Shown here: positions 1-64,000 of the stretch, piece by piece
Layout of the letters: each line of letters begins with the position of its first letter
Position numbering within the stretch: position 1 is the stretch's first letter
Assembly (NCBI RefSeq): GCF_007748195.1
Contig: NZ_CP037920.1
Coordinates: forward strand, 2,853,501 to 2,917,500
DNA length: 64,000 nucleotides
Direction of reading: 5' to 3'
From: Gimesia aquarii
GTDB taxonomy: Bacteria; Planctomycetota; Planctomycetia; Planctomycetales; Planctomycetaceae
The notes under the pieces: generated by a model
Told to the model about the DNA's origin: nothing
Database searches by the model: none
Seen by the model: the letters and a program-made list of their open reading frames with translations, nothing else
Program-made: the position numbers and the translations under genes

Positions 1-451
1 GCCGTCGAGTCAATTCAAAGCGAATCGTTGAGAGTTGTGAAATACTTTCTTCAGGGAGAAGCGTAATAATGATGCGTGCATCAATTTTCTGTAATTGATT
101 TACACAAGACTCAATCCATCCAAAGATAGTATCAACTGATTGACCATAAATCAGATCATTACCGATGTCAGTTAAGAGGGCGAATGGTTTTCGATTCTCT
201 GAATTGTTTTCGGGAATTTCATCCCATATTTTACATTTTGAGATTCCCGGAAGTGCACGATAGAGTAAATGGCTCCAGTTGCCAAAAGAACGCCCATGTC
301 CCATTGCTGTATAAATTTCGAATTGTGATTCAATTGATGCTTGCAGAAGTCGTATGATCAGGGGAAAATCTCGAGTCAGATTGCTGGCCCCTAATAGTAT
401 CACTGGTTGATAGAGTTGCTCTTGGCAGTTAAGCGATCCGGTGGAACTCAT
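1..451 (-). CDS. SGNH-hydrolase-like protein, 3' part cut by window edge
   Basis: An open frame runs from an ATG at 449-451 on the minus strand to the window edge without a stop, giving about 150 residues of an N-terminal part. The protein has no signal peptide. It starts with a GASNLTRDFP block near residue 21 and has a GNDLIYG block near residue 97. These resemble the first (G-x-S) and third (G-x-N-D) blocks of SGNH/GDSL-type hydrolases, although the catalytic Ser call is uncertain because the usual GDS is GAS here. The catalytic Asp-His end lies outside the window. The substrate is unknown. The divergent spacing and the strong terminator at 539-573 separate it from trigger factor upstream, so it probably has its own promoter between 452 and 538. 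Confidence 0.62.
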   Translation of the reverse strand, partial: MSSTGSLNCQEQLYQPVILLGASNLTRDFPLIIRLLQASIESQFEIYTAMGHGRSFGNWSHLLYRALPGISKCKIWDEIPENNSENRKPFALLTDIGNDLIYGQSVDTIFGWIESCVNQLQKIDARIIITLLPEESISQLSTIRFELTRR

Positions 452-538
452 AAATAAAGAATACCGACTGAAATGTTTTGCGAAGCGTTCTTACTATATC
501 TCTTGAGCAGAATGAGTAAAGTGTGGTCTGAAAATAAC

Positions 539-573
539 TGAAAAAGCGATACTGTGATGACAGTATCGCTTTG
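539..573 (-). terminator. Rho-independent terminator of trigger factor
   Basis: A perfect 12-bp stem (543-554 with 561-572) closes a 6-nt loop. Read on the minus strand it is followed by a run of five T. It lies about 40 nt past the stop codon of the trigger factor gene, so it most likely ends that transcript. Confidence 0.85.
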
Positions 574-610
574 TGACAGATCGCAAATAGCTAAAGAAAC
601 CATGCAATGA

Positions 611-2074
611 TTATGCTTCACCTGCTTCTTCTTCACCGGTTGTCGCTGAGAAGGTAGAACAGACAGACCTTGCGATGGCAGAAATTTGATTTTCCTGTGG
701 TGGATCCATATCTACTTCTTTGTATTCTGCTTTATCTAGAATGACATCAACGGCTTTGCGTTCACGGAGTTGAGCTTCGAGATTTTCAATCATACCCGAT
801 TTCACCAGACGAGCTCGAACCCTGCGAGGACTCTCCCCTTGCTGCATCGCCATATAGTAAATCTCCATGTCAACTTCATTAGGCTGCACTTCTAGCTCTT
901 CGGTAGATGCAATTTTATCGAGCACAAAATGCTCTTTAAGTGCCTGACGAGTCGAGGAAATTGCTTGTTGACGAATTTCGTTTTCTCGTGCCTGGATATC
1001 CTGCCTCGAAAATCCAGCTTGCTGCATTTCCAGGATTTCACGTCTTAAAGCGTTTTCTACTTGTTTTGAGACCAATGATTCTGGAAGGTCCCAATCTGCA
1101 GATTCTGTGATTTTGCCCAGAACTTGTGAACGTGTTGATTGTCGTTGTTCATAGGTAACTTGACGTTCGAGAATATTTTTTACTTCTTCTCGTAGTTCTT
1201 CTTCCGATTTCGCTCCTACTTTTTCCAGGAGTTCTTCGTTGATTTCTGGAATTTGAATAAATTTAACACTTTTGATGGTGAAGATGGCATGTGCCTTTTC
1301 TCCTCGCATCTCAATTTGCTCAGCTTCTTCGGAGATTTCAATTTCAGCCTCTCGAGTCTCGCCAGCCTTGACACCATCCATTAATTTATCGAAATCTTTA
1401 AGTTCTGCATCTTGGAGACGAAATACAGGACGCAGGGGAACGACGATTTCATTGATCTCGCTGAGGGTTTTACCATCATGTTCAAATTTTATAGAGAGCT
1501 CCAGTAAGTCTTCTTTTTCAGCTGCTCCCTTTCGTTCTTCCATTTCACCATATTGACCGAGGAAGCGATTTAAGTATTGGTCCACATCTTGATCTTCGAT
1601 TGTCCGAACCGGACGCTCCAGCTTTAAGCCTTTATATTCAGGGAGTTTGAAGTCGGGGCGAACCTCTACTTCAAATTCGAATTTGAATTCTCCCTCTTCA
1701 GGAATCTGCAGAGTCTCAACATCAATGGTCGGCTCGTTGATTGGATCAAGGTCATTATCCTCAGCGACTAGCTCAAGACTTTCCATCAAAATCCGTTGTT
1801 TGACCTGATCGGAAAGTTCTTGCCGAAACCGTTTTTCAACAAGCTTGCGCGGGACATGACCAACACGAAATCCAGGCACCGTCGCCTGACCACCTAATTC
1901 TGAAACTGATTCGGAATAGAAATGATCAATATCTGCCCGGGGCACAGTCACAGTAACATGTTTTTTACAGGGACCAACTTCATCAATCTGGGCGGTTACG
2001 GACATCTTGTACTCGCCATCCGCAGATACGGCTTCTCCCTCTGTTGTATCAGTTGTTGCGAGTTCGTCGGACAC
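611..2074 (-). CDS. tig: Trigger factor, ribosome-associated chaperone
   Basis: A 487-residue protein with the three-domain layout of trigger factor. The N-terminal ribosome-binding domain holds the G-F-R-x-G-x-x-P signature (GFRVGHVPRKLVEKRF, about residues 68-83), the loop that docks on ribosomal protein L23. A PPIase-like central domain covers about residues 165-260, and a long charged helical C-terminal chaperone domain follows. The acidic Asp/Glu-rich N-terminal leader of about 20 residues and an acidic tail ending EEEAGEA extend it past the E. coli protein (432 aa), as is common in planctomycetes. In many bacteria tig precedes clpP/clpX; here the downstream gene is an unrelated SGNH-like gene and a strong terminator follows, so tig looks monocistronic. 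The start is the ATG at 2072-2074. Confidence 0.96.
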   Translation of the reverse strand: MSDELATTDTTEGEAVSADGEYKMSVTAQIDEVGPCKKHVTVTVPRADIDHFYSESVSELGGQATVPGFRVGHVPRKLVEKRFRQELSDQVKQRILMESLELVAEDNDLDPINEPTIDVETLQIPEEGEFKFEFEVEVRPDFKLPEYKGLKLERPVRTIEDQDVDQYLNRFLGQYGEMEERKGAAEKEDLLELSIKFEHDGKTLSEINEIVVPLRPVFRLQDAELKDFDKLMDGVKAGETREAEIEISEEAEQIEMRGEKAHAIFTIKSVKFIQIPEINEELLEKVGAKSEEELREEVKNILERQVTYEQRQSTRSQVLGKITESADWDLPESLVSKQVENALRREILEMQQAGFSRQDIQARENEIRQQAISSTRQALKEHFVLDKIASTEELEVQPNEVDMEIYYMAMQQGESPRRVRARLVKSGMIENLEAQLRERKAVDVILDKAEYKEVDMDPPQENQISAIARSVCSTFSATTGEEEAGEA

Positions 2075-2205
2075 GGTCCAATCCTTTTCTTTAATGATGT
2101 GTGAGAAATAGCTTAGGGGGCATTGATCAAATCTTGCACTGTATCTAAGGGTGTCAGTTGCAAACTATGACGTTGCTTCTATTGTGATACTATTTACAGT
2201 ATTAA

Positions 2206-2234
2206 ACTGCCCCTTAAATCTAATTAGAAGGGGC
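2206..2234 (-). terminator. Hairpin downstream of tRNA-Gly
   Basis: A perfect 7-bp stem GCCCCTT (2209-2215) with AAGGGGC (2228-2234) and a 12-nt loop lies just past the 3' end of tRNA-Gly. Only three T follow on the minus strand, so it could be a terminator or a processing hairpin. It separates the tRNA from trigger factor. Confidence 0.5.
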
Positions 2235-2271
2235 CTGCGTTTCTATCCCTTAAGATCATGCCAGCAAAAAA

Positions 2272-2343
2272 AGCGGGTGAAGGGATTTGAACCCTCGACA
2301 GCCACGTTGGCAACGTGGTGCTCTACCACTGAGCTACACCCGC
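2272..2343 (-). tRNA. tRNA-Gly(GCC)
   Basis: Read on the minus strand, the 72-nt sequence folds into a full cloverleaf. The acceptor stem GCGGGTG pairs with CACCCGC, with discriminator U. The D arm is GCTC/GAGC, the anticodon stem CCACG/CGTGG holds loop TTGCCAA with anticodon GCC, and the T arm has GGGTTCAAATCCC. CCA is not encoded (the next bases are TTT). The normal position and arm lengths make it a functional gene. Confidence 0.97.
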
Positions 2344-2933
2344 AAGCTAGCTCGTACCTAGTCACTTGTTAATTGACTATCATTCGTAAATGCACGAGAT
2401 ACCTTTGCTTGAGATTATGTCTTGTAATTCTCTGAGGTCAAGAGTATGAGACGAAGTAAATCATGGATATCAGTGACTTTTTTCATTTTTTGATCGAAAT
2501 CCAGCTATGGTCTGCTGGTTTTAATTGAACTTCCTCAGCTTGAATCTTGTACTAAAGTGTGACTGGTCTAATTGGACCTCCTAAAGAATGCATGTTGATT
2601 TTTCGCGTCATGTTGTTTTAAGGCCACATAGTGGTAACTGATTTTCTATAAATGGTTTACGTGTTTAAACCCTCTTTCACCGTTCAAAGCGTTGTGAATT
2701 CGCCTCATTCTGTTTTGGTCTCGGTTTGTCATGTGCCGAAAAAAATGTCCGCAATGTGTTTTTTCTATCTGATGACCTGTTAACGACTTACAGTTCTGTT
2801 TTTGAACAGATTGTAAAAAGTTTTTAGCGCGGAGCCCCTTTTGGTATTCAGCTTGCTTTACATCCCTGTATCAACTTTAAAACACAAAACTCGATGCAAA
2901 GCATTCATATTTAACACCAGGGAGACCAACACC
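2344..2933. other. 590-bp intergenic region between tRNA-Gly and pilin-like genes
   Basis: No frame here has coding character. The part next to 2344 must carry the promoter of tRNA-Gly on the minus strand. The right end forms the long leader of the pilin-like pair. The stretch around 2790-2830 contains an imperfect hairpin (TGTTTTTGAACA type) that could be regulatory. I could not assign a convincing -35/-10 pair. Confidence 0.5.
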
Positions 2934-3212
2934 ATGAAAAACATCTTTACTCAACTGATGAACGACGAAGCCGGATTTATTGTTTCTGCCGAGCTTGTTT
3001 TGATTTCCAGTATCGCCGTTCTGGCAATGATCGTCGGACTGTCTGAAGTTGCTTTAAACGTCAACAATGAACTCGAAGATGTGGGCAGTGCCTTCTCCTG
3101 CATCGATCAGTCTTTCAAACTCAAACATGCACATGGTCACAAAGCCTGCACCGAATCAAGCAGCTTTTACGATTCGTCTGACTTCTGTGCTGGTCAGTGG
3201 GACGTTGAATAA
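2934..3212 (+). CDS. Short pilin-like membrane protein, copy 1
   Basis: A 92-residue protein starting at the ATG at 2934, which follows AGGGAG (2919-2924) at a good distance; upstream in-frame starts lack such a site. After a short polar head (about 13 residues, ending DEAG) comes FIVSAELVLIS and a single membrane helix to about residue 38, then a hydrophilic tail. A polar head, Gly, then a hydrophobic helix with an early Glu resembles Flp/TadE-type prepilins, so cleavage after Gly14 and assembly in an envelope structure is an inference. The tail ends in an SDFC motif. Databases often give close planctomycete homologues misleading enzyme names; no enzyme domain is visible. It forms a tandem pair with the gene at 3352. 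Confidence 0.8.
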   Translation: MKNIFTQLMNDEAGFIVSAELVLISSIAVLAMIVGLSEVALNVNNELEDVGSAFSCIDQSFKLKHAHGHKACTESSSFYDSSDFCAGQWDVE

Positions 3213-3270
3213 TTGTTCCCTGAAAAACCGAATGACAACCTCCAAAACGTCCTTTCTTTCCTGAAGACTG

Positions 3271-3301
3271 TCTGCAGGGCTTCACCAACCCTGCAGATTT
3301 T
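3271..3301 (+). terminator. Intergenic hairpin between the pilin-like paralogues
   Basis: TCTGCAGGG (3271-3279) pairs perfectly with CCCTGCAGA (3289-3297) around a 9-nt loop, followed by four T. It could be a partial terminator or an mRNA-stabilising hairpin that sets different levels for the two paralogues. Confidence 0.6.
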
Positions 3302-3351
3302 AAAACCCGAAACAAACCCAATACCCACTTTATGAACTGGAGACTATCACC

Positions 3352-3672
3352 ATGAAAACCGTGTTGATTCAACTGATGAACGACGAGGCCGGATTTATTA
3401 TCTCTTCCGAGCTAGTGCTCGTTTCAACAATTGCCGTATTGGCCATGATTGTAGGGCTGAGCGAAGTCGCTCACAACATTAACCAGGAACTGGAAGATGT
3501 TGGTAGTGCATTTGGTCGGGTCAACCAGAGCTTCTATGTTTCCGGTGCCTCAGGCCACAAGGGCTATACGTTTGGAAGTGATTTCAATGATCGGGTTGAT
3601 TTCTGTGACAGTCAAAACGACATCGTTTGTGACCGTGGCCCTGTTCGTGAAGGACGAGGTTACAACAACTAA
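3352..3672 (+). CDS. Short pilin-like membrane protein, copy 2
   Basis: A 106-residue paralogue of the protein at 2934. The first 55 residues are nearly the same (QLMNDEAGFI, then a single helix, then GLSEVAxNxNxELEDVGSAF), and both tails share a GHK motif and a D-F-C motif (SGHKGYTFGSDF and VDFC here). The rest of the tail is different and has two extra Cys-containing segments and a basic end. The start ATG at 3352 follows a GGAG-like site. The DNA of the head region is almost identical to copy 1, so the pair arose by tandem duplication. Placement in a Flp/TadE-like pilin group is an inference from the DEAG/F-x5-E pattern. No Tad secretion genes lie in this window. Confidence 0.8.
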   Translation: MKTVLIQLMNDEAGFIISSELVLVSTIAVLAMIVGLSEVAHNINQELEDVGSAFGRVNQSFYVSGASGHKGYTFGSDFNDRVDFCDSQNDIVCDRGPVREGRGYNN

Positions 3673-3753
3673 GCGATTGATTATGACTGCGAAATAGACG
3701 ACGTTTCCCGCATAGGAAGCAGGCTTGCATCGAGGCGGAGGTCTCCACCTCAG

Positions 3754-3790
3754 ACACCTTCATCATTTAACATGATGAGGGTGTTTTTTT
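3754..3790 (+). terminator. Rho-independent terminator after pilin-like pair
   Basis: A 13-bp stem (3754-3766 with 3772-3784, one G-T pair) closes a TTAAC loop and is followed by six or more T. It ends the pilin-like transcript and lies just before the 3' end of the convergent oxidoreductase gene. Confidence 0.9.
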
Positions 3791-3797
3791 CTGGAGA

Positions 3798-4823
3798 TTA
3801 TTGAGGGAAGAAATCAGCCAGATTTACGACTTGTTCTGTACGAGCAGAGTAATCAATCGCATTAAGAACCCTTTGTGTATTAATTCCCAGATCTGACCAT
3901 TGCTGTTCCAATCGACCCGAGCGAATAATATCACAAAAATGATTGATCATACACGTTTCTTGGAGTGGATCTTCAGTTTCGTACTTAATGGAATTCCCTT
4001 GAGCATCATTGATAAAAAACTTAGGCCTGCCATTATCCCAGGGGCGTGTGAAGTCATTGCAAACTAAGGATGCTTTGGTGCCGGCAATTTCAAACCACTT
4101 ACGCATGCAGACATCAAAACCGCAATCAAAAGAAGCAATTCGATCTTTACTGAACCACATGGTACCTGAAAAATTGTAATCGACATCGTTATCTTCATAT
4201 GAGCGCGATGTACCAAAAACTTTTTGCGGTAGTTCGTTAAAAGCCCATAGTGTAGCGCCAATACAATACCAGCCAAGATCTCCCAGAGAACCACCACCCA
4301 AGTCTCGCTGGAGGCGTAAATCATTTTCAGGAATGTTGTCCCAGCAGATAGTAAATGCAGAAGTAAAACGGCGGTGTTCGCCAAGTGCATCACTACGAAT
4401 TTTTTGGAGGATTTCACGTGCTCGTGGATGATGGTACCACATGACACCATCCATCAGTTGAACTTGATTCTCTAAACAAACTCGGCGCATTTCTCGTGCC
4501 TGATTGACATTTAATGCCAATGGTTTCTCACAAAGGACATGTTTACCGGCCCTTGCTGCTCGGACAGTCCATTCACCATGTAAAGAGGGAGGCAGAGGAA
4601 TATAAACTGCATCAATTTCTGAATCAGCCAAAAGCGCTTCATAACTGCCTACGCTACGTTTGACATGATGTTTTTGTGCCCAATCAGCGGCTCTTTGAGA
4701 GTCACGACTCGCAATGCATGTGAGCTCAGCATTCTCAGCTTGATGAATCGCGATACTAATTTTTTCTGCAATACGAGCAGTGCCTAAGATTCCCCAGCGC
4801 ACAGTTCGATTTGAGTCTTTCAT
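3798..4823 (-). CDS. Gfo/Idh/MocA family oxidoreductase
   Basis: A 341-residue NAD(P)-dependent dehydrogenase of the Gfo/Idh/MocA family. The N-terminal Rossmann fold begins with GILGTARIAEK (about residues 12-22), a variant of GxGxxG. The CEKPL motif (about residues 97-101) is the family signature around the catalytic Lys. The C-terminal part is the alpha/beta substrate domain, with a WYCIG segment near the conserved region that carries the catalytic His/Tyr. No signal peptide is present, so it acts in the cytoplasm, unlike many planctomycete members that carry Tat signals. The substrate is likely a sugar, inositol or a related polyol, but it cannot be told from sequence. It stands alone, convergent with the pilin-like genes. 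Confidence 0.9.
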   Translation of the reverse strand: MKDSNRTVRWGILGTARIAEKISIAIHQAENAELTCIASRDSQRAADWAQKHHVKRSVGSYEALLADSEIDAVYIPLPPSLHGEWTVRAARAGKHVLCEKPLALNVNQAREMRRVCLENQVQLMDGVMWYHHPRAREILQKIRSDALGEHRRFTSAFTICWDNIPENDLRLQRDLGGGSLGDLGWYCIGATLWAFNELPQKVFGTSRSYEDNDVDYNFSGTMWFSKDRIASFDCGFDVCMRKWFEIAGTKASLVCNDFTRPWDNGRPKFFINDAQGNSIKYETEDPLQETCMINHFCDIIRSGRLEQQWSDLGINTQRVLNAIDYSARTEQVVNLADFFPQ

Positions 4824-5152
4824 TAGATGAGTTCCAATAATTTATGAAAAGAATTTGAATTCTTCAAAGCAAGTTGTTATTGTAAAGATAGAGCAGCATG
4901 TCTTTATTCAATTCTTTAAAATATCTAATAATCCTGCTCAATATCACAGACTTTTCGAGTTCTGTAAAGTGATCGTCGTTCAGTTTCCCTTTTTAGATTT
5001 GAAGTCGCGCTTCAACGGTATTTCTTTTTTGACATCAATATGAACGCACACGTTTCTTGTGTGCATCTCTTGAACATATGATTTCTGAGTACTCGCTTAT
5101 TGAACAGTAATCGCAAATCACTATGTGCGGATCTGGTAAACAGGAGTTGAAA
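4824..5152. other. 330-bp intergenic region between divergent genes
   Basis: This holds the promoters for the oxidoreductase (minus) and the secreted protein at 5153 (plus). A small inverted repeat GCACAC (5046-5051) with GTGTGC (5059-5064) lies about 90 bp before the plus-strand gene, preceded by TTGACA at 5029-5034. No convincing -10 fits at normal spacing, so I do not call a promoter. Confidence 0.4.
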
Positions 5153-6013
5153 ATGGTCAAACGAATACAGCTACTCATGACATTGGGGATCTTCTTTTCC
5201 GTAGTCTGGGTTGGGAGTAATCCTGCTGAGGGCACACCTCGTAATCGTATGATTACAACATTGACATTGAAACCCGATGTGCCACAAGTCAAATTATTTG
5301 AGGGGATTGAAAGTCAGAAATTGAGTGTCAGAGTGGCACCTGTCAGTGCTTACAAGTCATCCGTTTTTATTAAGAATCTGACACAACAGCCGATCACAGT
5401 AAAAATTCCCGATGCTGTCTCATCTGTCCATGTTCTCAAGCAGGTGGACCCCAATAATGGTTTTTTACAGGCGCTTCAGAATAACCCTCAACAACAAACA
5501 GGGAATAGTCAATCAGTGGGAGGAAATCTCACTCCTGTAGGAAATAACCAGAACTTTGATTTTCAAGGCCTGTTCACGATCCCGCCAGAAAAGACAGTAC
5601 GATTACGTTTGCAGTCAGTGTGTTTGGAGCATGGGAAGCCAAGTCCCTCCAGCCTCAAGACGTACGAGCTGCGACCTATTGAAACCCAGGTTCAAGACAA
5701 GGCGCTGATCTTATTACTCAAAAAGTTTAACCCTCGCTACGACGACTGGGAAATGATGCAGGCTATCGCATGGCATTTATCGAGCCATATGGACTGGCAG
5801 GAACTTGCTAAACAAAGAAAACACCGTACTGTTGCCGGTGGTGTTCCCCTTTTCTCAACAGCTCAATTATTGACTGCAAAAAAAATCGTCGAAATGGCAA
5901 AAGTGGAAGTGACCAGGAAAAAAACAGCAAAAGAAAATCCGATCTATACGAACTTAAAAACCGATTATGATCCGGCTTCAACATTTAGTAGAACCAGCAA
6001 TAGAAGAAAGTAA
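5153..6013 (+). CDS. Secreted protein of unknown function
   Basis: A 286-residue protein. The ATG at 5153 is chosen because AGGAG (5142-5146) lies 6 nt ahead and a signal peptide follows at once (MVKRIQ, hydrophobic core, cleavage near NPAEG). An upstream ATG at 5123 is possible but lacks such a site. The mature part has a Gln/Asn-rich low-complexity segment (about residues 105-135) between a beta-rich region and an alpha-rich C-terminal half that includes WEMMQAIAWH. The tail is basic and Ser/Arg-rich. I recognise no domain or catalytic motif. The presence of only one Cys in the mature protein argues against disulfide stabilisation. It faces ettA tail to tail. Confidence 0.72.
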   Translation: MVKRIQLLMTLGIFFSVVWVGSNPAEGTPRNRMITTLTLKPDVPQVKLFEGIESQKLSVRVAPVSAYKSSVFIKNLTQQPITVKIPDAVSSVHVLKQVDPNNGFLQALQNNPQQQTGNSQSVGGNLTPVGNNQNFDFQGLFTIPPEKTVRLRLQSVCLEHGKPSPSSLKTYELRPIETQVQDKALILLLKKFNPRYDDWEMMQAIAWHLSSHMDWQELAKQRKHRTVAGGVPLFSTAQLLTAKKIVEMAKVEVTRKKTAKENPIYTNLKTDYDPASTFSRTSNRRK

Positions 6014-6021
6014 TTATGCGG

Positions 6022-6039
6022 TTCTATATTATTATAGAA
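6022..6039. terminator. Small AT-rich hairpin between convergent genes
   Basis: TTCTATA (6022-6028) pairs with TATAGAA (6033-6039) around a 4-nt loop in the 37-bp gap between two convergent genes. It has no T-run and a weak stem, so its role as a bidirectional terminator is only possible. Confidence 0.3.
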
Positions 6040-6050
6040 AGAATTGACTC

Positions 6051-7724
6051 CTAGCGTGAAAGTGGTTTGAACTGAAGTCGGTGAGGAGAGTCCGCATCTT
6101 TACCAAGTTCCTCATGACGTTTGGCTTCGTACATTTTGTAGTTTCCTTCAAACCATCGAACTGTGCTATCTCCTTCAAAAGCGATAATGTGTGTCGCTAA
6201 ACGATCCAGGAACCAACGGTCGTGGCTCACTACGAGTGCGCATCCACTATAGTGTTCCAGACCTTCTTCTAATGAACGAAGTGTGTCTACATCGAGGTCG
6301 TTAGTCGGTTCGTCAAGAAGAAGGAGATTGCCGCCTGAACGAAGCAATTTTGCCATGTGGACGCGATTACGTTCACCACCAGAAAGTTCTCCTACCAACT
6401 TTTGTTGATCAGGGCCTTTGAAATTGAAGCGACCTACATAGGTTCTGGCATGGATGCTGGACTTGCCAACTACCAAATGTTCATGACCTTGTGATATTTC
6501 TTCATAGACAGTTTTCTTTGGATTCAAAGCATCTCGACTTTGATCCACGTACGATAATTGGACAGTCTCTCCCAGTTCTAAAGTTCCACTATCAGGTTTC
6601 TCCAAGCCCATAATCATTTTGAACAAAGTCGTTTTTCCTGCACCATTGGGGCCGATCACGCCGACAATCCCACCTCGTGGTAATTCAAAAGTAAAGTTTT
6701 CGAAGAGGAGTTTGTCACCAAAGGACTTTGAGAGATTTTCTGCAATGAGTACTCTACTTCCTAGAGGTTTGGAAATTGGGATTTGAATATCGGAAGCATC
6801 GTCTTGTTTTTCGTAATCTTCTGCGGCAAGTTCTTCATAACGCTGGATGCGTGCTTTATTTTTAGAAGCCTGTGCTTTAGGAGACATGCGAACCCATTCC
6901 AGTTCTCTCTTGAGAAACTTCTGACGTTTGGATTCCTGTTTTTCCTCTACTTTCAATCGGGCCTGTTTCTGTTCCAGCCAAGATGAATAATTGCCTTCAA
7001 ACGGAATACCTCTGCCTCGTTCCAATTCCAGTATCCAGCCAGCGACATTGTCGAGGAAGTAGCGATCATGGGTGATGGCCACAACTGTACCTTGGAAACT
7101 ATGTAGGAAACGTTCCAACCAGGCAACCGATTCTGCGTCAAGGTGGTTAGTCGGTTCATCTAAGAGTAATAGGTCAGGGTTTTGTAATAATATTTTGCAG
7201 AGGGCGACACGACGTTGTTCACCACCAGACAGATTTCCGATTATTGATTCACCGGGGGCAACCCGCATGGCATCCATCGCAATTTCCAACGTTCGATCAA
7301 GTTCCCATAGATTAGCTGCGTCAATTTGATCTTGAAGTCTTGCCTGTTCTTCAATCAGTTTTTCCATTTCTTCGGGAGAGGGATCTTCTCCGAATTTTAG
7401 ATTGACCTCATTATATCGATCTAAAATTGCCTGTGATTCAGAGACTGCTTCTGCGATACATTCATCGACCGTCTGATTGGGATCTAAATCTGGTTCCTGT
7501 TTAAAGTAACCTATTTTAATTCCTTTCGCGGGGCGGGCATCGCCAGAGAAATTGGTATCTTCTCCTGCCATGATTTTCAGGAGCGTACTTTTACCTGCGC
7601 CATTGGTACCTAAAACACCAATTTTTGCACCGGGGAAAAACGAAAGCCAAATATCTTTCAGAACTTCTTTCTGTTCATAGACTTTGGTGACGTCTTCCAA
7701 TTGCATAATATATTGTTGTGCCAT
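6051..7724 (-). CDS. ettA: Energy-dependent translational throttle protein EttA (ABC-F)
   Basis: A 557-residue ABC-F ATPase with two nucleotide-binding domains and no membrane segments. Domain 1 has Walker [10 protein letters not shown], signature [11 protein letters not shown] and Walker [13 protein letters not shown]; domain 2 has [21 protein letters not shown] and [12 protein letters not shown]. The linker (about residues 245-320) is rich in Lys, Glu and Arg, with the [17 protein letters not shown] segment typical of the P-site tRNA interaction motif. The N-terminus ([11 protein letters not shown], then [13 protein letters not shown]) and length match E. coli EttA (555 aa) closely. It binds the ribosomal E site and gates the first elongation step according to ATP/ADP ratio. 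The start is the ATG at 7722-7724. Confidence 0.95.
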
Positions 7725-7991
7725 ATTTCAATCTCATGTCCAGATGGACGACTATATTTGTGTTACAAAAACCTTGAGTCAAATCGCGTTTGACAAAGGG
7801 TTGGCTGATAATGCCCGGCTAATAAAGCCTGAAACGGTCTTCATTCTTGCGGAATAACATAGCTGGACATTCACCACAAGTCACTCGAAACGGGGGAGCT
7901 ACTCCATGAATTATTCAAAAAATTGTTGAAAATGAAGCTCGTTTTTCAAAATTTTAGAGCGATTGTCCCTTCGCATTTTAACATCTGGTTC

Positions 7992-10091
7992 TCAATTCGT
8001 TTCTGATTTACGTTTGAGAATTATAAAATGTCCATCTGTCTGATCTGGGATCAGCTCCCATTGATTAGGCGCATTTTTATATTCCGGGATCTGATCGGGG
8101 GACTTGATTTGGCTATAGGGGTGTTGTGTATCGATAATGATATAATCAGTGTCAGCGGGCACACCTGATCGGTAATCATTTACTTTTCGACGATAGTCAC
8201 TGTAGTCATAAGATCGAGCATGATGTGTAAAACGGGGATGAACAAAGTCAGTGGAGGCAACTCGACTTTCCCGTGGGATGAGTGGAATCACTTTTGTGAA
8301 TTGTTTCGCGCGCTCTCCGGGAAGATAAAGTTTTTTCCAGTACCAGTTAGATCCGGAATCCCAGAAAACCAACCCCGTAGGACCCAAGCTGAAAAAAAGT
8401 CCCGTTGCGATGGCAGAGCACCATGTGAAGTGAGTCGCGAATGTCTGTGCGGCAGTAACCTTGGTTTTTAATGAGCATCGTTCTATAAAAAGAGGGATAT
8501 TTCCTAATCCAATTGCCGCCGCCCAACACAGTATGGGGACTATGGGAGCATGGAAGTGGTGGCGAGGGTCATGTGCTAATTCATTCAAGCAAAGTAAACC
8601 AAAGAGTGGTGCCGCTACAAGTAACCGACTAGGAGAAAACAAAGGAAGAAAACCTAACGGTACGATCAGAGCCAATCCGTAGATAAAAGTGTCGGGCCGA
8701 ACTAATTCACCGAACAATAAGGATGGATTGAATAGTATATTCTGTACTACTTCACCGAGAGAACTTCCAAATTTACTGAAGTACCCCACATAGTGAACTT
8801 GTTCACCACTACGGAACCAGGGAATGAGAATTTTCACGACGAATGACAGATAAATAACCGCAAAAAGGGAGAGACTGATTCCGGGGGTAAGAACTTTGAA
8901 AAGACCTGGTTTTGTTGTGGTGTTGTCCTGTTTACTTTCTTGCCATTGTTGATATGCAATCCAGAGTCCTAACGGTCCGAGAATGATGGCATAATCTTCT
9001 TTGGCAGTTAATGTAAGTGCCAGCAAAAGAATAGCAGATTTCCAGCGTTTTTGTTCAATCGCATCCAGCGCAAAGAGCAGGGCGGGAACTCCTAATGAAA
9101 TGGGGCGAAATGTTTTTAAGTCGATCGCAATATCAAGAAACTGTAAAGGAAAATAGCATAAGTATGCAGCCACCATTGCTTTGCCAATCATGGTTGAATG
9201 ACTGTGACGTACAGCCATCCGGTAGAGTGGGATAGCGCCGATTGCTAATGCCAGTGACTCACACAGTTCCAATAGTAGGTGAGAAGGCCAAAGCTGATAG
9301 AGAGGAAGTAAAAGCAGGTGGATGAACTGAATGTGTTCTCCCCAGAATAATCCCTGGTCCAGGTAACTGCGAAACCCTTTTCCATGTGTGATGTTCCAGA
9401 GATGTTCTTCATACATGGCAGAGTCACCATGCGGGATCAGCAAACCTTCATACAGTCTCCAGTTCATAAATGTGAATAGAGAGACAAACAACCCTATCAT
9501 GAGCCATGCTCCGAAAGGGATCTTGATTGTTTGTGTCCGTTTTGCTTCCAGTGATTCTGGAGTGAGTTCAAAATAAGAAACGGGAAAGATTAGAGAGGCA
9601 AACGTAGCCATCCAACCTGCGATAGTGAGAGAAAACCAGAATTGTGATGTCGCCAATAAGAGGCTTTCCAAGCTGGTCCAGCCCATAACGAAAGCTGTGA
9701 TGCGGAGCAGTTCCCAGGCTGCTGGCAGCAACCACCAGCGGAAGCCTTTCCAGCCCCAGTTTGTAAACGCCATGCTTAGAGAGGAGCCACACACTTTGGA
9801 AATGAGAAATGATCCAATACCCCATGTTGTAATGGATATGATTAATAGATAACCCATCAAAGGGAAAAACGGGATCAGAGCTGATTGAGTGGTTGGTTCG
9901 ATTGTACCAGACCAATTTCGAACGAGGTCCTGCCAGAGCGTCGCACTAACGTATAACGTAGCAATGTTTAAATTGCTGAGTATAGACTGAATTGATAATG
10001 TGACAGCACCACTTCCCAGCAGGACACAAAGCAGCGCATAAGTAAATCGTCGGCTATCAAATTGCGAAGGTGGGGTGGTTGTTTGGTTCAT
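7992..10091 (-). CDS. DUF2079 multi-pass membrane protein (GT-C-like)
   Basis: A 699-residue integral membrane protein with about 12-13 hydrophobic helices. The ATG at 10089-10091 is preferred over an in-frame TTG just upstream. The DUF2079 signature is clear in the middle: GDSAMYEEHLWN at the start of the conserved loop, then HGKGF, LFWGEH and LPLYQLWP, followed by ELCESLALAIGAIPLYR. DUF2079 proteins resemble the GT-C fold of PMT-type mannosyltransferases, and an acidic loop residue (the GDS Asp or the DQG Asp) may be the catalytic site. The C-terminal 150 residues form a soluble extracytoplasmic domain containing RESRVASTDFVHPR and a DTQHPYSQ segment, consistent with this family. The substrate is unknown. 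It is a single gene with no glycan-synthesis neighbours. Confidence 0.85.
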   Translation of the reverse strand: MNQTTTPPSQFDSRRFTYALLCVLLGSGAVTLSIQSILSNLNIATLYVSATLWQDLVRNWSGTIEPTTQSALIPFFPLMGYLLIISITTWGIGSFLISKVCGSSLSMAFTNWGWKGFRWWLLPAAWELLRITAFVMGWTSLESLLLATSQFWFSLTIAGWMATFASLIFPVSYFELTPESLEAKRTQTIKIPFGAWLMIGLFVSLFTFMNWRLYEGLLIPHGDSAMYEEHLWNITHGKGFRSYLDQGLFWGEHIQFIHLLLLPLYQLWPSHLLLELCESLALAIGAIPLYRMAVRHSHSTMIGKAMVAAYLCYFPLQFLDIAIDLKTFRPISLGVPALLFALDAIEQKRWKSAILLLALTLTAKEDYAIILGPLGLWIAYQQWQESKQDNTTTKPGLFKVLTPGISLSLFAVIYLSFVVKILIPWFRSGEQVHYVGYFSKFGSSLGEVVQNILFNPSLLFGELVRPDTFIYGLALIVPLGFLPLFSPSRLLVAAPLFGLLCLNELAHDPRHHFHAPIVPILCWAAAIGLGNIPLFIERCSLKTKVTAAQTFATHFTWCSAIATGLFFSLGPTGLVFWDSGSNWYWKKLYLPGERAKQFTKVIPLIPRESRVASTDFVHPRFTHHARSYDYSDYRRKVNDYRSGVPADTDYIIIDTQHPYSQIKSPDQIPEYKNAPNQWELIPDQTDGHFIILKRKSETN

Positions 10092-10290
10092 CAATTTCTA
10101 TCTGAAATCAGGTTCGCGCGTGCTTCTTGTGACAAGATAGGCGATTCACTTCACAAATTTTAGAGAAGAAATCTGAAAAGAATGCGGTTTAGGTGAAAAA
10201 ATACTGAGTGTTGCTACAATTGGAAAAGGATCCTGTCTGTTAATATTCTAAATGGTTTTCTTTCAGCAAGGAAGCAACATAGGTTTGACC

Positions 10291-10953
10291 ATGAAACATT
10301 CTAATGAGCAGATTCGTGTTTATTGCGCTGGTCCTTTATTTAATCGATCTGAACGTCAAGAGATGACGTCTATTGCCGACCTATTGTCTGATTCTGGTTA
10401 CTCAGTATATCTGCCTCATCGTGATGGAATGGAGTTTCGCCTAGTCTTAGATGTTTTAGTCGAACGAAACTGGGATGCTCCTATGGCAGCTCAATTCTTA
10501 CATGAAGCCATTTTTGCCTTGGATGTTTATCAATTAGTCATTGAGTGCGAGGCAATGGTTTGGAATTTAAATGGACGTACACCCGATGAAGGTGCCGTTT
10601 CAGAAGCGGCTATGGCCTGGATGTTGGGAAAACCATTGATTGCCTATCAAGATGATGTTCGTTCATTGATTCAGGGACGTGTCAATCCACTTTTGGTGGG
10701 TATGATAGATTTTGAATCGATTGATCAGATCGAACAGATTCCCAGTGCATTGTCTGTTGCTATTATGCAGCAAGATCTCCGACCCGAGTTACAAGTCTCT
10801 TTATTACCCTCAAAAGTTCAGGCGGCAGTCAAATCTGGACGAGTCTTATGGGAAGCACTGTGCGCAGAAGGTGCACAGGAAGATAATGAAATGATTGCCT
10901 CAGTTGTCGAAGACCTGTTTGCTCCCAATGATCGATCGACACTACTGGCCTGA
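10291..10953 (+). CDS. Nucleoside 2-deoxyribosyltransferase family protein
   Basis: About 220 residues from the ATG at 10291; an in-frame ATG at 10252 would add 13 residues and cannot be excluded. YCAGPLF (residues 11-17) is the N-terminal nucleotide-binding block. NGRTPDEGAVSE (94-105) is the catalytic block, where the final Glu105 matches the nucleophile that forms the ribosyl-enzyme intermediate, and GKPLIAY follows. Members swap the base between deoxynucleosides or hydrolyse deoxynucleotides (DNPH1-like). The protein is longer than the classic enzymes (about 150 aa) by a C-terminal helical extension of unknown role. It is followed after 35 bp by an HD phosphohydrolase, which suggests both act on nucleotides. 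Confidence 0.88.
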   Translation: MKHSNEQIRVYCAGPLFNRSERQEMTSIADLLSDSGYSVYLPHRDGMEFRLVLDVLVERNWDAPMAAQFLHEAIFALDVYQLVIECEAMVWNLNGRTPDEGAVSEAAMAWMLGKPLIAYQDDVRSLIQGRVNPLLVGMIDFESIDQIEQIPSALSVAIMQQDLRPELQVSLLPSKVQAAVKSGRVLWEALCAEGAQEDNEMIASVVEDLFAPNDRSTLLA

Positions 10954-10988
10954 ATCAGAAATGAAAAAGAAGAATTGATCATCCACAT

Positions 10989-12326
10989 ATGAATCATCCT
11001 TATGTTGCGATTCCGGAAATTTCGAACTTACAGTCTGGTAGTGGCTTAGTTCGCATTCCTTATCAGCAGGATGTTCCATTTACGGACCGTGTTCGTGCAC
11101 TCGTCGATACAACTGAGTTTCGTAGATTATCTCATATAACCCAGTTGGGGTTTACTGCCCTGGTTTATCCGGGAGCGACGCACACACGTTTCGAGCATGC
11201 ATTAGGGGTCTATCAAAATTCATTACAGTACCTTTGGCAGTTAGGGAAAGACGCTCGCTTCTCTGCTACAATCGATGTACATACCGCTGAGGTTTTAATT
11301 GTCGCAGCTTTACTACACGATTTGGGACATTGGCCATTTTGTCATTTAATTGAAGATATGTCCTTGGAAGGAATTCCCCGACATGAAATGTTCGCTAGAG
11401 AATTTCTGTCTGATCAACACGAATTAGCAGGAATTTTGAGAACAGAGTGGGGGATCGAACCCGAAGAGGTTTTAGATATTTTGGTCCCTCGATCAGATAC
11501 CACAGAGATGCGACTGGTTCGATCTATTTTATCGGGTCCCATTGATATTGATAAGATGGATTATCTGGACCGCGACAGTTTGCATGCCGGGGTGCCCTAT
11601 GGTCGTAACTTTGATAAGAATCGCTTGGTTCATTCATTGATGGTTAATGAAGCCGGCGATGGTTTGGCCATTGGTTCCAAAGGAAAAACTGCAGCGGAGT
11701 TAATGGTATTTGCCCGGTATGTTATGTTTAGCGAAGTCTATTGGCACCATGCGGTTCGCTCCGCTAGCACAATGTTTGCCCGCGCTTTTTATCATCTCTA
11801 TCAGAAGCTTGATTTGTCTGAGTATTTTAAGTTAACAGAAGCGGATTCTATTTCTGTATTACGAGAACAGGCCAAAGGCACATTATGTGAAAGACTGGTT
11901 GAAGGTATTTTCAGTACGAAACGCATATTGTATAAACGAATTGCTGAATATAGCTATTATGAATCATCCGATGTTTTTGAGTTGATCGCGCATCAACCAG
12001 TTTCTTCGTTGGTAATATGGAGCGAAAACTTATCGAAACGGCTTTCTCAGCGCTTAAATCAGCCCGTTTCTTCAACCGATATTTTAATTGACGCACCACC
12101 CACACATCGTGAAGTCGAATTTAATGTTGAGATTTATTCGTCACGTGAAGCGAAATACCAACCTCTGCATATAGTGTCTCCCGTCGTTGATACATTGGCT
12201 CAGAAGCAATTTGATGATTTTGTGAAGCGCGTTCGTGTATTTGTTCATCCTCAAATTGCAGAGTATTGTGCGGACATGAGCGATTTCGAAGACCTATTAC
12301 TGAAATCTGTTCAAGAAACAAATTGA
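10989..12326 (+). CDS. HD-domain phosphohydrolase (dGTPase/SAMHD1-like family)
   Basis: A 445-residue HD-superfamily protein. Metal ligands are visible in order: H70 in THTRFEHALG, H110-D111 in LLHDLGHWPF, and D186 or D188 in GPIDIDKMDYLDRD. The ALVDTTEFRRLSHITQLG stretch before them is typical of the COG1078 branch, related to dNTP triphosphohydrolases and SAMHD1. The likely reaction is removal of triphosphate from a deoxynucleotide, but COG1078 members vary and the substrate cannot be read from sequence. The C-terminal 150 residues form a variable alpha/beta domain. The gene starts 35 bp after the deoxyribosyltransferase and is probably co-transcribed. No signal peptide or membrane segment is present. 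Confidence 0.88.
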   Translation: MNHPYVAIPEISNLQSGSGLVRIPYQQDVPFTDRVRALVDTTEFRRLSHITQLGFTALVYPGATHTRFEHALGVYQNSLQYLWQLGKDARFSATIDVHTAEVLIVAALLHDLGHWPFCHLIEDMSLEGIPRHEMFAREFLSDQHELAGILRTEWGIEPEEVLDILVPRSDTTEMRLVRSILSGPIDIDKMDYLDRDSLHAGVPYGRNFDKNRLVHSLMVNEAGDGLAIGSKGKTAAELMVFARYVMFSEVYWHHAVRSASTMFARAFYHLYQKLDLSEYFKLTEADSISVLREQAKGTLCERLVEGIFSTKRILYKRIAEYSYYESSDVFELIAHQPVSSLVIWSENLSKRLSQRLNQPVSSTDILIDAPPTHREVEFNVEIYSSREAKYQPLHIVSPVVDTLAQKQFDDFVKRVRVFVHPQIAEYCADMSDFEDLLLKSVQETN

Positions 12327-12428
12327 TCACGCTTGCGGGATTTGGCTATGATTCGCTTACAGACATGTTAAAATTATGGGTAATGATGTTCATTTTAAGT
12401 CATTTACCAGTAGTGATTGGTTACTTCC

Positions 12429-13649
12429 ATGATGCGAATTCGAAAAATTTGTTGTGGGGCATTCCATTTATTCGTTGGGGGAATGTTGCTAACAACTGTT
12501 GGTTGTGGTGGTGGAAGCGAACAACAAGTACAACGATCTCCTGTGAAACAAAAATCTTCTTCGGTTCAAGATCCTAAACTGAAATCTATAAGTTCCAAGC
12601 TCAAAAAAAGATTTCAGAAGAAATCGAAAAAGCCAGAAATGGAAGGCAATCCGGAAGATATGTTTGAAGTTGTGGATTATGTTCATAACTTTGAAATTCA
12701 AAAACCCGAATCAACTAGTCGCTCTGATGACTTAATCTCAGTTGTGTTACCTGCACAAGGGGATGTCGATTCTTCTACTTTTTTGATTACCGCAAGTGGA
12801 AAGCGGGAAGAGCAAGGCGAACCTGATTCTTCGTTTAAGCTACCCGAAGGATTTTCTGCTATCGCAGAAGCTGGTTATTCATTACAAGGGCTGCCCCATC
12901 GAATTCGTTGTGCGCGGGATTATAGCGAAATGGTGTTGGTCCCTGCTGGAGTTTCGATTCAAGGAATAAATGATGGTGAAAAAAATGCAGAGCCTCAATT
13001 CACGATTTACCAGAATGCGTTTTACATTGATGTATATGAAGTGACTCTGGAACAATATCGGCGATGGCGTTCAGAGATGATTGCGCAAAAAGGAAAAATT
13101 CCTAGCCCCGCCGGCAATGATCTTCAACCAGCTCAGTTTCCTGCCTTAGGGATCTCCTATACCGATGCTCTCAACTATGCACGTACTATGGGCAAGCAGT
13201 TACCTCTTGAAACTCAGTGGGAAAAAGCGGCTCGCGGAGAATCCGGTTTCCAATATCCCTGGGGAAATGGGCGTCCGCTCTGGCAGAGAGTACGTAAGCT
13301 AGGACAAATTGATGCAGTGGGAACATTTCCTGGTGATCAAAGTCCCTATGGTGTTTTTGATTTGGCCGGTAATGCGCGAGAATGGTGTGAAGATTGGTAT
13401 TCTAACAATCCTTATCAGGCTGCGATTACATTAGCTGATGCGGGAGTCGTCAGAGATTGGACGGGTCCTAAAAGATCTGTGATACCCAGCATGCGGGCAG
13501 TAAGAGGTGATCAACAAGCCTGGAACGTTTGGAAACGATCGGGAGAAAATATGAGGAAGCCTCCTGCTGATGTTGGGTTTCGTTGTGTTTTGAATCTTCC
13601 TGAAGTATCAGCCGATTCCGAAGCTCCAAAAACTTCTGGCTCATTTTGA
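12429..13649 (+). CDS. SUMF1/FGE-sulfatase domain lipoprotein
   Basis: About 406 residues from the ATG at 12429 (another ATG follows directly; a TTG at 12417 is less likely). The N-terminus has a basic start, a hydrophobic core and VGC-GGG, a probable lipoprotein signal despite a poor -3 residue. A basic Ser/Lys-rich linker leads to a SUMF1-type domain from about residue 170: MVLVPAGVSIQG, then YIDVYEVTLEQYRRW, QLPLETQWEKAARG, YPWGNG, DLAGNAREWCEDWY and VGFRCVL. This fold includes true formylglycine-generating enzymes and many non-enzymatic, lectin-like or kinase-associated members. Being lipid-anchored outside the cytoplasm, it is unlikely to be the FGE that activates the sulfatase at 34155. 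Confidence 0.85.
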   Translation: MMRIRKICCGAFHLFVGGMLLTTVGCGGGSEQQVQRSPVKQKSSSVQDPKLKSISSKLKKRFQKKSKKPEMEGNPEDMFEVVDYVHNFEIQKPESTSRSDDLISVVLPAQGDVDSSTFLITASGKREEQGEPDSSFKLPEGFSAIAEAGYSLQGLPHRIRCARDYSEMVLVPAGVSIQGINDGEKNAEPQFTIYQNAFYIDVYEVTLEQYRRWRSEMIAQKGKIPSPAGNDLQPAQFPALGISYTDALNYARTMGKQLPLETQWEKAARGESGFQYPWGNGRPLWQRVRKLGQIDAVGTFPGDQSPYGVFDLAGNAREWCEDWYSNNPYQAAITLADAGVVRDWTGPKRSVIPSMRAVRGDQQAWNVWKRSGENMRKPPADVGFRCVLNLPEVSADSEAPKTSGSF

Positions 13650-13792
13650 TTCTCGTTTTCCGAGTGTCTACTTTATTTAGCTGATTAGGGAAGCTTTCTG
13701 CTGCTTCCATTCAAGTTTCGGTTCGCTTTGCAAGTCTTCTGAGATTGCCGCTTTCCGCCTGATGACCTCGTAAATTCAGACTCCTACGCAAA

Positions 13793-13821
13793 TTGTGTAT
13801 TGCGGTCGCTCTTGTCATAAT
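13793..13821 (+). promoter_or_regulatory. Predicted sigma-70-type promoter of the MarR/RND operon
   Basis: TTGTGT at 13793-13798 and CATAAT at 13816-13821 are separated by exactly 17 bp. Transcription would begin near 13828, placing the palindromic operator at the start site. The placement is a sequence match only. Confidence 0.6.
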
Positions 13822-13830
13822 ATACAACAA

Positions 13831-13845
13831 GGCTAATAATTAGCC
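13831..13845 (+). promoter_or_regulatory. Palindromic operator, likely MarR autoregulatory site
   Basis: GGCTAATAATTAGCC is a perfect palindrome with 7-bp arms around one central A. A third GGCTAAT follows as a direct repeat at 13847-13853. It lies just past the predicted -10 and about 45 bp before the MarR start codon, the usual place for a MarR dimer to block transcription. Confidence 0.75.
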
Positions 13846-13888
13846 TGGCTAATGAATGAGGGTTTCTAATCTACCGGAGGAGAAACTG

Positions 13889-14344
13889 ATGCTGCAATAC
13901 GACTTTGAGGAAAGTATCGGGTATTGGATTACAATTACTTCGCATTTTTATCAAGAGGCATTAAATCAGGAATTGATACCTTATGGAATTACATTCCGTC
14001 AGTTTCAGGTGATTGGTTGGCTCGTTTATGAAGGCTCGCTTTCCCAAGTCGAATTGGCCGAACGCATGATGATCGAGCCACCAACGCTGGTTAGAATCCT
14101 GGATCGTATGGAGCGGGATTGCTGGATCAAACGTGAAAATGATCCCGATGATCGCCGCCGTAAAGTGGTGAAAGTTCTTCCTGAGGCAAAACCCGTTTGG
14201 TCGCAGATGGTGGCCTGTTTAAAGCGGCTCAGAAAAAAGGCGACTCAAGGTATGACACCGGAACAGGTTGAAATCTTGAAGTCGCTATTAATGCAGGTGC
14301 AGGAAAATCTCGGAGTGACGACTTCCGAGTATGAGACTGCATAA
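13889..14344 (+). CDS. MarR family transcriptional regulator
   Basis: A 151-residue winged-helix regulator. The ATG at 13889 is chosen because GGAGGAG (13876-13882) lies 6 nt ahead; an in-frame ATG at 13856 would place that site inside the gene. The helix-turn-helix (LSQVELAERMMIEPPTLVR, about residues 53-71) is followed by the DRMERDCWIKRE wing approach and the PDDRRRKVV wing that is diagnostic for MarR. Terminal helices give the dimer. It likely represses the efflux genes that follow and itself, through the palindrome upstream. The inducing ligand is unknown. The RND adaptor starts about 60 bp after its stop. Confidence 0.92.
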   Translation: MLQYDFEESIGYWITITSHFYQEALNQELIPYGITFRQFQVIGWLVYEGSLSQVELAERMMIEPPTLVRILDRMERDCWIKRENDPDDRRRKVVKVLPEAKPVWSQMVACLKRLRKKATQGMTPEQVEILKSLLMQVQENLGVTTSEYETA

Positions 14345-14404
14345 ATAAGAAGAAATCAAATTTATAAACGATAGATAATACTTAATATAATATTGAGGGG
14401 ATTT

Positions 14405-15700
14405 ATGAGATTAGCAACCAGCCTCGTTGCCTTTTTTTTGTTATGTTTTTTATTTTCTGAACAACTGCTAGCCCAACGTGGTCCCGCATCTGTGGCCGTT
14501 GCTAAAATTGTGGAACAGAAAATTGCATCAGGACAAACCTTTGTTGGAACCGTGCAGCCGATTAAGAGAAGTCTCATCGGAAGTGCCGTCGGTGGACGTG
14601 TCGCCGAGTTTCCTGTGAATGAGGGAGACTATGTGCGCGCCAAACAACCTTTGGCTCAACTCTTGATTAACACTATCAGTTTAGAAGTAGATGCTGAAAA
14701 AGCGGAATTGGAACTTCGCAAACATGAACTGACTGAGTTAGAAAATGGTTCCCGACCAGATGAAATAAAAAGAGCCAAAGCGCTCATGATGGCTGCCAAG
14801 GCTGGTAGCGAGTATCAGCAGAAACGACGTAAACGTCTGGAATCTCTTTATTCTAGAAAAGCAGTGAATGATGATGATATTCAACAGGTTGTCTCAGAGT
14901 CAATTCGTGCTGAGCAATTATATCAGGAAGCGACGGCAGCTTATGAACTCGCAGTGAAAGGGCCTCGAAAAGAGAAAATTGCTCAGGCGCGATCTCGAGT
15001 TGCCATACAACAGGCCTTGGTTGATAAACTTGAAAGCCAGGTCGTAAAGCATACGATTATTTCTCCGTTTAATGGATACGTTGTTGCCGAACATACGGAA
15101 GTCGGTCAATGGGTTAACTCGGGTGAGCTTGTTGCCGAAGTGATTGCATTAGATGAAGTGGATGTCAGTGTTCAAGTACTGGAGAACCATGTGCCGCATG
15201 TTCGATTGGGAATGGATGTCCGTGTAGAAGTTCCCGCTATTCCAGAAGAAGTGTTTATTGGTAAGGTAGCCATGGTCATCCCGCAGGCAGATGTCCGATC
15301 TCGTACGTTTCCAGTTAAGGTTCGGATCAAAAATACAATTACTAAGAATGGGCCGATCCTCAAATCGGGAATGTTAGCCCGCGCTGTGCTGCCTACAGGG
15401 GCGGCTCAAACTGCCTTACTGGTTTCCAAGGATGCTTTGGTTTTAGGAGGTCCTCGTCCCATGATTTTTGTCGTCGAGCCTAATAAAGAAAATCAAAAAC
15501 TGGGTAAAGCACGTGCTGTTCCCGTCCAAGTTGGTGTAGCTCAAGGTCGATTAATTCAAGTGAAGGGTGACTTGAAACGTGGGGCGTTTGTTGTCATACG
15601 TGGTAATGAACGCTTAAGACCAGAGCAGAATGTAGTAATCGCTGAAGTCTTATCGCCCGATGCGGAACCAAAAGCAAAAGCCATGAAATCGGATGGTTAA
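14405..15700 (+). CDS. RND efflux periplasmic adaptor (membrane fusion protein)
   Basis: A 431-residue adaptor starting at the ATG at 14405, 4 nt after GAGGGG; an upstream TTG is unlikely. A signal peptide ends near LLAQR. The mature protein has the split biotinyl-lipoyl-like domain (GSAVGGRVAEFPVNEGDYV near residue 60, and HTIISPFNGYVVAEHTEVG near 218), an alpha-helical hairpin with coiled-coil character in between (about residues 95-205), then a beta-barrel domain and a membrane-proximal domain. It has no lipobox, so it is probably anchored by its partner. It connects the inner-membrane pump at 15713 with an outer-membrane channel. No TolC-like gene is nearby, so the channel must be shared. 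Confidence 0.92.
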   Translation: MRLATSLVAFFLLCFLFSEQLLAQRGPASVAVAKIVEQKIASGQTFVGTVQPIKRSLIGSAVGGRVAEFPVNEGDYVRAKQPLAQLLINTISLEVDAEKAELELRKHELTELENGSRPDEIKRAKALMMAAKAGSEYQQKRRKRLESLYSRKAVNDDDIQQVVSESIRAEQLYQEATAAYELAVKGPRKEKIAQARSRVAIQQALVDKLESQVVKHTIISPFNGYVVAEHTEVGQWVNSGELVAEVIALDEVDVSVQVLENHVPHVRLGMDVRVEVPAIPEEVFIGKVAMVIPQADVRSRTFPVKVRIKNTITKNGPILKSGMLARAVLPTGAAQTALLVSKDALVLGGPRPMIFVVEPNKENQKLGKARAVPVQVGVAQGRLIQVKGDLKRGAFVVIRGNERLRPEQNVVIAEVLSPDAEPKAKAMKSDG

Positions 15701-15712
15701 AGAGGATCTTCA

Positions 15713-18700
15713 ATGAACTTGATTCACGCCATAGTACACAATCCGGTAAAGGTGACTGTAGGGGTTTTGATGACCGTTTTGTTCGGTCTTGTTGCATTGA
15801 TTCGAATGCCAATGCAATTGACTCCTGAAGTACAAAGACCCACGATTACTGTCGAAACACGTTGGCCGGGTGCCAGCCCTCAGGAAGTCGAGCGTGAGAT
15901 TGTTCTGGAACAGGAAGAGCAACTCAAAAGTGTTGAGGGGATTACAAAACTAAGTTCAGAGAGTGCGGACTCTAAAGGATCTATAACGCTTGAGTTTCTG
16001 GTCGGCACGAACATGGATGAGGCATTACTAAAAGTAAACTCCCGTTTGCAGCAGGTACCAGAATATCCTGAAGATGCAGACCAACCCATTATCAGCACTT
16101 CGAACGCTGCAGATCGTCCGATTGCCTGGTTTATTCTCAGTAGTCGTTTACCGTCAGTTGAAAAATTAGCTGAGTTTGAGACTTCACATCCTGAGATTAA
16201 GGAAGAACTGGAAGTCATTCGTACGACTCCTAATCCAGGCTTAGCTATGTTGCGATTGAGACTATTAGCCGAAGAACATCCTGAAGTCAGAGGGGGACTA
16301 TTGCCCTCTCAAGATCTGGAAGTCACAAAATTACGTCGCTTTGCAGAAGATGAAATCGAAGCTCGATTTGAACGTGTCTCGGGAGTTTCTCAGTCTAATG
16401 TATTAGGTGGTCTGGAAGATGAACTTCAAGTAGTAGTGGATTCAGAACAACTGGCAGCACGGCAATTAACGATAGCAGATATTCGTGCTGTGTTACGAGG
16501 ACAAAATGCAGATACATCAGCTGGAGATTTTTGGGAGGGAAAACGACGGTGGGTTGTTCGGACGATTGGCCAGTTTCGTGATGTAGAAGAAGTTGAAAAT
16601 CAGTTATTGGCGATTCGCAATGGTGCTCCCGTTTATGTCAGAGATGTTGCAGCAGTTCGCTTGGGATATAAAAAACCCGCTGGTCTTGTGCGGCGTTTTG
16701 GTGAATCCAGTATCGCAATTAACTGCGTCCGCGAAACCGGAGCCAATGTTCTGGATATCATGGATGGTTTGCGAGCAGCTACGAAAGACCTCGATGAAAA
16801 CATTCTAAAGCCACGCGGATTACAGCTCGTTCAAGTTTATGATGAAACGGATTATATTTATTCCTCTATCGATTTGGTACAGAATAACATTTTCATCGGC
16901 GGGGCGTTAACTATGATTGTGTTGATGTCTTTTTTGCATTTGGGTGTCCGGACTCTACTCTTCGTGCCATTTATTCTTCTCACAGCTGTCGCTGCGATGT
17001 TCATCTCTCCCTGGTTCTTTGTGATCAGTTTAGCATTGATTGTGGGAGCGGGGTTCTGGTTTGCCCGTGGGGCTTTGGTGGTTGGGTTGGCAATTCCAAC
17101 AAGTATCATTGGCACATTTCTGATTCTGGGGGCATTGGGACGTTCTTTGAACGTCATCAGTCTAGCTGGGTTGGCATTTGCTGTTGGGATGTTGGTTGAT
17201 AATGCCGTGGTAGTTTTGGAAAATATTTTCCGCAGATATTCTTTGGGAGAATCCCCATTCCGGGCTGCTATTAAAGGGACTCAAGAAGTTTGGGGCGCAG
17301 TTCTTGCATCAACACTCACAACCATTGCAGTTTTTCTTCCAGTTGTCTTCATACAAGAGGAAGCAGGCCAATTATTTAGAGATATTGCGCTCGCAATCAG
17401 TGCTGCCGTCGGTCTTTCATTATTAGTTTCAATGACGTTGATTTCCACTGCGTCCGCTCGCTTGCTCAAGAAGAGGGAAGGCCAAGAAATTGAAGACGAA
17501 CACATTTCGCATCGGGATGAGATACCGTCTGAAAAACCGAATCCAAAAGGTAAATTACATAGAGTCCTGATTGGACCAATTGAAGCCGGAGGAGCTGCGT
17601 TTGTAAGAATGATTGTGGGAGTGAATCACTGGATTCAGCGTGGTTTTATTCGTCGGTTACTTGTTGTTGGCTTACTTGTTGGTGCTGCAGTAGGTATCAG
17701 TTGGCAGTTGTGGCCTAAAGTTGAGTATCTGCCAACAGGGAATCGAAATTTAATTTTCGCCATTTTGCTGCCACCTCCCGGATATAACCTCAACCAACTG
17801 ATGGAGCTGGGAGAGACCGTTGAAAACGATTTGCGACCTTACTGGGATATCGATCCTACCAGCGAGGAAGCCAAAAAACTGGATTATCCTGTGATTGGGG
17901 ATTTCTTTTTTGTTGCACGAGGGCGTCAGGTCTTTATGGGGATTCGTGCTTATGATTCACAGCGCGTGGGAGAGTTGATTCCTCTAGTCCAAAAGGCAGG
18001 TATGAAATTGCCGGGGACATTCGCAGTCGCGAAACAATCCAGTCTGTTTGAAAGAGGACTCACGGGAGGTCGTACTATTGAAGTTGAGATTATTGGCCCT
18101 GATTTAAAAAAACTGGTGGGTATGGGGGGGCAGATTCTGGGACAAGTAAAACATATCATGCCGGCTGCTCAAGTACGTCCTATTCCCAGCCTTGATCTTT
18201 CGAGTCCAGAAATTCATATCCAACCCAAACTGGTTCAAGCAGCCGAAATGGGAGTCAGTAGTGCTGATTTGGGATATACGGCGAATGCCTTGATTGATGG
18301 TGCTTTTGCTGGAGATTATTACCTCGGAGGAGATAAAATTGATCTGACGATTGTGGGTAGATCGAAACACGTCCAGAATACGCAAGATGTCAAAGCCTTA
18401 TCGGTGGCGACTCCCATGGGATCACTCGTGCCATTAGAAGCCTTAGCAAGCGTGGAAATTACAAGTGGTCCGGAACAAATCAATCACCGAGAGCGTCAGC
18501 GTGCGATTACCATTGAAGTGTCACCACCAGAAGAGATGGCACTCGAAGATGCCATGGGGCAGATTCAGTCGAAAATTGTACAGCCATTGCGAGAGAACGG
18601 ACAATTGGTAGGGGGGTATCGCATTATCTTGTCAGGAACCGCTGACAAATTACGGGATACATGGGCTGCACTGGAGTTCAATGTGATGCTTGCTTTATTG

Positions 18701-19273
18701 ATTACTTACCTTTTGATGGCAGCGTTGTTTGAATCATGGCTCTATCCATTAGTGATTATTTTCAGTGTCCCACTAGGTGCTGTCGGTGGAATCGTAGGAC
18801 TGAGTATTCTTAATTTGTTTACACTCCAGACTCTGGATGTACTCACAATGTTGGGCTTTGTGATTTTAATTGGAACCGTGGTAAATAACCCGATATTAAT
18901 TATTCACCAATCTTTAAATCACATCAAAGAAGACGACATGTCACCCCGTGAAGCAATTCTGGAAAGTATTCGTACCCGAATCAGGCCTATTTTTATGACG
19001 ACAACAACAACCGTATTGGGGTTGTTACCACTGGTTTTATTTCCTGGTTCAGGAAGTGAATTGTATCGTGGTTTGGGAAGTGTTGTTTTGGGAGGGCTGA
19101 TTGTTTCGTCGCTATTTACACTAGTACTCGTTCCGACGTTGTTTAGCTTGACAATGGATGCTAAGAAGTGGGGCGTGAATCTCTTGCGGCCAAGTTTAGT
19201 GAAACAGACGAAATCAAATCATTCTCTGTCAGAAGAAGTGGAATTATCTACTCAGGAAAATGCGACGATTTAA
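15713..19273 (+). CDS. RND family efflux permease (HAE1/AcrB-like) with insertions
   Basis: A 1186-residue RND pump starting 12 bp after the adaptor, with AGAGGA overlapping the adaptor stop. The N-terminus (helix, then periplasmic RPTITVETRWPGASPQEVE) and the motif GMLVDNAVVVLENIFRR (about 492-508) are typical. The proton-relay pair of AcrB (Asp407-Asp408) is Asp-Asn here, as in several HAE subgroups. It is about 140 residues longer than AcrB. Two insertions are visible: a charged segment of about 55 residues in the first periplasmic loop (146-201), and about 40 hydrophobic residues between the second and third membrane helices (414-453). A cytoplasmic linker near 585-620 is also long. It exports unknown compounds by proton antiport. 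Confidence 0.94.
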   Translation: MNLIHAIVHNPVKVTVGVLMTVLFGLVALIRMPMQLTPEVQRPTITVETRWPGASPQEVEREIVLEQEEQLKSVEGITKLSSESADSKGSITLEFLVGTNMDEALLKVNSRLQQVPEYPEDADQPIISTSNAADRPIAWFILSSRLPSVEKLAEFETSHPEIKEELEVIRTTPNPGLAMLRLRLLAEEHPEVRGGLLPSQDLEVTKLRRFAEDEIEARFERVSGVSQSNVLGGLEDELQVVVDSEQLAARQLTIADIRAVLRGQNADTSAGDFWEGKRRWVVRTIGQFRDVEEVENQLLAIRNGAPVYVRDVAAVRLGYKKPAGLVRRFGESSIAINCVRETGANVLDIMDGLRAATKDLDENILKPRGLQLVQVYDETDYIYSSIDLVQNNIFIGGALTMIVLMSFLHLGVRTLLFVPFILLTAVAAMFISPWFFVISLALIVGAGFWFARGALVVGLAIPTSIIGTFLILGALGRSLNVISLAGLAFAVGMLVDNAVVVLENIFRRYSLGESPFRAAIKGTQEVWGAVLASTLTTIAVFLPVVFIQEEAGQLFRDIALAISAAVGLSLLVSMTLISTASARLLKKREGQEIEDEHISHRDEIPSEKPNPKGKLHRVLIGPIEAGGAAFVRMIVGVNHWIQRGFIRRLLVVGLLVGAAVGISWQLWPKVEYLPTGNRNLIFAILLPPPGYNLNQLMELGETVENDLRPYWDIDPTSEEAKKLDYPVIGDFFFVARGRQVFMGIRAYDSQRVGELIPLVQKAGMKLPGTFAVAKQSSLFERGLTGGRTIEVEIIGPDLKKLVGMGGQILGQVKHIMPAAQVRPIPSLDLSSPEIHIQPKLVQAAEMGVSSADLGYTANALIDGAFAGDYYLGGDKIDLTIVGRSKHVQNTQDVKALSVATPMGSLVPLEALASVEITSGPEQINHRERQRAITIEVSPPEEMALEDAMGQIQSKIVQPLRENGQLVGGYRIILSGTADKLRDTWAALEFNVMLALLITYLLMAALFESWLYPLVIIFSVPLGAVGGIVGLSILNLFTLQTLDVLTMLGFVILIGTVVNNPILIIHQSLNHIKEDDMSPREAILESIRTRIRPIFMTTTTTVLGLLPLVLFPGSGSELYRGLGSVVLGGLIVSSLFTLVLVPTLFSLTMDAKKWGVNLLRPSLVKQTKSNHSLSEEVELSTQENATI

Positions 19274-19351
19274 TAGATCTTGTTGATTAATATCTTTGTT
19301 GATTGAAGGCAGGTCCACTTCAAGCACGGAAATCTCTGATTGATTTTTCGA

Positions 19352-20044
19352 TTAAGAATATTCGGTATCAATCCCAAGGCGATATTTTAGTTGATCCAAC
19401 TCTTCAATCGATTCATCACTGGATGAATGAACGTGTTCTGCTTCAGTGATAAATTTCAAATCTGAGATGTGGGGGATACCATACTCATCCAAGATATTTT
19501 CGAATTGCTCGATTCCCTGCCCGTACATAATAAGAAGTTTATGCTCATCAAATTGAACTTCGAGTGGAATGAGTGGGTTTAGAACTGCAATACCAGCACA
19601 GCCATCATTCAACAGCAAATCTTCATAATCGTAGAGTGTGCTTTTGAGAACAGGTAAATCCATGTGTTCGCGATACAGGTCCTGGTGTTGATTGCTTGAA
19701 CCCTCGTGACTCGTTTCCAGCACGACATCAACCTCGGTACCAAGTGGGTCGAGCAGGTCAATAAACAGGTCAAATAAGATTTCTTTTGAAGCGGACGCCA
19801 TCAGAACAGGAATCTTGATGCCAGTTTCTTTGTCCGTATAAACATCATGTCGGTAACCAGCTTGAGGCACGACTTCTAGATCATAAGAAGGGCGAATGGC
19901 TTCTGTCAGTAAGAAGTTGCCATACTTTGCGATATTCAAGTGCGTTTCTAATTGATCTTCTGAAAGACTTTCAAAACTACTGCGCGCTTTTCCTGCAGAG
20001 TTATCCCGATAGGTCGTCTTTAAGAATTTTTTTAAGAATCCCAT
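19352..20044 (-). CDS. Conserved planctomycete protein of unknown function
   Basis: A 230-residue cytoplasmic-type protein. The ATG at 20042-20044 is preferred over an upstream in-frame alternative start, and it follows a purine-rich GGGGGGAAGA. After a basic amphipathic N-terminus (MGFLKKFLKTTYRD), the body is acidic with segments such as ETHLNIAKYGNFLL, VLMASASKEILFDLFIDLLDPLG and VDVVLETSHEG. The pattern of alternating beta and alpha with a VLETSH turn is reminiscent of an alpha/beta fold, but I recognise no family. No signal peptide or membrane segment is visible. It stands alone on its strand. Confidence 0.65.
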   Translation of the reverse strand: MGFLKKFLKTTYRDNSAGKARSSFESLSEDQLETHLNIAKYGNFLLTEAIRPSYDLEVVPQAGYRHDVYTDKETGIKIPVLMASASKEILFDLFIDLLDPLGTEVDVVLETSHEGSSNQHQDLYREHMDLPVLKSTLYDYEDLLLNDGCAGIAVLNPLIPLEVQFDEHKLLIMYGQGIEQFENILDEYGIPHISDLKFITEAEHVHSSSDESIEELDQLKYRLGIDTEYS

Positions 20045-20646
20045 AATAAATCTTCCCCCCCTCACGACAGACAAAAATCATGTTGCCACTTGGGCTTGTA
20101 ACACCGTATTTACTTAACTTTTTGGATTGGTATTTAGAATTGGCAGTTTGTTCTTAGTTGTTGTGACTGGAACGAACTGGAATCAAAAAACTCTAGCACG
20201 CAAAATGAGGAGAGGTCTCAAGTAGTCTCGATGTTGCGTTCTTTTTTGGCGAGTTTGAGCCAAAAGAGCCGGAAGGATGAGATGAGGTAAGAGTTCCAGA
20301 CAGATAAAAGGTCCGGTTGTACGGTCTAGGTAATCTTGAAACCGTAATCTATGGGGTAATAACAAATAGAATCGTTGTTTTCTATGCCATTGTTTAGACC
20401 GGGAGGGTAAATTGAGATTTCGGAACTAATTAATGTGTTTATTTATATAAACATTTATTTTTTAACAGTTTAGGAGACACTATCAGAGAGCGGTGCAACC
20501 AAAGCTTGTATTTATTTATAGCTGCTATCTAACAAATAGACACATTGCAGTAAACTATTATCATCACTAGAATTACTGCCTTGTACCAGTATTCAATCGT
20601 TCTAGATCATCTCTTTCTGATGTTATATCCAACCCCGGATGGTTTA
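20045..20646. other. 600-bp non-coding region between divergent genes
   Basis: No convincing gene is present. A 60-codon minus-strand frame at 20183-20365 has no start context and an odd Leu/Arg-rich composition. The stretch 20430-20580 is very AT-rich and is the likely promoter region for the DUF481 gene. Confidence 0.5.
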
Positions 20647-21768
20647 ATGGGCAGTACTAGCTTCCTTTATCAAACCAATTATCTGAAACACTTCTTTCTG
20701 ATTCATCTTGTATATATCCTGAGCAGTCCTGGAGTTGCTTTCAGTGATCATGCTACAGGGATAGAGACACTCTATCTTAAAGATGGGCAACAATTTTCAG
20801 GTGAAAGTATCGGTTTTGAAGACGGAAATATTCTATTCAGATTGCCCGATGGCGAGGTTTATCCGGTCTTATTGGGATTAGTAGATCGTCTTGAATTTGG
20901 CTCTGGAAACTTGGACTCTAAATCGCCTGTTCAAGAGGAAAAACTCCTGGTCAATAACGAAAGTGGCGAGTTTCCTCTGTTGCCGCCACCGCTAATCACT
21001 GCAGAACCGGAACCATTAGGTATTCCTCCCGCACCAGATTCAGAACTAATTGAAGAGACGCCCTTCGATACGATCGAAGAATATGTTGATACAGGATGGG
21101 AATATGTAGAGGTCTGGACCAAGCGTTTGGAACTGGGAGGAACATTTCTTGCGGGAAATACAGACCGTGATTATGTCACAACAGGTCTTTATCTAGAAAA
21201 ATCTGACAACGACAACTTATTTGAATTTGAAATCGGCGGACGTTGGGGGCAGTCTAATGGAGTTCGGGACGCCAATCGTTGGTATGGTAACGCTACAATG
21301 GATGTCGCCCGTACCACCAACTGGATTGTGTTTGTCTCAAACAGAAATACTTATGATGAATTTGAAAATCTTGATTGGCGAGGAACACTCTCGACAGGTT
21401 TGGGGTATCGATTCGTTAACGAAGGGGACAAACGGTTAATTCTACGTATTGGTCCTGGTGGAACACACGAAATTTATACTGATCCCAAGTTAAGCAGAAC
21501 CACATTCGACATGTTTGTGGAAGTTGAATTCCACTGGCCGCTTTCAGATCATGCAAAACTGGAACACAAACAAACCTGGACTCCCAGTATGGATACTGCT
21601 CAGATACTGCGTGTGACGACAGAATCAGGGTTGCTTTTCAAGTTGGATAATAAAGATCGCTGGAACCTGAAACTAGGACTTTTACAGACATATAACTCTT
21701 TTCCTAGTGCAGGTCGTAAGAAAAGTGATTACACAGGTAGCGTTTCACTTGTCTACACTCGCAAATAG
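20647..21768 (+). CDS. DUF481 (YdiY-like) outer-membrane beta-barrel protein
   Basis: About 373 residues from the ATG at 20647, preceded by GGATGG; upstream TTG or ATG starts in frame are possible. A hydrophobic signal (HFFLIHLVYILSSPGVAFS) leads to a short LYLKDGQQFSGESIGFEDGNILFRLPDG module that resembles a small beta domain, then a Pro/Glu-rich linker (about 90-150). The C-terminal 215 residues fit DUF481: alternating beta strands such as LELGGTFLAGNTD, LSTGLGYRFVNE and GSVSLVYTRK, ending in an aromatic-plus-basic tail. Proteins of this family are predicted outer-membrane barrels of unknown cargo. It ends tail to tail with the M28 peptidase. Confidence 0.78.
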   Translation: MGSTSFLYQTNYLKHFFLIHLVYILSSPGVAFSDHATGIETLYLKDGQQFSGESIGFEDGNILFRLPDGEVYPVLLGLVDRLEFGSGNLDSKSPVQEEKLLVNNESGEFPLLPPPLITAEPEPLGIPPAPDSELIEETPFDTIEEYVDTGWEYVEVWTKRLELGGTFLAGNTDRDYVTTGLYLEKSDNDNLFEFEIGGRWGQSNGVRDANRWYGNATMDVARTTNWIVFVSNRNTYDEFENLDWRGTLSTGLGYRFVNEGDKRLILRIGPGGTHEIYTDPKLSRTTFDMFVEVEFHWPLSDHAKLEHKQTWTPSMDTAQILRVTTESGLLFKLDNKDRWNLKLGLLQTYNSFPSAGRKKSDYTGSVSLVYTRK

Positions 21769-21779
21769 GAACCTATTTG
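21762..21779. terminator. Palindrome at the junction of two convergent genes
   Basis: CAAATAGG (21762-21769) and CCTATTTG (21772-21779) are perfect inverted repeats around AA and overlap the DUF481 stop codon. A T-rich stretch follows on the plus strand. It may end transcription from both sides, but the stem is short. Confidence 0.45.
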
Positions 21780-21786
21780 TAATTTG

Positions 21787-23859
21787 TTATTTAGGCTTAG
21801 CCAGTTTGACAGTCAACTTGACCCGTTTCCCGTCACGCATCACAGTGACTTCGACCTGATCGCCGGGGGAAAACATTCTCAAGGCTAGATCGAAATCATC
21901 GAGACCTCCAATTTTTGTCTTTCCCATCTTGATGATGGCATCACCAGCTTTGAGTCCTGCTTTGTCGGCAGGACTGCCGGGAGAAGCGCCGGAAATGTGA
22001 TAACCAGGACCCTCGCCCCCGAAGTCAGGGATACTGCCAAAGTAAGGCCGATTTCCAGAACGCATGTTGGTAGCAGGCCGTTCAATTTTGACATATTTGG
22101 GACGATCAGGGTTCTCAGCAGTCGCAACAGTGATTTCCTCCAAAAATCCGACGATGCGTTGCATACCAGGAATATTAATTTTGTTCCAATCATCAGAAGG
22201 ACGGTGATAATCGCTGTGTGTTCCTGTGAAGAGGTGTAATACGGGGATTTGTTTCCCGTAAAAGGAACTATGATCGCTGGGGCCAAATCCCTCTGGTTTC
22301 AGCGAAAGTTTTAAATCATATTCTTTCGCGGTTTCTTCGACCAATTTTTTCCAGCGAGGTGCTGTTCCTGTTCCAAATACGGTGAGCTTGTCATTTGTCA
22401 GTCGTCCTACCATATCCATATTGAGCATAGCGACTGTGTTTTTAATATCAAATGTCGGATTCTTTACATAGTGGGCAGATCCAATTAGCCCCCGTTCCTC
22501 TCCGGTAAATGCAATAAATACGACGCGGCGTGGCAAAGGTGTTTTTCGAGCGGCCAGTCTTCGAGCCAGCTCAATGAGTGCGACCGTTCCGGATGCGTTG
22601 TCATCGGCACCATTATGTACGTCAGTCGAACCGGGAGCCAATGAACCTTCGCCTCCATAACCTACATGATCATAGTGTGCTCCAATCACGACCGTTTCAT
22701 CTGCAAAAGGTCCTTTTCCGTCCAGGACACCAATTACGTTTTTGACTTCCGTACGAATCTGTTTAACTTGAATTTCTCCTTTTGCTTTCCATTGAGGCAA
22801 GGCAAAGCTTTCGGGCTTAAGATTGGCGTCGATCTTGGCTTCCAATTCTTGAAGTGTTGGTTTACCAGCGTCCTTAAAAAGTTGATTACATGTTTCGATA
22901 GTGATATGTGCAATCGGAATTGAACGACCATCTCCACTGCCAGCATATCCAAATTTCATTAGCACATCGAATGCTCCGTTTTTCAATCGCTTGCGTGCTT
23001 GTTGAACTTCATGCAGTGCTTTTTTTAGTTCACGGTCGGCTTCCATTCTTTTGTCTTTGTTTGATTGTTCCCAGTTTTCTGTGGCAGTGATAAGTTCCTC
23101 GATAGCATCTTCTTCAAGTTCCTGTGCTTCTTTTTTGTTTTCCTCAGTTGAATAGGAATCATTCACGAATAAAATTGCTTTGGCGCCTTTCCCAAAGGCC
23201 GTACTCACTTTATATCGCAGGGCCGCATAGCGTGAAATTCCATGTGCGCCGGCAAAGGGACTTTTTTTATCTCCTTGTTGTGGTGTCCGTCTCAGGATGA
23301 TGGCAACTTTATCTTTGACATCAATGCCTGCGTAGTCGCTATATTTGACATCTTTCGCATCAATGCCATATCCACAAAAGACAAGCTCTGCATCAAATTT
23401 CCCAGAGCCTCCGAATGAGCAGGAGCGAAAATCTTTATCATATTTCAGTGGGATTGTTTTTCCATCAGGACCTACCAGTGCAAGTTGATTTAAAGTTCCC
23501 AATTTGCTGCCAGTGTTGATCGTGAATTTCTGAAACGCGCTATCATTGACTGATTGTACATTCAGTCCGGCTGCCTTGAATTCTTTCTCAATATAATCTG
23601 CAGCTAAGTTGATTCCCCGAGTCTTAACACCACGACCTTCCAATTCATCAGATGCCAGATATTTAATTGCATCCAGCATTCGCTGGTTGCTCTCTGTATT
23701 CAGGTTTGATCTCACATTTGACTTGGTCGTTTTCGCTGGTGTTTCTCCCAGCACCAGTGCAGGACTTTGCAAAAAAACTACGTAAAAGACCATTAGTCCC
23801 AAGAAATAGATTTCTGCAATTAGTTTTTTTAATACGCGTTTTGTGTTCAGAACAGACAT
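21787..23859 (-). CDS. M28 family zinc aminopeptidase with PA and PDZ domains
   Basis: A 690-residue secreted metallopeptidase. A signal-anchor-like N-terminus (residues 8-38) is followed by a PA domain (about 150-235 and 300-320) and the M28 catalytic domain (370-580). Zinc ligands and the catalytic Glu can be seen: AHYDHVG (394-400), GADDNASG (417-424), TGEERG (452-457), NMDMVG (480-485) and HSDYHRPSDD near 549-556. A C-terminal PDZ domain (620-690; GSPADKAGLKAGD) probably binds protein ends or regulates access. A highly charged helical insertion of about 60 residues (238-297) splits the PA domain. It likely trims amino acids from peptides in the periplasm. It begins from the ATG at 23857-23859. 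Confidence 0.93.
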   Translation of the reverse strand: MSVLNTKRVLKKLIAEIYFLGLMVFYVVFLQSPALVLGETPAKTTKSNVRSNLNTESNQRMLDAIKYLASDELEGRGVKTRGINLAADYIEKEFKAAGLNVQSVNDSAFQKFTINTGSKLGTLNQLALVGPDGKTIPLKYDKDFRSCSFGGSGKFDAELVFCGYGIDAKDVKYSDYAGIDVKDKVAIILRRTPQQGDKKSPFAGAHGISRYAALRYKVSTAFGKGAKAILFVNDSYSTEENKKEAQELEEDAIEELITATENWEQSNKDKRMEADRELKKALHEVQQARKRLKNGAFDVLMKFGYAGSGDGRSIPIAHITIETCNQLFKDAGKPTLQELEAKIDANLKPESFALPQWKAKGEIQVKQIRTEVKNVIGVLDGKGPFADETVVIGAHYDHVGYGGEGSLAPGSTDVHNGADDNASGTVALIELARRLAARKTPLPRRVVFIAFTGEERGLIGSAHYVKNPTFDIKNTVAMLNMDMVGRLTNDKLTVFGTGTAPRWKKLVEETAKEYDLKLSLKPEGFGPSDHSSFYGKQIPVLHLFTGTHSDYHRPSDDWNKINIPGMQRIVGFLEEITVATAENPDRPKYVKIERPATNMRSGNRPYFGSIPDFGGEGPGYHISGASPGSPADKAGLKAGDAIIKMGKTKIGGLDDFDLALRMFSPGDQVEVTVMRDGKRVKLTVKLAKPK

Positions 23860-24157
23860 AAAGGCTCTTTCTCTATTATTTGTCTGCTAAAGATTGGTTC
23901 ATTATCACTACGAAAAGTAACAAAAACGTGTTGGAATTCTCATTCACTCCAAATTTACACTTCATATGAGTATTGTCTGTATTTTCGCATTTGAGATGCT
24001 GAATGGAAGTCACGTTTTCAAGATTAATTGAAAATCGAGACGGTTCGCAACTCTATTTTAAGTTTGGTTTTACGTAGAACAGGCTTGAACTGGCGAATTG
24101 ATATCGAAGAAGGTAGAGTTTTAGATTTAGCCAAATATCGAGTTCCCCAAATTGACA

Positions 24158-26218
24158 ATGGGACAAACAATGGATCTCCCCGTCGATATATTAAATGTAT
24201 TTATTGAGCTTGGACTGACTTCTGCCGAAGCACAGAGTCTGGTAAATACACTCAAAAACATTTCTATTAAAGAAGATACTGAGATCTGGCAGCAACTGAC
24301 AATACAAGTTCTTACACCAGAGATCCCATTTTCAATACATCGTTACTTATATCAACTAGTCTTTCAGAAGCGAATTGAACAAGGGCTTCCCGCTCCGGCT
24401 TGGTTTCCCGGGGATTCTGAATTGTCTCATTCACATCTGGCCCTATGGTTGCGTGATTTAGATTTGTGCAGCATGGAAGAGTTACACGAATGGTCAATTC
24501 AGAATCGAGAGGCATTTACCCGGAAACTAATTGAATCGCTTCGCATTCAATTCATTCAACAGCCAGACCAAATCATAAATCTATGTGCTGGTGTCGAAAA
24601 TGTAGATTGGCTGACTGAAGCAAAGTTGAATATTGTCGAAAGTTGTTTTAGAGACAAATCAGAGCAGGCAGCAATTATTTTTCAGAAACAGAATCGGGAA
24701 ATACAACATCTCAGCTACCAGGAATTGAAAAACCTGACTGCTCGGGTAGCCAATGGACTGAAGGAGGTCGGAGTCCATCCTGGAAAACGAGTGGCGGTGA
24801 TGATGCCGATGACGCCTGAATCGGTTGCGATATTTTTGGGAATCATCGCGGCTGGTTGTGTTGTCGTGACGATTGCCGACAGCTTTTCAGCCGAGGAAAT
24901 GGAAGTGCGGCTCAAGATGACTGAGCCCTGTCTCATCTTTATACAAGATGTGATATCTCGTAACGGTAAACAGCTCCCACTTTATTCTAAGTTAGGACTC
25001 AATAGAAAATTATCGGCAGTTGTACTGCCGGAGGGGGAGTCTCTACAGATTTCACTGAGATCCATTGATCGACAATGGATTAATTTTTTGTCCAATAACA
25101 CAGAGTTATCGTACGTTGCTCGAAATCCAAATGATGATACAACGATTCTATTTTCCTCAGGAACAACGGGTAGTCCTAAAGGGATTCCCTGGGATCAAAC
25201 TACGCCGATCAAGTCAGCAGGAGATGGATTTCTGCATCATGATATTCATACCGGTGATGTCGTTTGCTGGCCGACGAATTTGGGTTGGATGATGGGGCCC
25301 TGGCTAGTCTATGCTTCATTAATTAATGACGCGGCAATTGCTCTGACTGATGCAGTTCCAACGAGTCGCGAGTTTTGTGAATTTGTACAGAATGCGAACG
25401 TGACCATGTTAGGATTGGTTCCCAGCATTGTTTCTGTCTGGCGTAATCAGGATTGTGTATCAGGCCTTGATTGGTCTCAGATAAAGGTTTTCAGTTCGAC
25501 GGGAGAATGTTCCAACCCCGATGATATGTTATGGCTGATGTCCCGCGCCGGTTATCGTCCGGTGATTGAATATTGTGGTGGTACAGAAACAGGAGGGGGC
25601 TATATAACCGGCACGGTTTTAAAACCTGGAGTTCCTGGATTCTTCTCTTGTCCTGCTGTTGGTTTTTCCTGGTTGTTGTTAGACGAATCTGGGAATAAAA
25701 CGACAAACGGAGAAGTTTTCTTTGAACCTCCTGTCATTGGATTATCTACACGTCTGATCAATCGCAATCATCATGAAGTCTACTTTGCCGATATCACGCC
25801 TGGACCAGAGCAGCAAGTTCTTCGAAGGCACGGTGATCAGATCGAAGCGCTACCATGTGGTTATTATCGGGCACAGGGACGCATTGACGATGCGATGAAT
25901 TTAGGGGGTATCAAAGTCAGCTCCGTGCAAATTGAAGAACTTCTAAGTCAAATAAAAGAAGTTGTCGAGGTTGCGGCTATCGCTGTTCCACCGAAGGGCG
26001 GTGGTCCAAGCCAGTTAGTCATATTTGTAGTGATCAATGCAGGAACGGAATTGGTTGTAGATCAGTTACTGAAAGAAATGCAGCAGTTAATTCGCATGCA
26101 ACTTAACCCGCTATTTAAAATTCATGCGGTACGTGAGATTGCACAATTGCCGCGAACCGCATCCAATAAAGTGATGCGTCGGAAGTTAAGAGATTTATAT
26201 CAGGGTGCAGATACATGA
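24158..26218 (+). CDS. Acyl-CoA/acetoacetyl-CoA synthetase (AMP-forming, AAE17-like)
   Basis: About 686 residues of an ANL-superfamily adenylating enzyme. The start is uncertain (ATG at 24158 or 24170). An N-terminal helical region of about 150 residues precedes the adenylation core. The phosphate-binding motif is ILFSSGTTGSPKGIPW (about 325-340); YCGGTETGGGYITGT (about 470-484) is the A5 motif, and YRAQGRIDDAMNLGGIKVS is the A8 hinge. The C-terminal PRTASNKVMRRKLR carries the catalytic Lys. The long N-terminus and the ETGGGYITGT form resemble plant AAE17/18 and acetoacetyl-CoA synthetases. With thiolase and 3-hydroxybutyrate dehydrogenase downstream, activation of acetoacetate is the best guess. 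It overlaps the thiolase by 4 nt (ATGA). Confidence 0.88.
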   Translation: MGQTMDLPVDILNVFIELGLTSAEAQSLVNTLKNISIKEDTEIWQQLTIQVLTPEIPFSIHRYLYQLVFQKRIEQGLPAPAWFPGDSELSHSHLALWLRDLDLCSMEELHEWSIQNREAFTRKLIESLRIQFIQQPDQIINLCAGVENVDWLTEAKLNIVESCFRDKSEQAAIIFQKQNREIQHLSYQELKNLTARVANGLKEVGVHPGKRVAVMMPMTPESVAIFLGIIAAGCVVVTIADSFSAEEMEVRLKMTEPCLIFIQDVISRNGKQLPLYSKLGLNRKLSAVVLPEGESLQISLRSIDRQWINFLSNNTELSYVARNPNDDTTILFSSGTTGSPKGIPWDQTTPIKSAGDGFLHHDIHTGDVVCWPTNLGWMMGPWLVYASLINDAAIALTDAVPTSREFCEFVQNANVTMLGLVPSIVSVWRNQDCVSGLDWSQIKVFSSTGECSNPDDMLWLMSRAGYRPVIEYCGGTETGGGYITGTVLKPGVPGFFSCPAVGFSWLLLDESGNKTTNGEVFFEPPVIGLSTRLINRNHHEVYFADITPGPEQQVLRRHGDQIEALPCGYYRAQGRIDDAMNLGGIKVSSVQIEELLSQIKEVVEVAAIAVPPKGGGPSQLVIFVVINAGTELVVDQLLKEMQQLIRMQLNPLFKIHAVREIAQLPRTASNKVMRRKLRDLYQGADT

Positions 26219-27417
26219 GTCAGCCAGGACAAAATAGAGTTGCCGTTTTAAGTGCAGTTAGAACGCCCATTGGTACATTTAACGGTGCATTCAAAGATCT
26301 ATCTGCAGTACAACTAGGTACGGTAGCCGCCAAAGAAGTGCTCAATCGGACTGGCCTGTCTGGAGATCAAATTGATGAAGTTTTTCTGGGGCAAGTCTTT
26401 ACTGCTGGATGTGGAATGAATCCGGCGCGTCAGGTGGCCATTCATGCCGGACTACCATATAACGTCCCGGCAACGACTGTAAATATGGTATGTGGTTCGG
26501 GTTTAAAATCAGTGGCGCTGGGAATGCAAGCGATTTTGTGTGGTAAATCCCGAGTCGTGATGGCAGGAGGCATGGAGAGTATGAGCAATACACCCTATCT
26601 TCTTCGAGGTGCACGTACCGGGTTCAAAATGGGAAATCAGCAATTAGTTGATTCTATGATCCAAGATGCTTTGTGGGATGCATTTTATGATTGTCATATG
26701 GGGATCACGGCTGAGAATTTAGCTGAGGAATATGAAATAGCGCGTGAGAAACAGGATCGCTATGCCGTTCAAAGTCAGCAACGATACCAGGCCGCGTTAG
26801 TTGATGGAAAATTTGAGGATGAGATTGTGGGCGTTTCTGTTCCTAAAAGGAAAGCAGGGCCAGAAATGATTACAGTTGATGAACATCCACGTAAAGAAAC
26901 AAATTATGAAACGATTTCGGGTTTACGTCCTTCATTTAAATCAGAGGGAACGGTGACCGCCGCGAATGCCTCTGGTGTGAATGATGGCGCGGCCGTATTA
27001 CTGATTGCGGATGAAAGTTTCGTGAAAGAACGAAGCTTGAAACCGCTGGCTTGGATTCGTGCATTTTCAAATGTAGGCCTTGATCCTCAATTTATGGGTA
27101 TGGGACCTGTGTATGCGATACAGCAATTGTTGAAAGAGGAAAAACTCAATTTATCTGAAATTGACTTGCTGGAGATCAACGAAGCGTTTGCTGCACAAAC
27201 TCTCGCTGTAGGAAAAACGCTTGATTGGAATGGTGATCGTGTGAATGTGAATGGCGGGGCGATTGCATTAGGGCATCCGCTGGGGGCCAGTGGGGCTCGG
27301 ATCGCGGTGACCTTGCTTCATGAAATGCATAAACGGAAATCGCAGCGCGGTATCGCTTCTCTTTGTATTGGAGGTGGGATGGGTATTGCGATGTTATTTG
27401 AGTCGGCAGGAACTTAG
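26215..27417 (+). CDS. Thiolase (acetyl-CoA C-acetyltransferase)
   Basis: A 400-residue thiolase that starts inside the preceding stop codon region (ATGA overlap), so translation is coupled. The nucleophilic Cys93 lies in NMVCGSGLKSV, the His in GGAIALGHPLGASG near residue 350, and the second catalytic Cys in SLCIGGGMG near 385. Length and motifs match biosynthetic/degradative acetoacetyl-CoA thiolases (AtoB/PhaA type). In this operon it would cleave acetoacetyl-CoA to two acetyl-CoA or run in reverse. No signal peptide is present. Confidence 0.94.
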   Translation: MSQPGQNRVAVLSAVRTPIGTFNGAFKDLSAVQLGTVAAKEVLNRTGLSGDQIDEVFLGQVFTAGCGMNPARQVAIHAGLPYNVPATTVNMVCGSGLKSVALGMQAILCGKSRVVMAGGMESMSNTPYLLRGARTGFKMGNQQLVDSMIQDALWDAFYDCHMGITAENLAEEYEIAREKQDRYAVQSQQRYQAALVDGKFEDEIVGVSVPKRKAGPEMITVDEHPRKETNYETISGLRPSFKSEGTVTAANASGVNDGAAVLLIADESFVKERSLKPLAWIRAFSNVGLDPQFMGMGPVYAIQQLLKEEKLNLSEIDLLEINEAFAAQTLAVGKTLDWNGDRVNVNGGAIALGHPLGASGARIAVTLLHEMHKRKSQRGIASLCIGGGMGIAMLFESAGT

Positions 27418-27446
27418 TCAGCGAAATTTAATAGAGAGCAAATCTC

Positions 27447-28379
27447 ATGCACGAAATTGGAATTCTGGGTGCAGGATTAATTGGCGCGAGTTGGGCCTCT
27501 TTTTTTGCCGCGAAAGGTCTCAAGGTCCGTATCTACGACGTAAATTCGGAAGTGAAAGAAAATGCACTTCAAATTGCCAATGATAATCTGCAACGTCTTG
27601 TCAATCTGAAGATGTTGACGTCGAAAGCGGCAAAAACAGGTCAACAAAATCTGCAAACAGTAGCTTCAGTGAAAGCATTGTTGACTGATGTGGACTACGT
27701 TCAGGAATCCGTGATTGAAGATTATGCGATTAAGGCCGATGTCTACCGTGAATTCGAACAATATGCTCCAGAAACTTCAATCCTGGCCAGTAGCTCTTCA
27801 GGCCTTTTAATGACACGTATGCAGTCGGTGATGAAGCACCCTGCTCGTGCGTTAATTGCACACCCCTTTAACCCTCCGCATCTGATTCCACTTGTCGAGT
27901 TGGTCCCCGGTGAACAGACCGCGAATTCTATTGTTGATTCAGTCAAAACATTTTTTGTTCAATTGGGTAAACATCCGGTTGTTTTGAACAAAGAAGTTCC
28001 GGGACACATTGCCAATCGTTTGGCGGCGGCTATCTGGAGGGAGTCTCTAGCATTACTGGATGAGGGGGTTGCAAGTGCCGAAGACATCGATGCGGCATTG
28101 TGTCAGGGACCAGGCCTGAGATGGGCAATGATGGGGCAGCATCTAATCTATGAACTCGGTGGTGGTGAAGGTGGCTATCAGAAATTTTTCGATACAATTG
28201 GTGCTTCATTCGAAGAGTACTGGAAAGATATGCAAGACTGGACAACGATTCCCGAAGCAGTGAAACAAAAAGCAGTCGCAGGAACGCAAGCATATCTCGA
28301 ACAGAAAAACCGTAGCGAATGGACGGCCTGGAGAGACCAGAAGCTGGCCAAAATTCAACAAGTGTTAAGTGAGGAGTAA
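27447..28379 (+). CDS. 3-hydroxyacyl-CoA dehydrogenase-family (CRYL1/carnitine-dehydrogenase-like) protein
   Basis: A 310-residue NAD-dependent dehydrogenase. The Rossmann motif GILGAGLIGASWASFFAAKG is at the N-terminus, and the catalytic region has SSSSGLLMTRM and AHPFNPPHLIPLVELVPG, with the His in AHPFNPP. The C-terminal GPGLRWAMMG is typical of the lambda-crystallin/L-gulonate 3-dehydrogenase and L-carnitine dehydrogenase branch rather than fatty-acid FadB-type enzymes. A short-chain 3-hydroxy acid or carnitine-like substrate is therefore more likely than a CoA ester. The operon position 29 bp after thiolase and before 3-hydroxybutyrate dehydrogenase supports a role in hydroxy/keto acid metabolism. 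Confidence 0.88.
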   Translation: MHEIGILGAGLIGASWASFFAAKGLKVRIYDVNSEVKENALQIANDNLQRLVNLKMLTSKAAKTGQQNLQTVASVKALLTDVDYVQESVIEDYAIKADVYREFEQYAPETSILASSSSGLLMTRMQSVMKHPARALIAHPFNPPHLIPLVELVPGEQTANSIVDSVKTFFVQLGKHPVVLNKEVPGHIANRLAAAIWRESLALLDEGVASAEDIDAALCQGPGLRWAMMGQHLIYELGGGEGGYQKFFDTIGASFEEYWKDMQDWTTIPEAVKQKAVAGTQAYLEQKNRSEWTAWRDQKLAKIQQVLSEE

Positions 28380-28383
28380 GCCG

Positions 28384-29151
28384 ATGTCACTACCAAAAAC
28401 AGCCTTGATCACGGGAGCTGCCAGTGGCATCGGTGCTGAAATTGCGAAGACGCTTTATAATGATGGCTGTCATTTAGTGATTGCTGATTTGAATGAACCC
28501 AAATTTCTAGCAGAACTTTCTAATTCCATTCAAAAAGTTTCATATATTCCTACCGACTTGTCTGACCAGGCAGATTGTCAGGCATTAGTAGATCGAGCAA
28601 TACAAAAATTTGGGGCCGTGGATATACTAGTCAATAATGCTGGCTTTCAACATATCTCGTCCGTAGAAGATTTCCCAGAGAGTGTCTGGGAAAAAATGAT
28701 GCAAGTCATGTTAACGGCTCCTTTCCTACTCACTAAATATGTTTTTCCCGGCATGAAACGAAAACAATGGGGACGCATTATTAATATGGGTTCCATTCAT
28801 TCGCATGTGGCTTCGCTCAATAAAGCCGGTTACACTGCTGCAAAACATGGAATAGTCGGCTTGACGAAATCCACTGCTCTGGAAGGTGGGCCATACCAGA
28901 TTACAGCAAACGTGGTTTGTCCCGCGTATGTTCGTACGCCTCTCGTTGAGAAACAGATTGAATCACAGGCGGAAGCACTAGGGATTAGTAGCGAAGAGGT
29001 CGAAAGCCAAGTCTTTCTGAAAGCATCGGCAACAGGCAAGATGATTGAACCTGTTGAAGTTGTAGAAATAGTCAGATATCTCTGCTCGGATTTAGCAAAA
29101 TCTGTTACAGGTGCCTGTTGGACAATTGATGGCGGTTGGACGGCACAATAA
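28384..29151 (+). CDS. 3-hydroxybutyrate dehydrogenase (SDR family)
   Basis: A 255-residue classical short-chain dehydrogenase. The ATG at 28384 follows GAGGAG (28371-28376) that overlaps the preceding stop. The NAD motif TGAASGIG (about 11-18), the NNAG motif and the active site with Ser in NMGSIHSHV and Tyr-x-x-x-Lys in YTAAKHG are intact. The FQHISSVEDFP segment, PFLLTKYVFPGMKRK, and VRTPLVEKQIESQAE are close to known D-3-hydroxybutyrate dehydrogenases, including the Gln that binds the carboxylate. It would oxidise 3-hydroxybutyrate to acetoacetate. The operon ends with a strong terminator. Confidence 0.92.
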   Translation: MSLPKTALITGAASGIGAEIAKTLYNDGCHLVIADLNEPKFLAELSNSIQKVSYIPTDLSDQADCQALVDRAIQKFGAVDILVNNAGFQHISSVEDFPESVWEKMMQVMLTAPFLLTKYVFPGMKRKQWGRIINMGSIHSHVASLNKAGYTAAKHGIVGLTKSTALEGGPYQITANVVCPAYVRTPLVEKQIESQAEALGISSEEVESQVFLKASATGKMIEPVEVVEIVRYLCSDLAKSVTGACWTIDGGWTAQ

Positions 29152-29177
29152 AAAGACCTAAGTGTCTATTTTATGAT

Positions 29178-29223
29178 CGGTTCTGGTATGGAACTTTTTA
29201 AATTTCTCAGAACCGTTTTTTTT
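29178..29223 (+). terminator. Rho-independent terminator of the ketone-body operon
   Basis: CGGTTCTG (29178-29185) pairs perfectly with CAGAACCG (29208-29215) around a 22-nt loop, followed by eight T. It ends the four-gene transcript. Confidence 0.85.
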
Positions 29224-29315
29224 AACATTGCTTATATATAGTAGACATATTAGAGTGTGTTTATGTAATGACCTACCAAAATGCATATTTGAAATCATTC
29301 CACATGAGGTTATCG

Positions 29316-32300
29316 ATGCATTTACCGCGACATTCAACCACTGTAGTAATTCTTTTCTTGGTCCTTTGCTTTCACCAAACTTATGCAGTTGAGGTTGATG
29401 AGCCAATCACTGCAAAGACACCCGAGCAGATCGCAGTTGAAGGGCTACGTGGTTTTTATACAAATCTACAGAAGAATAAAGACGGCGCTGTACGACTTGT
29501 ACGTTTGAGTAAACCACATGTAAAACTTGAAGTGTTGGAGCATCTCGAGCAATTTCGAAAGCTAGATTATCTTGCTATTATCTGTCCCCACATTGGCGAT
29601 GAAGGGCTGTCACACATTCAGCATCTGACCAATCTCGACACCCTGATGCTTTCCGAATCTGCAGTTGGTGATCATGGACTCTCATACCTAAAGCAACTCA
29701 ACAAATTGGAACGGCTTGATCTCAATAATACAAAAATTTCTGATGAGGGATTGGTTCACCTTTCACAACTTGATCAACTCAAAGTACTTTCTTTGAAAAA
29801 TACGAATATTACCGATGCAGGTTTGAAACACCTCACCGGTTTAAAGAATCTTGAAGTACTCTTGCTTTCCGGGACGAAAGTGAGTGATGCAGGTTTCGGA
29901 ATTTTAGCAAAACTGAAAAAACTGAAAACATTGTATCTCGCTCGCACGCGAGTCAAAGGAAAGCAGCTTGCTAAGCTTACTGACTTACCACAACTTGAAT
30001 ATTTGGTTCTGAATCGAAACGTGCTAGACAAGCAGTGTGTGCAAACACTTGTCAAAATGCCTAAGTTGAAAGGCTTGGAGTTGAAACACACAGGAATCCC
30101 TGGTGATTCGATCAATCAACTCACGAGAAGCTTAGCAAAGACCAATGTCTTTTCTGATGTCTCTACTGCAATAAAAGATGAAACTTCTTCCCTTGTGTTC
30201 ATGAAATCGGAATCTCTGAATCTGAAACCGATATTGAGCCCGATTCAGGATCGGATTCGCGCGAATGAAACACTGCAGCTTGGTTTTCAAAGGCATGTCA
30301 TTCCACTGTTAGGCAGATTGGGTTGCAATAGCCGCAATTGTCATGGCTCATTTCAAGGGCGTGGTGGATTTCAACTATCGATGTTTGGATATGACTTTAA
30401 ATTGGATCACGATAATTTGCTAAAACGTATTGATAAAAAAGTACCAGACCAAAGTTTGATCCTGAATAAACCAACCTCTGAAGATGAACACGAAGGAGGA
30501 CTTCGTTTACCACCTGGTGGCTGGGAACAAAAACTGTTGCGTGAGTGGATTGCCAGTGGTGCGAAATCTGTAGTCGAAAATGCTCCCCAGTTTGTACGCT
30601 TGGATGTAACGCCCAAACAAGTTGTGTTTTCGAAAAAAGGGGAGATGACTTCGATTAAGGCGATTGCAGTCTGGTCAGATGGTACGCGGGAAGATGTGAC
30701 TTGTTTGACACGATTCGAGTCAAAAGATGATAGCGTCGCCGAGGTAACAGCTGAAGGGAAAATCCATGCCAAAGGGACCGGCGATACCTATGTGATTTCC
30801 TATTATGACAATGGGATATTTTCGACTCAGGTCATATTACCTGTTGAGAAAAAGCAAAAAAATGATTACCCCGTTGTTCCGACGCCAACTGAGATTGATC
30901 GACATGTAGTCAACAAACTGAAAAAACTGGGCATCCAACCATCAGGCTTGTGCACTGATGATGAATTTTTGCGACGAGTCAGTCTTGATATCACAGCCAC
31001 CTTGCCTTCACCAGATGAGATTCGAGAGTTTCTTAACGATAAGACACCTGACAAACGCAGTCAAAAGATTGAGGAATTGCTCAAGCAACCTGCTTACGTT
31101 GCCTGGTGGAGTATGAAACTCTGTGACCTAACAGGGAGTAATGCGGGCTATCTGGGTGGGACTGAAATGGCTCAGCCTGTGGTCAGTCAATGGAATGCCT
31201 GGATCAAGCGTCGTGTTGAAGACAATATTGGATGGGATCAAATCGTTTCGGGTATCATTTTAGGCACAAGTCGTTTACCGGGGGAAACCTATGATGAATT
31301 CATGGTTAGGCAGAGTGAATTCACGAGTGTCAAAGATCGAAAGGACTTCACGGCACTTGATAACAGTATGCCTCATTACTGGGCGCGGAGTAATATGTCA
31401 GTTCCCTCAGATAAGGCATTAGCTTTCGGTTACACCTTCCTGGGAATGCGCCTTGATTGTGCTCAATGTCACAAACATCCGTTTGATGAATGGTCGAAAC
31501 AAGACTTTCAACTTTTTACCGAGTTTTTTACACGGATTAAATTTGGTACTCCTGCCGATGCAAAAGTCTTGCATGAACAGACACGTAATATGTTGGGGGT
31601 TCCTGTCAAATTGAATACCGCTGCATTACGGAGGCAGAGTTATTTACGGATCGCAGCAGAAGGACGTCCCATTCCCTGGAGAGAAGTCTACATCGAAGCA
31701 GCCAAGGGTGATCAGCAAATTGCGAAATTGCTTGGAGGCCAGAAGATTGATATCAGCAAAAATTCTGATCCGCGTCTATTATTGATGCATTGGATGTTGA
31801 ATGAACCAAACCGTTATTTTGCGAAAGCGTTTGTAAATCGCATTTGGGCTCATTATTTCAATGTGGGCATTATTAATCCTCCTGATGATTTGAATCAAGC
31901 GAATCCACCTAGCAATAAGGCATTGCTGGATTATCTGGTCAAGGGATTTGTAGATAGTGGGTATGATATGAAATGGCTGCATCGTACGATTACTAATAGT
32001 CGAACTTATCAATTGAGCTGGCGCCCTAATGATACGAATCGCAAAGACACTCGTAATTTCAGTCATGCCGTTTTGAGGCGTTTGCCCGCGGAAGTTGCCA
32101 TTGATGCGATTCTAAAAGCGACAGCAGATCAAAAGATGGCAAGCCAGTTTTCCAGTAAAATGGATCAACGAAAAATTTCACAACACCCAAGGTCTTATCA
32201 GGCCAGGGCCATTGACTTTTCACTGTTAGTTTTCGGAAAACCGTTACGAACAACGAACTGTGACTGTGAACGACAGAATGAACCAACACTGTTGCAGTCA

Positions 32301-32567
32301 TTGTATGTGCGTAACGATGAAGAAATGTTGAGTCATTTAACTCGATCCAATGGTTGGCTGAGTGAATTGAAAAAACGAAGTTCTGAGCAGGCTGACTTAG
32401 ATGCTCTCGTTTCAGAAGCCTATTTAAGAACGCTTTCTCGACTTCCTGATGAGATAGAAATGAAAGAAAGCCAACTTCACTTAAAGTCGACAAAGACGCT
32501 GCATGAGGGTATGCATGATTTAATGTGGGCGCTATTGAATACACAGGAATTTATTACTAATCATTAA
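29316..32567 (+). CDS. LRR-cytochrome c-DUF1549/DUF1553 secreted protein
   Basis: About 1083 residues from the ATG at 29316, which has GAGG (29306-29309) 6 nt ahead; upstream ATGs at 29268 or 29304 remain possible. After a signal peptide the order is: five to seven leucine-rich repeats of the L-x-x-L-x-L type (about 85-275), a planctomycete-type cytochrome domain with CNSRNCH (337-343, CX4CH), a Big_2 Ig-like domain (about 425-510), DUF1549 (about 525-740, containing CAQCH, a second CX2CH motif), and DUF1553 (about 820-1075). Families of this layout are exported and are usually paired with DUF1501; a role in polymer capture or degradation is likely but unproven. DUF1501 follows 49 bp later. 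Confidence 0.9.
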   Translation: MHLPRHSTTVVILFLVLCFHQTYAVEVDEPITAKTPEQIAVEGLRGFYTNLQKNKDGAVRLVRLSKPHVKLEVLEHLEQFRKLDYLAIICPHIGDEGLSHIQHLTNLDTLMLSESAVGDHGLSYLKQLNKLERLDLNNTKISDEGLVHLSQLDQLKVLSLKNTNITDAGLKHLTGLKNLEVLLLSGTKVSDAGFGILAKLKKLKTLYLARTRVKGKQLAKLTDLPQLEYLVLNRNVLDKQCVQTLVKMPKLKGLELKHTGIPGDSINQLTRSLAKTNVFSDVSTAIKDETSSLVFMKSESLNLKPILSPIQDRIRANETLQLGFQRHVIPLLGRLGCNSRNCHGSFQGRGGFQLSMFGYDFKLDHDNLLKRIDKKVPDQSLILNKPTSEDEHEGGLRLPPGGWEQKLLREWIASGAKSVVENAPQFVRLDVTPKQVVFSKKGEMTSIKAIAVWSDGTREDVTCLTRFESKDDSVAEVTAEGKIHAKGTGDTYVISYYDNGIFSTQVILPVEKKQKNDYPVVPTPTEIDRHVVNKLKKLGIQPSGLCTDDEFLRRVSLDITATLPSPDEIREFLNDKTPDKRSQKIEELLKQPAYVAWWSMKLCDLTGSNAGYLGGTEMAQPVVSQWNAWIKRRVEDNIGWDQIVSGIILGTSRLPGETYDEFMVRQSEFTSVKDRKDFTALDNSMPHYWARSNMSVPSDKALAFGYTFLGMRLDCAQCHKHPFDEWSKQDFQLFTEFFTRIKFGTPADAKVLHEQTRNMLGVPVKLNTAALRRQSYLRIAAEGRPIPWREVYIEAAKGDQQIAKLLGGQKIDISKNSDPRLLLMHWMLNEPNRYFAKAFVNRIWAHYFNVGIINPPDDLNQANPPSNKALLDYLVKGFVDSGYDMKWLHRTITNSRTYQLSWRPNDTNRKDTRNFSHAVLRRLPAEVAIDAILKATADQKMASQFSSKMDQRKISQHPRSYQARAIDFSLLVFGKPLRTTNCDCERQNEPTLLQSLYVRNDEEMLSHLTRSNGWLSELKKRSSEQADLDALVSEAYLRTLSRLPDEIEMKESQLHLKSTKTLHEGMHDLMWALLNTQEFITNH

Positions 32568-32616
32568 ATTAGCGGTTGGGTGAATTTTTAAAACTATTTT
32601 CACTGAGGAAGATCAA

Positions 32617-33915
32617 ATGAACCACTGCGACAAAATCACGAGACGGAATGTGTTACAAGCGGGGTTTCTGGGTGGCCTTGGGCTTTCACTTTCTAATTTC
32701 CTCAATCTGTCAGCATTGAATGCGGAAATGACTGGAAAGAAATCCTCGAAAGCGGATTCAGTCTTATTTTTGAATCTTGCAGGGGGAGTTTCTCACCTCG
32801 ATACACTTGATAGAAAACCGGAAGCTCCCGTCGAAACACAAGGTGAGTTTAAGTCGATTCAAACTTGTATTCCCGGGCACAGCGTATGTGAATATATGCC
32901 AAAGTATGCAGCAATGGCTGATCAATTTACGTTGATTCGTGGGATTTCACATTCCGCGGGAGCCCATCCACAAGGCCAATCCTGGATTTCGACTGGTAAT
33001 CGTCCCGTACCTGCTTTGATTTATCCCTCTTTGGGATCTGTAGTCAGTAAAGAGATTTCGAGTAAACCTGATTTACCAGGATATGTAGCAATACCCAAAA
33101 CAGAGTGGAATGCCGGTTATATGGGGGATGCGTATGCTCCGTTCAAAACGAATACCGTTCCCCGTCCGGGACAACCATTTCAAGTAAGAGGTATTTCTTT
33201 GCCCGACGGTTTAACAATTGAGAAAGTAAATCAGCGACAGCAGTTGCTCAGCAAGTTAGACCGTCGATTTAAAGAGGACTCTACTGAGAGTCAATTATTG
33301 GAAGCGTTAGATAAATTTGGGTCTCAAGCCTATAATATGATAACATCAAAACGAGCGCGTGCAGCCTTTGATGTTGAGCGGGAATCATCAAAGATCCGTG
33401 GGTTATTTGGTACTGATGAGTTCAGTCAATCCGTATTTCTTGGCTGTCGTTTGATTGAATATGGTGTTCCCTTTGTAACGGCAACGTACCAAGGCTGGGA
33501 CACACACACCGAAAATTTTACTGGTCATCGAAGATTGTTGCCGCCCCTCGATGTGGGGATCACAGCCGGTTTGGAAATGTTAAAGCAAAAGGGATTATTG
33601 GAGAGGACGCTGGTTGTCATTATGGGGGAATTTGGTCGTACTCCCAAAATTAATGTGAACGCGGGGCGTGATCATTATCCTCGCGCGAATTGGTGTTTAA
33701 TGACAGGCGGAGGGATTAAGCCTGGACAATTTATTGGTGGCACGAATAAAGCCGGTGATGCGCCTGATGATAAAACAAATATTAAACCAGATGATATCGC
33801 CGCAACCGTTTATCACGCTTTGGGTATCGATCCGCTTATGGAATACTATACCAATACCGGACGTCCAACGATGCTGGTTCCACATGGCCGCATCATGCGT
33901 GAACTGTTTGCCTAA
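32617..33915 (+). CDS. DUF1501 protein with Tat signal (copy 1)
   Basis: A 432-residue protein with ITRRNVLQAG and a hydrophobic stretch, a twin-arginine signal for export of a folded protein. DUF1501 proteins have a sulfatase/alkaline-phosphatase-like fold. The usual blocks are visible: LFLNLAGGVSHLDTLD with the metal-site Asp, SHSAGAHPQG, VTATYQGWDTH, VVIMGEFGRTPKIN and AGRDHYPRANWCLMTGGG. A GAGGA site (32605-32609) precedes the ATG. It is next to the DUF1549/1553 gene as in most planctomycete genomes, where the two are thought to work together outside the cytoplasm. The exact activity is unknown. Confidence 0.93.
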   Translation: MNHCDKITRRNVLQAGFLGGLGLSLSNFLNLSALNAEMTGKKSSKADSVLFLNLAGGVSHLDTLDRKPEAPVETQGEFKSIQTCIPGHSVCEYMPKYAAMADQFTLIRGISHSAGAHPQGQSWISTGNRPVPALIYPSLGSVVSKEISSKPDLPGYVAIPKTEWNAGYMGDAYAPFKTNTVPRPGQPFQVRGISLPDGLTIEKVNQRQQLLSKLDRRFKEDSTESQLLEALDKFGSQAYNMITSKRARAAFDVERESSKIRGLFGTDEFSQSVFLGCRLIEYGVPFVTATYQGWDTHTENFTGHRRLLPPLDVGITAGLEMLKQKGLLERTLVVIMGEFGRTPKINVNAGRDHYPRANWCLMTGGGIKPGQFIGGTNKAGDAPDDKTNIKPDDIAATVYHALGIDPLMEYYTNTGRPTMLVPHGRIMRELFA

Positions 33916-34154
33916 AGCTCCAGCGGAACGGCGCGATAAATCTTTTCATCCGATCAGTCTGGATTCAAGTGAATGACTGAGACTGGACTATCTGCAAATA
34001 ATTCCTCCTTAACGTTCTTCGCTTTTCCAAGCATGATTGCTTTGTGTCATTGACTGTAGTCTAATGAGCATATAGTAAGGCTGAAATGTCTTCTTCGCTT
34101 AAGATGAATCATTTTATTCCAGTAGGCATACTGTATTATAAAGGCACATTTATT

Positions 34155-35495
34155 ATGAAATATCTCGTGGCTATTATGCTCTGCTTTTTCTTCTTTCCAC
34201 TTCTGACAAAAGCAGAGGAGAGAGCAGTTAAACCGAATATTGTGCTCATTATGGCAGACGATTTGGGGTATGGAGATTTAAGTTGTTACGGCAGTGTCAA
34301 TTGTCAAACTCCTAATATTGATCGTCTGGCAGCCGAAGGTATGCGATTTACAGATTTTCATTCGAGTGGAACTGTTTGCAGTCCTACGCGTGCTGGTCTC
34401 TTAACGGGCCGTTATCAGCAACGGGCTGGTATTGATGGAGTGGTGTATGCGGATCCTAATAAAAATCGACATCATGGACTGCAAAAAAATGAAGTCACTT
34501 TGGGGCAATGTTTACAGGCGGCTGGCTATCGAACGGGCATGTTTGGTAAATGGCACTTAGGTTATCAGAGGCAGTATAATCCTACTTTCCGTGGCTTCGA
34601 AAAATTTGTGGGTTATGTGAGCGGAAATGTAGATTACTTTGCGCATCTGGATGGAACGGGTGTCTTTGACTGGTGGCACAATGCGAAATTGAATCGATCT
34701 GAGCAGGGATATGTGACCCACTTGATTACAGATCATGCGGTTGATTTTATCCGTCAACAAAAGGACGAACCATTTTTTATTTATATTGCCCATGAAGCAG
34801 TACATTATCCCTATCAGGGACCAAATGATAAGCCCATACGAAAAGAAGGAGTTGGAGATATCAAATCAGCCAAACGAAAAGACATTACCAATGCCTACCG
34901 AGAAATGAACACAGAAATGGACAGAGGAATTGGTAAGGTAATGTCAGTGCTGGAAGAATTGGATTTGACGGATAATACTTTTGTATTCTTTCTGTCTGAT
35001 AATGGTGCAAATAACAAAGGATCTAATGGAAAATTACGCGGGTTCAAAGGTAGTGTGTGGGAAGGGGGGCATCGTGTTCCCGGGATTGCTTTTTGGCCTG
35101 ACCATATCCCAGCGGGAAGTGTTTGTGACGAAACTGTGATTAGTATTGATCTGATGCCTACAATATTAGAGTTGGCACAAACGACTGTCCCCGCTTCTCA
35201 TCAATTAGACGGTGTAAGTCTGGTAAATTTATTGACCAAACAGCAACGATTAGAGCCACGAAAAATATTTTGGGACTACCGTGAACGTTATGCAGTCAGA
35301 CAAGGGGAATGGAAGCTTGTGTTGAATCAGAACCGTCAAACACCTGTCGAATTGTTCGACCTTCAAACAGATCTCTCTGAAACAAAAAATCTGGCGAAAC
35401 AGTATCCTGAGCGAGTACAACAAATGAAGAAGGCACTTAATCTCTGGAAAAAAGAGATGGATCAAACGGCTACATCACAACCTGAAAAAATATAA
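34155..35495 (+). CDS. Secreted sulfatase (type I, formylglycine-dependent)
   Basis: About 446 residues from the ATG at 34155, where a signal peptide begins; a longer start at 34086 would bury it. The metal-binding NIVLIMADDLGYGDLS (about 28-43) and the formylglycine motif C75-S-P-T-R-A-G-L-L-T-G-R are intact, so Cys75 needs conversion to formylglycine by an FGE outside this window. FGKWHLG and HEAVHYPYQG are further family blocks, and LSDNGAN holds another metal ligand. The likely substrate is a sulfated glycan. The gap of about 240 bp after DUF1501 suggests its own promoter, and the ceramidase-like gene follows 33 bp later. Confidence 0.93.
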   Translation: MKYLVAIMLCFFFFPLLTKAEERAVKPNIVLIMADDLGYGDLSCYGSVNCQTPNIDRLAAEGMRFTDFHSSGTVCSPTRAGLLTGRYQQRAGIDGVVYADPNKNRHHGLQKNEVTLGQCLQAAGYRTGMFGKWHLGYQRQYNPTFRGFEKFVGYVSGNVDYFAHLDGTGVFDWWHNAKLNRSEQGYVTHLITDHAVDFIRQQKDEPFFIYIAHEAVHYPYQGPNDKPIRKEGVGDIKSAKRKDITNAYREMNTEMDRGIGKVMSVLEELDLTDNTFVFFLSDNGANNKGSNGKLRGFKGSVWEGGHRVPGIAFWPDHIPAGSVCDETVISIDLMPTILELAQTTVPASHQLDGVSLVNLLTKQQRLEPRKIFWDYRERYAVRQGEWKLVLNQNRQTPVELFDLQTDLSETKNLAKQYPERVQQMKKALNLWKKEMDQTATSQPEKI

Positions 35496-35528
35496 AATGC
35501 GAAGAGTTCACAATTAGGAGACTGCTTA

Positions 35529-36944
35529 ATGTTTCGACTAATGATACTGCTGATTTTCTTATTACCTTTGAACTTGAATGCAGCAGAGAATACTGGGAAT
35601 TCACTTCGGGCAGGATCTGCAAAAGTAAATATTAATCCTCGGAACTTTCCGGTTTCTATGACTGGAAGTTTTCAAGATCGCCAGGCAAAATCGGCTCATG
35701 ATCCCCTGCATGCACGTGCTCTGGTGTTGAGAAATAGGCAAACCAGTATTGCGTTTGTAGTGTGTGATATTTGTTTGATTTCACGTGATATTTTCGATGC
35801 TGCCAAAAAAGAAGCATCGTTGAAAACAGGTATTCCGACCAGTCACATGCTGACATCTGCAACACATACACATACTGCGCCCACTTCAGTACCACTAGCA
35901 CAATGTAATCCAAATCCGGAATATGTACAATTTCTAACCGAAAGTATTGCTCGAGCAATTATCGACGCCCATGCGCGACTTGCACCTGCTAAAATCGCTT
36001 GGACTTCGGCTCAAGAACCTGGAGAAGTGAATAACCGTCGTTGGTATGTGAGAGCGGAGGGACTTCAACCTAATCCGTTTGGAAAAAAAACTGACAAGGT
36101 GCGGACGAACCCTCCCAGGGGAAGTGACCTGTTGATTAAACCAGCAGGCCCAATCGATCCTGAGATTGCAATCCTCTCGGTACAACATGCAGATGGGCGT
36201 CCACTGGCACTTTTAGCCAATTATTCATTACATTATGTAGGCGGTATTCCTCCTAATCAACTTTCGGCAGATTACTTTGGTGAGTTTGCAAGACAGATAA
36301 AAAAACGACTCGGTGGAGATGATACGTTTATTGGAATTATGTCCAATGGGACCAGTGGTGATATCAATAACTATAATTTTAAAGAACCACAGCCTCGAGT
36401 GCCTGCATTTGAGCGGGTAATTGCGGTTGCATCGATCATTGCCGACCGTGCATATCAGGCTGTCAAAGGTCTCACGTATCGCAGCGATGTTTCATTACAG
36501 ATGCAGGAGCGAACAATTGACCTGGCAATCCGAAAACCGACTCGAGAGGAAGTGACATATGCCAGCAAACTTCTATCTAAAGCGGAAGATCCCCAAAGGC
36601 TAACTACAAATGAAGTCTATGCCCAGGAGACAATTCGTATAGATCGAGGTCCTGATAATGTGAATATCAAACTTCAGGTTTTGCGAATTGGTGAGGTGGG
36701 GATTGTGGCAATTCCCTGCGAAGTATTTGTAGAAATTGGTCTGGAGATCAAACAGAAGAGTTCGCTTAAGCCAACCTTTATTATTGGTCTGGCCAATGGT
36801 TATAACGGATATTTGCCTACACCAGAGCAGCATGTTTTACAGGGTTATGAAACCTGGCGTTCTGGCTGGAGTTATCTGGAAACAGATGCTTCGAAAAAAA
36901 TTGAGAAACAGACTATGATGATGCTTAACCAAATCACTGATTAA
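35529..36944 (+). CDS. Neutral/alkaline ceramidase-like secreted hydrolase
   Basis: A 471-residue protein with a clear signal peptide (MFRLMILLIFLLPLNLNAAE). The first part fits the catalytic domain of neutral ceramidases: AGSAKVNINP, SATHTHTAP with zinc-binding His residues, a LANYSLHYVGG block and a SNGTSGDIN block containing the nucleophilic Ser. The C-terminal Ig-like domain of true ceramidases is missing, as in many bacterial relatives, so the substrate may not be ceramide. It sits 33 bp after the sulfatase, with AGGAG before its ATG, and belongs to the same transcript. Confidence 0.85.
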   Translation: MFRLMILLIFLLPLNLNAAENTGNSLRAGSAKVNINPRNFPVSMTGSFQDRQAKSAHDPLHARALVLRNRQTSIAFVVCDICLISRDIFDAAKKEASLKTGIPTSHMLTSATHTHTAPTSVPLAQCNPNPEYVQFLTESIARAIIDAHARLAPAKIAWTSAQEPGEVNNRRWYVRAEGLQPNPFGKKTDKVRTNPPRGSDLLIKPAGPIDPEIAILSVQHADGRPLALLANYSLHYVGGIPPNQLSADYFGEFARQIKKRLGGDDTFIGIMSNGTSGDINNYNFKEPQPRVPAFERVIAVASIIADRAYQAVKGLTYRSDVSLQMQERTIDLAIRKPTREEVTYASKLLSKAEDPQRLTTNEVYAQETIRIDRGPDNVNIKLQVLRIGEVGIVAIPCEVFVEIGLEIKQKSSLKPTFIIGLANGYNGYLPTPEQHVLQGYETWRSGWSYLETDASKKIEKQTMMMLNQITD

Positions 36945-37013
36945 AGCTACATCATATTTTAAGCGTTGACGCATCATTAATTATCGATAAGACGACTTTA
37001 AGGAAATATAAAA

Positions 37014-37787
37014 ATGAGAATACCTTTAATGGTTGCCTGGTTCGTAAGTTTTTGTTTCTGTCAAATTGGTTGCGCTGCTAATCCCAATCAATTGACAAAA
37101 CAGGAGCAACAGCAAGGTTTTAAGTTGATATTTGATGGAATGAATTTGAATGGGTGGAAGCACAGCGGTAATTGGAAAGTGGAAGAAGGAGTGATTACTC
37201 GCGCTGGAAAAGGAGGGAGCCTTGTCTATCAAGCTATGCCAGTACCTGATGATTTTGAATTGAAGTTTGAGTGGAAAGTGGCTGATGGTAGTAATAGCGG
37301 TGTCTATTATCGTCCCGGGCAATATGAGTATCAGATCCTTGATAATGCGAAGCATCCAGATGGTAAAAATCCACGTACTAGTGCCGCCTCTATTTATTTT
37401 TGTATGCCGCCTTCCCATGACGCCACAAGACCGGTAGGGCAGTGGAACAAAGGGCGGATTAAGTGTAAAGGAACTGTTATTCAACATTGGTTGAATGGTG
37501 AGAAAGTCATCGACTTGGATTACACTGATCCTCGTTACGCATGGCAGGTCGAGCTCCTGGCGAATCGAGGAGGAAACCTTGCTGATCGGGGAGCAAACTT
37601 ATCTCTGCAAGATCATGGTGACCCGGTTTGGTATCGAGGAGTCAAAATGAGGGCGATTCCGAAAGATGAAAAATTAGATCGATCTTCAATTAAACCAGCT
37701 AAAGTTTCAGATACAGCAATGGCAGCAGAGCAACGTAAATTGCAGCGTATCATGGAAAACCGCGTAAGACAAAAACAGAAAAAGTGA
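37014..37787 (+). CDS. DUF1080 (3-keto-disaccharide hydrolase) family protein
   Basis: A 257-residue exported protein with a signal peptide and possible lipidation at IGCAAN. The domain begins GFKLIFDGMNLNGWKHSG, followed by SNSGVYYRPGQYEYQILD, WNKGRIKCKGTVIQHWLNGEKV and the closing GVKMRAI, all typical. This jelly-roll family includes glycoside hydrolases that act on 3-keto-disaccharides and carbohydrate-binding members. An extended basic, Lys/Arg-rich tail (MENRVRQKQKK) is not part of the domain. It lies in the degradative cluster between the ceramidase-like gene and nucleoside hydrolase. Confidence 0.9.
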   Translation: MRIPLMVAWFVSFCFCQIGCAANPNQLTKQEQQQGFKLIFDGMNLNGWKHSGNWKVEEGVITRAGKGGSLVYQAMPVPDDFELKFEWKVADGSNSGVYYRPGQYEYQILDNAKHPDGKNPRTSAASIYFCMPPSHDATRPVGQWNKGRIKCKGTVIQHWLNGEKVIDLDYTDPRYAWQVELLANRGGNLADRGANLSLQDHGDPVWYRGVKMRAIPKDEKLDRSSIKPAKVSDTAMAAEQRKLQRIMENRVRQKQKK

Positions 37788-37867
37788 GTGCCTACTTGTA
37801 GTCTTCACATAATGATCTTTGACATTCTAAGCCTTATGATAGAGCTCTCTAAGAGAAAAGAACCGCT

Positions 37868-38899
37868 ATGACATTGATGAAGAATTTAATGCTTGTAAGT
37901 TTTTATATTCTGATGACGGCAAAATTTGTTAATTCTGCCGAGCCTGTCCGCGTTATTTTCGATACAGATATTTCAGGTGATGTGGATGATGTTCTTGCAT
38001 TAGCAATGATTCATACTCTGGCAGATCGAAGAGAGTGCGAGTTGTTGGCAGTGACGATTTCAAAGATTAATCCTCTGACGGGGCCATTTACCGATGCTGT
38101 AAATACTTTTTATGGGAGGAATGAGATTCCGATTGGTGTTACACTTCAAGCTCAACATCGTCAAAGCAAATATTTAAATTTGATTCATAAGAGAGATAAC
38201 AATCAGCTGCGTTATCCACATAATGTCAAATCTAACAAGGATCTTCCTAATGCTGTTAAATTGCTGAGGAAGACACTCGCCTTGGAAAAAAATCAATCGG
38301 TGGTGATTATTCAGGTAGGATTAGCAGCAAATCTGGCTGATCTTATAGAATCCAAACCAGATGAATTCAGTCCACTCACCGGTGTGGAATTGATCCGTAG
38401 TAAAGTACGGCTGGTCTCAGTAATGGCGGGGGCGTTTGAGTCCATTAACGGCAACGAACGCTATCTTGAAGCAAATGTTCGTAATGGGATTCACTCGATG
38501 CAACGATTTGCAAAATTATGGCCTGAAGAGGTCCCTGTTATTTGGAGTGGCTTTGAAATTGGTGTAGCTGCCCCTTATCCACGGGAGAGTATCGCGAGAG
38601 ATTTTAACTATATGAAACATCACATCGTCCGTGAAGCCTATTTATTACATAGTGGTCCTGAACATGATCGGCCCTGTTGGGATTTGACGAGTGTTCTTTA
38701 TGCGATTCGTCCGCAAGAGAACTACTTTAACCTATCAAAATCCGGGCGAGTAACTGTTTCAGATGATGGATTTACAAAATTTCGATCAGAAAGGGGGGGC
38801 CGTGATCGTTTCTTGAAAATGAACATGGTTCAGGCGATACGAGTCCGAGAAGTATTGCGTGATTTAGTAAGTCAACCACCTTTGCGACAAAAGCCATAA
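37868..38899 (+). CDS. Nucleoside hydrolase (inosine-uridine-preferring family), exported
   Basis: A 343-residue protein with an N-terminal hydrophobic signal and then IFDTDISGDVDDVLALAM, the calcium- and ribose-binding DxDxxxDD motif that defines this family. The rest keeps the family order, although the C-terminal His/Asn region (HSGPEHDRPCWDLTSVLYAI) is the planctomycete form where the last Asp of the site is in CWDLTSVLYA. It would split a nucleoside or related N-glycoside into base and sugar in the periplasm. Whether the signal is cleaved is uncertain. It is the last gene of the co-directional cluster that starts near 29.3 kb. Confidence 0.88.
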   Translation: MTLMKNLMLVSFYILMTAKFVNSAEPVRVIFDTDISGDVDDVLALAMIHTLADRRECELLAVTISKINPLTGPFTDAVNTFYGRNEIPIGVTLQAQHRQSKYLNLIHKRDNNQLRYPHNVKSNKDLPNAVKLLRKTLALEKNQSVVIIQVGLAANLADLIESKPDEFSPLTGVELIRSKVRLVSVMAGAFESINGNERYLEANVRNGIHSMQRFAKLWPEEVPVIWSGFEIGVAAPYPRESIARDFNYMKHHIVREAYLLHSGPEHDRPCWDLTSVLYAIRPQENYFNLSKSGRVTVSDDGFTKFRSERGGRDRFLKMNMVQAIRVREVLRDLVSQPPLRQKP

Positions 38900-39024
38900 C
38901 TTAGTGTTGGCAGTTATCTAGATTCCATACTCAGTAAACGGAGTCCTGATTATCTGTTTTAAGTAACAAACTATGACGTAGTAAATCAAACTAAAGCATG
39001 TTTAATGATTAGAATCGAGAGGCG

Positions 39025-39621
39025 TTATTCACTAACACTCTTGGCGACTTCGTCTAAAAGAACGTCTATTGAGTGACACATCTCTTTTTTCAAAGCGTGT
39101 AAACTATTTTGTACGACAACCAATCCATCAATTCGATTTTTTGTTTTTTTATCATTTGTGGATGAGTTGCTTGTGAGTTCTAGTTCATCGATTTTACTTT
39201 GATGCTTTTCAACTTCAGAGTCTGGCATAGAGTTCATTAATTTACTCACTAGCATTTCTGTATCGATTGGTTTTACAAAGAGATCTCTAAAACCAAGTGC
39301 AAGTGCTTCTCGTGTTAAGCCTTTCATCTTAGGGGATGATGTACCATGTTCTCTTGTAACAGTCAGGTAAAAATGTAGCGGTGGGCTAACTCCTTCATCA
39401 TCAAACCGCTCTATTTTTGAAGCTTCTTTATAGAGGTCGATTGCATTCATCGAAGGTAGAAAAAGGCTGGTAATTACTGTGTCGATTGAAAAATCTGAGT
39501 TCAGTATAGCGAGCGCTTCTTCCCCGCTTTCAGCGGTCAATGTACCGAAACCATGGTAAGACAATTTCTGATTCAAACTTTGACGTATGAATCCAATTTC
39601 GTCGACAATCAGTATTTTCAT
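39025..39621 (-). CDS. Pseudo-receiver domain protein
   Basis: A 198-residue protein from the ATG at 39619-39621 (GGTGAG just upstream; a longer frame to 39657 lacks this). The N-terminal 120 residues fit a CheY-like receiver: KILIVDEIGF, then ESGEEALAIL, VITSLFLPSMNA and FVKPID with the conserved Lys117. The phospho-acceptor position is Ser52 instead of Asp, and the acid pair is VDE, so ordinary phosphorylation is not possible. The C-terminal part is a charged, probably helical region without a recognised output domain (KTKNRIDGLVVV). It is divergent from the FixJ-like regulator across 870 bp. It may bind a partner as a stand-alone sensor or adaptor. Confidence 0.8.
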   Translation of the reverse strand: MKILIVDEIGFIRQSLNQKLSYHGFGTLTAESGEEALAILNSDFSIDTVITSLFLPSMNAIDLYKEASKIERFDDEGVSPPLHFYLTVTREHGTSSPKMKGLTREALALGFRDLFVKPIDTEMLVSKLMNSMPDSEVEKHQSKIDELELTSNSSTNDKKTKNRIDGLVVVQNSLHALKKEMCHSIDVLLDEVAKSVSE

Positions 39622-39720
39622 AATCTCACCCTGTCGTGAATCTAAAAGCATGCGCATCTTGCTATTTGATTTGGGGTCTTACACATATTCTTCTATCGCC
39701 TTCTGATATCAAAATAAAAA

Positions 39721-39737
39721 TAGGGGATATTACCCAA
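39721..39737 (-). promoter_or_regulatory. Candidate regulator site, TAGGG/CCCAA palindrome (site A)
   Basis: TAGGGGATATTACCCAA has the same arms and spacing as the sequence at 41386-41402 (read on the other strand). It lies 100 bp before the start of the pseudo-receiver gene. Two sites of this type in one signalling cluster suggest a binding site of the FixJ-like regulator, as an inference. Confidence 0.45.
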
Positions 39738-40381
39738 TTTAGGGTGGAGTATTTACCTCAATATTGAATAGTATGGTATATTTGGGTATTACAGGTGGAG
39801 TTAGATGCTATGGTTTTATAGTGGTTGAAACCGAATCGTATTAGTCGTGATTAGCTTTACATTTTCTTACGATTGCTAAAAAACATTTTTAGTAGTTTGT
39901 TTGGTTTAAATTATGTGATTATATAAAGCATCACTTTATTGAAATTTTTTGAAATATGGCATATTCGCTTACATATTTTTGAAAAATAAAATAAGTGCAC
40001 TGATCAATCATTCTATGAATCACTTCTCATAGTATTTTGAAAAAATCAGCGATCTCATTTATTGGATGCTGCTGTGCATCATAGTATCTGTATTATTCCC
40101 CTTCGCAGATACTGAAACGTACCAGAAAACGGTGTTATATTTTTCTTGATGAAGTGCTTAACAAGCGATTTCACTAAGAATTTTCTGGTCAAAGTAACAT
40201 CAAATACCCTCTCTCAATCATACTTAGTTCATCTTAGAATCTTACAAAATAGAGTGACTGATATAATTGATTGTTGAAACCAAAGACAACGTCAAAGTTT
40301 TTAATTTTCGTTGGCTCCCCTCAAAATGGCTCAGTTGCTACAACCAAGTAGAATTAATTTGCGACACAAAGTTTTCAATTT

Positions 40382-40406
40382 TTTTATAGAGATATTATCT
40401 ATAAAA
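40382..40406 (+). promoter_or_regulatory. Inverted repeat ahead of FixJ-like regulator
   Basis: TTTTATAGA (40382-40390) and TCTATAAAA (40398-40406) are perfect 9-bp inverted repeats around 7 nt. The region is AT-rich, so a chance origin is possible. It lies about 85 bp before the regulator start and could be an operator. Confidence 0.4.
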
Positions 40407-40490
40407 TAAAGAGTATTCTGAATTTTCGAATTGTGTGTATGTGAACTAACACTAATACTCTGTGCAAAATAACATTTTATTGAGGTCCGA

Positions 40491-41132
40491 ATGAACGATT
40501 TTGTTGTTTATGTAATTGATGATGATCCAGATGTCCTGGATTCTATTGCATTTCTACTAAACACTTCAGGTTATCAAGTCAAAACTTTTGACAGTGTTCG
40601 TTCATTTTTGGAATCGAAAGAAGTCGTGTTTACAGGTTGTATCCTAATCGACCTGATTATGCCTGAAATTTCTGGTATTGAAGCAATGGAGCTATTTAAA
40701 AAGCAAAACATTCATTTTCCTTTAATTATGATGAGTGCATATGGTGATATTGAAAAAGCGGTTTCCGCAGTAAAACAGGGAGCCTGCGATTATCTTGAAA
40801 AACCTTTCGAGAAAGAAAAATGTATCAAAGCCATTGAATACGCTAAATCACTTTTGAATACTGATGAAGACGATTCGGAAAATAATGGTAGAGTTCACCT
40901 GCATTTGTATAATGGTTTAACTCGCAGAGAGAAGCAGGTATTTCATTTAATTGCTGAGGGTCATTCTGGTAAGCAAATTGCAAGCTCTATGTCGATCAGC
41001 TACCGGACTATGGAAAAGCATAAAGCGAATGTGTTAAACAAATTAGGGATTTCAAGTGCCACTGATATTGTACATATCTTGTACAAGATTAAAGACCTGC
41101 CGGGGTATTCGAAAACTGATAATGATTCATAG
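40491..41132 (+). CDS. FixJ-like two-component response regulator (REC-LuxR HTH)
   Basis: A 213-residue protein. The receiver (residues 1-120) has acid pair VIDDDPDVLDS, phospho-acceptor Asp in CILIDLIMPEISG, conserved Ser/Thr in MMSAYGDIEKAV and Lys in YLEKPF. The GDIExAVxAxKxGAxDxxEKPF block is typical of the FixJ/TtrR/NodW group. The LuxR-type HTH is at the C-terminus (LTRREKQVFHLIAEGHSGKQIASSMSIS, about 143-170; then YRTMEKHKANVLNKLG). The ATG follows TGAGGT. The natural partner is the FixL-like kinase at 43341. What signal or genes it controls is unknown. Confidence 0.93.
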   Translation: MNDFVVYVIDDDPDVLDSIAFLLNTSGYQVKTFDSVRSFLESKEVVFTGCILIDLIMPEISGIEAMELFKKQNIHFPLIMMSAYGDIEKAVSAVKQGACDYLEKPFEKEKCIKAIEYAKSLLNTDEDDSENNGRVHLHLYNGLTRREKQVFHLIAEGHSGKQIASSMSISYRTMEKHKANVLNKLGISSATDIVHILYKIKDLPGYSKTDNDS

Positions 41133-41544
41133 TTAGTGTAATCCTTAGAATCAGGTTTATAGTATTTCTGTGTTTGCACATCAAAATTTTAAAAAAACTA
41201 GCCCTCGTATTCACACTTCAAGAGTCCCCTCAAATTCAATTCAACGATGAATAGCCTGTCTGTTTTTACACAGACTACTTGATTTCTTCTTAAACTATTT
41301 CAAGCTAAAGCTTAAGGGCACATTGCGCGAAGCAATTTCGAACTCATCGTCTATCCACACCGTGAGTGATTACCCTCCATGTTTTTTGGGGAGATTTCCC
41401 TATGTTATAAACACGTTTAGAAAGTCGATAATTCTGCTGGCTACATGGCCAAGTGTTGATCTTGTAACGTGAACGATGTGCTTAATAGGGAGGACTGAGA
41501 GAAAGTGTAATAAAGAAGATTCCTGTAGATTAAAAGGGCCTCAC
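41133..41544. other. 410-bp intergenic region with second palindrome
   Basis: Apart from the TTGGGGAGATTTCCCTA palindrome at 41386-41402 I see no feature. An in-frame ATG at 41476 could start the hybrid kinase, but no ribosome site precedes it, so the true start is probably 41545. Confidence 0.45.
41386..41402 (+). promoter_or_regulatory. Candidate regulator site, TAGGG/CCCAA palindrome (site B)
   Basis: Read on the minus strand it is TAGGGAAATCTCCCCAA, matching site A in both arms and in spacing (11 of 17 positions). It lies about 145 bp before the hybrid kinase start. It is probably the same regulator's site. Confidence 0.45.
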
Positions 41545-43245
41545 ATGACTTCTCACCAAGTCAAATTATTTGACAATTACTTAGCGAGACAGATTTTAAA
41601 ATTTAGTATAGATGTGTCAGTAGCGATTGATGAATTGGGTGTAATACTTATGGCCAGTGAATCAGTCTCTCGAGTGTTTGGGTGGCAACCAGACGAAATC
41701 GTGGGAGAAAATATCCGTGTTTTTGCTTCTGAATCCCAGTTGAAACAGTTTGATCAGTTTTTAGCGCAATGCCTCGGTTCTGAAAATGAAAATTCGATTG
41801 GTCATGCACATCAATTCAAAGGAATCCATAAAGGAGGTTCCTACATTGCCTGTGAGATAACCGTATGGCGTGATGATGATTCTCATAGACAGAAACGTTA
41901 TATATGTATTATCAGAGATATTACTGAGCATTTGAAATCAAAAAACAAATTAGGTGAGTACTTAGAGCGGCTCAAGCAATCTCGTAAACAACTCAAAAGA
42001 AAAATTCATGAACTTAAGTCAGCTCAGAAGGTTGTTGCACAGGCCAACCAGGCAAAAAGTGAATTTTTAGCAAACATGAGTCATGAAGTTCGCACTCCAA
42101 TGACTGCTATCTTGGGGTATTCTGAAGCATTAAAAGAAAAACTTGATTCGAAAGATAATCTCGAGTTTATCGACATTATTCAAAAAAATGGATCACACCT
42201 TTTACAGGTGATTAACGATATTCTTGATATTTCAAAGATCGAGATGGGAAATTTTGAGATTATGAAAGTCGACTTTTCCCCGACGAAGATCTTGCAGGAA
42301 ATCGTTGATGAATTCGAATCGCAAGCCTCACAAAAAGGTCTTAATCTCTACACAAGATATCATGATTTGATTCCTTCCTCAATTCAATCTGATCCATTGA
42401 GGATGAAGCAGGTTCTGATGAATCTAGTGAGCAATGCCATAAAATTTACTGAAGCTGGGAGCATTTATCTTGAGATTCGAATGTTAAGCCGATCTAAAAA
42501 TGATAGGCTGTTGCAATATATCGTGACTGACACGGGGATTGGAATTCCTAAGGAAAAATTGAAATATATCTTCGAGCCTTTTGCTCAGGTTGATAGTTCC
42601 ACTTCAAGGAATTATGGAGGGACAGGGGTAGGGCTGACTCTTAGTCATAAGCTCGTTCAATTACTAGGTGGAAATTTGTCTGTTCAATCAACTGTGAATC
42701 AAGGAAGTGTATTTACAGTTACCCTCAATGCAGACGAAAAAAATATTTCTACACAAAATAATATATCGAATCAAAAATTCTGCTCGCGTGGCACTGTTAG
42801 GAGAGTTGAATACAATCACGATAATAAAAACGTCTCCCAAGATGCGAAAGCTAAAATTCTACTAGTTGATGACACAAAAGAAATTCGAAAATTATTCAGT
42901 TATATGTTGAATAAAATGGGCTTGGAAGTTGTTACAGCATCAAACGGAAAAGAAGCGGTTGATTTGGTGCATGAAGCGACTATAAAAAAGGATTTTTATC
43001 ATGTGATATTAATGGACATGCAAATGCCAGTGATGAACGGATACGAAGCAACGCAGTTACTCAGAGCTCAAAAGAATCAGATACCAATTATTGCTATTAC
43101 AGCTCATACACTCGTTTCTGACAGAGAAAAATGTCTCGCCGCAGGCTGTACTGAATATCTAAGCAAGCCCATTAAATATGAAGTGCTGCGTGAAGTAGTG
43201 CATCGCTATTTACCGCAAAAAGCAGGAATAATACTTTCAAACTAA
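41545..43245 (+). CDS. Hybrid sensor histidine kinase (PAS-HisKA-HATPase-REC)
   Basis: A 566-residue protein from the ATG at 41545, with AAGGG 6 nt upstream. No membrane segments are visible, so it is cytoplasmic. A PAS domain (about residues 20-140; GVILMASESVSRVFGWQPDEIVG, then the C-terminal strand IIRDITEHLK) leads into a coiled-coil linker, the H-box SEFLANMSHEVRTPMTAILG (about 175), N-box LMNLVSNAIKFTEAG, and the G-boxes DTGIGIPKEKL and GGTGVGLTLSHKL. A C-terminal receiver keeps VDDTKEIRKL, Asp in ILMDMQMPVMNG and the KPIK Lys. It could pass phosphate by relay, but no Hpt gene is in the window. It sits between the FixJ-like regulator and the FixL-like kinase. Confidence 0.93.
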   Translation: MTSHQVKLFDNYLARQILKFSIDVSVAIDELGVILMASESVSRVFGWQPDEIVGENIRVFASESQLKQFDQFLAQCLGSENENSIGHAHQFKGIHKGGSYIACEITVWRDDDSHRQKRYICIIRDITEHLKSKNKLGEYLERLKQSRKQLKRKIHELKSAQKVVAQANQAKSEFLANMSHEVRTPMTAILGYSEALKEKLDSKDNLEFIDIIQKNGSHLLQVINDILDISKIEMGNFEIMKVDFSPTKILQEIVDEFESQASQKGLNLYTRYHDLIPSSIQSDPLRMKQVLMNLVSNAIKFTEAGSIYLEIRMLSRSKNDRLLQYIVTDTGIGIPKEKLKYIFEPFAQVDSSTSRNYGGTGVGLTLSHKLVQLLGGNLSVQSTVNQGSVFTVTLNADEKNISTQNNISNQKFCSRGTVRRVEYNHDNKNVSQDAKAKILLVDDTKEIRKLFSYMLNKMGLEVVTASNGKEAVDLVHEATIKKDFYHVILMDMQMPVMNGYEATQLLRAQKNQIPIIAITAHTLVSDREKCLAAGCTEYLSKPIKYEVLREVVHRYLPQKAGIILSN

Positions 43246-43340
43246 AGAGCAGGTGCCTGTCTTAACTGTTTTAAGATCTGGTTCTAATACTCACAGAGAA
43301 GCATGTTCTATTACGAACAAGGTCCATTTCTAGCTATGAT

Positions 43341-45917
43341 CTATTCCTTTTTTGATTGAGATGCTGGTAGAGAAATGTAAAAAGTGGTACCTCTTCTTTT
43401 GTTCGGACTAAACCACATTTTTCCACCAGATGCTTCTATCAAAGAACGACTTAAAGACAGACCAATTCCAAGCCCTTCTTTTTTGCTTGTTGTAAATGGA
43501 GTGAAAAGCCGATCTACGAATTGAGCTGGAATACCTTCTCCCGTATCTGTAACAGAAATCAAAATCATAGAGTCGTCAGCAGATGAAAGCGTAATAGTTA
43601 AAACTCTTGGTAATCCTGTATCTTCCATTGCTTCAGCCGCATTTTTAAATAAATTCACGAGCACTTGCTCAATCTGAACACGATCCGCATAGACCGTAGC
43701 AAATTTTTTATCAGATGTGATCTTCACTTGGATTTGTCTTAAGCGTAATTCGTAATTGATTAACTGAAGTGCGCTTTGAATACTGGTATGTACGTTAAAC
43801 AAAAATGGTTGTTGTTTTCGCTTTCCAGCTAATAATTTTAATCTGCGTACAATTTCGCCTGAACGCAACGATTGTGCTTCTATTTTACTTAGTAGTTCAG
43901 TTACGTCCTGACCCTTTTCTAATAAAATTTTCATAGAAGAACTATAGTTGGAAATTGCGGTCAGTGGTTGATTAAGCTCATGTGATATGCCCGCAGCCAG
44001 TTCTCCCATTACTGCCAAGCGTGAGGCGTGAGCAAGTTCATCACGGTACTCCTGTGCCATTCTATTTGCTTCATATCTTTCTGTCACATCTTGAACAGTC
44101 CCATACAGAAGCAGTGTCTCTCCATCTGTGTTTTTTTTCAGTGCAGCTTGCTCATACACATGCCGTACCTCTCCATCTGACCGAATGATTCGATGTTCAA
44201 TACTGAATGGAGAGTCGTTTTGCAGAGTATTAGTGACAACCTGATTAACGAGTTCTCGATCATCTGGATGAACAATTTGAAGAAATGCTTCATAGTTAGG
44301 TTGAAACTGTGATTCATTTAAATCAAAAATACGATAAACTTCTTCTGACCACCACACAGTATCGTCTTGAACATTCCATTCCCAGCTTCCAACATGAGCT
44401 AGTCTTTGTGATTCAAAAAGTCGGGCGTGTGTATTTTTCGTTTGAATATCAATGTTTTTTTGATCATTGATATCTTGAATAACGACCACGATTTCATCAT
44501 CAAGGTAGGGGTGAAGACGAGCTTGAAACCAGCGGTTTTGCTCATCGACTTTCAATCGATAATCGAAAGAAGTTGTTTGCTTGGTTTTACTGAGTTCCAG
44601 AATTGCCGCTTCAAATTTTTGAGCGACATGTTTAGGTGAAATGTCCTGTACTTTTTTATTAAGGAATTGTTCAGGCGACAGAATTAAATTTATGTTTTCG
44701 CCACTTTCGTAGCCTGCAATTGTACCATTATTTTTTATGTGAAAGATTAAGTCAGGAATTGCTTTGAGTATGGTTTGAAGCTGTTCATTTTTTTTAATGA
44801 TTTCTTTTTCTGCGATCAAACGATCTGTAATATCAACTGCTGAGCTGATGATTTGTATGACTTTACCTTCAGCGTTATAGAGCGGGCTGAATGTGATATC
44901 AAGGCTCATCTTTTTTTCATCTGCCAATTTTACTTGTGTATCAAAACGGACTGTTTCTCCTGCTGTTGCTCGATGCATTGCTTGTTTTAATCGTTGTTGT
45001 ACTTCAACAGAGTAGGACCACAAGTCGGTTTCCCAAAAAAAATTACCAATTATGTCTGATTTTTTTAGTTTTACTGCATCAAGTAGCGACTGATTGGCTT
45101 CAAGAATAATTCCATCAATTGAATAGACTCCAACAAAAATAATTAAAGTGTCAAGGATGTTGTGCCTTCGGCACAGCACTGCTTTCTGTTCATGCTCTAT
45201 CTGTTTTTCTTCTGGGATATCCTGCTTGGAATTTGCATCGATTTGAAATGACTCTGAAATCTGATTCACTGAGTTGGTGTTCAATGAAGTTTGGGGAGAA
45301 CCTGATTCTATAATGTCTATACCCAAGTAGAGATTTGCAACAACTTGGTTTGCATCATTGATGAGAGGTGTTGAATGCCACTCGAGTTCCCGATAGTTTA
45401 CTTTGCTTTTATTTGCGGTAAGATTCTGTATTTCTGCGTTTAATGTTACATTGTCAAGTACTTGATTTGCAGAACCCGATAGCATTTTGAATTGATGATT
45501 TAACCAATCAAACTTTCGAGGGGGTTCTGTGATGGAAACTGCTAGAGAGCAGCTTTCAAAAAAAGATCGTAATTGAATCTGGAGCTCATTTTTGAACCGA
45601 GACTGTCGTAAAAAAATAATTCCACTCATTGCAGTTAGCCAGATCATGAACAGTGATATGGCGCGATTTTCCCAAGTGAACTGAGGAGCTTCGACTCCTA
45701 AATCTGGAAAAGTACGAGAGAGTGTGAGTGCCGAACAAATACTGGCAGTAAGTAAGAGTGCCCATTTTCGCTGGTAGCTAATGACAAGGACGATCACCAC
45801 AGTATAGAAGATCGGGGTCGCTATATTTGATGATACATGGAAGTCCATGAGAAAAATAAGAAGTGTGAGAATTATGATTACACCAAGATGCCGGAAACTC
45901 TGTTGCTGTATGCGCAT
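43341..45917 (-). CDS. FixL-like multi-PAS sensor histidine kinase
   Basis: An 858-residue membrane kinase. Four hydrophobic helices lie within residues 10-110, then a series of PAS domains (about 125-210, 260-390, 395-490, 510-620; clear ends such as VDITDRLIAEKE, VIQDINDQKN and TVQDVTERYE), and a DHp with RLAVMGELAAGISHELNQPLTAISNY, where the His lies in SHELNQP as in FixL/TtrS. The ATPase domain has LVNLFKNAAEAM, DTGEGIPAQF and GLGIGLSLSRSL. This H-box class usually works with FixJ-type regulators, so the gene at 40491 is the likely partner. No haem-binding PAS feature can be claimed. It is convergent with the hybrid kinase. Confidence 0.92.
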   Translation of the reverse strand: MRIQQQSFRHLGVIIILTLLIFLMDFHVSSNIATPIFYTVVIVLVISYQRKWALLLTASICSALTLSRTFPDLGVEAPQFTWENRAISLFMIWLTAMSGIIFLRQSRFKNELQIQLRSFFESCSLAVSITEPPRKFDWLNHQFKMLSGSANQVLDNVTLNAEIQNLTANKSKVNYRELEWHSTPLINDANQVVANLYLGIDIIESGSPQTSLNTNSVNQISESFQIDANSKQDIPEEKQIEHEQKAVLCRRHNILDTLIIFVGVYSIDGIILEANQSLLDAVKLKKSDIIGNFFWETDLWSYSVEVQQRLKQAMHRATAGETVRFDTQVKLADEKKMSLDITFSPLYNAEGKVIQIISSAVDITDRLIAEKEIIKKNEQLQTILKAIPDLIFHIKNNGTIAGYESGENINLILSPEQFLNKKVQDISPKHVAQKFEAAILELSKTKQTTSFDYRLKVDEQNRWFQARLHPYLDDEIVVVIQDINDQKNIDIQTKNTHARLFESQRLAHVGSWEWNVQDDTVWWSEEVYRIFDLNESQFQPNYEAFLQIVHPDDRELVNQVVTNTLQNDSPFSIEHRIIRSDGEVRHVYEQAALKKNTDGETLLLYGTVQDVTERYEANRMAQEYRDELAHASRLAVMGELAAGISHELNQPLTAISNYSSSMKILLEKGQDVTELLSKIEAQSLRSGEIVRRLKLLAGKRKQQPFLFNVHTSIQSALQLINYELRLRQIQVKITSDKKFATVYADRVQIEQVLVNLFKNAAEAMEDTGLPRVLTITLSSADDSMILISVTDTGEGIPAQFVDRLFTPFTTSKKEGLGIGLSLSRSLIEASGGKMWFSPNKRRGTTFYISLPASQSKKE

Positions 45918-45987
45918 TAGCTATCCCTGTTTAATGAGCGAAGCAGAATGAATTTCATTCAAAGAAATTCATTTACATTTTTAGCTG

Positions 45988-46024
45988 GTCTGATTTTGGG
46001 GTATGCCTGAAGTACCAATCAGAC
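45988..46024. promoter_or_regulatory. Inverted-repeat hairpin upstream of FixL-like kinase
   Basis: GTCTGATT (45988-45995) and AATCAGAC (46017-46024) are perfect 8-bp inverted repeats. Inside, GGTA (46000-46003) also pairs with TACC (46013-46016). It lies 70 bp before the kinase start and 160 bp past the small gene at 46187. No T-run is present, so a regulatory or mRNA-end role is equally possible. Confidence 0.4.
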
Positions 46025-46186
46025 TTTGGGACAGAGATATTTTATTATGCCTATTCTAGACCAATTGATAAACCCCGCATTTTTGAAAATAGGCGAAATT
46101 CTCTACCAGCGATCAGCTTTCTTTACAAAGCAAGACAACCAAAAATCTCGACGCGCATGGAATCACATGGCCGCGTCTGTTTGATT

Positions 46187-46534
46187 TTAGAGCTCGGCAT
46201 CCGGTGGGCTAAGAATGAGTGCGTCACCACTGATGTATTTGAGGTCTTCAGGTTCTGGTAAATGAGCAGTTGATTCTCCAGGACACCATCTGTAGGGGGC
46301 AAGGTTGGTGGATCTCGAATTACGACTCCATATCCAGCCAGTATAGATCCAATCAGGTGCTTGGGAACTACAGAATGTGTTATGAGAGCAGACCGAATAG
46401 ATAGGGGGCGAATCGATGTTAATCTTGTTTTGAATCATTCGATTATTTGTCATGCCAAAAACTTGTGATGGCAGAGATACATAACAGAAGAAAGCGAGTA
46501 TGAAGATCAGCTTTGATCTAGCTTGTAAAAACAT
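46187..46534 (-). CDS. Small secreted protein of unknown function
   Basis: A 115-residue protein with a clear signal peptide (basic start, ILAFFCYVSLPSQVFG). The mature part is rich in aromatic residues and has three cysteines outside the signal (YSVC, FCSS, RWCPGE), with a DWIYTGWIWSRN centre and an acidic Leu/Pro tail. I recognise no family. The start ATG at 46532-46534 and intact frame argue that it is real, but it has no operon partner. Its possible role in the cell envelope is unknown. Confidence 0.6.
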   Translation of the reverse strand: MFLQARSKLIFILAFFCYVSLPSQVFGMTNNRMIQNKINIDSPPIYSVCSHNTFCSSQAPDWIYTGWIWSRNSRSTNLAPYRWCPGESTAHLPEPEDLKYISGDALILSPPDAEL

Positions 46535-46776
46535 GAACTGTTCTTTCCTGAAACGATCATAGAATCTTTTATCTCTTCATTATATTTGTTCCGGAATGAC
46601 AGAAAAACCGCAATTTGTACGTCGTACAAGTGTGAAAATCGCTTTAAATAGGGTTTTAAAAACGGGTAAGATTACACAGGAGCGTCTAATTCAACTATGA
46701 TTAGCTTTGGAAAAAGAAGACCAGATTTCGGTCAGATGAGTGAGTCTAAGAAGAGGCATTGTAAATGCACTGTATA

Positions 46777-46861
46777 TAGCCGAGGCGGGACTCGAACCCG
46801 CACGCCCTTTACGGACCCGGGATTTTAAGTCCCGTGCGTCTGCCAATTCCGCCACTCGGCC
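46777..46861 (-). tRNA. tRNA-Leu(TAA)
   Basis: Read on the minus strand, 85 nt fold as a class II tRNA. The acceptor stem GGCCGAG pairs with CTCGGCT (first pair G-U, as in E. coli tRNA-Leu), with discriminator A. The anticodon stem GGGAC/GTCCC-type arm holds loop CTTAAAA with anticodon TAA, the long variable arm is present (GGGTCCGTAAAGGGCGT region), and the T arm is GCGGGTTCGAGTCCCGC. CCA is not encoded. Confidence 0.96.
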
Positions 46862-46986
46862 TAACAGTTAAGTGTTTATAATCAAATGTTTTATGGCTTG
46901 CAAGTGAAGGACACCTAAATTAATACTGCCAAAAACCCAAAGTGTTTTATCAGGATTAGCTTGCGGAGACACAATATAAACGAAAA

Positions 46987-47370
46987 TTAATAGGTTTCAT
47001 CGACAAGCCCACGAGCGCGACGTCGACGTCGGCGGCGGTGTAACCAGCGTTCGCCATCTTCTGCTTCGGAAAAGAAGGAGCCTGCCAGTAAGCGATAGAA
47101 GAATAAGAGAACGAACGCCCCACCTGTGGCGGCTAGAAAACCAACAGTACTGATTGGAGTGACTCGGGCACCGTCCCAGAAAAACATCAATGTGCCACAT
47201 CCAACGACACTACCACCAATCCCCATTAGCAATGTACTCACAGCCCCACCTGGGTCTTTACCGGGCATAATGGCTTTCGCTGCTAAACCAACTAAAGTTC
47301 CGAATCCTACCCAGACTAACATTTCATTGATAGCCTCTTGTAGAATTTTGGTGGTGTTGTCATCAAACAT
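46987..47370 (-). CDS. GlsB/YeaQ/YmgE-type small membrane protein
   Basis: A 127-residue protein with three hydrophobic helices (about 17-35, 45-65, 75-95). The GFGTLVGLAAKAIMPGKDPGG part, then LLMGIGGSVVGCGTLMF, fits the transglycosylase-associated/GlsB-YeaQ family. The tail is unusual: an acidic patch EAEDGE and then HRRRRRRRARG, an Arg-rich run that should stay in the cytoplasm and bind nucleic acid or phospholipid. The family is stress-linked in other bacteria but its molecular role is unknown. The gene stands alone, minus strand, between tRNA-Leu and the DapA-like gene. Confidence 0.8.
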   Translation of the reverse strand: MFDDNTTKILQEAINEMLVWVGFGTLVGLAAKAIMPGKDPGGAVSTLLMGIGGSVVGCGTLMFFWDGARVTPISTVGFLAATGGAFVLLFFYRLLAGSFFSEAEDGERWLHRRRRRRRARGLVDETY

Positions 47371-47635
47371 TTTGACGGTCCTTCGTCGGTAAATGCTTAT
47401 ACAGATATGGTTTACAATTATTTGTTTGGTTTGGTAGGTCTATATTGAGAGAAGACGCGTTAATTAACCGGTTTTATCATTATCGTCAACCCCGGCCTAA
47501 AACTTGGGCTATGGATGATCGAATTAGCTTTGATTAAAGTTTATTTCTATTTTACAATCAGGCTCACTCGTATTTAACCTGAATCCTGACACGGACAGAA
47601 AAGAAAGTTTCTACTTACTTAAAGGAGTTACACAG

Positions 47636-48697
47636 TTACCCGCTAAGCCAATCATCGAGATGTTCTGCTACAAAAGTATCATCATTCAGGTGAGGATAGG
47701 CTTGATAAATTCTATCGATTTCTGCTGCCTGCCCAGGGCTGAGGTTTTCTTTGGGGTTTAAACACCAGATTCCTTCCAGCAGTCCCTGACGTCTGAGGAT
47801 TTCATGAATGCCGGGTATACAACCCTGATAGCAATTGGCCACGTCAAACAACACGGCATTGCAGTCTGTGACTTCGGTATTGCGGTGGAGTATAGAGAGT
47901 GGAATCGCTGTTTCTGATGCGGCGACATGCTGACATTTTTTGAGAATTTCGACAGCCTTTTGTGTCCAGACAGCCCAGTGCCCAAGCAGCCCACCGACGA
48001 TGCGACGTTCTATCAGTTTCCCTTCTACTTGAAAACGAAAAGGAGTGATTAGATCAAGAACAATGTTATCATCATTTCCTGTATATAAGGCGATATCTTC
48101 GCGTCCTGATTCTATGACTGCACGGATCACGTCAAGCGTATGATATCGATTAAAAGGTGCCATTTTGATCGCAGCGACATTTTCAATTTCACAAAATCGA
48201 CGCCAGAAAGAATAAGGCAACAAGCGACCGCCTACATCTGGCTGTAGATAAAAACCAAAGACAGGCATGATTTCAGAGACTGCTTTGCAATGGTTGATCA
48301 GTTTGTTTTCATCTACGGATTTTAGCGCTGACAGGCTAAGCAGACCAAAGTGATAACCTGCATCTCTAGCAATAGCTGCTTCCCTGGTAGCCTGACTTGT
48401 TTCTCCACAGATGCCAGCGATACGTAACAGAGGAGCCACCCTAGTCTTGTCTGCACGATTCATTTCTTCTGCCGCAAGCTCTAAGACAGGTTGAAAGAGA
48501 TCAATGCCCGGCTCTCGAATTTCAAATTGTGTCGTATGCACTCCGACAGCCAGTCCGCCAACTCCGCTGGCAATATAGTACCGCGAAAGAGCTCTTTGTC
48601 GGCGTTCATCAAGTTTGCGCGCAGATGTCAGAGCCAGTGGGTGTGCAGGGATTGCGGTTCCTTGCTGCAAAGTTCGTGTGGTAAGAGATGAGTTCAC
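47636..48697 (-). CDS. DapA/dihydrodipicolinate synthase-family protein
   Basis: About 353 residues from a GTG at 48695-48697, which has AGGAA at a good distance; a TTG at 48742 is also open but lacks a ribosome site. The TIM-barrel family features are present: GVGGLAVGVHTTQF (the G-G-x-x-x-G-T-T/S-like loop), VFGFYLQPDVGG with the conserved Tyr, and AIKMAPFNRYHTL with the Schiff-base Lys (about 178). The family covers lyases and aldolases for keto acids, such as 2-keto-3-deoxy sugars, besides true DapA. Its size is larger than DapA (about 290 aa). It follows the epimerase gene with almost no gap, so the two probably act in one pathway of sugar-acid breakdown. Confidence 0.82.
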   Translation of the reverse strand: MNSSLTTRTLQQGTAIPAHPLALTSARKLDERRQRALSRYYIASGVGGLAVGVHTTQFEIREPGIDLFQPVLELAAEEMNRADKTRVAPLLRIAGICGETSQATREAAIARDAGYHFGLLSLSALKSVDENKLINHCKAVSEIMPVFGFYLQPDVGGRLLPYSFWRRFCEIENVAAIKMAPFNRYHTLDVIRAVIESGREDIALYTGNDDNIVLDLITPFRFQVEGKLIERRIVGGLLGHWAVWTQKAVEILKKCQHVAASETAIPLSILHRNTEVTDCNAVLFDVANCYQGCIPGIHEILRRQGLLEGIWCLNPKENLSPGQAAEIDRIYQAYPHLNDDTFVAEHLDDWLSG

Positions 48698-48748
48698 AAT
48701 CCAGATTTCCTGCGTATCGAAGCGTAAGGAGTTTTGTTTCAAATTATT

Positions 48749-49786
48749 CTAAAATTTGCCACTGCGCGATTCGAAATGGGTAGGTTTGCCAAGCAAAGGG
48801 CGTTCGTGTTGTATCCAGTCTGCAATCCAACCAATAATTTGGTCGACTTCGACCAAGGGGTCGCCATAACGTTGGTGCCCGTATTGGCCGTTATTGAGTA
48901 AGGCGTCTTGCGATTCAGTTCCGTTAAACTGAGGGGGTTTGCCGAACAAACTTCCAAATCGTTCGCTGATTTCTCGGACACTAAGAATTTGCGGGCCGGC
49001 GACATTCAAAAAAGCAGGGGGGGATGTATCATCGGGCATCGAACAGAGCGTCATGGCATTGGCATCTCCTTGCCAGATCACGTTGACGTATCCCATTGAA
49101 ATATCAATAGTTTTTTCCCGATAAACCTGTTGGGCAATATCGACGAGAACACCATAGCGACATTCGGTCGCGTAGTTCAGGCGAATGAGAGTCATGGGAA
49201 TTTTGAGCGTGCGGCTGAAATGTTCAAACATTCGCTCACGCCCTAGACAGCTCATCGCATATTCACCGGTAGGATTAGGCTTGTCTGTTTCAATCGATCC
49301 ATTCCCTGATGCATCCACAAGCCCGTAAACATTACCCGTTGAAAAGGCCGTAATCTGGCTATTCTGATATTTGTTACAGACGAGAGCAGGAAGATAGGTG
49401 TTCATGGCCCAAGTGAGCGGTTCATTGCCTGTCGCCCCAAATTTCATGCCTGCCATGTAAATTACATTAGGGACATCAGGTAAGCTGTTGATAAAATTGA
49501 CGTCAAGCAAATCGCCTTTCAACGTTTCAATCCCCAAATCTTCTAAAGGTTGTCTGCTTGATTCATCTGAGAAACGACTCACACCGATGAGACGTCGTTG
49601 AATGCCTGCTTCCTGGTCTCCTCGAATGATCATCCGCGCCAACGTCGGTCCCATTTTTCCTGCAATTCCAAGTAAAATCAAATCACCTTTGGTTTGTTCC
49701 AGTGCTTTAATTACTTGAGGAGTAGGGCGACTTAGGAGTTCTTCTAGTTTTTGTACATTCTCAATCGTGTTTGGAAAGTCTTGCAT
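48749..49786 (-). CDS. NAD-dependent epimerase/dehydratase family protein
   Basis: A 345-residue Rossmann-fold enzyme. The nucleotide motif GIAGKMGPTLA (about 40-50) is a variant of GxxGxxG. The Ser/Thr of the active site is in AFSTGNVYG (about 147-155). The usual Tyr-x-x-x-Lys is YAMSC (176-180), so the catalytic Lys is replaced by Cys. That could mean a changed reaction or a regulatory role, though close relatives may share it. The ribose-binding GDLLDVNF segment supports a nicotinamide cofactor. It directly precedes the DapA-family gene. The ATG is at 49784-49786. The sugar substrate is unknown. Confidence 0.82.
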   Translation of the reverse strand: MQDFPNTIENVQKLEELLSRPTPQVIKALEQTKGDLILLGIAGKMGPTLARMIIRGDQEAGIQRRLIGVSRFSDESSRQPLEDLGIETLKGDLLDVNFINSLPDVPNVIYMAGMKFGATGNEPLTWAMNTYLPALVCNKYQNSQITAFSTGNVYGLVDASGNGSIETDKPNPTGEYAMSCLGRERMFEHFSRTLKIPMTLIRLNYATECRYGVLVDIAQQVYREKTIDISMGYVNVIWQGDANAMTLCSMPDDTSPPAFLNVAGPQILSVREISERFGSLFGKPPQFNGTESQDALLNNGQYGHQRYGDPLVEVDQIIGWIADWIQHERPLLGKPTHFESRSGKF

Positions 49787-49896
49787 GGTTCTATATCTAA
49801 TGTAATGAAGTTAAGTCAGAATAAGGAACTTGAGTAATCGTTCAGATATCTCATTATTATGATAGTTTGGCGTTAGAATTGGAAATCAATCAAACT

Positions 49897-50433
49897 TTAA
49901 TGAGGCGGTATCTCGCAAGCAAGAAGTTGATCCCAGTCAGGCAAGTCTGCCGAGTTTTCTGAGAAGTGGCTGGCAACAACTTTCCCTTTGTCAAAAACTA
50001 AGGCGGCACCCAGTTGTTGAATATCATTACCTGGAATTCCAGGTAAGTATCCAGAAAGGACCGTGGTTTTAAAGCCAGACCACCAGATAGCAGGTCCAAT
50101 CGTCTCAGCCAAGTTGCCTCTTTTGACCTGAAACAGCTCATAGAGTTTTCGTTCCGGGTCGCTGAAAGTTTCTACGTTTTGCAGTTGATAACGGGCCAGT
50201 AATCTGTTGGCTTGTTCTTGATACATCATGTGGACGATTGCCAGTTTCAGATTGCGCTCTTCGATTTTTTGAGAAAGTGTCCGTAGTTGAGCCAGCACTT
50301 GCCTGCAAAAGGGACAACCTCCGTGTCTCAGAAAAACGATAAGGACGGGATGAGCTTCCGACAATTCGACTAACGTTTTTCCTTGAGCTGATGGGAAAGC
50401 GGCAAGCGCTTGTTTAAGAGAATTTTGATTCAT
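49897..50433 (-). CDS. AhpC/TSA_2 (PRXL2/SelL-like) redox protein
   Basis: A 178-residue thioredoxin-fold protein. VFLRHGGCPFCRQVLAQLR (about 33-51) carries the CxxC pair that defines this peroxiredoxin-like family. The rest of the fold is complete, including FSDPERKLYELFQV and the GAALVFDKGKVVASHFSENSAD end. Such proteins are believed to reduce peroxides or thiols, but little is proven in bacteria. No signal peptide is present. It lies between the small membrane protein at 50531 and the epimerase, all on the minus strand. Confidence 0.88.
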   Translation of the reverse strand: MNQNSLKQALAAFPSAQGKTLVELSEAHPVLIVFLRHGGCPFCRQVLAQLRTLSQKIEERNLKLAIVHMMYQEQANRLLARYQLQNVETFSDPERKLYELFQVKRGNLAETIGPAIWWSGFKTTVLSGYLPGIPGNDIQQLGAALVFDKGKVVASHFSENSADLPDWDQLLACEIPPH

Positions 50434-50530
50434 AAATAACTCTTGAGCAGTATGATTCCATCTTTACGTAAAGTAGATGAAGATTTCTGATCTCATGCAA
50501 AAAAGTGCTTAGAGCAAAGGCTGCTTTAGC

Positions 50531-50806
50531 TTACCATAAAGCATGAGGATTTTCATGCTGGAAGTCCCTTATGTTTTGCACGGTAGTTTCAATCGTTTCG
50601 AGATCAGAATAAAACATCGCCGTTGGATCAATTTTTTTCTGTTCCAAAAAGTCGATATCCGATCGTAATGGTGGGATTTCCGCAGCCCGTGGTAGGATGA
50701 CGAGCCAGATTAGACTTAGAGAGGAAGTCAATAATAGGAATATCACCCATTGACGTTTTGAACGGCCGAGTCTATGAGGCTTTTGGAAAAATCGCGATGG
50801 TTTCAT
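50531..50806 (-). CDS. Small single-pass membrane protein of unknown function
   Basis: About 91 residues from the ATG at 50804-50806; an in-frame TTG would add four residues. A basic N-terminus (SRFFQKPHRLGRSKRQ) is followed by one membrane helix (about 20-42) and an acidic tail that contains ETTVQNIRDFQHENPHALW. It starts 35 bp after DUF1501 stops on the same strand, so it is probably co-transcribed with it. No domain is recognised. Confidence 0.6.
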   Translation of the reverse strand: MKPSRFFQKPHRLGRSKRQWVIFLLLTSSLSLIWLVILPRAAEIPPLRSDIDFLEQKKIDPTAMFYSDLETIETTVQNIRDFQHENPHALW

Positions 50807-50841
50807 GTTAAAAGACAAAAGATCAACTAATCATTCTGAGA

Positions 50842-52221
50842 TTAAAAGAGTTCATGAATCACTTCGCCATGGTCGATGGCCACCGTTGGTCGACCAGAAT
50901 GATCGAGAAAATGAATTTCAGGATCCATGCCTAGAGCACGATAGATGGTGTGATGAATGTTTCCTGGTCGTACTGGGCGATCGGCGGGAGAGTCTCCCAG
51001 TCGATTGGTAGAGCCAATGACTCGACCTCCTTTGACACCACCTCCACCTAAGAGACAAAACATGGAGTTTCCCCAGTGATCGCGACCGGGAGTCCCTTTA
51101 CTTAGTGGAGGACCACCATTGCCGCCATTATTCATGCGCGGTGTACGGCTAAATTCTCCACAGAGTACGACAAGAACTTTATCACTTAATCCGCGTTGGG
51201 CGAGGTCTCCAAAGAGAGCGCTGACAGCTTGATCAACACGGGGTAAGTAACTTTCCATTCCACTTTGCAGGTTCCAGTGATGGTCCCAACCTCCAAAGTG
51301 GACAGTGACGAATGTGGTTCCTGCTTCCACCAGACGACGTGCCAGTAAGACACTTTGTCCCCAGGTATGACGGCCATATAGTTCCCGAATTTTTTCGTCT
51401 TCCGAATTCAGATCAAATGCTTTACGGGCTTTCTCACCAGTTACCAGCTCATAGGCCTTTTGATCCAGTCGATCCATCGATCCCAGCATACCTGACTGAT
51501 CCACGTCTTTCCGGAGTTTGTCGAAACTCTTTAACAATGCTTTGCGGTCTTTCAGACGTTGGACTGATAATCCTTTTGCCAGGTTCAAATTTTTGACTTG
51601 GAAATTGTTGTTGTTTGGGTCTGAGCCCGTTTCAAAAGGGTTATGTTGAACTCCCAGGAAGTTTCCACCAAAGTAACCCGGTCGCAAACCAATACTCGAG
51701 GCATAGGGAACAGAAACATAAGCTGGCATCCCAGGATCTCGTGATCCTAGGACTTTTGTAGCCATAGAGGCGATAGAAGGGTTCTTTCCGGGAGTACTTC
51801 CCCCACTCACGCCACCACGACCGGTCAGCATCCAGTGTCCCCCTGTGAAATGATCACCAGTATTGTGGTGTAGAGATCGAACAATGGAAAACTTGTCAGC
51901 ACATTTTGCCTGAAGGGGAAACATTTCCGTAATGTCCATACCAGGGACATTCGTATGGATCGGATTCCAGATTCCTCGATTTTCGCTGGGAGCTTCAGGT
52001 TTTAGGTCGTAAAGATCCATATGACTGGGGCCGCCATCTAACCAGAGCAGAATCACAGAAGTATCTTTGGCTTTAATTCCCTGTTGTTGGGAAGCTTCTT
52101 TGGCATGTAATATTTGAGAAAGGCTTGCCGAACCCATTCCTGCTACACCAATTTGCAGAAAATTACGTCGATTCAAACCATCGCAGTATTTTCCTGTTTT
52201 TCCAAATTCAAGACGGAACAT
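50842..52221 (-). CDS. DUF1501 protein with Tat signal (copy 2)
   Basis: About 459 residues from the ATG at 52219-52221, which has AAAGGA upstream; an ATG at 52251 lacks such a site. LNRRNFLQIGVAG is a twin-arginine motif with a short hydrophobic stretch. Family blocks: VILLWLDGGPSHMDLYD, HHNTGDHFTGGHWMLTG, FGGWDHHWNLQSG, VVLCGEFSRTPRMN and TPGRDHWGNSMFCLLGGGG. It is only loosely similar to the copy at 32617 and here has no DUF1549/1553 partner nearby; instead a PQQ-type propeller gene lies upstream. The export of a folded, metal-containing enzyme is a likely reading. Confidence 0.92.
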   Translation of the reverse strand: MFRLEFGKTGKYCDGLNRRNFLQIGVAGMGSASLSQILHAKEASQQQGIKAKDTSVILLWLDGGPSHMDLYDLKPEAPSENRGIWNPIHTNVPGMDITEMFPLQAKCADKFSIVRSLHHNTGDHFTGGHWMLTGRGGVSGGSTPGKNPSIASMATKVLGSRDPGMPAYVSVPYASSIGLRPGYFGGNFLGVQHNPFETGSDPNNNNFQVKNLNLAKGLSVQRLKDRKALLKSFDKLRKDVDQSGMLGSMDRLDQKAYELVTGEKARKAFDLNSEDEKIRELYGRHTWGQSVLLARRLVEAGTTFVTVHFGGWDHHWNLQSGMESYLPRVDQAVSALFGDLAQRGLSDKVLVVLCGEFSRTPRMNNGGNGGPPLSKGTPGRDHWGNSMFCLLGGGGVKGGRVIGSTNRLGDSPADRPVRPGNIHHTIYRALGMDPEIHFLDHSGRPTVAIDHGEVIHELF

Positions 52222-52440
52222 GCTTAAGCATCCTTTGTGTAAATGATCCATAAAAGATGTTTTATGTGTTCATTTTATCGGTTAGAATGCCATTCCGTCA
52301 ATAATGATGTGTCTGGAATTGAGACCTTTGTCAGGCATTTTTTTCAAATTAAAGCTCGTAATTAGATACACACAGGATGTTTCACTTTCCAATACTAAAT
52401 CTGTCAACTGAAAATCACTCTAGGTTATAAAGTAGAACAG

Positions 52441-53988
52441 CTACTTTTCATTGCCTTCGATACAATACAGTCGAGTTCCAGTTCGAATGACGATTCTACC
52501 TGTCGCAGCTGCAACTCCATACACAATCGGATCACGAGCTTGTGTTCTTGAATTAGCTCGCTCTTCACGAAATGTTTTTTCCATCCAGGCGATTTCCTCT
52601 TTGTCTATGACTTGATCTTGATTGCGATCAACACGCATCATCATTGCTTTGAATCGTTCCGGAAGCTCTACTTTGGATATCAGACCATCATTGTTTTTAT
52701 CGTTCTCAAGCAGCATTGCTCCAATGCCACCACCTCTACGTTGCTGCCCCCCTTTCTTTTTATGCTCGGTTTTCTTACCAGTATTTTCGACATAATTTTC
52801 AGGAGCAGGTGGATTTTTCTCAGCCCATAAACGATTTAAGGCAATCTCTTTGTATTGAGTTCCATTTTCCAATACCAACGTGCCACCATTTTTACCAAAC
52901 AGATAGATCAAATTTCCAATGACAACGGGAGTTGCCCAACACGGTTCCTTTAAACGTTTGGCGAAATGCTGTTTCCCGGTATTAATATCCAGACAATACA
53001 GAACTCCCACTTTGTTTATTAAATAGACACACTCTCCTGAGATCACAGGACTCGTATAATCAGATACTGCTTTTTGAGCGCGCCATGAGATGCTAGGTTT
53101 TTCATGAATATGATTGAGATTAAGACACAAATTGGAACGACTTCCAGCTGATTGAGTTCCAAACTGTGGAATTCTAGCTCCAATGAAAAGCAATCCATCT
53201 ACAAACGTTGGAGAAGGGACACTGTTTCCCCCCAAATCTCCCAGTCCCCAGAGCAGTTTACCATTTTGACTGTCATAGGCATCAACACGTCCATTAGAGC
53301 TGATTATGACTGCTTCAGTCTGATCCACCGTATTAGAAGCGACGATGGGGGAGGTCCATGACATGCCGGAAGGGCGATTGATTTTCCACTTGGTTTTTCC
53401 AGTATTTTTCTCAATCGCTATGAGATAAGAAGGCCCACTATGTTCTACATTGAGAAACAAAAGGTCTTTTGATTGGGCAGGTGAACTTCCCAAACCATGA
53501 TGATTCTTGAATTTACCAAATTCATGTGAAAGGTTACGTTCCCACAAAATCTGTTTCGAGTGATCCAAGGCTAACAGGTCACCACTTTCATAAAATACAT
53601 AAATTCCCGATTCATCTACCAGAGGAGTAGGAGCAGCACGTGCGACTCGATAATTGGATGCAGCTTTTTCGCCTGAGTTTTTCTCATGTTTCCAGATTTG
53701 GTTTCCTGTCTGTAGATCAAAACAATTTAAAACACATTGCTCTTTCATTTTTCCTTTGACAGAGGAAAGGTAAATCCGGTCGTCCCAAATTACGGGTGTA
53801 CTTTGTCCATATCCTTCGACTTCTTTTTGCCAGGCAATTCCGGAAAGAGGCGACCAGTTAAGGGGGTATTTTATCTTAGATTCAGGTGCCTTAGAGACAC
53901 CTCCATTTCGAAACGAAGTCCAACCTCCTGCATCTACATTGGAAAGCGGCAGCATTAAAAACAATATCCAGAATTTGTAATTATTCAT
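52441..53988 (-). CDS. PQQ-like beta-propeller protein with two EF-hands
   Basis: About 515 residues from the ATG at 53986-53988, where a signal peptide begins (MNNYKFWILFLMLPLSNVDAG). Repeated blades contain the A-x-D-x-x-T-G-K-x-x-W pattern (for example NCFDLQTGNQIWKHEK, AIEKNTGKTKWKINRP and YDSQNGKLLWGLGDLGG). Near the C-terminus two canonical EF-hands lie in a row, DKNNDGLISKVE and DRNQDQVIDKEE, inserted before the last blade (VYGVAAATGRIVIRTG). They may bind calcium to stabilise or regulate the propeller. Whether PQQ is bound is unknown; many such proteins are only structural. It is separated from DUF1501 by 219 bp on the same strand. Confidence 0.85.
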   Translation of the reverse strand: MNNYKFWILFLMLPLSNVDAGGWTSFRNGGVSKAPESKIKYPLNWSPLSGIAWQKEVEGYGQSTPVIWDDRIYLSSVKGKMKEQCVLNCFDLQTGNQIWKHEKNSGEKAASNYRVARAAPTPLVDESGIYVFYESGDLLALDHSKQILWERNLSHEFGKFKNHHGLGSSPAQSKDLLFLNVEHSGPSYLIAIEKNTGKTKWKINRPSGMSWTSPIVASNTVDQTEAVIISSNGRVDAYDSQNGKLLWGLGDLGGNSVPSPTFVDGLLFIGARIPQFGTQSAGSRSNLCLNLNHIHEKPSISWRAQKAVSDYTSPVISGECVYLINKVGVLYCLDINTGKQHFAKRLKEPCWATPVVIGNLIYLFGKNGGTLVLENGTQYKEIALNRLWAEKNPPAPENYVENTGKKTEHKKKGGQQRRGGGIGAMLLENDKNNDGLISKVELPERFKAMMMRVDRNQDQVIDKEEIAWMEKTFREERANSRTQARDPIVYGVAAATGRIVIRTGTRLYCIEGNEK

Positions 53989-54225
53989 TTTTCTTATCCA
54001 AATTAATTGTAGGTTTGAGGTGAATCGACACTCATATGTGCATATTTTGGCTATGAACAAATTTTAAAAGCGTTATTTAGCAATGATCCTAAATTCAAAA
54101 AGCATTGCTGGAGTCTTGTGTATTACGAGTTTATAGAACAGAGCTTTATTCGAATTGTTGAGACTTTCTGAGATTTGAAGCATTTCCAATAGTCTTATCT
54201 GAAAAAAAGATCAACTCGGATCGTT

Positions 54226-55680
54226 CTATTTCATACGATCTTGTTGTCCCATGACAATCAGTTTGGTAGGTGTACCAGAAACAGTAAAGGTGTAGATGGG
54301 TTCCAGGGTTTTCAGTGACAGAGCTTTAATTTTTCCGGCACCGGGTTCTGTCCAGAACGCATAGCGGCCCGCACGATCAAATTTGATATCATGATGTCCG
54401 TAATGACCTTCCACATTACTGGGACCAACTTTGATTTGTTTTCGTAATTTGGCATCTACAAAGTCCAGGTCGTTATCAGGATCCAGATCAATGATGCTCA
54501 GAAATTCGTCCTGCTCCAATTCTTTTGGATGATTATGAAATACAAACGCCAGTCGTTTTCCCCAGGCCGTTTTGATTACTTGTAATGCAACTGGTGAATT
54601 GCCTTCCAGCATATTTAAAGGAACAGAAATCACCTCTGGTTGATTTGATTTCGCATTCAACAGGCATAAACGGGCAGTACTACCCTTACCCGAGAGAAAC
54701 AAAACATAATTCCGGTGAGTTGAAAAGGCACCCGTGCGATTTGGTTTTTTTGTTTCTTCATCTTTTCCCAAAGAGAGATGATGAATTTTTACATGCTTTT
54801 TGTTTTGAGGCAGGGGATTTAAGTCTGCTTCGCACCAGCAAATCCCATCAGCAGGAGCAAAGAAAACTTTTCCGGCACACGTTGTGGCACCATGGATTGC
54901 TCCTGAAGGCAATGCAAATGAATAGACAATTTCCTTGTTTCCTTCAGGACGAATACGCGTTACATCAATTATCCCTTTTTGCGGCCCTCCACCATCTATC
55001 CAGGAAGCATAGCCAGTTTTTCCCTCTACAACAGCCAAGGTAATGTGGTTACCACCTCCCCGATGAAAACCGGTTTTGATTTTCTGGGTTGGTTGATCTA
55101 AATAGGTTTGCGGGTCGAGTCTTGTGTACCCCGAAATCCGATCATTTGCCAGATAAAATACACCCTGATAACAGTATAAATGAGCTGGATTTCCCTGCTC
55201 GGTATCCAGCTGTGATGCGATCACTTTAGGATGTGCTTTATAGTACCAGTGTGAGTGGTCTCCATGAGATTCTTCTTTCACACCCGAATTGATAAAGATC
55301 CAGCCACTTTGATCTTCTCCTCCTTCAGAATCTCGAACTCCAAGTAGAATCGTTCCTGAACTACTTTCCATTTGAACTAGATTTTGATCTTCAGCGTCAA
55401 ACTTGGGAAAACCTTCAATCACGGAAGGCGTCTCCATCCGCAGTGTATCACCAGAAATAACGTCGGCCCATTTTACTGTTTTCGTCTTATAGTCTTGAAA
55501 GAAGAGTCGGCAGACCGTCCGTTTTTTACGTTTCTTTGAAGCCGTTTTTTTGGTTTGTTTACCAGAGCTTGAATGATTCTTTTGATCTGCTGCCTGGAGA
55601 AAATCTGATTTAATGCCATTGATGAAAGCCAAAAAGCTCAATAGAAAGATCATATTAAACTTAAGTCGTAATGAATCCAT
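54226..55680 (-). CDS. Secreted beta-propeller protein, possibly AztD-like metallochaperone
   Basis: A 484-residue exported protein with a signal peptide, then a Lys-rich low-complexity stretch (SSSGKQTKKTASKKRKKR). The body contains repeated beta-rich blades, among them ESHGDHSHWYYKAHP (about 137-151), HLYCYQGVFYLAND, GAIHGATTCAGKVFFAPADG and HGHHDIKFDR-like YGHHDIKFDRAGRY. The cluster of His near 138-150 and the HGATTCAGKVFF block resemble the seven-bladed zinc metallochaperone AztD, but I cannot confirm this by search. No aztABC genes are nearby. The ATG (55678-55680) follows AGAGGA. Confidence 0.65.
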   Translation of the reverse strand: MDSLRLKFNMIFLLSFLAFINGIKSDFLQAADQKNHSSSGKQTKKTASKKRKKRTVCRLFFQDYKTKTVKWADVISGDTLRMETPSVIEGFPKFDAEDQNLVQMESSSGTILLGVRDSEGGEDQSGWIFINSGVKEESHGDHSHWYYKAHPKVIASQLDTEQGNPAHLYCYQGVFYLANDRISGYTRLDPQTYLDQPTQKIKTGFHRGGGNHITLAVVEGKTGYASWIDGGGPQKGIIDVTRIRPEGNKEIVYSFALPSGAIHGATTCAGKVFFAPADGICWCEADLNPLPQNKKHVKIHHLSLGKDEETKKPNRTGAFSTHRNYVLFLSGKGSTARLCLLNAKSNQPEVISVPLNMLEGNSPVALQVIKTAWGKRLAFVFHNHPKELEQDEFLSIIDLDPDNDLDFVDAKLRKQIKVGPSNVEGHYGHHDIKFDRAGRYAFWTEPGAGKIKALSLKTLEPIYTFTVSGTPTKLIVMGQQDRMK

Positions 55681-55751
55681 GTCGTCCTCTTAAGGGGATA
55701 TCTAACAAAATGAATTAAATGACAAGTGACAGTTTTGTGTAGTGAAAATGA

Positions 55752-56165
55752 CTACGGCTTATTTTGATAAGGGTTTCCCTGCCCATCTTGCAGTTGAAAT
55801 GCTCCATTTTCAAAATGCACACAAACCCAGATCGGCTCTGTGGCTGTTCCTCCGATCCAGTAAAAGCGACGGCGATTTTTTGTCCCGTGATAAACTGTTG
55901 GAGCACCTTTAAAAAGAGGGCTATCAATCATGCTGGGGTTCTTTTCATAATAGCGCGATAATAATTTCGTGTCCGATTTGCCAAGAGAGTCTTCCCGTTG
56001 CCAGTTTGTTCCATCGATCTCGAACACTTCAGGCGGATGAATCTCTATGGGAGTTGGTTCATTGGCAACGTTTCCTGAGCAGCTAGTTGCCATTCCGATT
56101 ACTGTTGACAACAATACTGTTTTGCAAACTAGCATTTTAAAAGAATGGTTCATAAAAAAATTCAT
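55752..56165 (-). CDS. Small lipoprotein next to DUF1559 gene
   Basis: About 137 residues from the ATG at 56163-56165 (a TTG and a later ATG are alternatives). A hydrophobic core ends in MATSC-SGN, a probable lipoprotein signal. The mature part has a short Pro/Ile/Glu linker and a beta-rich region including TVYHGTKNRRRFYWIGG and WVCVHFENG. Such small lipoproteins commonly follow DUF1559 genes in planctomycetes, and the 46-bp gap fits an operon. Function unknown. Confidence 0.65.
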   Translation of the reverse strand: MNFFMNHSFKMLVCKTVLLSTVIGMATSCSGNVANEPTPIEIHPPEVFEIDGTNWQREDSLGKSDTKLLSRYYEKNPSMIDSPLFKGAPTVYHGTKNRRRFYWIGGTATEPIWVCVHFENGAFQLQDGQGNPYQNKP

Positions 56166-56211
56166 GGGTGTAATTGGATTCAAAAGTTCGTTTCAGAAAA
56201 AGCGTGCCTCT

Positions 56212-57180
56212 TTAAAATTCGCCAATCGTTTTTCCGTCAGCACGACTAAACAGGTTGCGTAGTGTTTCCAAATCAACGTTTTCGCCAAGAAAACGTACAC
56301 TCCCGTCACATAACAGAATATTGGCTCCTCCCACGTGTAAACTACGCGCACCTGAAATGACTTCTCCATGATGAGCCACATCGGGGCTATTGGAATTTGG
56401 TGAAAAATAACCATGGACCAAACAGTGGTATCCGGTACTTCGTATCCAGGATCCTGCGCGTCTGCCTTCATAACTGCTTGCTGCAATAGCGTTGAGAGCG
56501 TCTGAAGTTGAAACACAGGGAGGGCCACCGCTGACACGTTTCATCTGTCGGTCAGGGTTAATTAAAGTTGTTGTATCTGGTCCTCGATCACCAAAGAGCG
56601 TTTCCGCCATGAAAATTGTATTGGTCAAACCGTCGGTGATGTCCCGAAAGCGGGTCGAGGAACCGCGCCAGAACAATCCGTCATTTTCACTCGAACAATA
56701 CTCGGTATTTAATCCAGAGCCTCCGTTAACCATGTAATTCGTACCAGCCCAAATCGTTCCATTATCGTCAGTGTAGTGAACTTTTCCCGCATCACTGGGA
56801 CACATGAAAATAGGCAGAGTTTGTTTAGCGACATCTACGAGATTGGGATTCAATGTTGGTGCCCAAGGGAGTCCAAATAACAAGGGTTCCCTGAAATCAA
56901 TCAGGTTATGAAGATTTCCCTGGTCAATATAAGGCAGTAACTGGGCTGAAGGAGAATAGTTGTAGAGTGAAGAAGATGCCATAAGAGGCAGTCGGGAATG
57001 AGCGTCATAATAGTTGTGTAACGCCAGTCCCAATTGCTTGAGGTTGTTCTTACATTGTGTCCGCCGTGCGGCTTCTCGTGCCATTTGAACCGCTGGCAGT
57101 AATAGAGCGATTAAGATCGCAATAATTGCGATGACTACTAACAACTCAATCAGCGTAAATCCGCGTCGTTTTTGTTTCAT
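56212..57180 (-). CDS. DUF1559 (type IV pilin-like) protein
   Basis: A 322-residue protein with an N-terminal prepilin motif KRRGFTLIELLVVIAIIAILI, where cleavage after Gly7 would leave N-methyl-Phe and Glu5. It is followed by VQMAREAARRTQCKNNLKQLGLALHNY, typical of the planctomycete DUF1559 family. The C-terminal end has GGANILLCDGSVRFL with an ENVD loop. The proteins are thought to form pseudopilin-like or secretion structures and are present in dozens of copies per genome. It is probably co-transcribed with the small lipoprotein downstream. The ATG is at 57178-57180. Confidence 0.93.
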   Translation of the reverse strand: MKQKRRGFTLIELLVVIAIIAILIALLLPAVQMAREAARRTQCKNNLKQLGLALHNYYDAHSRLPLMASSSLYNYSPSAQLLPYIDQGNLHNLIDFREPLLFGLPWAPTLNPNLVDVAKQTLPIFMCPSDAGKVHYTDDNGTIWAGTNYMVNGGSGLNTEYCSSENDGLFWRGSSTRFRDITDGLTNTIFMAETLFGDRGPDTTTLINPDRQMKRVSGGPPCVSTSDALNAIAASSYEGRRAGSWIRSTGYHCLVHGYFSPNSNSPDVAHHGEVISGARSLHVGGANILLCDGSVRFLGENVDLETLRNLFSRADGKTIGEF

Positions 57181-57576
57181 GTTTCTTCTCCTATTTCAAT
57201 GTGGATTAACGATCCGTTAATCAATAATGGCTTGTCAGTTTGAAAAAAATTGAGTTTCGTTATTACTCTTATAATTGATATATAGTAACATGTGATAATT
57301 GTATGTAAATGCAACATGATTGCAAAAACGTATTTTGCAAATTTTTTCGAGAGAAAGTCGAGGATGAGACAGAGGCGAGGGCTAGACTTGTCGAGCAATA
57401 AGTCAGATTAGTTTACTTATGAGAAGAGATGGGATTGGCTCCAAGATAAGAGCCGTTTCGCATGCAGAAAATTGAAAAATCGCCACAGCTAGAAACGCTA
57501 AGAAATGGTTGGTTACCTTATTCGTTGTACGATTTGGAAGTTGTAAAGACAGGTTTAAAAAAAGCAGAACCGATTT
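57181..57576. other. 396-bp intergenic region upstream of the DUF1559 gene
   Basis: No gene is visible. The half next to 57181 is AT-rich and must hold the DUF1559 promoter. A 5-bp stem (GGCTC with GAGCC, about 57438-57455) lies in the middle. The end at 57557-57576 is the terminator of the BrkB gene. Confidence 0.45.
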
Positions 57577-57594
57577 TTATGCTTCGTTTTCTGC
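57557..57594 (-). terminator. Rho-independent terminator of the BrkB gene
   Basis: On the minus strand GCAGAA (57589-57594) pairs with TTCTGC (57564-57569), followed by seven T (57557-57563). The stem begins inside the last codons of the gene, so the terminator overlaps the coding end. Confidence 0.7.
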
Positions 57595-58482
57595 CTTTTG
57601 TTTGGCTGAGCGGTAGATGACTCCATTGATTTCTCCGCCCATCATGAGGATTGCACCTGTCAAATATAACCAGGCAAGAAGCACAATGAAGCCTCCTAAA
57701 GTGCCGTAGGTTTCATTGTAATGAGCGAAGTTTTCAACATACATACGAAATCCCTGTAACATCACGACCCAACTGATGACGACAAACAGGCTGCCGGGGG
57801 TAATAATTTTCCAGGGGAGTTTCACACTGGGGACAACCCAATAGATCACGGATGTTGAAATCAACATAAATCCACAGGCAATCGACCAGCGGACACCTGC
57901 AGAAAGTAGCAGGTGTAACCAGGGCGTATAAAAATATTTGAGTACGATCTGTGCTAACTCGGGACCTAGCACCAAAAGAATTACGGAAATTAAGAACAAT
58001 AACAGGACACCAAATGTCAATAGCAGTGAAAGTCCACCTGCTTTCCAGAAGGTTCGCCTCTGATCGACTTCGAAAATCGCATCCAAACCTGTTCCCATAG
58101 TGAAAAACAAGCGTGTTCCTCCCAAGCTGAGCAAAGCTAAGCCAGCCATGATGAGACTATAAGTGGAATTCTTTTGAATGTCCTCTATTTGAGCAAATAG
58201 CATTTGAGAAACAGTAGTGGGAAGTCCTTGATTAATCGCATTTTCCATACTGACGATGACGCCTCTGATCGGTAATTGCGCCGTACACGCAATAATGACA
58301 ATCAGTAATGGAACAAGTGTAAACATCGCATAATATGCAAACTGAGCACTTTGTGCGCTGAGTCGATGTTTGTTATATCCCCTCACAGCCTGCCTGATTA
58401 AATTCCAGGGAGTGAGTCCTCCAAACTTCCACATTGCTCGAAATCCAATTTTTCCGAGTTGAATTTGTTTCTGTTCTGTCAT
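57577..58482 (-). CDS. YihY/BrkB family integral membrane protein
   Basis: A 301-residue protein with six or seven membrane helices. The conserved N-terminal block (RLSAQSAQFAYYAMFTLVPLLIV) and later GGTRLFFTMGTGLDAIF, VPSVKLPWKIITPGSLF and NFAHYNETYGTLGGFIVLLAWLYLTGAILMMGGEIN fit the family. These proteins were once thought to be RNase BN and are now viewed as membrane proteins of unknown transport role. No signal sequence other than the helices is present. The ATG (58480-58482) lies 220 bp from the divergent lipoprotein gene. Confidence 0.92.
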   Translation of the reverse strand: MTEQKQIQLGKIGFRAMWKFGGLTPWNLIRQAVRGYNKHRLSAQSAQFAYYAMFTLVPLLIVIIACTAQLPIRGVIVSMENAINQGLPTTVSQMLFAQIEDIQKNSTYSLIMAGLALLSLGGTRLFFTMGTGLDAIFEVDQRRTFWKAGGLSLLLTFGVLLLFLISVILLVLGPELAQIVLKYFYTPWLHLLLSAGVRWSIACGFMLISTSVIYWVVPSVKLPWKIITPGSLFVVISWVVMLQGFRMYVENFAHYNETYGTLGGFIVLLAWLYLTGAILMMGGEINGVIYRSAKQKAENEA

Positions 58483-58703
58483 ATCAAACCACTCGTAAGT
58501 TATGCAGTTAAATGATTTAGGTGTTTTCGGACTTCAAGATCTTAGCGAATTTCTTGATCGTTAAAATTGATATAATCATTAAAGATTAACATTTTGAAAT
58601 GTCGATAGATTTGATGATAGGGGTACTTTTCTAAATAGACCTCTATTTTTTGAGCGAATTCTTGCTTCATGTATTCAAATTTAGAGATTAACCGGATTTC
58701 AAA

Positions 58704-59333
58704 ATGCATTCATTGCTGAAAATAAGTGCTGGGATTTTACTTTGTCTGCCATTAACAGGGTGCGTAGGACCAGGCTATTATGATCCTTCGACAGGAATGG
58801 TTTGTGGTGGCGAATTTTATGGTCCAACTAACTTTGTAGATGATATCAAATGTTCGCTTTCTGAACACCGTGCTCATCGAATGAGGAAACGTTGTTGTAA
58901 TCCCTGTCGAAGCTGTTGCAAAAAGGGGTGTAGGAGATCAATTCCTGCGATGGTAGCTTCCGGTACCTTTAATATTCAGGGGCCAGTTGATTCTTATGTT
59001 CCAGAAACTTATGCACCAGAAACATACGCTCCACAAACATATGCTCCAGAATCCAGTTGTCCGCATTGTGGACCTCAAGGATCTAATATGAGTCCGGGGG
59101 AAATCATAGGGTCACCAACTACGGTTGTTCCTCAAAAAATCGCGCCAGTTCCTGAGAATTCTCATAATGGTATTCTCAACAAACCTGCTCCCGCACCCGC
59201 TGCAGAGGATCCAATGCCGAAGTCGAGTTCAGTACCACCGGCTATGTTGCATACTCCTACCGTAATCCCTGATGCTGCGATTCATCAACAGGGCACACGA
59301 CGAGTCCAATGGGTTCCTGCTCAGGTTCACTAA
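58704..59333 (+). CDS. Cys-rich lipoprotein with YAPET repeats
   Basis: A 209-residue protein with a clear lipobox LPLTGC (Cys20 after cleavage). The mature part has a basic Cys cluster RKRCCNPCRSCCKKGCRR (61-78) and four short repeats YVPET-YAPET-YAPQT-YAPES (98-117; 15 bp each), then CPHC and a Pro/Ala-rich tail. No enzyme domain is visible; the composition suggests a structural or metal/thiol-rich surface protein. The helix protein follows after 6 bp, so they are probably co-transcribed. Confidence 0.75.
   Translation: MHSLLKISAGILLCLPLTGCVGPGYYDPSTGMVCGGEFYGPTNFVDDIKCSLSEHRAHRMRKRCCNPCRSCCKKGCRRSIPAMVASGTFNIQGPVDSYVPETYAPETYAPQTYAPESSCPHCGPQGSNMSPGEIIGSPTTVVPQKIAPVPENSHNGILNKPAPAPAAEDPMPKSSSVPPAMLHTPTVIPDAAIHQQGTRRVQWVPAQVH
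58995..59054 (+). repeat. Four 15-bp tandem repeats coding YAPET
   Basis: Four imperfect 15-bp units (TAT-GCT/A-CC-x type) lie inside the lipoprotein and encode YVPET, YAPET, YAPQT and YAPES. Silent changes show they are not from very recent slippage. Confidence 0.7.
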
Positions 59334-59366
59334 GCCAAATTGAATTCACAGCTGTTGCAAAAGAGA

Positions 59367-60839
59367 ATGTTCAGGAGAAATTGGGTGTATCAAAATGGTT
59401 ACTTTAATCGAGAAGATGCCCCAATTCTCAGTTTCCTGGTTTTGAAATACCTTGTATATATTTCTTGTATTTTTCTGTGCTTCTCAGCTGCAAATGTCGA
59501 GTCTGCGATTTATCAAGTGGGCTCTGATCAAAAATATAAACAGGTGGAAAAAGTTCCCTGGGAAAGTTTGGCAGCCGGGGACGAAGTGCATATTCATTGG
59601 CGGCCGCAGCCGTATCATTCGAAGTGGGTAATCTGCCGGCGGGGAACAAAAGATAAACCGATTATCATAAAGGGAATTCCTTCTGGTAAAGGGGAATTAC
59701 CTGTAATCGATGGACGTCGGGCGATGACCCGTCCCGAGTTGCGATACTGGGGAGAACAGCGAGGGATCATCAAGATTGGTGGTGCCCGCGATCCAGCTGA
59801 TACAATGCCTGCTTATATCGTAATTGAGAATCTGGATATTCGTAGTGCGCGGCCGGCTTTTTTTTACTTTAACTCAGATGGTTTACAGAAGTACTTTCAA
59901 AATGCGGCCGCTATTTTTATTGAAAAAGGCGAGCATATTACGATTCGAAATTGTTATTTGCACGATTGCGGAAATGGCCTGTTTGTTGCATATGAATCAA
60001 AAGATTTATTAATTGAGAACTGTTCTATTTATCACAATGGTATCTCAGACAGTTATTATGAGCACAATGTCTACACGGAAGCGGCCGGAATCACATTTCA
60101 GGGAAACTACCTGGGTCCATTACGAAAAGAATGTTTGGGGAATAATCTCAAAGACCGCTCTGCCGGTTTAGTTGTACGATACAACTGGATTGAAGGTGGA
60201 AATCGTGCGTTGGATCTTGTCGATTCTGAAGGCGGTGATACGATTCGCTATGATCCTCGGTACCGCACGACTTATGTTTACGGCAACGTGCTCGTCAAGC
60301 AGAAAGAATCCCCCAATAGCCAGATAATTCACTATGGTGGTGACAGTGGTGATGAAAGCGCTTATCGTAAAGGGACCCTCTTTTTATATAACAATACGAT
60401 AGTTTCAAGGAGAGCGTCCACAACATTGGTGAGATTATCTACCAATGCAGAGCATCTGGATTGTCGTAACAACATCTTATATACATCACACGCAGGAAAA
60501 AGCTTTGCAATTCTAGATGAAGAGGGGACAGCCAACCTCAGTCATAACTGGTTAAAAAAAGGTTGGAAGAATGCTCATTCTCGAAGTTTTGGGAATGTAA
60601 GTTCGGAAGATGAGATCTATTCTGGCGACGATCCCGGATTTCAGAACGCCGAAAAGAATCTGTTTTTTCTCACTCCTCATTCTGCTTGTCTGAGCAAGGC
60701 AGGGGCGCTACCAGGACCTGTGATAAAAAACTATCCAGTAAAAAAACAGTTTCAAGGACCACGGGGTACAACTGCACGCCCCGCAGATTCCTTAAAAGAT
60801 CTCGGGGCTTTGGGCAGACAAACAAAGAAAAAAAAATGA
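59367..60839 (+). CDS. Secreted right-handed parallel beta-helix protein
   Basis: About 490 residues from the ATG at 59367. A GTG at 59385 has AGGAG (59373-59377) 7 nt ahead and may be the true start. A long hydrophobic signal (ILSFLVLKYLVYISCIFLCFSAAN) is followed by a parallel beta-helix. Repeats of the form IENLDIRSARPAFF, ITIRNCYLHDCGNGLF, LLIENCSIYHNG and VVRYNWIEGGNRALDLV are typical of polysaccharide lyase or carbohydrate-binding pectate-lyase-like folds. No definite catalytic residues can be assigned. A basic low-complexity tail ends in RQTKKKK. It could be a surface polysaccharide enzyme, together with the lipoprotein upstream. Confidence 0.82.
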   Translation: MFRRNWVYQNGYFNREDAPILSFLVLKYLVYISCIFLCFSAANVESAIYQVGSDQKYKQVEKVPWESLAAGDEVHIHWRPQPYHSKWVICRRGTKDKPIIIKGIPSGKGELPVIDGRRAMTRPELRYWGEQRGIIKIGGARDPADTMPAYIVIENLDIRSARPAFFYFNSDGLQKYFQNAAAIFIEKGEHITIRNCYLHDCGNGLFVAYESKDLLIENCSIYHNGISDSYYEHNVYTEAAGITFQGNYLGPLRKECLGNNLKDRSAGLVVRYNWIEGGNRALDLVDSEGGDTIRYDPRYRTTYVYGNVLVKQKESPNSQIIHYGGDSGDESAYRKGTLFLYNNTIVSRRASTTLVRLSTNAEHLDCRNNILYTSHAGKSFAILDEEGTANLSHNWLKKGWKNAHSRSFGNVSSEDEIYSGDDPGFQNAEKNLFFLTPHSACLSKAGALPGPVIKNYPVKKQFQGPRGTTARPADSLKDLGALGRQTKKKK

Positions 60840-60846
60840 CTTGCAA

Positions 60847-62346
60847 TCAATTACTAGATTTGAATTGATTTGCAACTTCGACTAGAGTTTTGACCATACA
60901 GCCAGTTCCACCACCTTCACGGTGCGGCAGATTCGCAGAAGCAAACGCGGGGCCTGCGATATCAAGATGAACCCAGGGGGTTTTATTAACGAAGTTTTCC
61001 AGAAACTTGGCAGCCGTAATCGCTCCACCCCAGCGAGTTCCGACATTCTTCAAATCTGCAACATCACTCTTCAATTGCTCAGCAAACTGAGGAAGCATAG
61101 GCATTTCCCAGACATCCTCTCCAGTGGTTTTGGCAGCATTTTGAACTGTTTTAGACCAGTCTTCATCGTTAGAAAAGAGACCAGTCACTTCTTCCCCTAA
61201 CGCAACCACACAGGCGCCTGTTAACGTCGCAAGATCGATTACTTTTGTTGCTCCTCGATCGACGGCTAAAGTGAGAACATCTGCCAGCACGAGTCGCCCT
61301 TCGGCGTCCGTATTGAGTACTTCGATTGTTTTTCCGTTGCGCGCAGTCAGCACGTCTCCCAGTTTATAAGACGAGCCATTCACCATGTTTTCGACTAATC
61401 CCATGTAGCCAACAACATTTACGGGCAAATTTAGTCGCGCGATGGCAGCCATCGCACCTAGTACAGCTGCAGCACCACCCATGTCACATTTCATGGTTTT
61501 CATCCCATCACTGGGTTTGAGAGAGAGCCCTCCACTATCAAAGGTGACTCCTTTTCCAACCAGTGCCAGAGTGGGGGCAGAGGGATCGGCACCTTGATGT
61601 TTGAGAATTGCCAAGCGCGGAGGCTGATCACTGCCTTGTGCAACAGCCAGCATAGAGCCCATTTTTTCTTGTTTAAGTTGATTCTCATCCAGAATTTCAG
61701 ACTCTAATCCGTAAGCATATGCGATTTCTTTTGTGCGGTCTGCGAAACTGATCGGAAAAATGTCTCCGGCGTGTCGATTCACCATTTCTCGTGCCAGATT
61801 GATCGATTCACCTAAAACAGTTCCCAGTTCAATAGCTTTTTGGTAAGCAGTCTGATCTATAGATTCAGTACCTGTAAGCAAAATATCTTGGAACGGAAAC
61901 CGGGCTGCTTCCTTACGATACAGGTCTTGTCCGACCGCGCCCACGACCATAGAAGAGCTAATCAATTCTGCTGAATGTTTTGGTGTGATCGAAGTATTTT
62001 CTACCTCAGGAAGAAGAACGGCTATACGGGTATTCTCTTTGTTGGAGATCGCGCGGGCGGTTGTTAACATCGCTTTTTCGAATGCAGCTGCGGAAAGTTC
62101 TGTCGCAGAGCCAAGGCCGACTAATATGATTCGCTGCGTTTTGATCTCTGTTAAGCCGAGCAAACTAGAGGTTGACGCCAGTTTGCCTGTGAAGTCTTCG
62201 CTTTCTCGTAATCGTGTGATCAATCCACCTAGCGTTTCATCCAATCGAGCAACCGTATCAGGTAAAGGCTCAGATTCTAAAAGTCCAATGACTAACCAGT
62301 CAGCAGAAACAGATGAAATCGATTCATTCGTCAATTGTATAGCCAT
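60847..62346 (-). CDS. pepA: Leucyl aminopeptidase (M17)
   Basis: A 499-residue M17 peptidase. The C-terminal catalytic half contains GKGVTFDSGGLSLKP (metal-binding Asp and Lys region), KCDMGGAAAVLGAM, and the signature NTDAEGRLVLADVL (about 345-358) with Asp and Glu ligands. The N-terminal half is the variable allosteric domain. It removes N-terminal Leu and other residues from peptides in the cytoplasm and may bind DNA at recombination sites in other bacteria. It ends tail to tail with the beta-helix gene. Confidence 0.95.
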   Translation of the reverse strand: MAIQLTNESISSVSADWLVIGLLESEPLPDTVARLDETLGGLITRLRESEDFTGKLASTSSLLGLTEIKTQRIILVGLGSATELSAAAFEKAMLTTARAISNKENTRIAVLLPEVENTSITPKHSAELISSSMVVGAVGQDLYRKEAARFPFQDILLTGTESIDQTAYQKAIELGTVLGESINLAREMVNRHAGDIFPISFADRTKEIAYAYGLESEILDENQLKQEKMGSMLAVAQGSDQPPRLAILKHQGADPSAPTLALVGKGVTFDSGGLSLKPSDGMKTMKCDMGGAAAVLGAMAAIARLNLPVNVVGYMGLVENMVNGSSYKLGDVLTARNGKTIEVLNTDAEGRLVLADVLTLAVDRGATKVIDLATLTGACVVALGEEVTGLFSNDEDWSKTVQNAAKTTGEDVWEMPMLPQFAEQLKSDVADLKNVGTRWGGAITAAKFLENFVNKTPWVHLDIAGPAFASANLPHREGGGTGCMVKTLVEVANQFKSSN

Positions 62347-62432
62347 TCGTTGTCCAAATCCCTTTATCGTGAGTACACGTCAGATTATGATAAGTTGATT
62401 CCATAGTCTAACAAAATAGGAGTAAAAACCAA

Positions 62433-63389
62433 ATGAGAGATATCAGAATTGCTGCTGCTCAGTTTGAAAATCGTAATGGTGATAAAGCATATAATTTACA
62501 ACGAATTCGTGAACTCTCAAAACAGGCTGTGGAACAGGGAGCAGAAATCGTTAGCTTTCATGAGTGCTGCATTCCTGCTTACACGTTTGTGCAATCATTT
62601 TCAAAAGAAGAGTTAGCTGATCTGTCCGAACCGGTTCCCAACGGTCCAAGTACTCAGGAATTAATGAAAATCTCACAAGAAGTGGGCGTTCCTATTTTGG
62701 CGGGACTTTTAGAATTGGATCAGGGAGAAATTTACAATACCTATATTTGCGTCGATGGGACAGAACTGGTCGCTCGATATCGAAAGCTACATGCATTTGT
62801 AAATGCTCATGTGGCTTCTGGCAATGAATATGTTGTATTTGATGTGCGCGGTTGTCGCTGTGGTATCCTGATATGTTATGATAATAATATCATCGAGAAT
62901 GTCCGTATGACGACAATGCTGGGCGCTGACATTATTTTTATGCCACATGTTACTTGTTGTCTGCCTTCAGTCATGCCCGGTCGTGGTCTGGTTGATCCGG
63001 AGCTATGGCATAACCGTGATCGAGACCCAGTTCGACTGCGACAGGAATTCGAAGGGCCCAAGGGGAAAGGTTGGTTGATGCGCTGGCTACCGGCGCGTGC
63101 CTATGATAACGGCATCTATGCAATTTTCACGAATCCGGTTGGAATGGATGATGATGAAGTGAAACCAGGGCTTTCGATGATTTTGGATCCGTATGGCGAG
63201 ATTATCGCTGAGTGTACTAAGTTAGGTGATGACGTCGTTGTCGCTTTATGCACGGCAGAAAAAATACCCCCATCAAGTGGACGCCGCTATATTCGAGCGC
63301 GACGTCCCGATTTATATGGGAAACTTGTCGAAGCTCCTAAAGAACCTCCGGTGACTCAACCTGGGTGGGAATTAAAAACATCGGGTTAA
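62433..63389 (+). CDS. Carbon-nitrogen hydrolase (nitrilase superfamily)
   Basis: A 318-residue amidohydrolase with an intact Glu-Lys-Cys triad: Glu44 in SFHECCIP, Lys118 in RYRKLHAF and Cys148 in ILICYDNN. The length and the order fit the N-carbamoyl amide/N-carbamoylputrescine amidase branch. A second acidic residue before the Cys (CRCGILICYD) is usual. TAGGAG (62417-62422) sets the start ATG. It is divergent from leucyl aminopeptidase. The substrate is unknown; an amide or carbamoyl amino acid is likely. Confidence 0.9.
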   Translation: MRDIRIAAAQFENRNGDKAYNLQRIRELSKQAVEQGAEIVSFHECCIPAYTFVQSFSKEELADLSEPVPNGPSTQELMKISQEVGVPILAGLLELDQGEIYNTYICVDGTELVARYRKLHAFVNAHVASGNEYVVFDVRGCRCGILICYDNNIIENVRMTTMLGADIIFMPHVTCCLPSVMPGRGLVDPELWHNRDRDPVRLRQEFEGPKGKGWLMRWLPARAYDNGIYAIFTNPVGMDDDEVKPGLSMILDPYGEIIAECTKLGDDVVVALCTAEKIPPSSGRRYIRARRPDLYGKLVEAPKEPPVTQPGWELKTSG

Positions 63390-63392
63390 GTT

Positions 63393-64000
63393 TTAATTCG
63401 ATTTGAGAGCGGGATCACTGAAGCCTGCCTCCTGAAAACCTTTGGCGCGTAATTGACACGAGTCACAATGCCCACAAGGCGTGCCATCAGGTAATGGATC
63501 GTAGCAGCTGTGTGTTAAGCTATAGTCGACACCCAGTTCCATTCCTTTTTTGATAATCTCAGCCTTTGTTAGAGAGATGAGTGGAGTATGCACGTTCCAT
63601 CTACCATCGCCTTCTACGCCAGATTTTGTCGCTAACGTCGCGGTTTTCTGAAAAGCCTGGATGAATTCGGGACGACAATCAGGATAGCCACTATAATCAA
63701 CCGCATTCACACCGATAAACAAATCAAAGGCATTCAAAGTTTCTGCCCAGGCTAATGCCAGCGAAAGAAACACAGTATTTCGCGCAGGTACATAAGTAAT
63801 AGGAATGCCGGTTTCTAAATCGTGTTCAGAACGGTCTTTGGGAACATCGATATCAGCTGTGAGTGCCGATCCACCAAAAACGCGCAGATCGAGTGGAAAG
63901 ATCACAAACTGTTTCACATCAAACGATTGACAGACTTTTTTTGCGGCTTCAAGTTCATGTCGATGTCGCTGACCATAATCGAACGAGAGCGCGTACAATT
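63393..64000 (-). CDS. queC: 7-cyano-7-deazaguanine synthase QueC, N-terminus cut
   Basis: The window holds the last 202 codons or so of a QueC protein, open to the edge. [14 protein letters not shown] (after the missing SGGxDS loop), [17 protein letters not shown] and [18 protein letters not shown] are typical. The Zn site [20 protein letters not shown] (about 20 residues from the end) is intact. It forms preQ0 from 7-carboxy-7-deazaguanine in queuosine or archaeosine-like synthesis. The ATP loop lies outside. The gene is next to, but not in operon with, the nitrilase gene (convergent). Confidence 0.95.

Follow-up and report, generated by a model that had tools for sequence, protein, structure and literature searches.

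An RND permease encoded by Gimesia aquarii carried a 40-residue hairpin, predicted to lie in the membrane, between TM2 and TM3, at the joint between the helix known in AcrB as the coupling helix and the helix repeat R1. The hairpin was conserved and supported by structure modelling, and is a real feature of the protein. The window (the whole stretch of DNA analysed here) comprised 64,000 nucleotides of contig NZ_CP037920.1 (positions 2,853,501 to 2,917,500, forward strand), from a genome of 7,397,129 bases in one contig with 99.86% completeness; coordinates of all features within it are given in Table 1. A sequence-only reading of the window had pointed to extra hydrophobic residues between TM2 and TM3, and this was borne out: they were absent from AcrB and from nine aligned paralogues of the same genome, and formed two helices in the AF2 model.

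Table 1. Features of the Gimesia aquarii window, in window positions
Feature	Position	Strand	Basis
Palindrome AGGCTAATAATTAGCCT before marR, likely operator	13830..13846		sequence and recurrence in relatives
MarR-family regulator gene, first in cluster	13856..14344	+	Pfam
Periplasmic adaptor gene (RND_mfp, HlyD_D23), 12 bases upstream of permease	14393..15700	+	Pfam/NCBIfam profiles
RND permease gene, 1186 aa, AcrB fold, 12 + 2 predicted membrane helices	15713..19273	+	ORF, Pfam, AF2, fold comparison
Periplasmic helical insert, residues 147-199 (53 aa), between AcrB D146 and G147	16151..16309	+	alignment, AF2
TM2, residues 378-408 (AcrB coupling helix)	16844..16936	+	AF2, AcrB alignment; role from PMC4359379
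Predicted membrane hairpin, 40 residues, 412-451, between AcrB F362 and R363	16946..17065	+	alignment, conservation, AF2
Hairpin helix a, residues 412-430, P419 conserved	16946..17002	+	AF2, conservation
Hairpin turn, residues 431-434 (I-S-P-W)	17003..17014	+	AF2; S432 in 66, P433 in 56, W434 in 63 of 72 thinned rows
Hairpin helix b, residues 435-449	17015..17059	+	AF2, conservation; G447 in 72/72, W449 in 62/72 thinned rows
TM3, residues 452-474, first R1 helix after TM2	17066..17134	+	AF2, AcrB alignment
TM4 D496-N497 = AcrB D407-D408, second Asp replaced by Asn	17198..17203	+	AcrB alignment
TM10 N1058 = AcrB K940, replaced by Asn	18884..18886	+	AcrB alignment

The permease and its gene cluster

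The permease ORF was a single frame without internal stop, and its product matched the ACR_tran profile (PF00873) in three stretches, with 619.9 bits against a curated cut-off of 28 in a Pfam profile search. Scores stayed below the cut-offs of three NCBIfam subfamily profiles (RND_permease_1, 462.8 vs 1250; RND_permease_2, 542.4 vs 1250; 2A0602, 375.9 vs 940.35 bits). The AF2 model (best of five, built on a 64-row alignment; mean pLDDT 82.9, pTM 0.75) superposed on BpeB (7wls_A) with Z 47.1 and an rmsd of 3.1 for 985 aligned residues between residues 3 and 1155, and on AcrB 8p1i_C with Z 46.8, AcrB chains generally scoring about 46; the top Foldseek match was 4u8y_B, with a TM-score of 0.88 by target length. 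The AcrB-family PDB alignments shown were interrupted at each insert (query 147/201 and 409/454). The genome as a whole gave 18 PF00873 matches, several of which were fragments of one gene.

The cluster was ordered marR, adaptor, permease, and the adaptor scored 158.7 bits against an RND_mfp cut-off of 94.9, as expected of a tripartite-exporter adaptor; no outer-membrane factor gene lay within the cluster. By these profile matches the product is the permease of a MarR-linked, tripartite-type RND exporter, with a predicted transport role. It resembles the HAE-1 pumps AcrB, MexB, BpeB and MdtB in fold, TM1-TM12 plan, porter regions, the TM4 Asp (D407, here D496) and an adjoining adaptor gene, but differs from AcrB-type pumps by two added helices at F362|R363, a 53-residue helical insert at 146|147 and Asn at the D408 and K940 equivalents. 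Among loci with at least 1500 bases upstream (some genomes counted twice), a homologue of the window adaptor was encoded upstream on the same strand at 69 of 77 with the hairpin and 38 of 52 without it; for MarR homologues the counts were 17 and 13. A correlation of the hairpin with adaptor type, a check suggested in the sequence-only reading, was not supported at the level of adaptor family.

Between positions 13830 and 13853, AGGCTAATAATTAGCCT was overlapped by ATTAGCCTGGCTAAT, over a promoter-like -10 element just before marR. The form GGCTAAT-N-ATTAGCC recurred upstream of marR in Gimesia relatives (loci L109, L110 and L137), and GCTAA together with TTAGC was found in 10 of 32 distinct upstream stretches. 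The palindrome AGGCTAATAATTAGCCT is likely a marR operator. Downstream of the permease, a 240-aa ORF on the minus strand (19352-20074) had no Pfam match.

Position, predicted structure and conservation of the hairpin

Insert limits were set by alignment with AcrB of E. coli MG1655. The length of about 40 residues given by the sequence-only reading was retained, whereas its limits of 414-453 had to be moved by two residues, to 412-451. The standard RND plan of 12 helices, with a short TM2-TM3 loop, did not describe the permease: the AF2 model placed helices at 412-430 and 435-449, with pLDDT of 85-90 in blocks spanning 411-450. Modelled likewise, the hairpin-less relative L186 (mean pLDDT 83.2) passed from TM2 (376-406) directly into TM3 (409-432), and in hairpin-less rows the two are linked by a short R-S turn. 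A count of 14 helices is by itself nothing new for the superfamily, for which a review (PMC8277102) gives 12, sometimes 13 or 14.

The alignment held 182 rows, 114 of which had both the hairpin and the periplasmic insert; the hairpin was exactly 40 residues long in all 114 of these clade members sampled. Any D, E, K or R within 415-449 occurred in only 12 of the 114, while the flanks were basic (R or K at 412-414 in 112, R452 in all 114). Such basic flanks are what the positive-inside rule predicts for a hairpin that enters from the cytoplasm, and the nearly charge-free interior with these flanks fits two hydrophobic helices with an uncharged turn that would enter the membrane from, and return to, the cytoplasmic side. 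The remaining helices would then keep their sidedness. The suggestion that the insertion may change the topology is not supported as regards the sidedness of the other helices, since an even number of helices was added and the fold matched AcrB and BpeB at Z of about 47.

After thinning at 85% identity (72 rows), P419 was kept in 69 rows, and residues of the turn and of helix b were conserved at the frequencies given in Table 1. Mean pairwise identity was 0.46 in helix a, 0.62 in the turn and 0.49 in helix b, compared to 0.33 in TM7, 0.18 in the 585-613 linker and approximately 0.70-0.86 in TM4-TM6 and TM8-TM12. When pairs were matched for overall identity (50-60%; 2125 with the hairpin, 866 without), identity in TM3 was 0.68 with the hairpin and 0.43 without it, and in TM2 0.67 and 0.52, though this greater conservation could be due in part to the make-up of the two sets, only the hairpin set being a single clade. 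For the remaining ten helices the two sets differed by -0.04 to +0.11. By this comparison, the extra constraint falls on just TM2 and TM3, the helices flanking the hairpin.

The periplasmic insert

A 55-residue charged insertion had also been proposed, at 146-201. An insert was present, but it measured 53 residues (147-199), at a site that we take, from AcrB boundaries, to be in PN2; AF2 modelled it as helices 149-158, 160-171, 175-188 and 190-195. The further claim that both inserts are foreign to standard RND pumps held for AcrB, which has neither, but the charged insert was shared by 56 hairpin-less planctomycete relatives. It is thus older than the hairpin, and the alignment indicates that the two are separate features of different ages. 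The insert was about doubled in length in L155, L068/L159 and L077, as if a helix-turn unit had been repeated. The paralogue L005 of the same genome (C1:6972157-6975501) had an unrelated-looking insert of about 78 residues at the same periplasmic point, which suggests that insertions have been taken up repeatedly there too.

Distribution and evolutionary history

A strong permease homologue was found in 93 of 120 genomes of the host's own GTDB family. The hairpin profile (A1) had matches in 69 of 170 genomes at the level of the order, in 85 of 297 at that of the class and in 26 of 392 at that of the phylum, the class-level matches falling in families f1, f2, f102, f106 and f117. Carriers in which the hairpin was checked included Gimesia, Alienimonas, Bythopirellula, Aeoliella, Rhodopirellula, Stieleria, Roseimaritima, Mariniblastus and Fuerstiella. 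Among the best 80 of 491 relatives from a contig scan, 70 had the hairpin and 10 did not; all were labelled as Planctomycetota groups except L179 ('bacterium'), which had no hairpin, and as the scan reached other phyla through two patterns in the hairpin flanks it is no proof of absence elsewhere. The hairpin region had no tblastn match to plasmids at 1e-3.

With insert columns excluded, hairpin rows made up one side of a branch in a 99-row tree (SH-aLRT 94) and in a 134-row tree (SH-aLRT 98), the latter built after removal of rows more than 90% identical and of seven paralogues from the host genome. A 74-row tree placed L165 beside the hairpin-less L258 (SH-aLRT 93) and had seven hairpin changes overall. 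In a 38-row tree, free search left the window-type hairpin group unjoined, and the tree constrained to join it scored better by 15.1 log units (p-AU 0.69). The window-type hairpin most likely had a single origin, as one clade of Planctomycetia with at least five families, nested among hairpin-less relatives. Planctomycete relatives like L186 (66% identical) share the periplasmic insert, the TM4 and TM10 residues (56/56) and a homologous adaptor, but lack the 40-residue hairpin, TM2 running straight into TM3. This hairpin-less group was counted as 56, since an initial 57 included the host paralogue L005; of the other host paralogues, L009 and L012 had no blastp match at 1e-20 and were left unaligned, and L011 and L013-L019 were excluded because they were fragments or duplicates of other loci, or weak matches. 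Hairpin-less paralogues coexist with hairpin-bearing pumps in the same genomes (for example, G721), indicating that such pumps work without the hairpin.

A second occurrence came from family f67, in another class of Planctomycetota, where three genomes gave weak matches to the hairpin profile. The order concerned was then covered by a search of 151 genomes and an alignment of 30 loci, eight of which (L267-L269 and L271-L275) had hydrophobic inserts of 43-48 residues at the same TM2-TM3 point; 21 had none, and L270 was a truncated ninth hairpin locus. These inserts resemble that of the window permease in hydrophobicity and position, but their lengths and motif are different, the periplasmic insert is missing and they are patchily distributed among hairpin-less kin. 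A single origin of all hairpins was rejected (p-AU 2.3e-47), as was a single clade of six f67 hairpin rows (p-AU 0.0004). Hairpins at this point therefore arose, or vanished, more than once, and counts alone cannot separate gain from loss.

Proton-relay residues

The proton relay of AcrB/MexB-type pumps consists of D407 and D408 in TM4 and K940 in TM10. In the permease this relay was incomplete, with D496 kept and N497 and N1058 substituted. Asn at the D408 and K940 places was shared by almost all of the planctomycete relatives examined; at the K940 place it stood in 113 of the 114 rows with the hairpin, in all 56 planctomycete rows without it, in 32 of 32 f67 rows (three of them repeats, L247-L249 being L267, L272 and L274) and in five of nine host paralogues. 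Judged by this distribution, the trait predates the hairpin and is not part of the hairpin finding. The permease may use another coupling ion or relay than AcrB does.

Possible roles of the hairpin

Two papers (PMC4359379, PMC8277102) describe TM2 of AcrB as a coupling helix that flanks R1 (TM1 and TM3-TM6), links the mobile PN2/PC1 porter unit to R1 and, in the L-to-T step, shifts against R1 in the direction of the cytoplasm. In the sequence, the hairpin falls exactly at this TM2-R1 joint; its two short helices would dip into the membrane between TM2 and TM3, with both ends of the hairpin on the cytoplasmic side. We postulate that, packed on TM2 and TM3, it might serve as a membrane-embedded spacer or brace that governs, or limits, the sliding of TM2 against R1, and that this brace, or a reshaped membrane surface nearby, may tune coupling, membrane substrate entry or substrate choice. 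We give a role as a membrane element at the TM2-R1 hinge, tuning coupling or lipid contact, a little under an even chance of being correct. Bracing of TM2 movement would be in keeping with the extra constraint seen in TM2 and TM3. Against a brace, helices of 19 and 15 residues are short for a full membrane crossing; moreover, helices a and b are less conserved than most of the transmembrane core, which would equally suit lipid-facing helices with no mechanical role.

That lower conservation also bears on a different reading, in which the hairpin would be a built-in partner or lipid element, an in-chain counterpart of AcrZ whose lipid-facing helices or docking surface bias substrates. According to PMC7267776, AcrZ attaches to AcrB in its membrane part and, together with cardiolipin, alters the drug pocket, and the hairpin helices vary as peripheral ones do while the turn and W449 are conserved. 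However, no candidate hairpin-partner gene lay within the marR-adaptor-permease cluster and the adaptor family was unchanged by the hairpin, and we regard this role as rather unlikely. Added pieces in the helix connections of RND pumps do have a precedent: according to PMC8406276, an 11-residue piece between TM9 and TM10 of MtrD (Neisseria gonorrhoeae) is essential for full function and acts at the membrane, but it lies at another site, is shorter and is not two helices.

Alternatively, the hairpin might be a product of constructive neutral evolution, an insertion of chance origin to which neighbouring residues adapted, which became hard to lose and left transport unaltered. Such an origin would accommodate the many hairpin-less paralogues and sister groups and a hairpin less conserved than the core, but sits poorly with an invariant length, a conserved turn and Gly, and the recurrence of hydrophobic inserts at this site within another class; it appears unlikely. 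Derivation as a tandem copy of TM3-TM4 is highly improbable and was not supported: a weak likeness by eye came with an hhalign score of 10.5, the top of nine segments tested, but with a probability of 0.67%, and 2 of 40 column-shuffled controls equalled the score, whereas the known RND repeat, TM3-4 against TM9-10, reached 45% when compared in this way. That the hairpin is an artefact of assembly or frame, or an ordinary long TM3, has virtually no probability left and is refuted by the intact frame, by profile matches in 85 of 297 genomes of the class, by the presence of the hairpin in close homologues, and by AF2 models in which the two helices stand apart from TM3 and are missing from the L186 control.

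Implications for RND pumps of Planctomycetota

The hairpin was unreported in the literature searched, which comprised open-licence papers. Hairpins are most likely recurrent in Planctomycetota, and the 12-helix core of HAE-type pumps tolerates added helices. More speculatively, and with considerable doubt, the TM2-R1 joint may be an evolutionary hot spot at which planctomycete RND pumps gained a hairpin independently, once in Planctomycetia and at least twice in f67, giving 14-helix exporters with an added element that tunes TM2-driven coupling, on a background in which D408 and K940 were already replaced. Models of AcrB assign to TM2 the coupling between the proton site and the binding of substrate in the porter domain. 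Removal of the hairpin would be a clean 40-residue cut that gives back the short turn of its relatives, and the hairpin clade, beside close hairpin-less relatives, offers a natural experiment on TM2 coupling.
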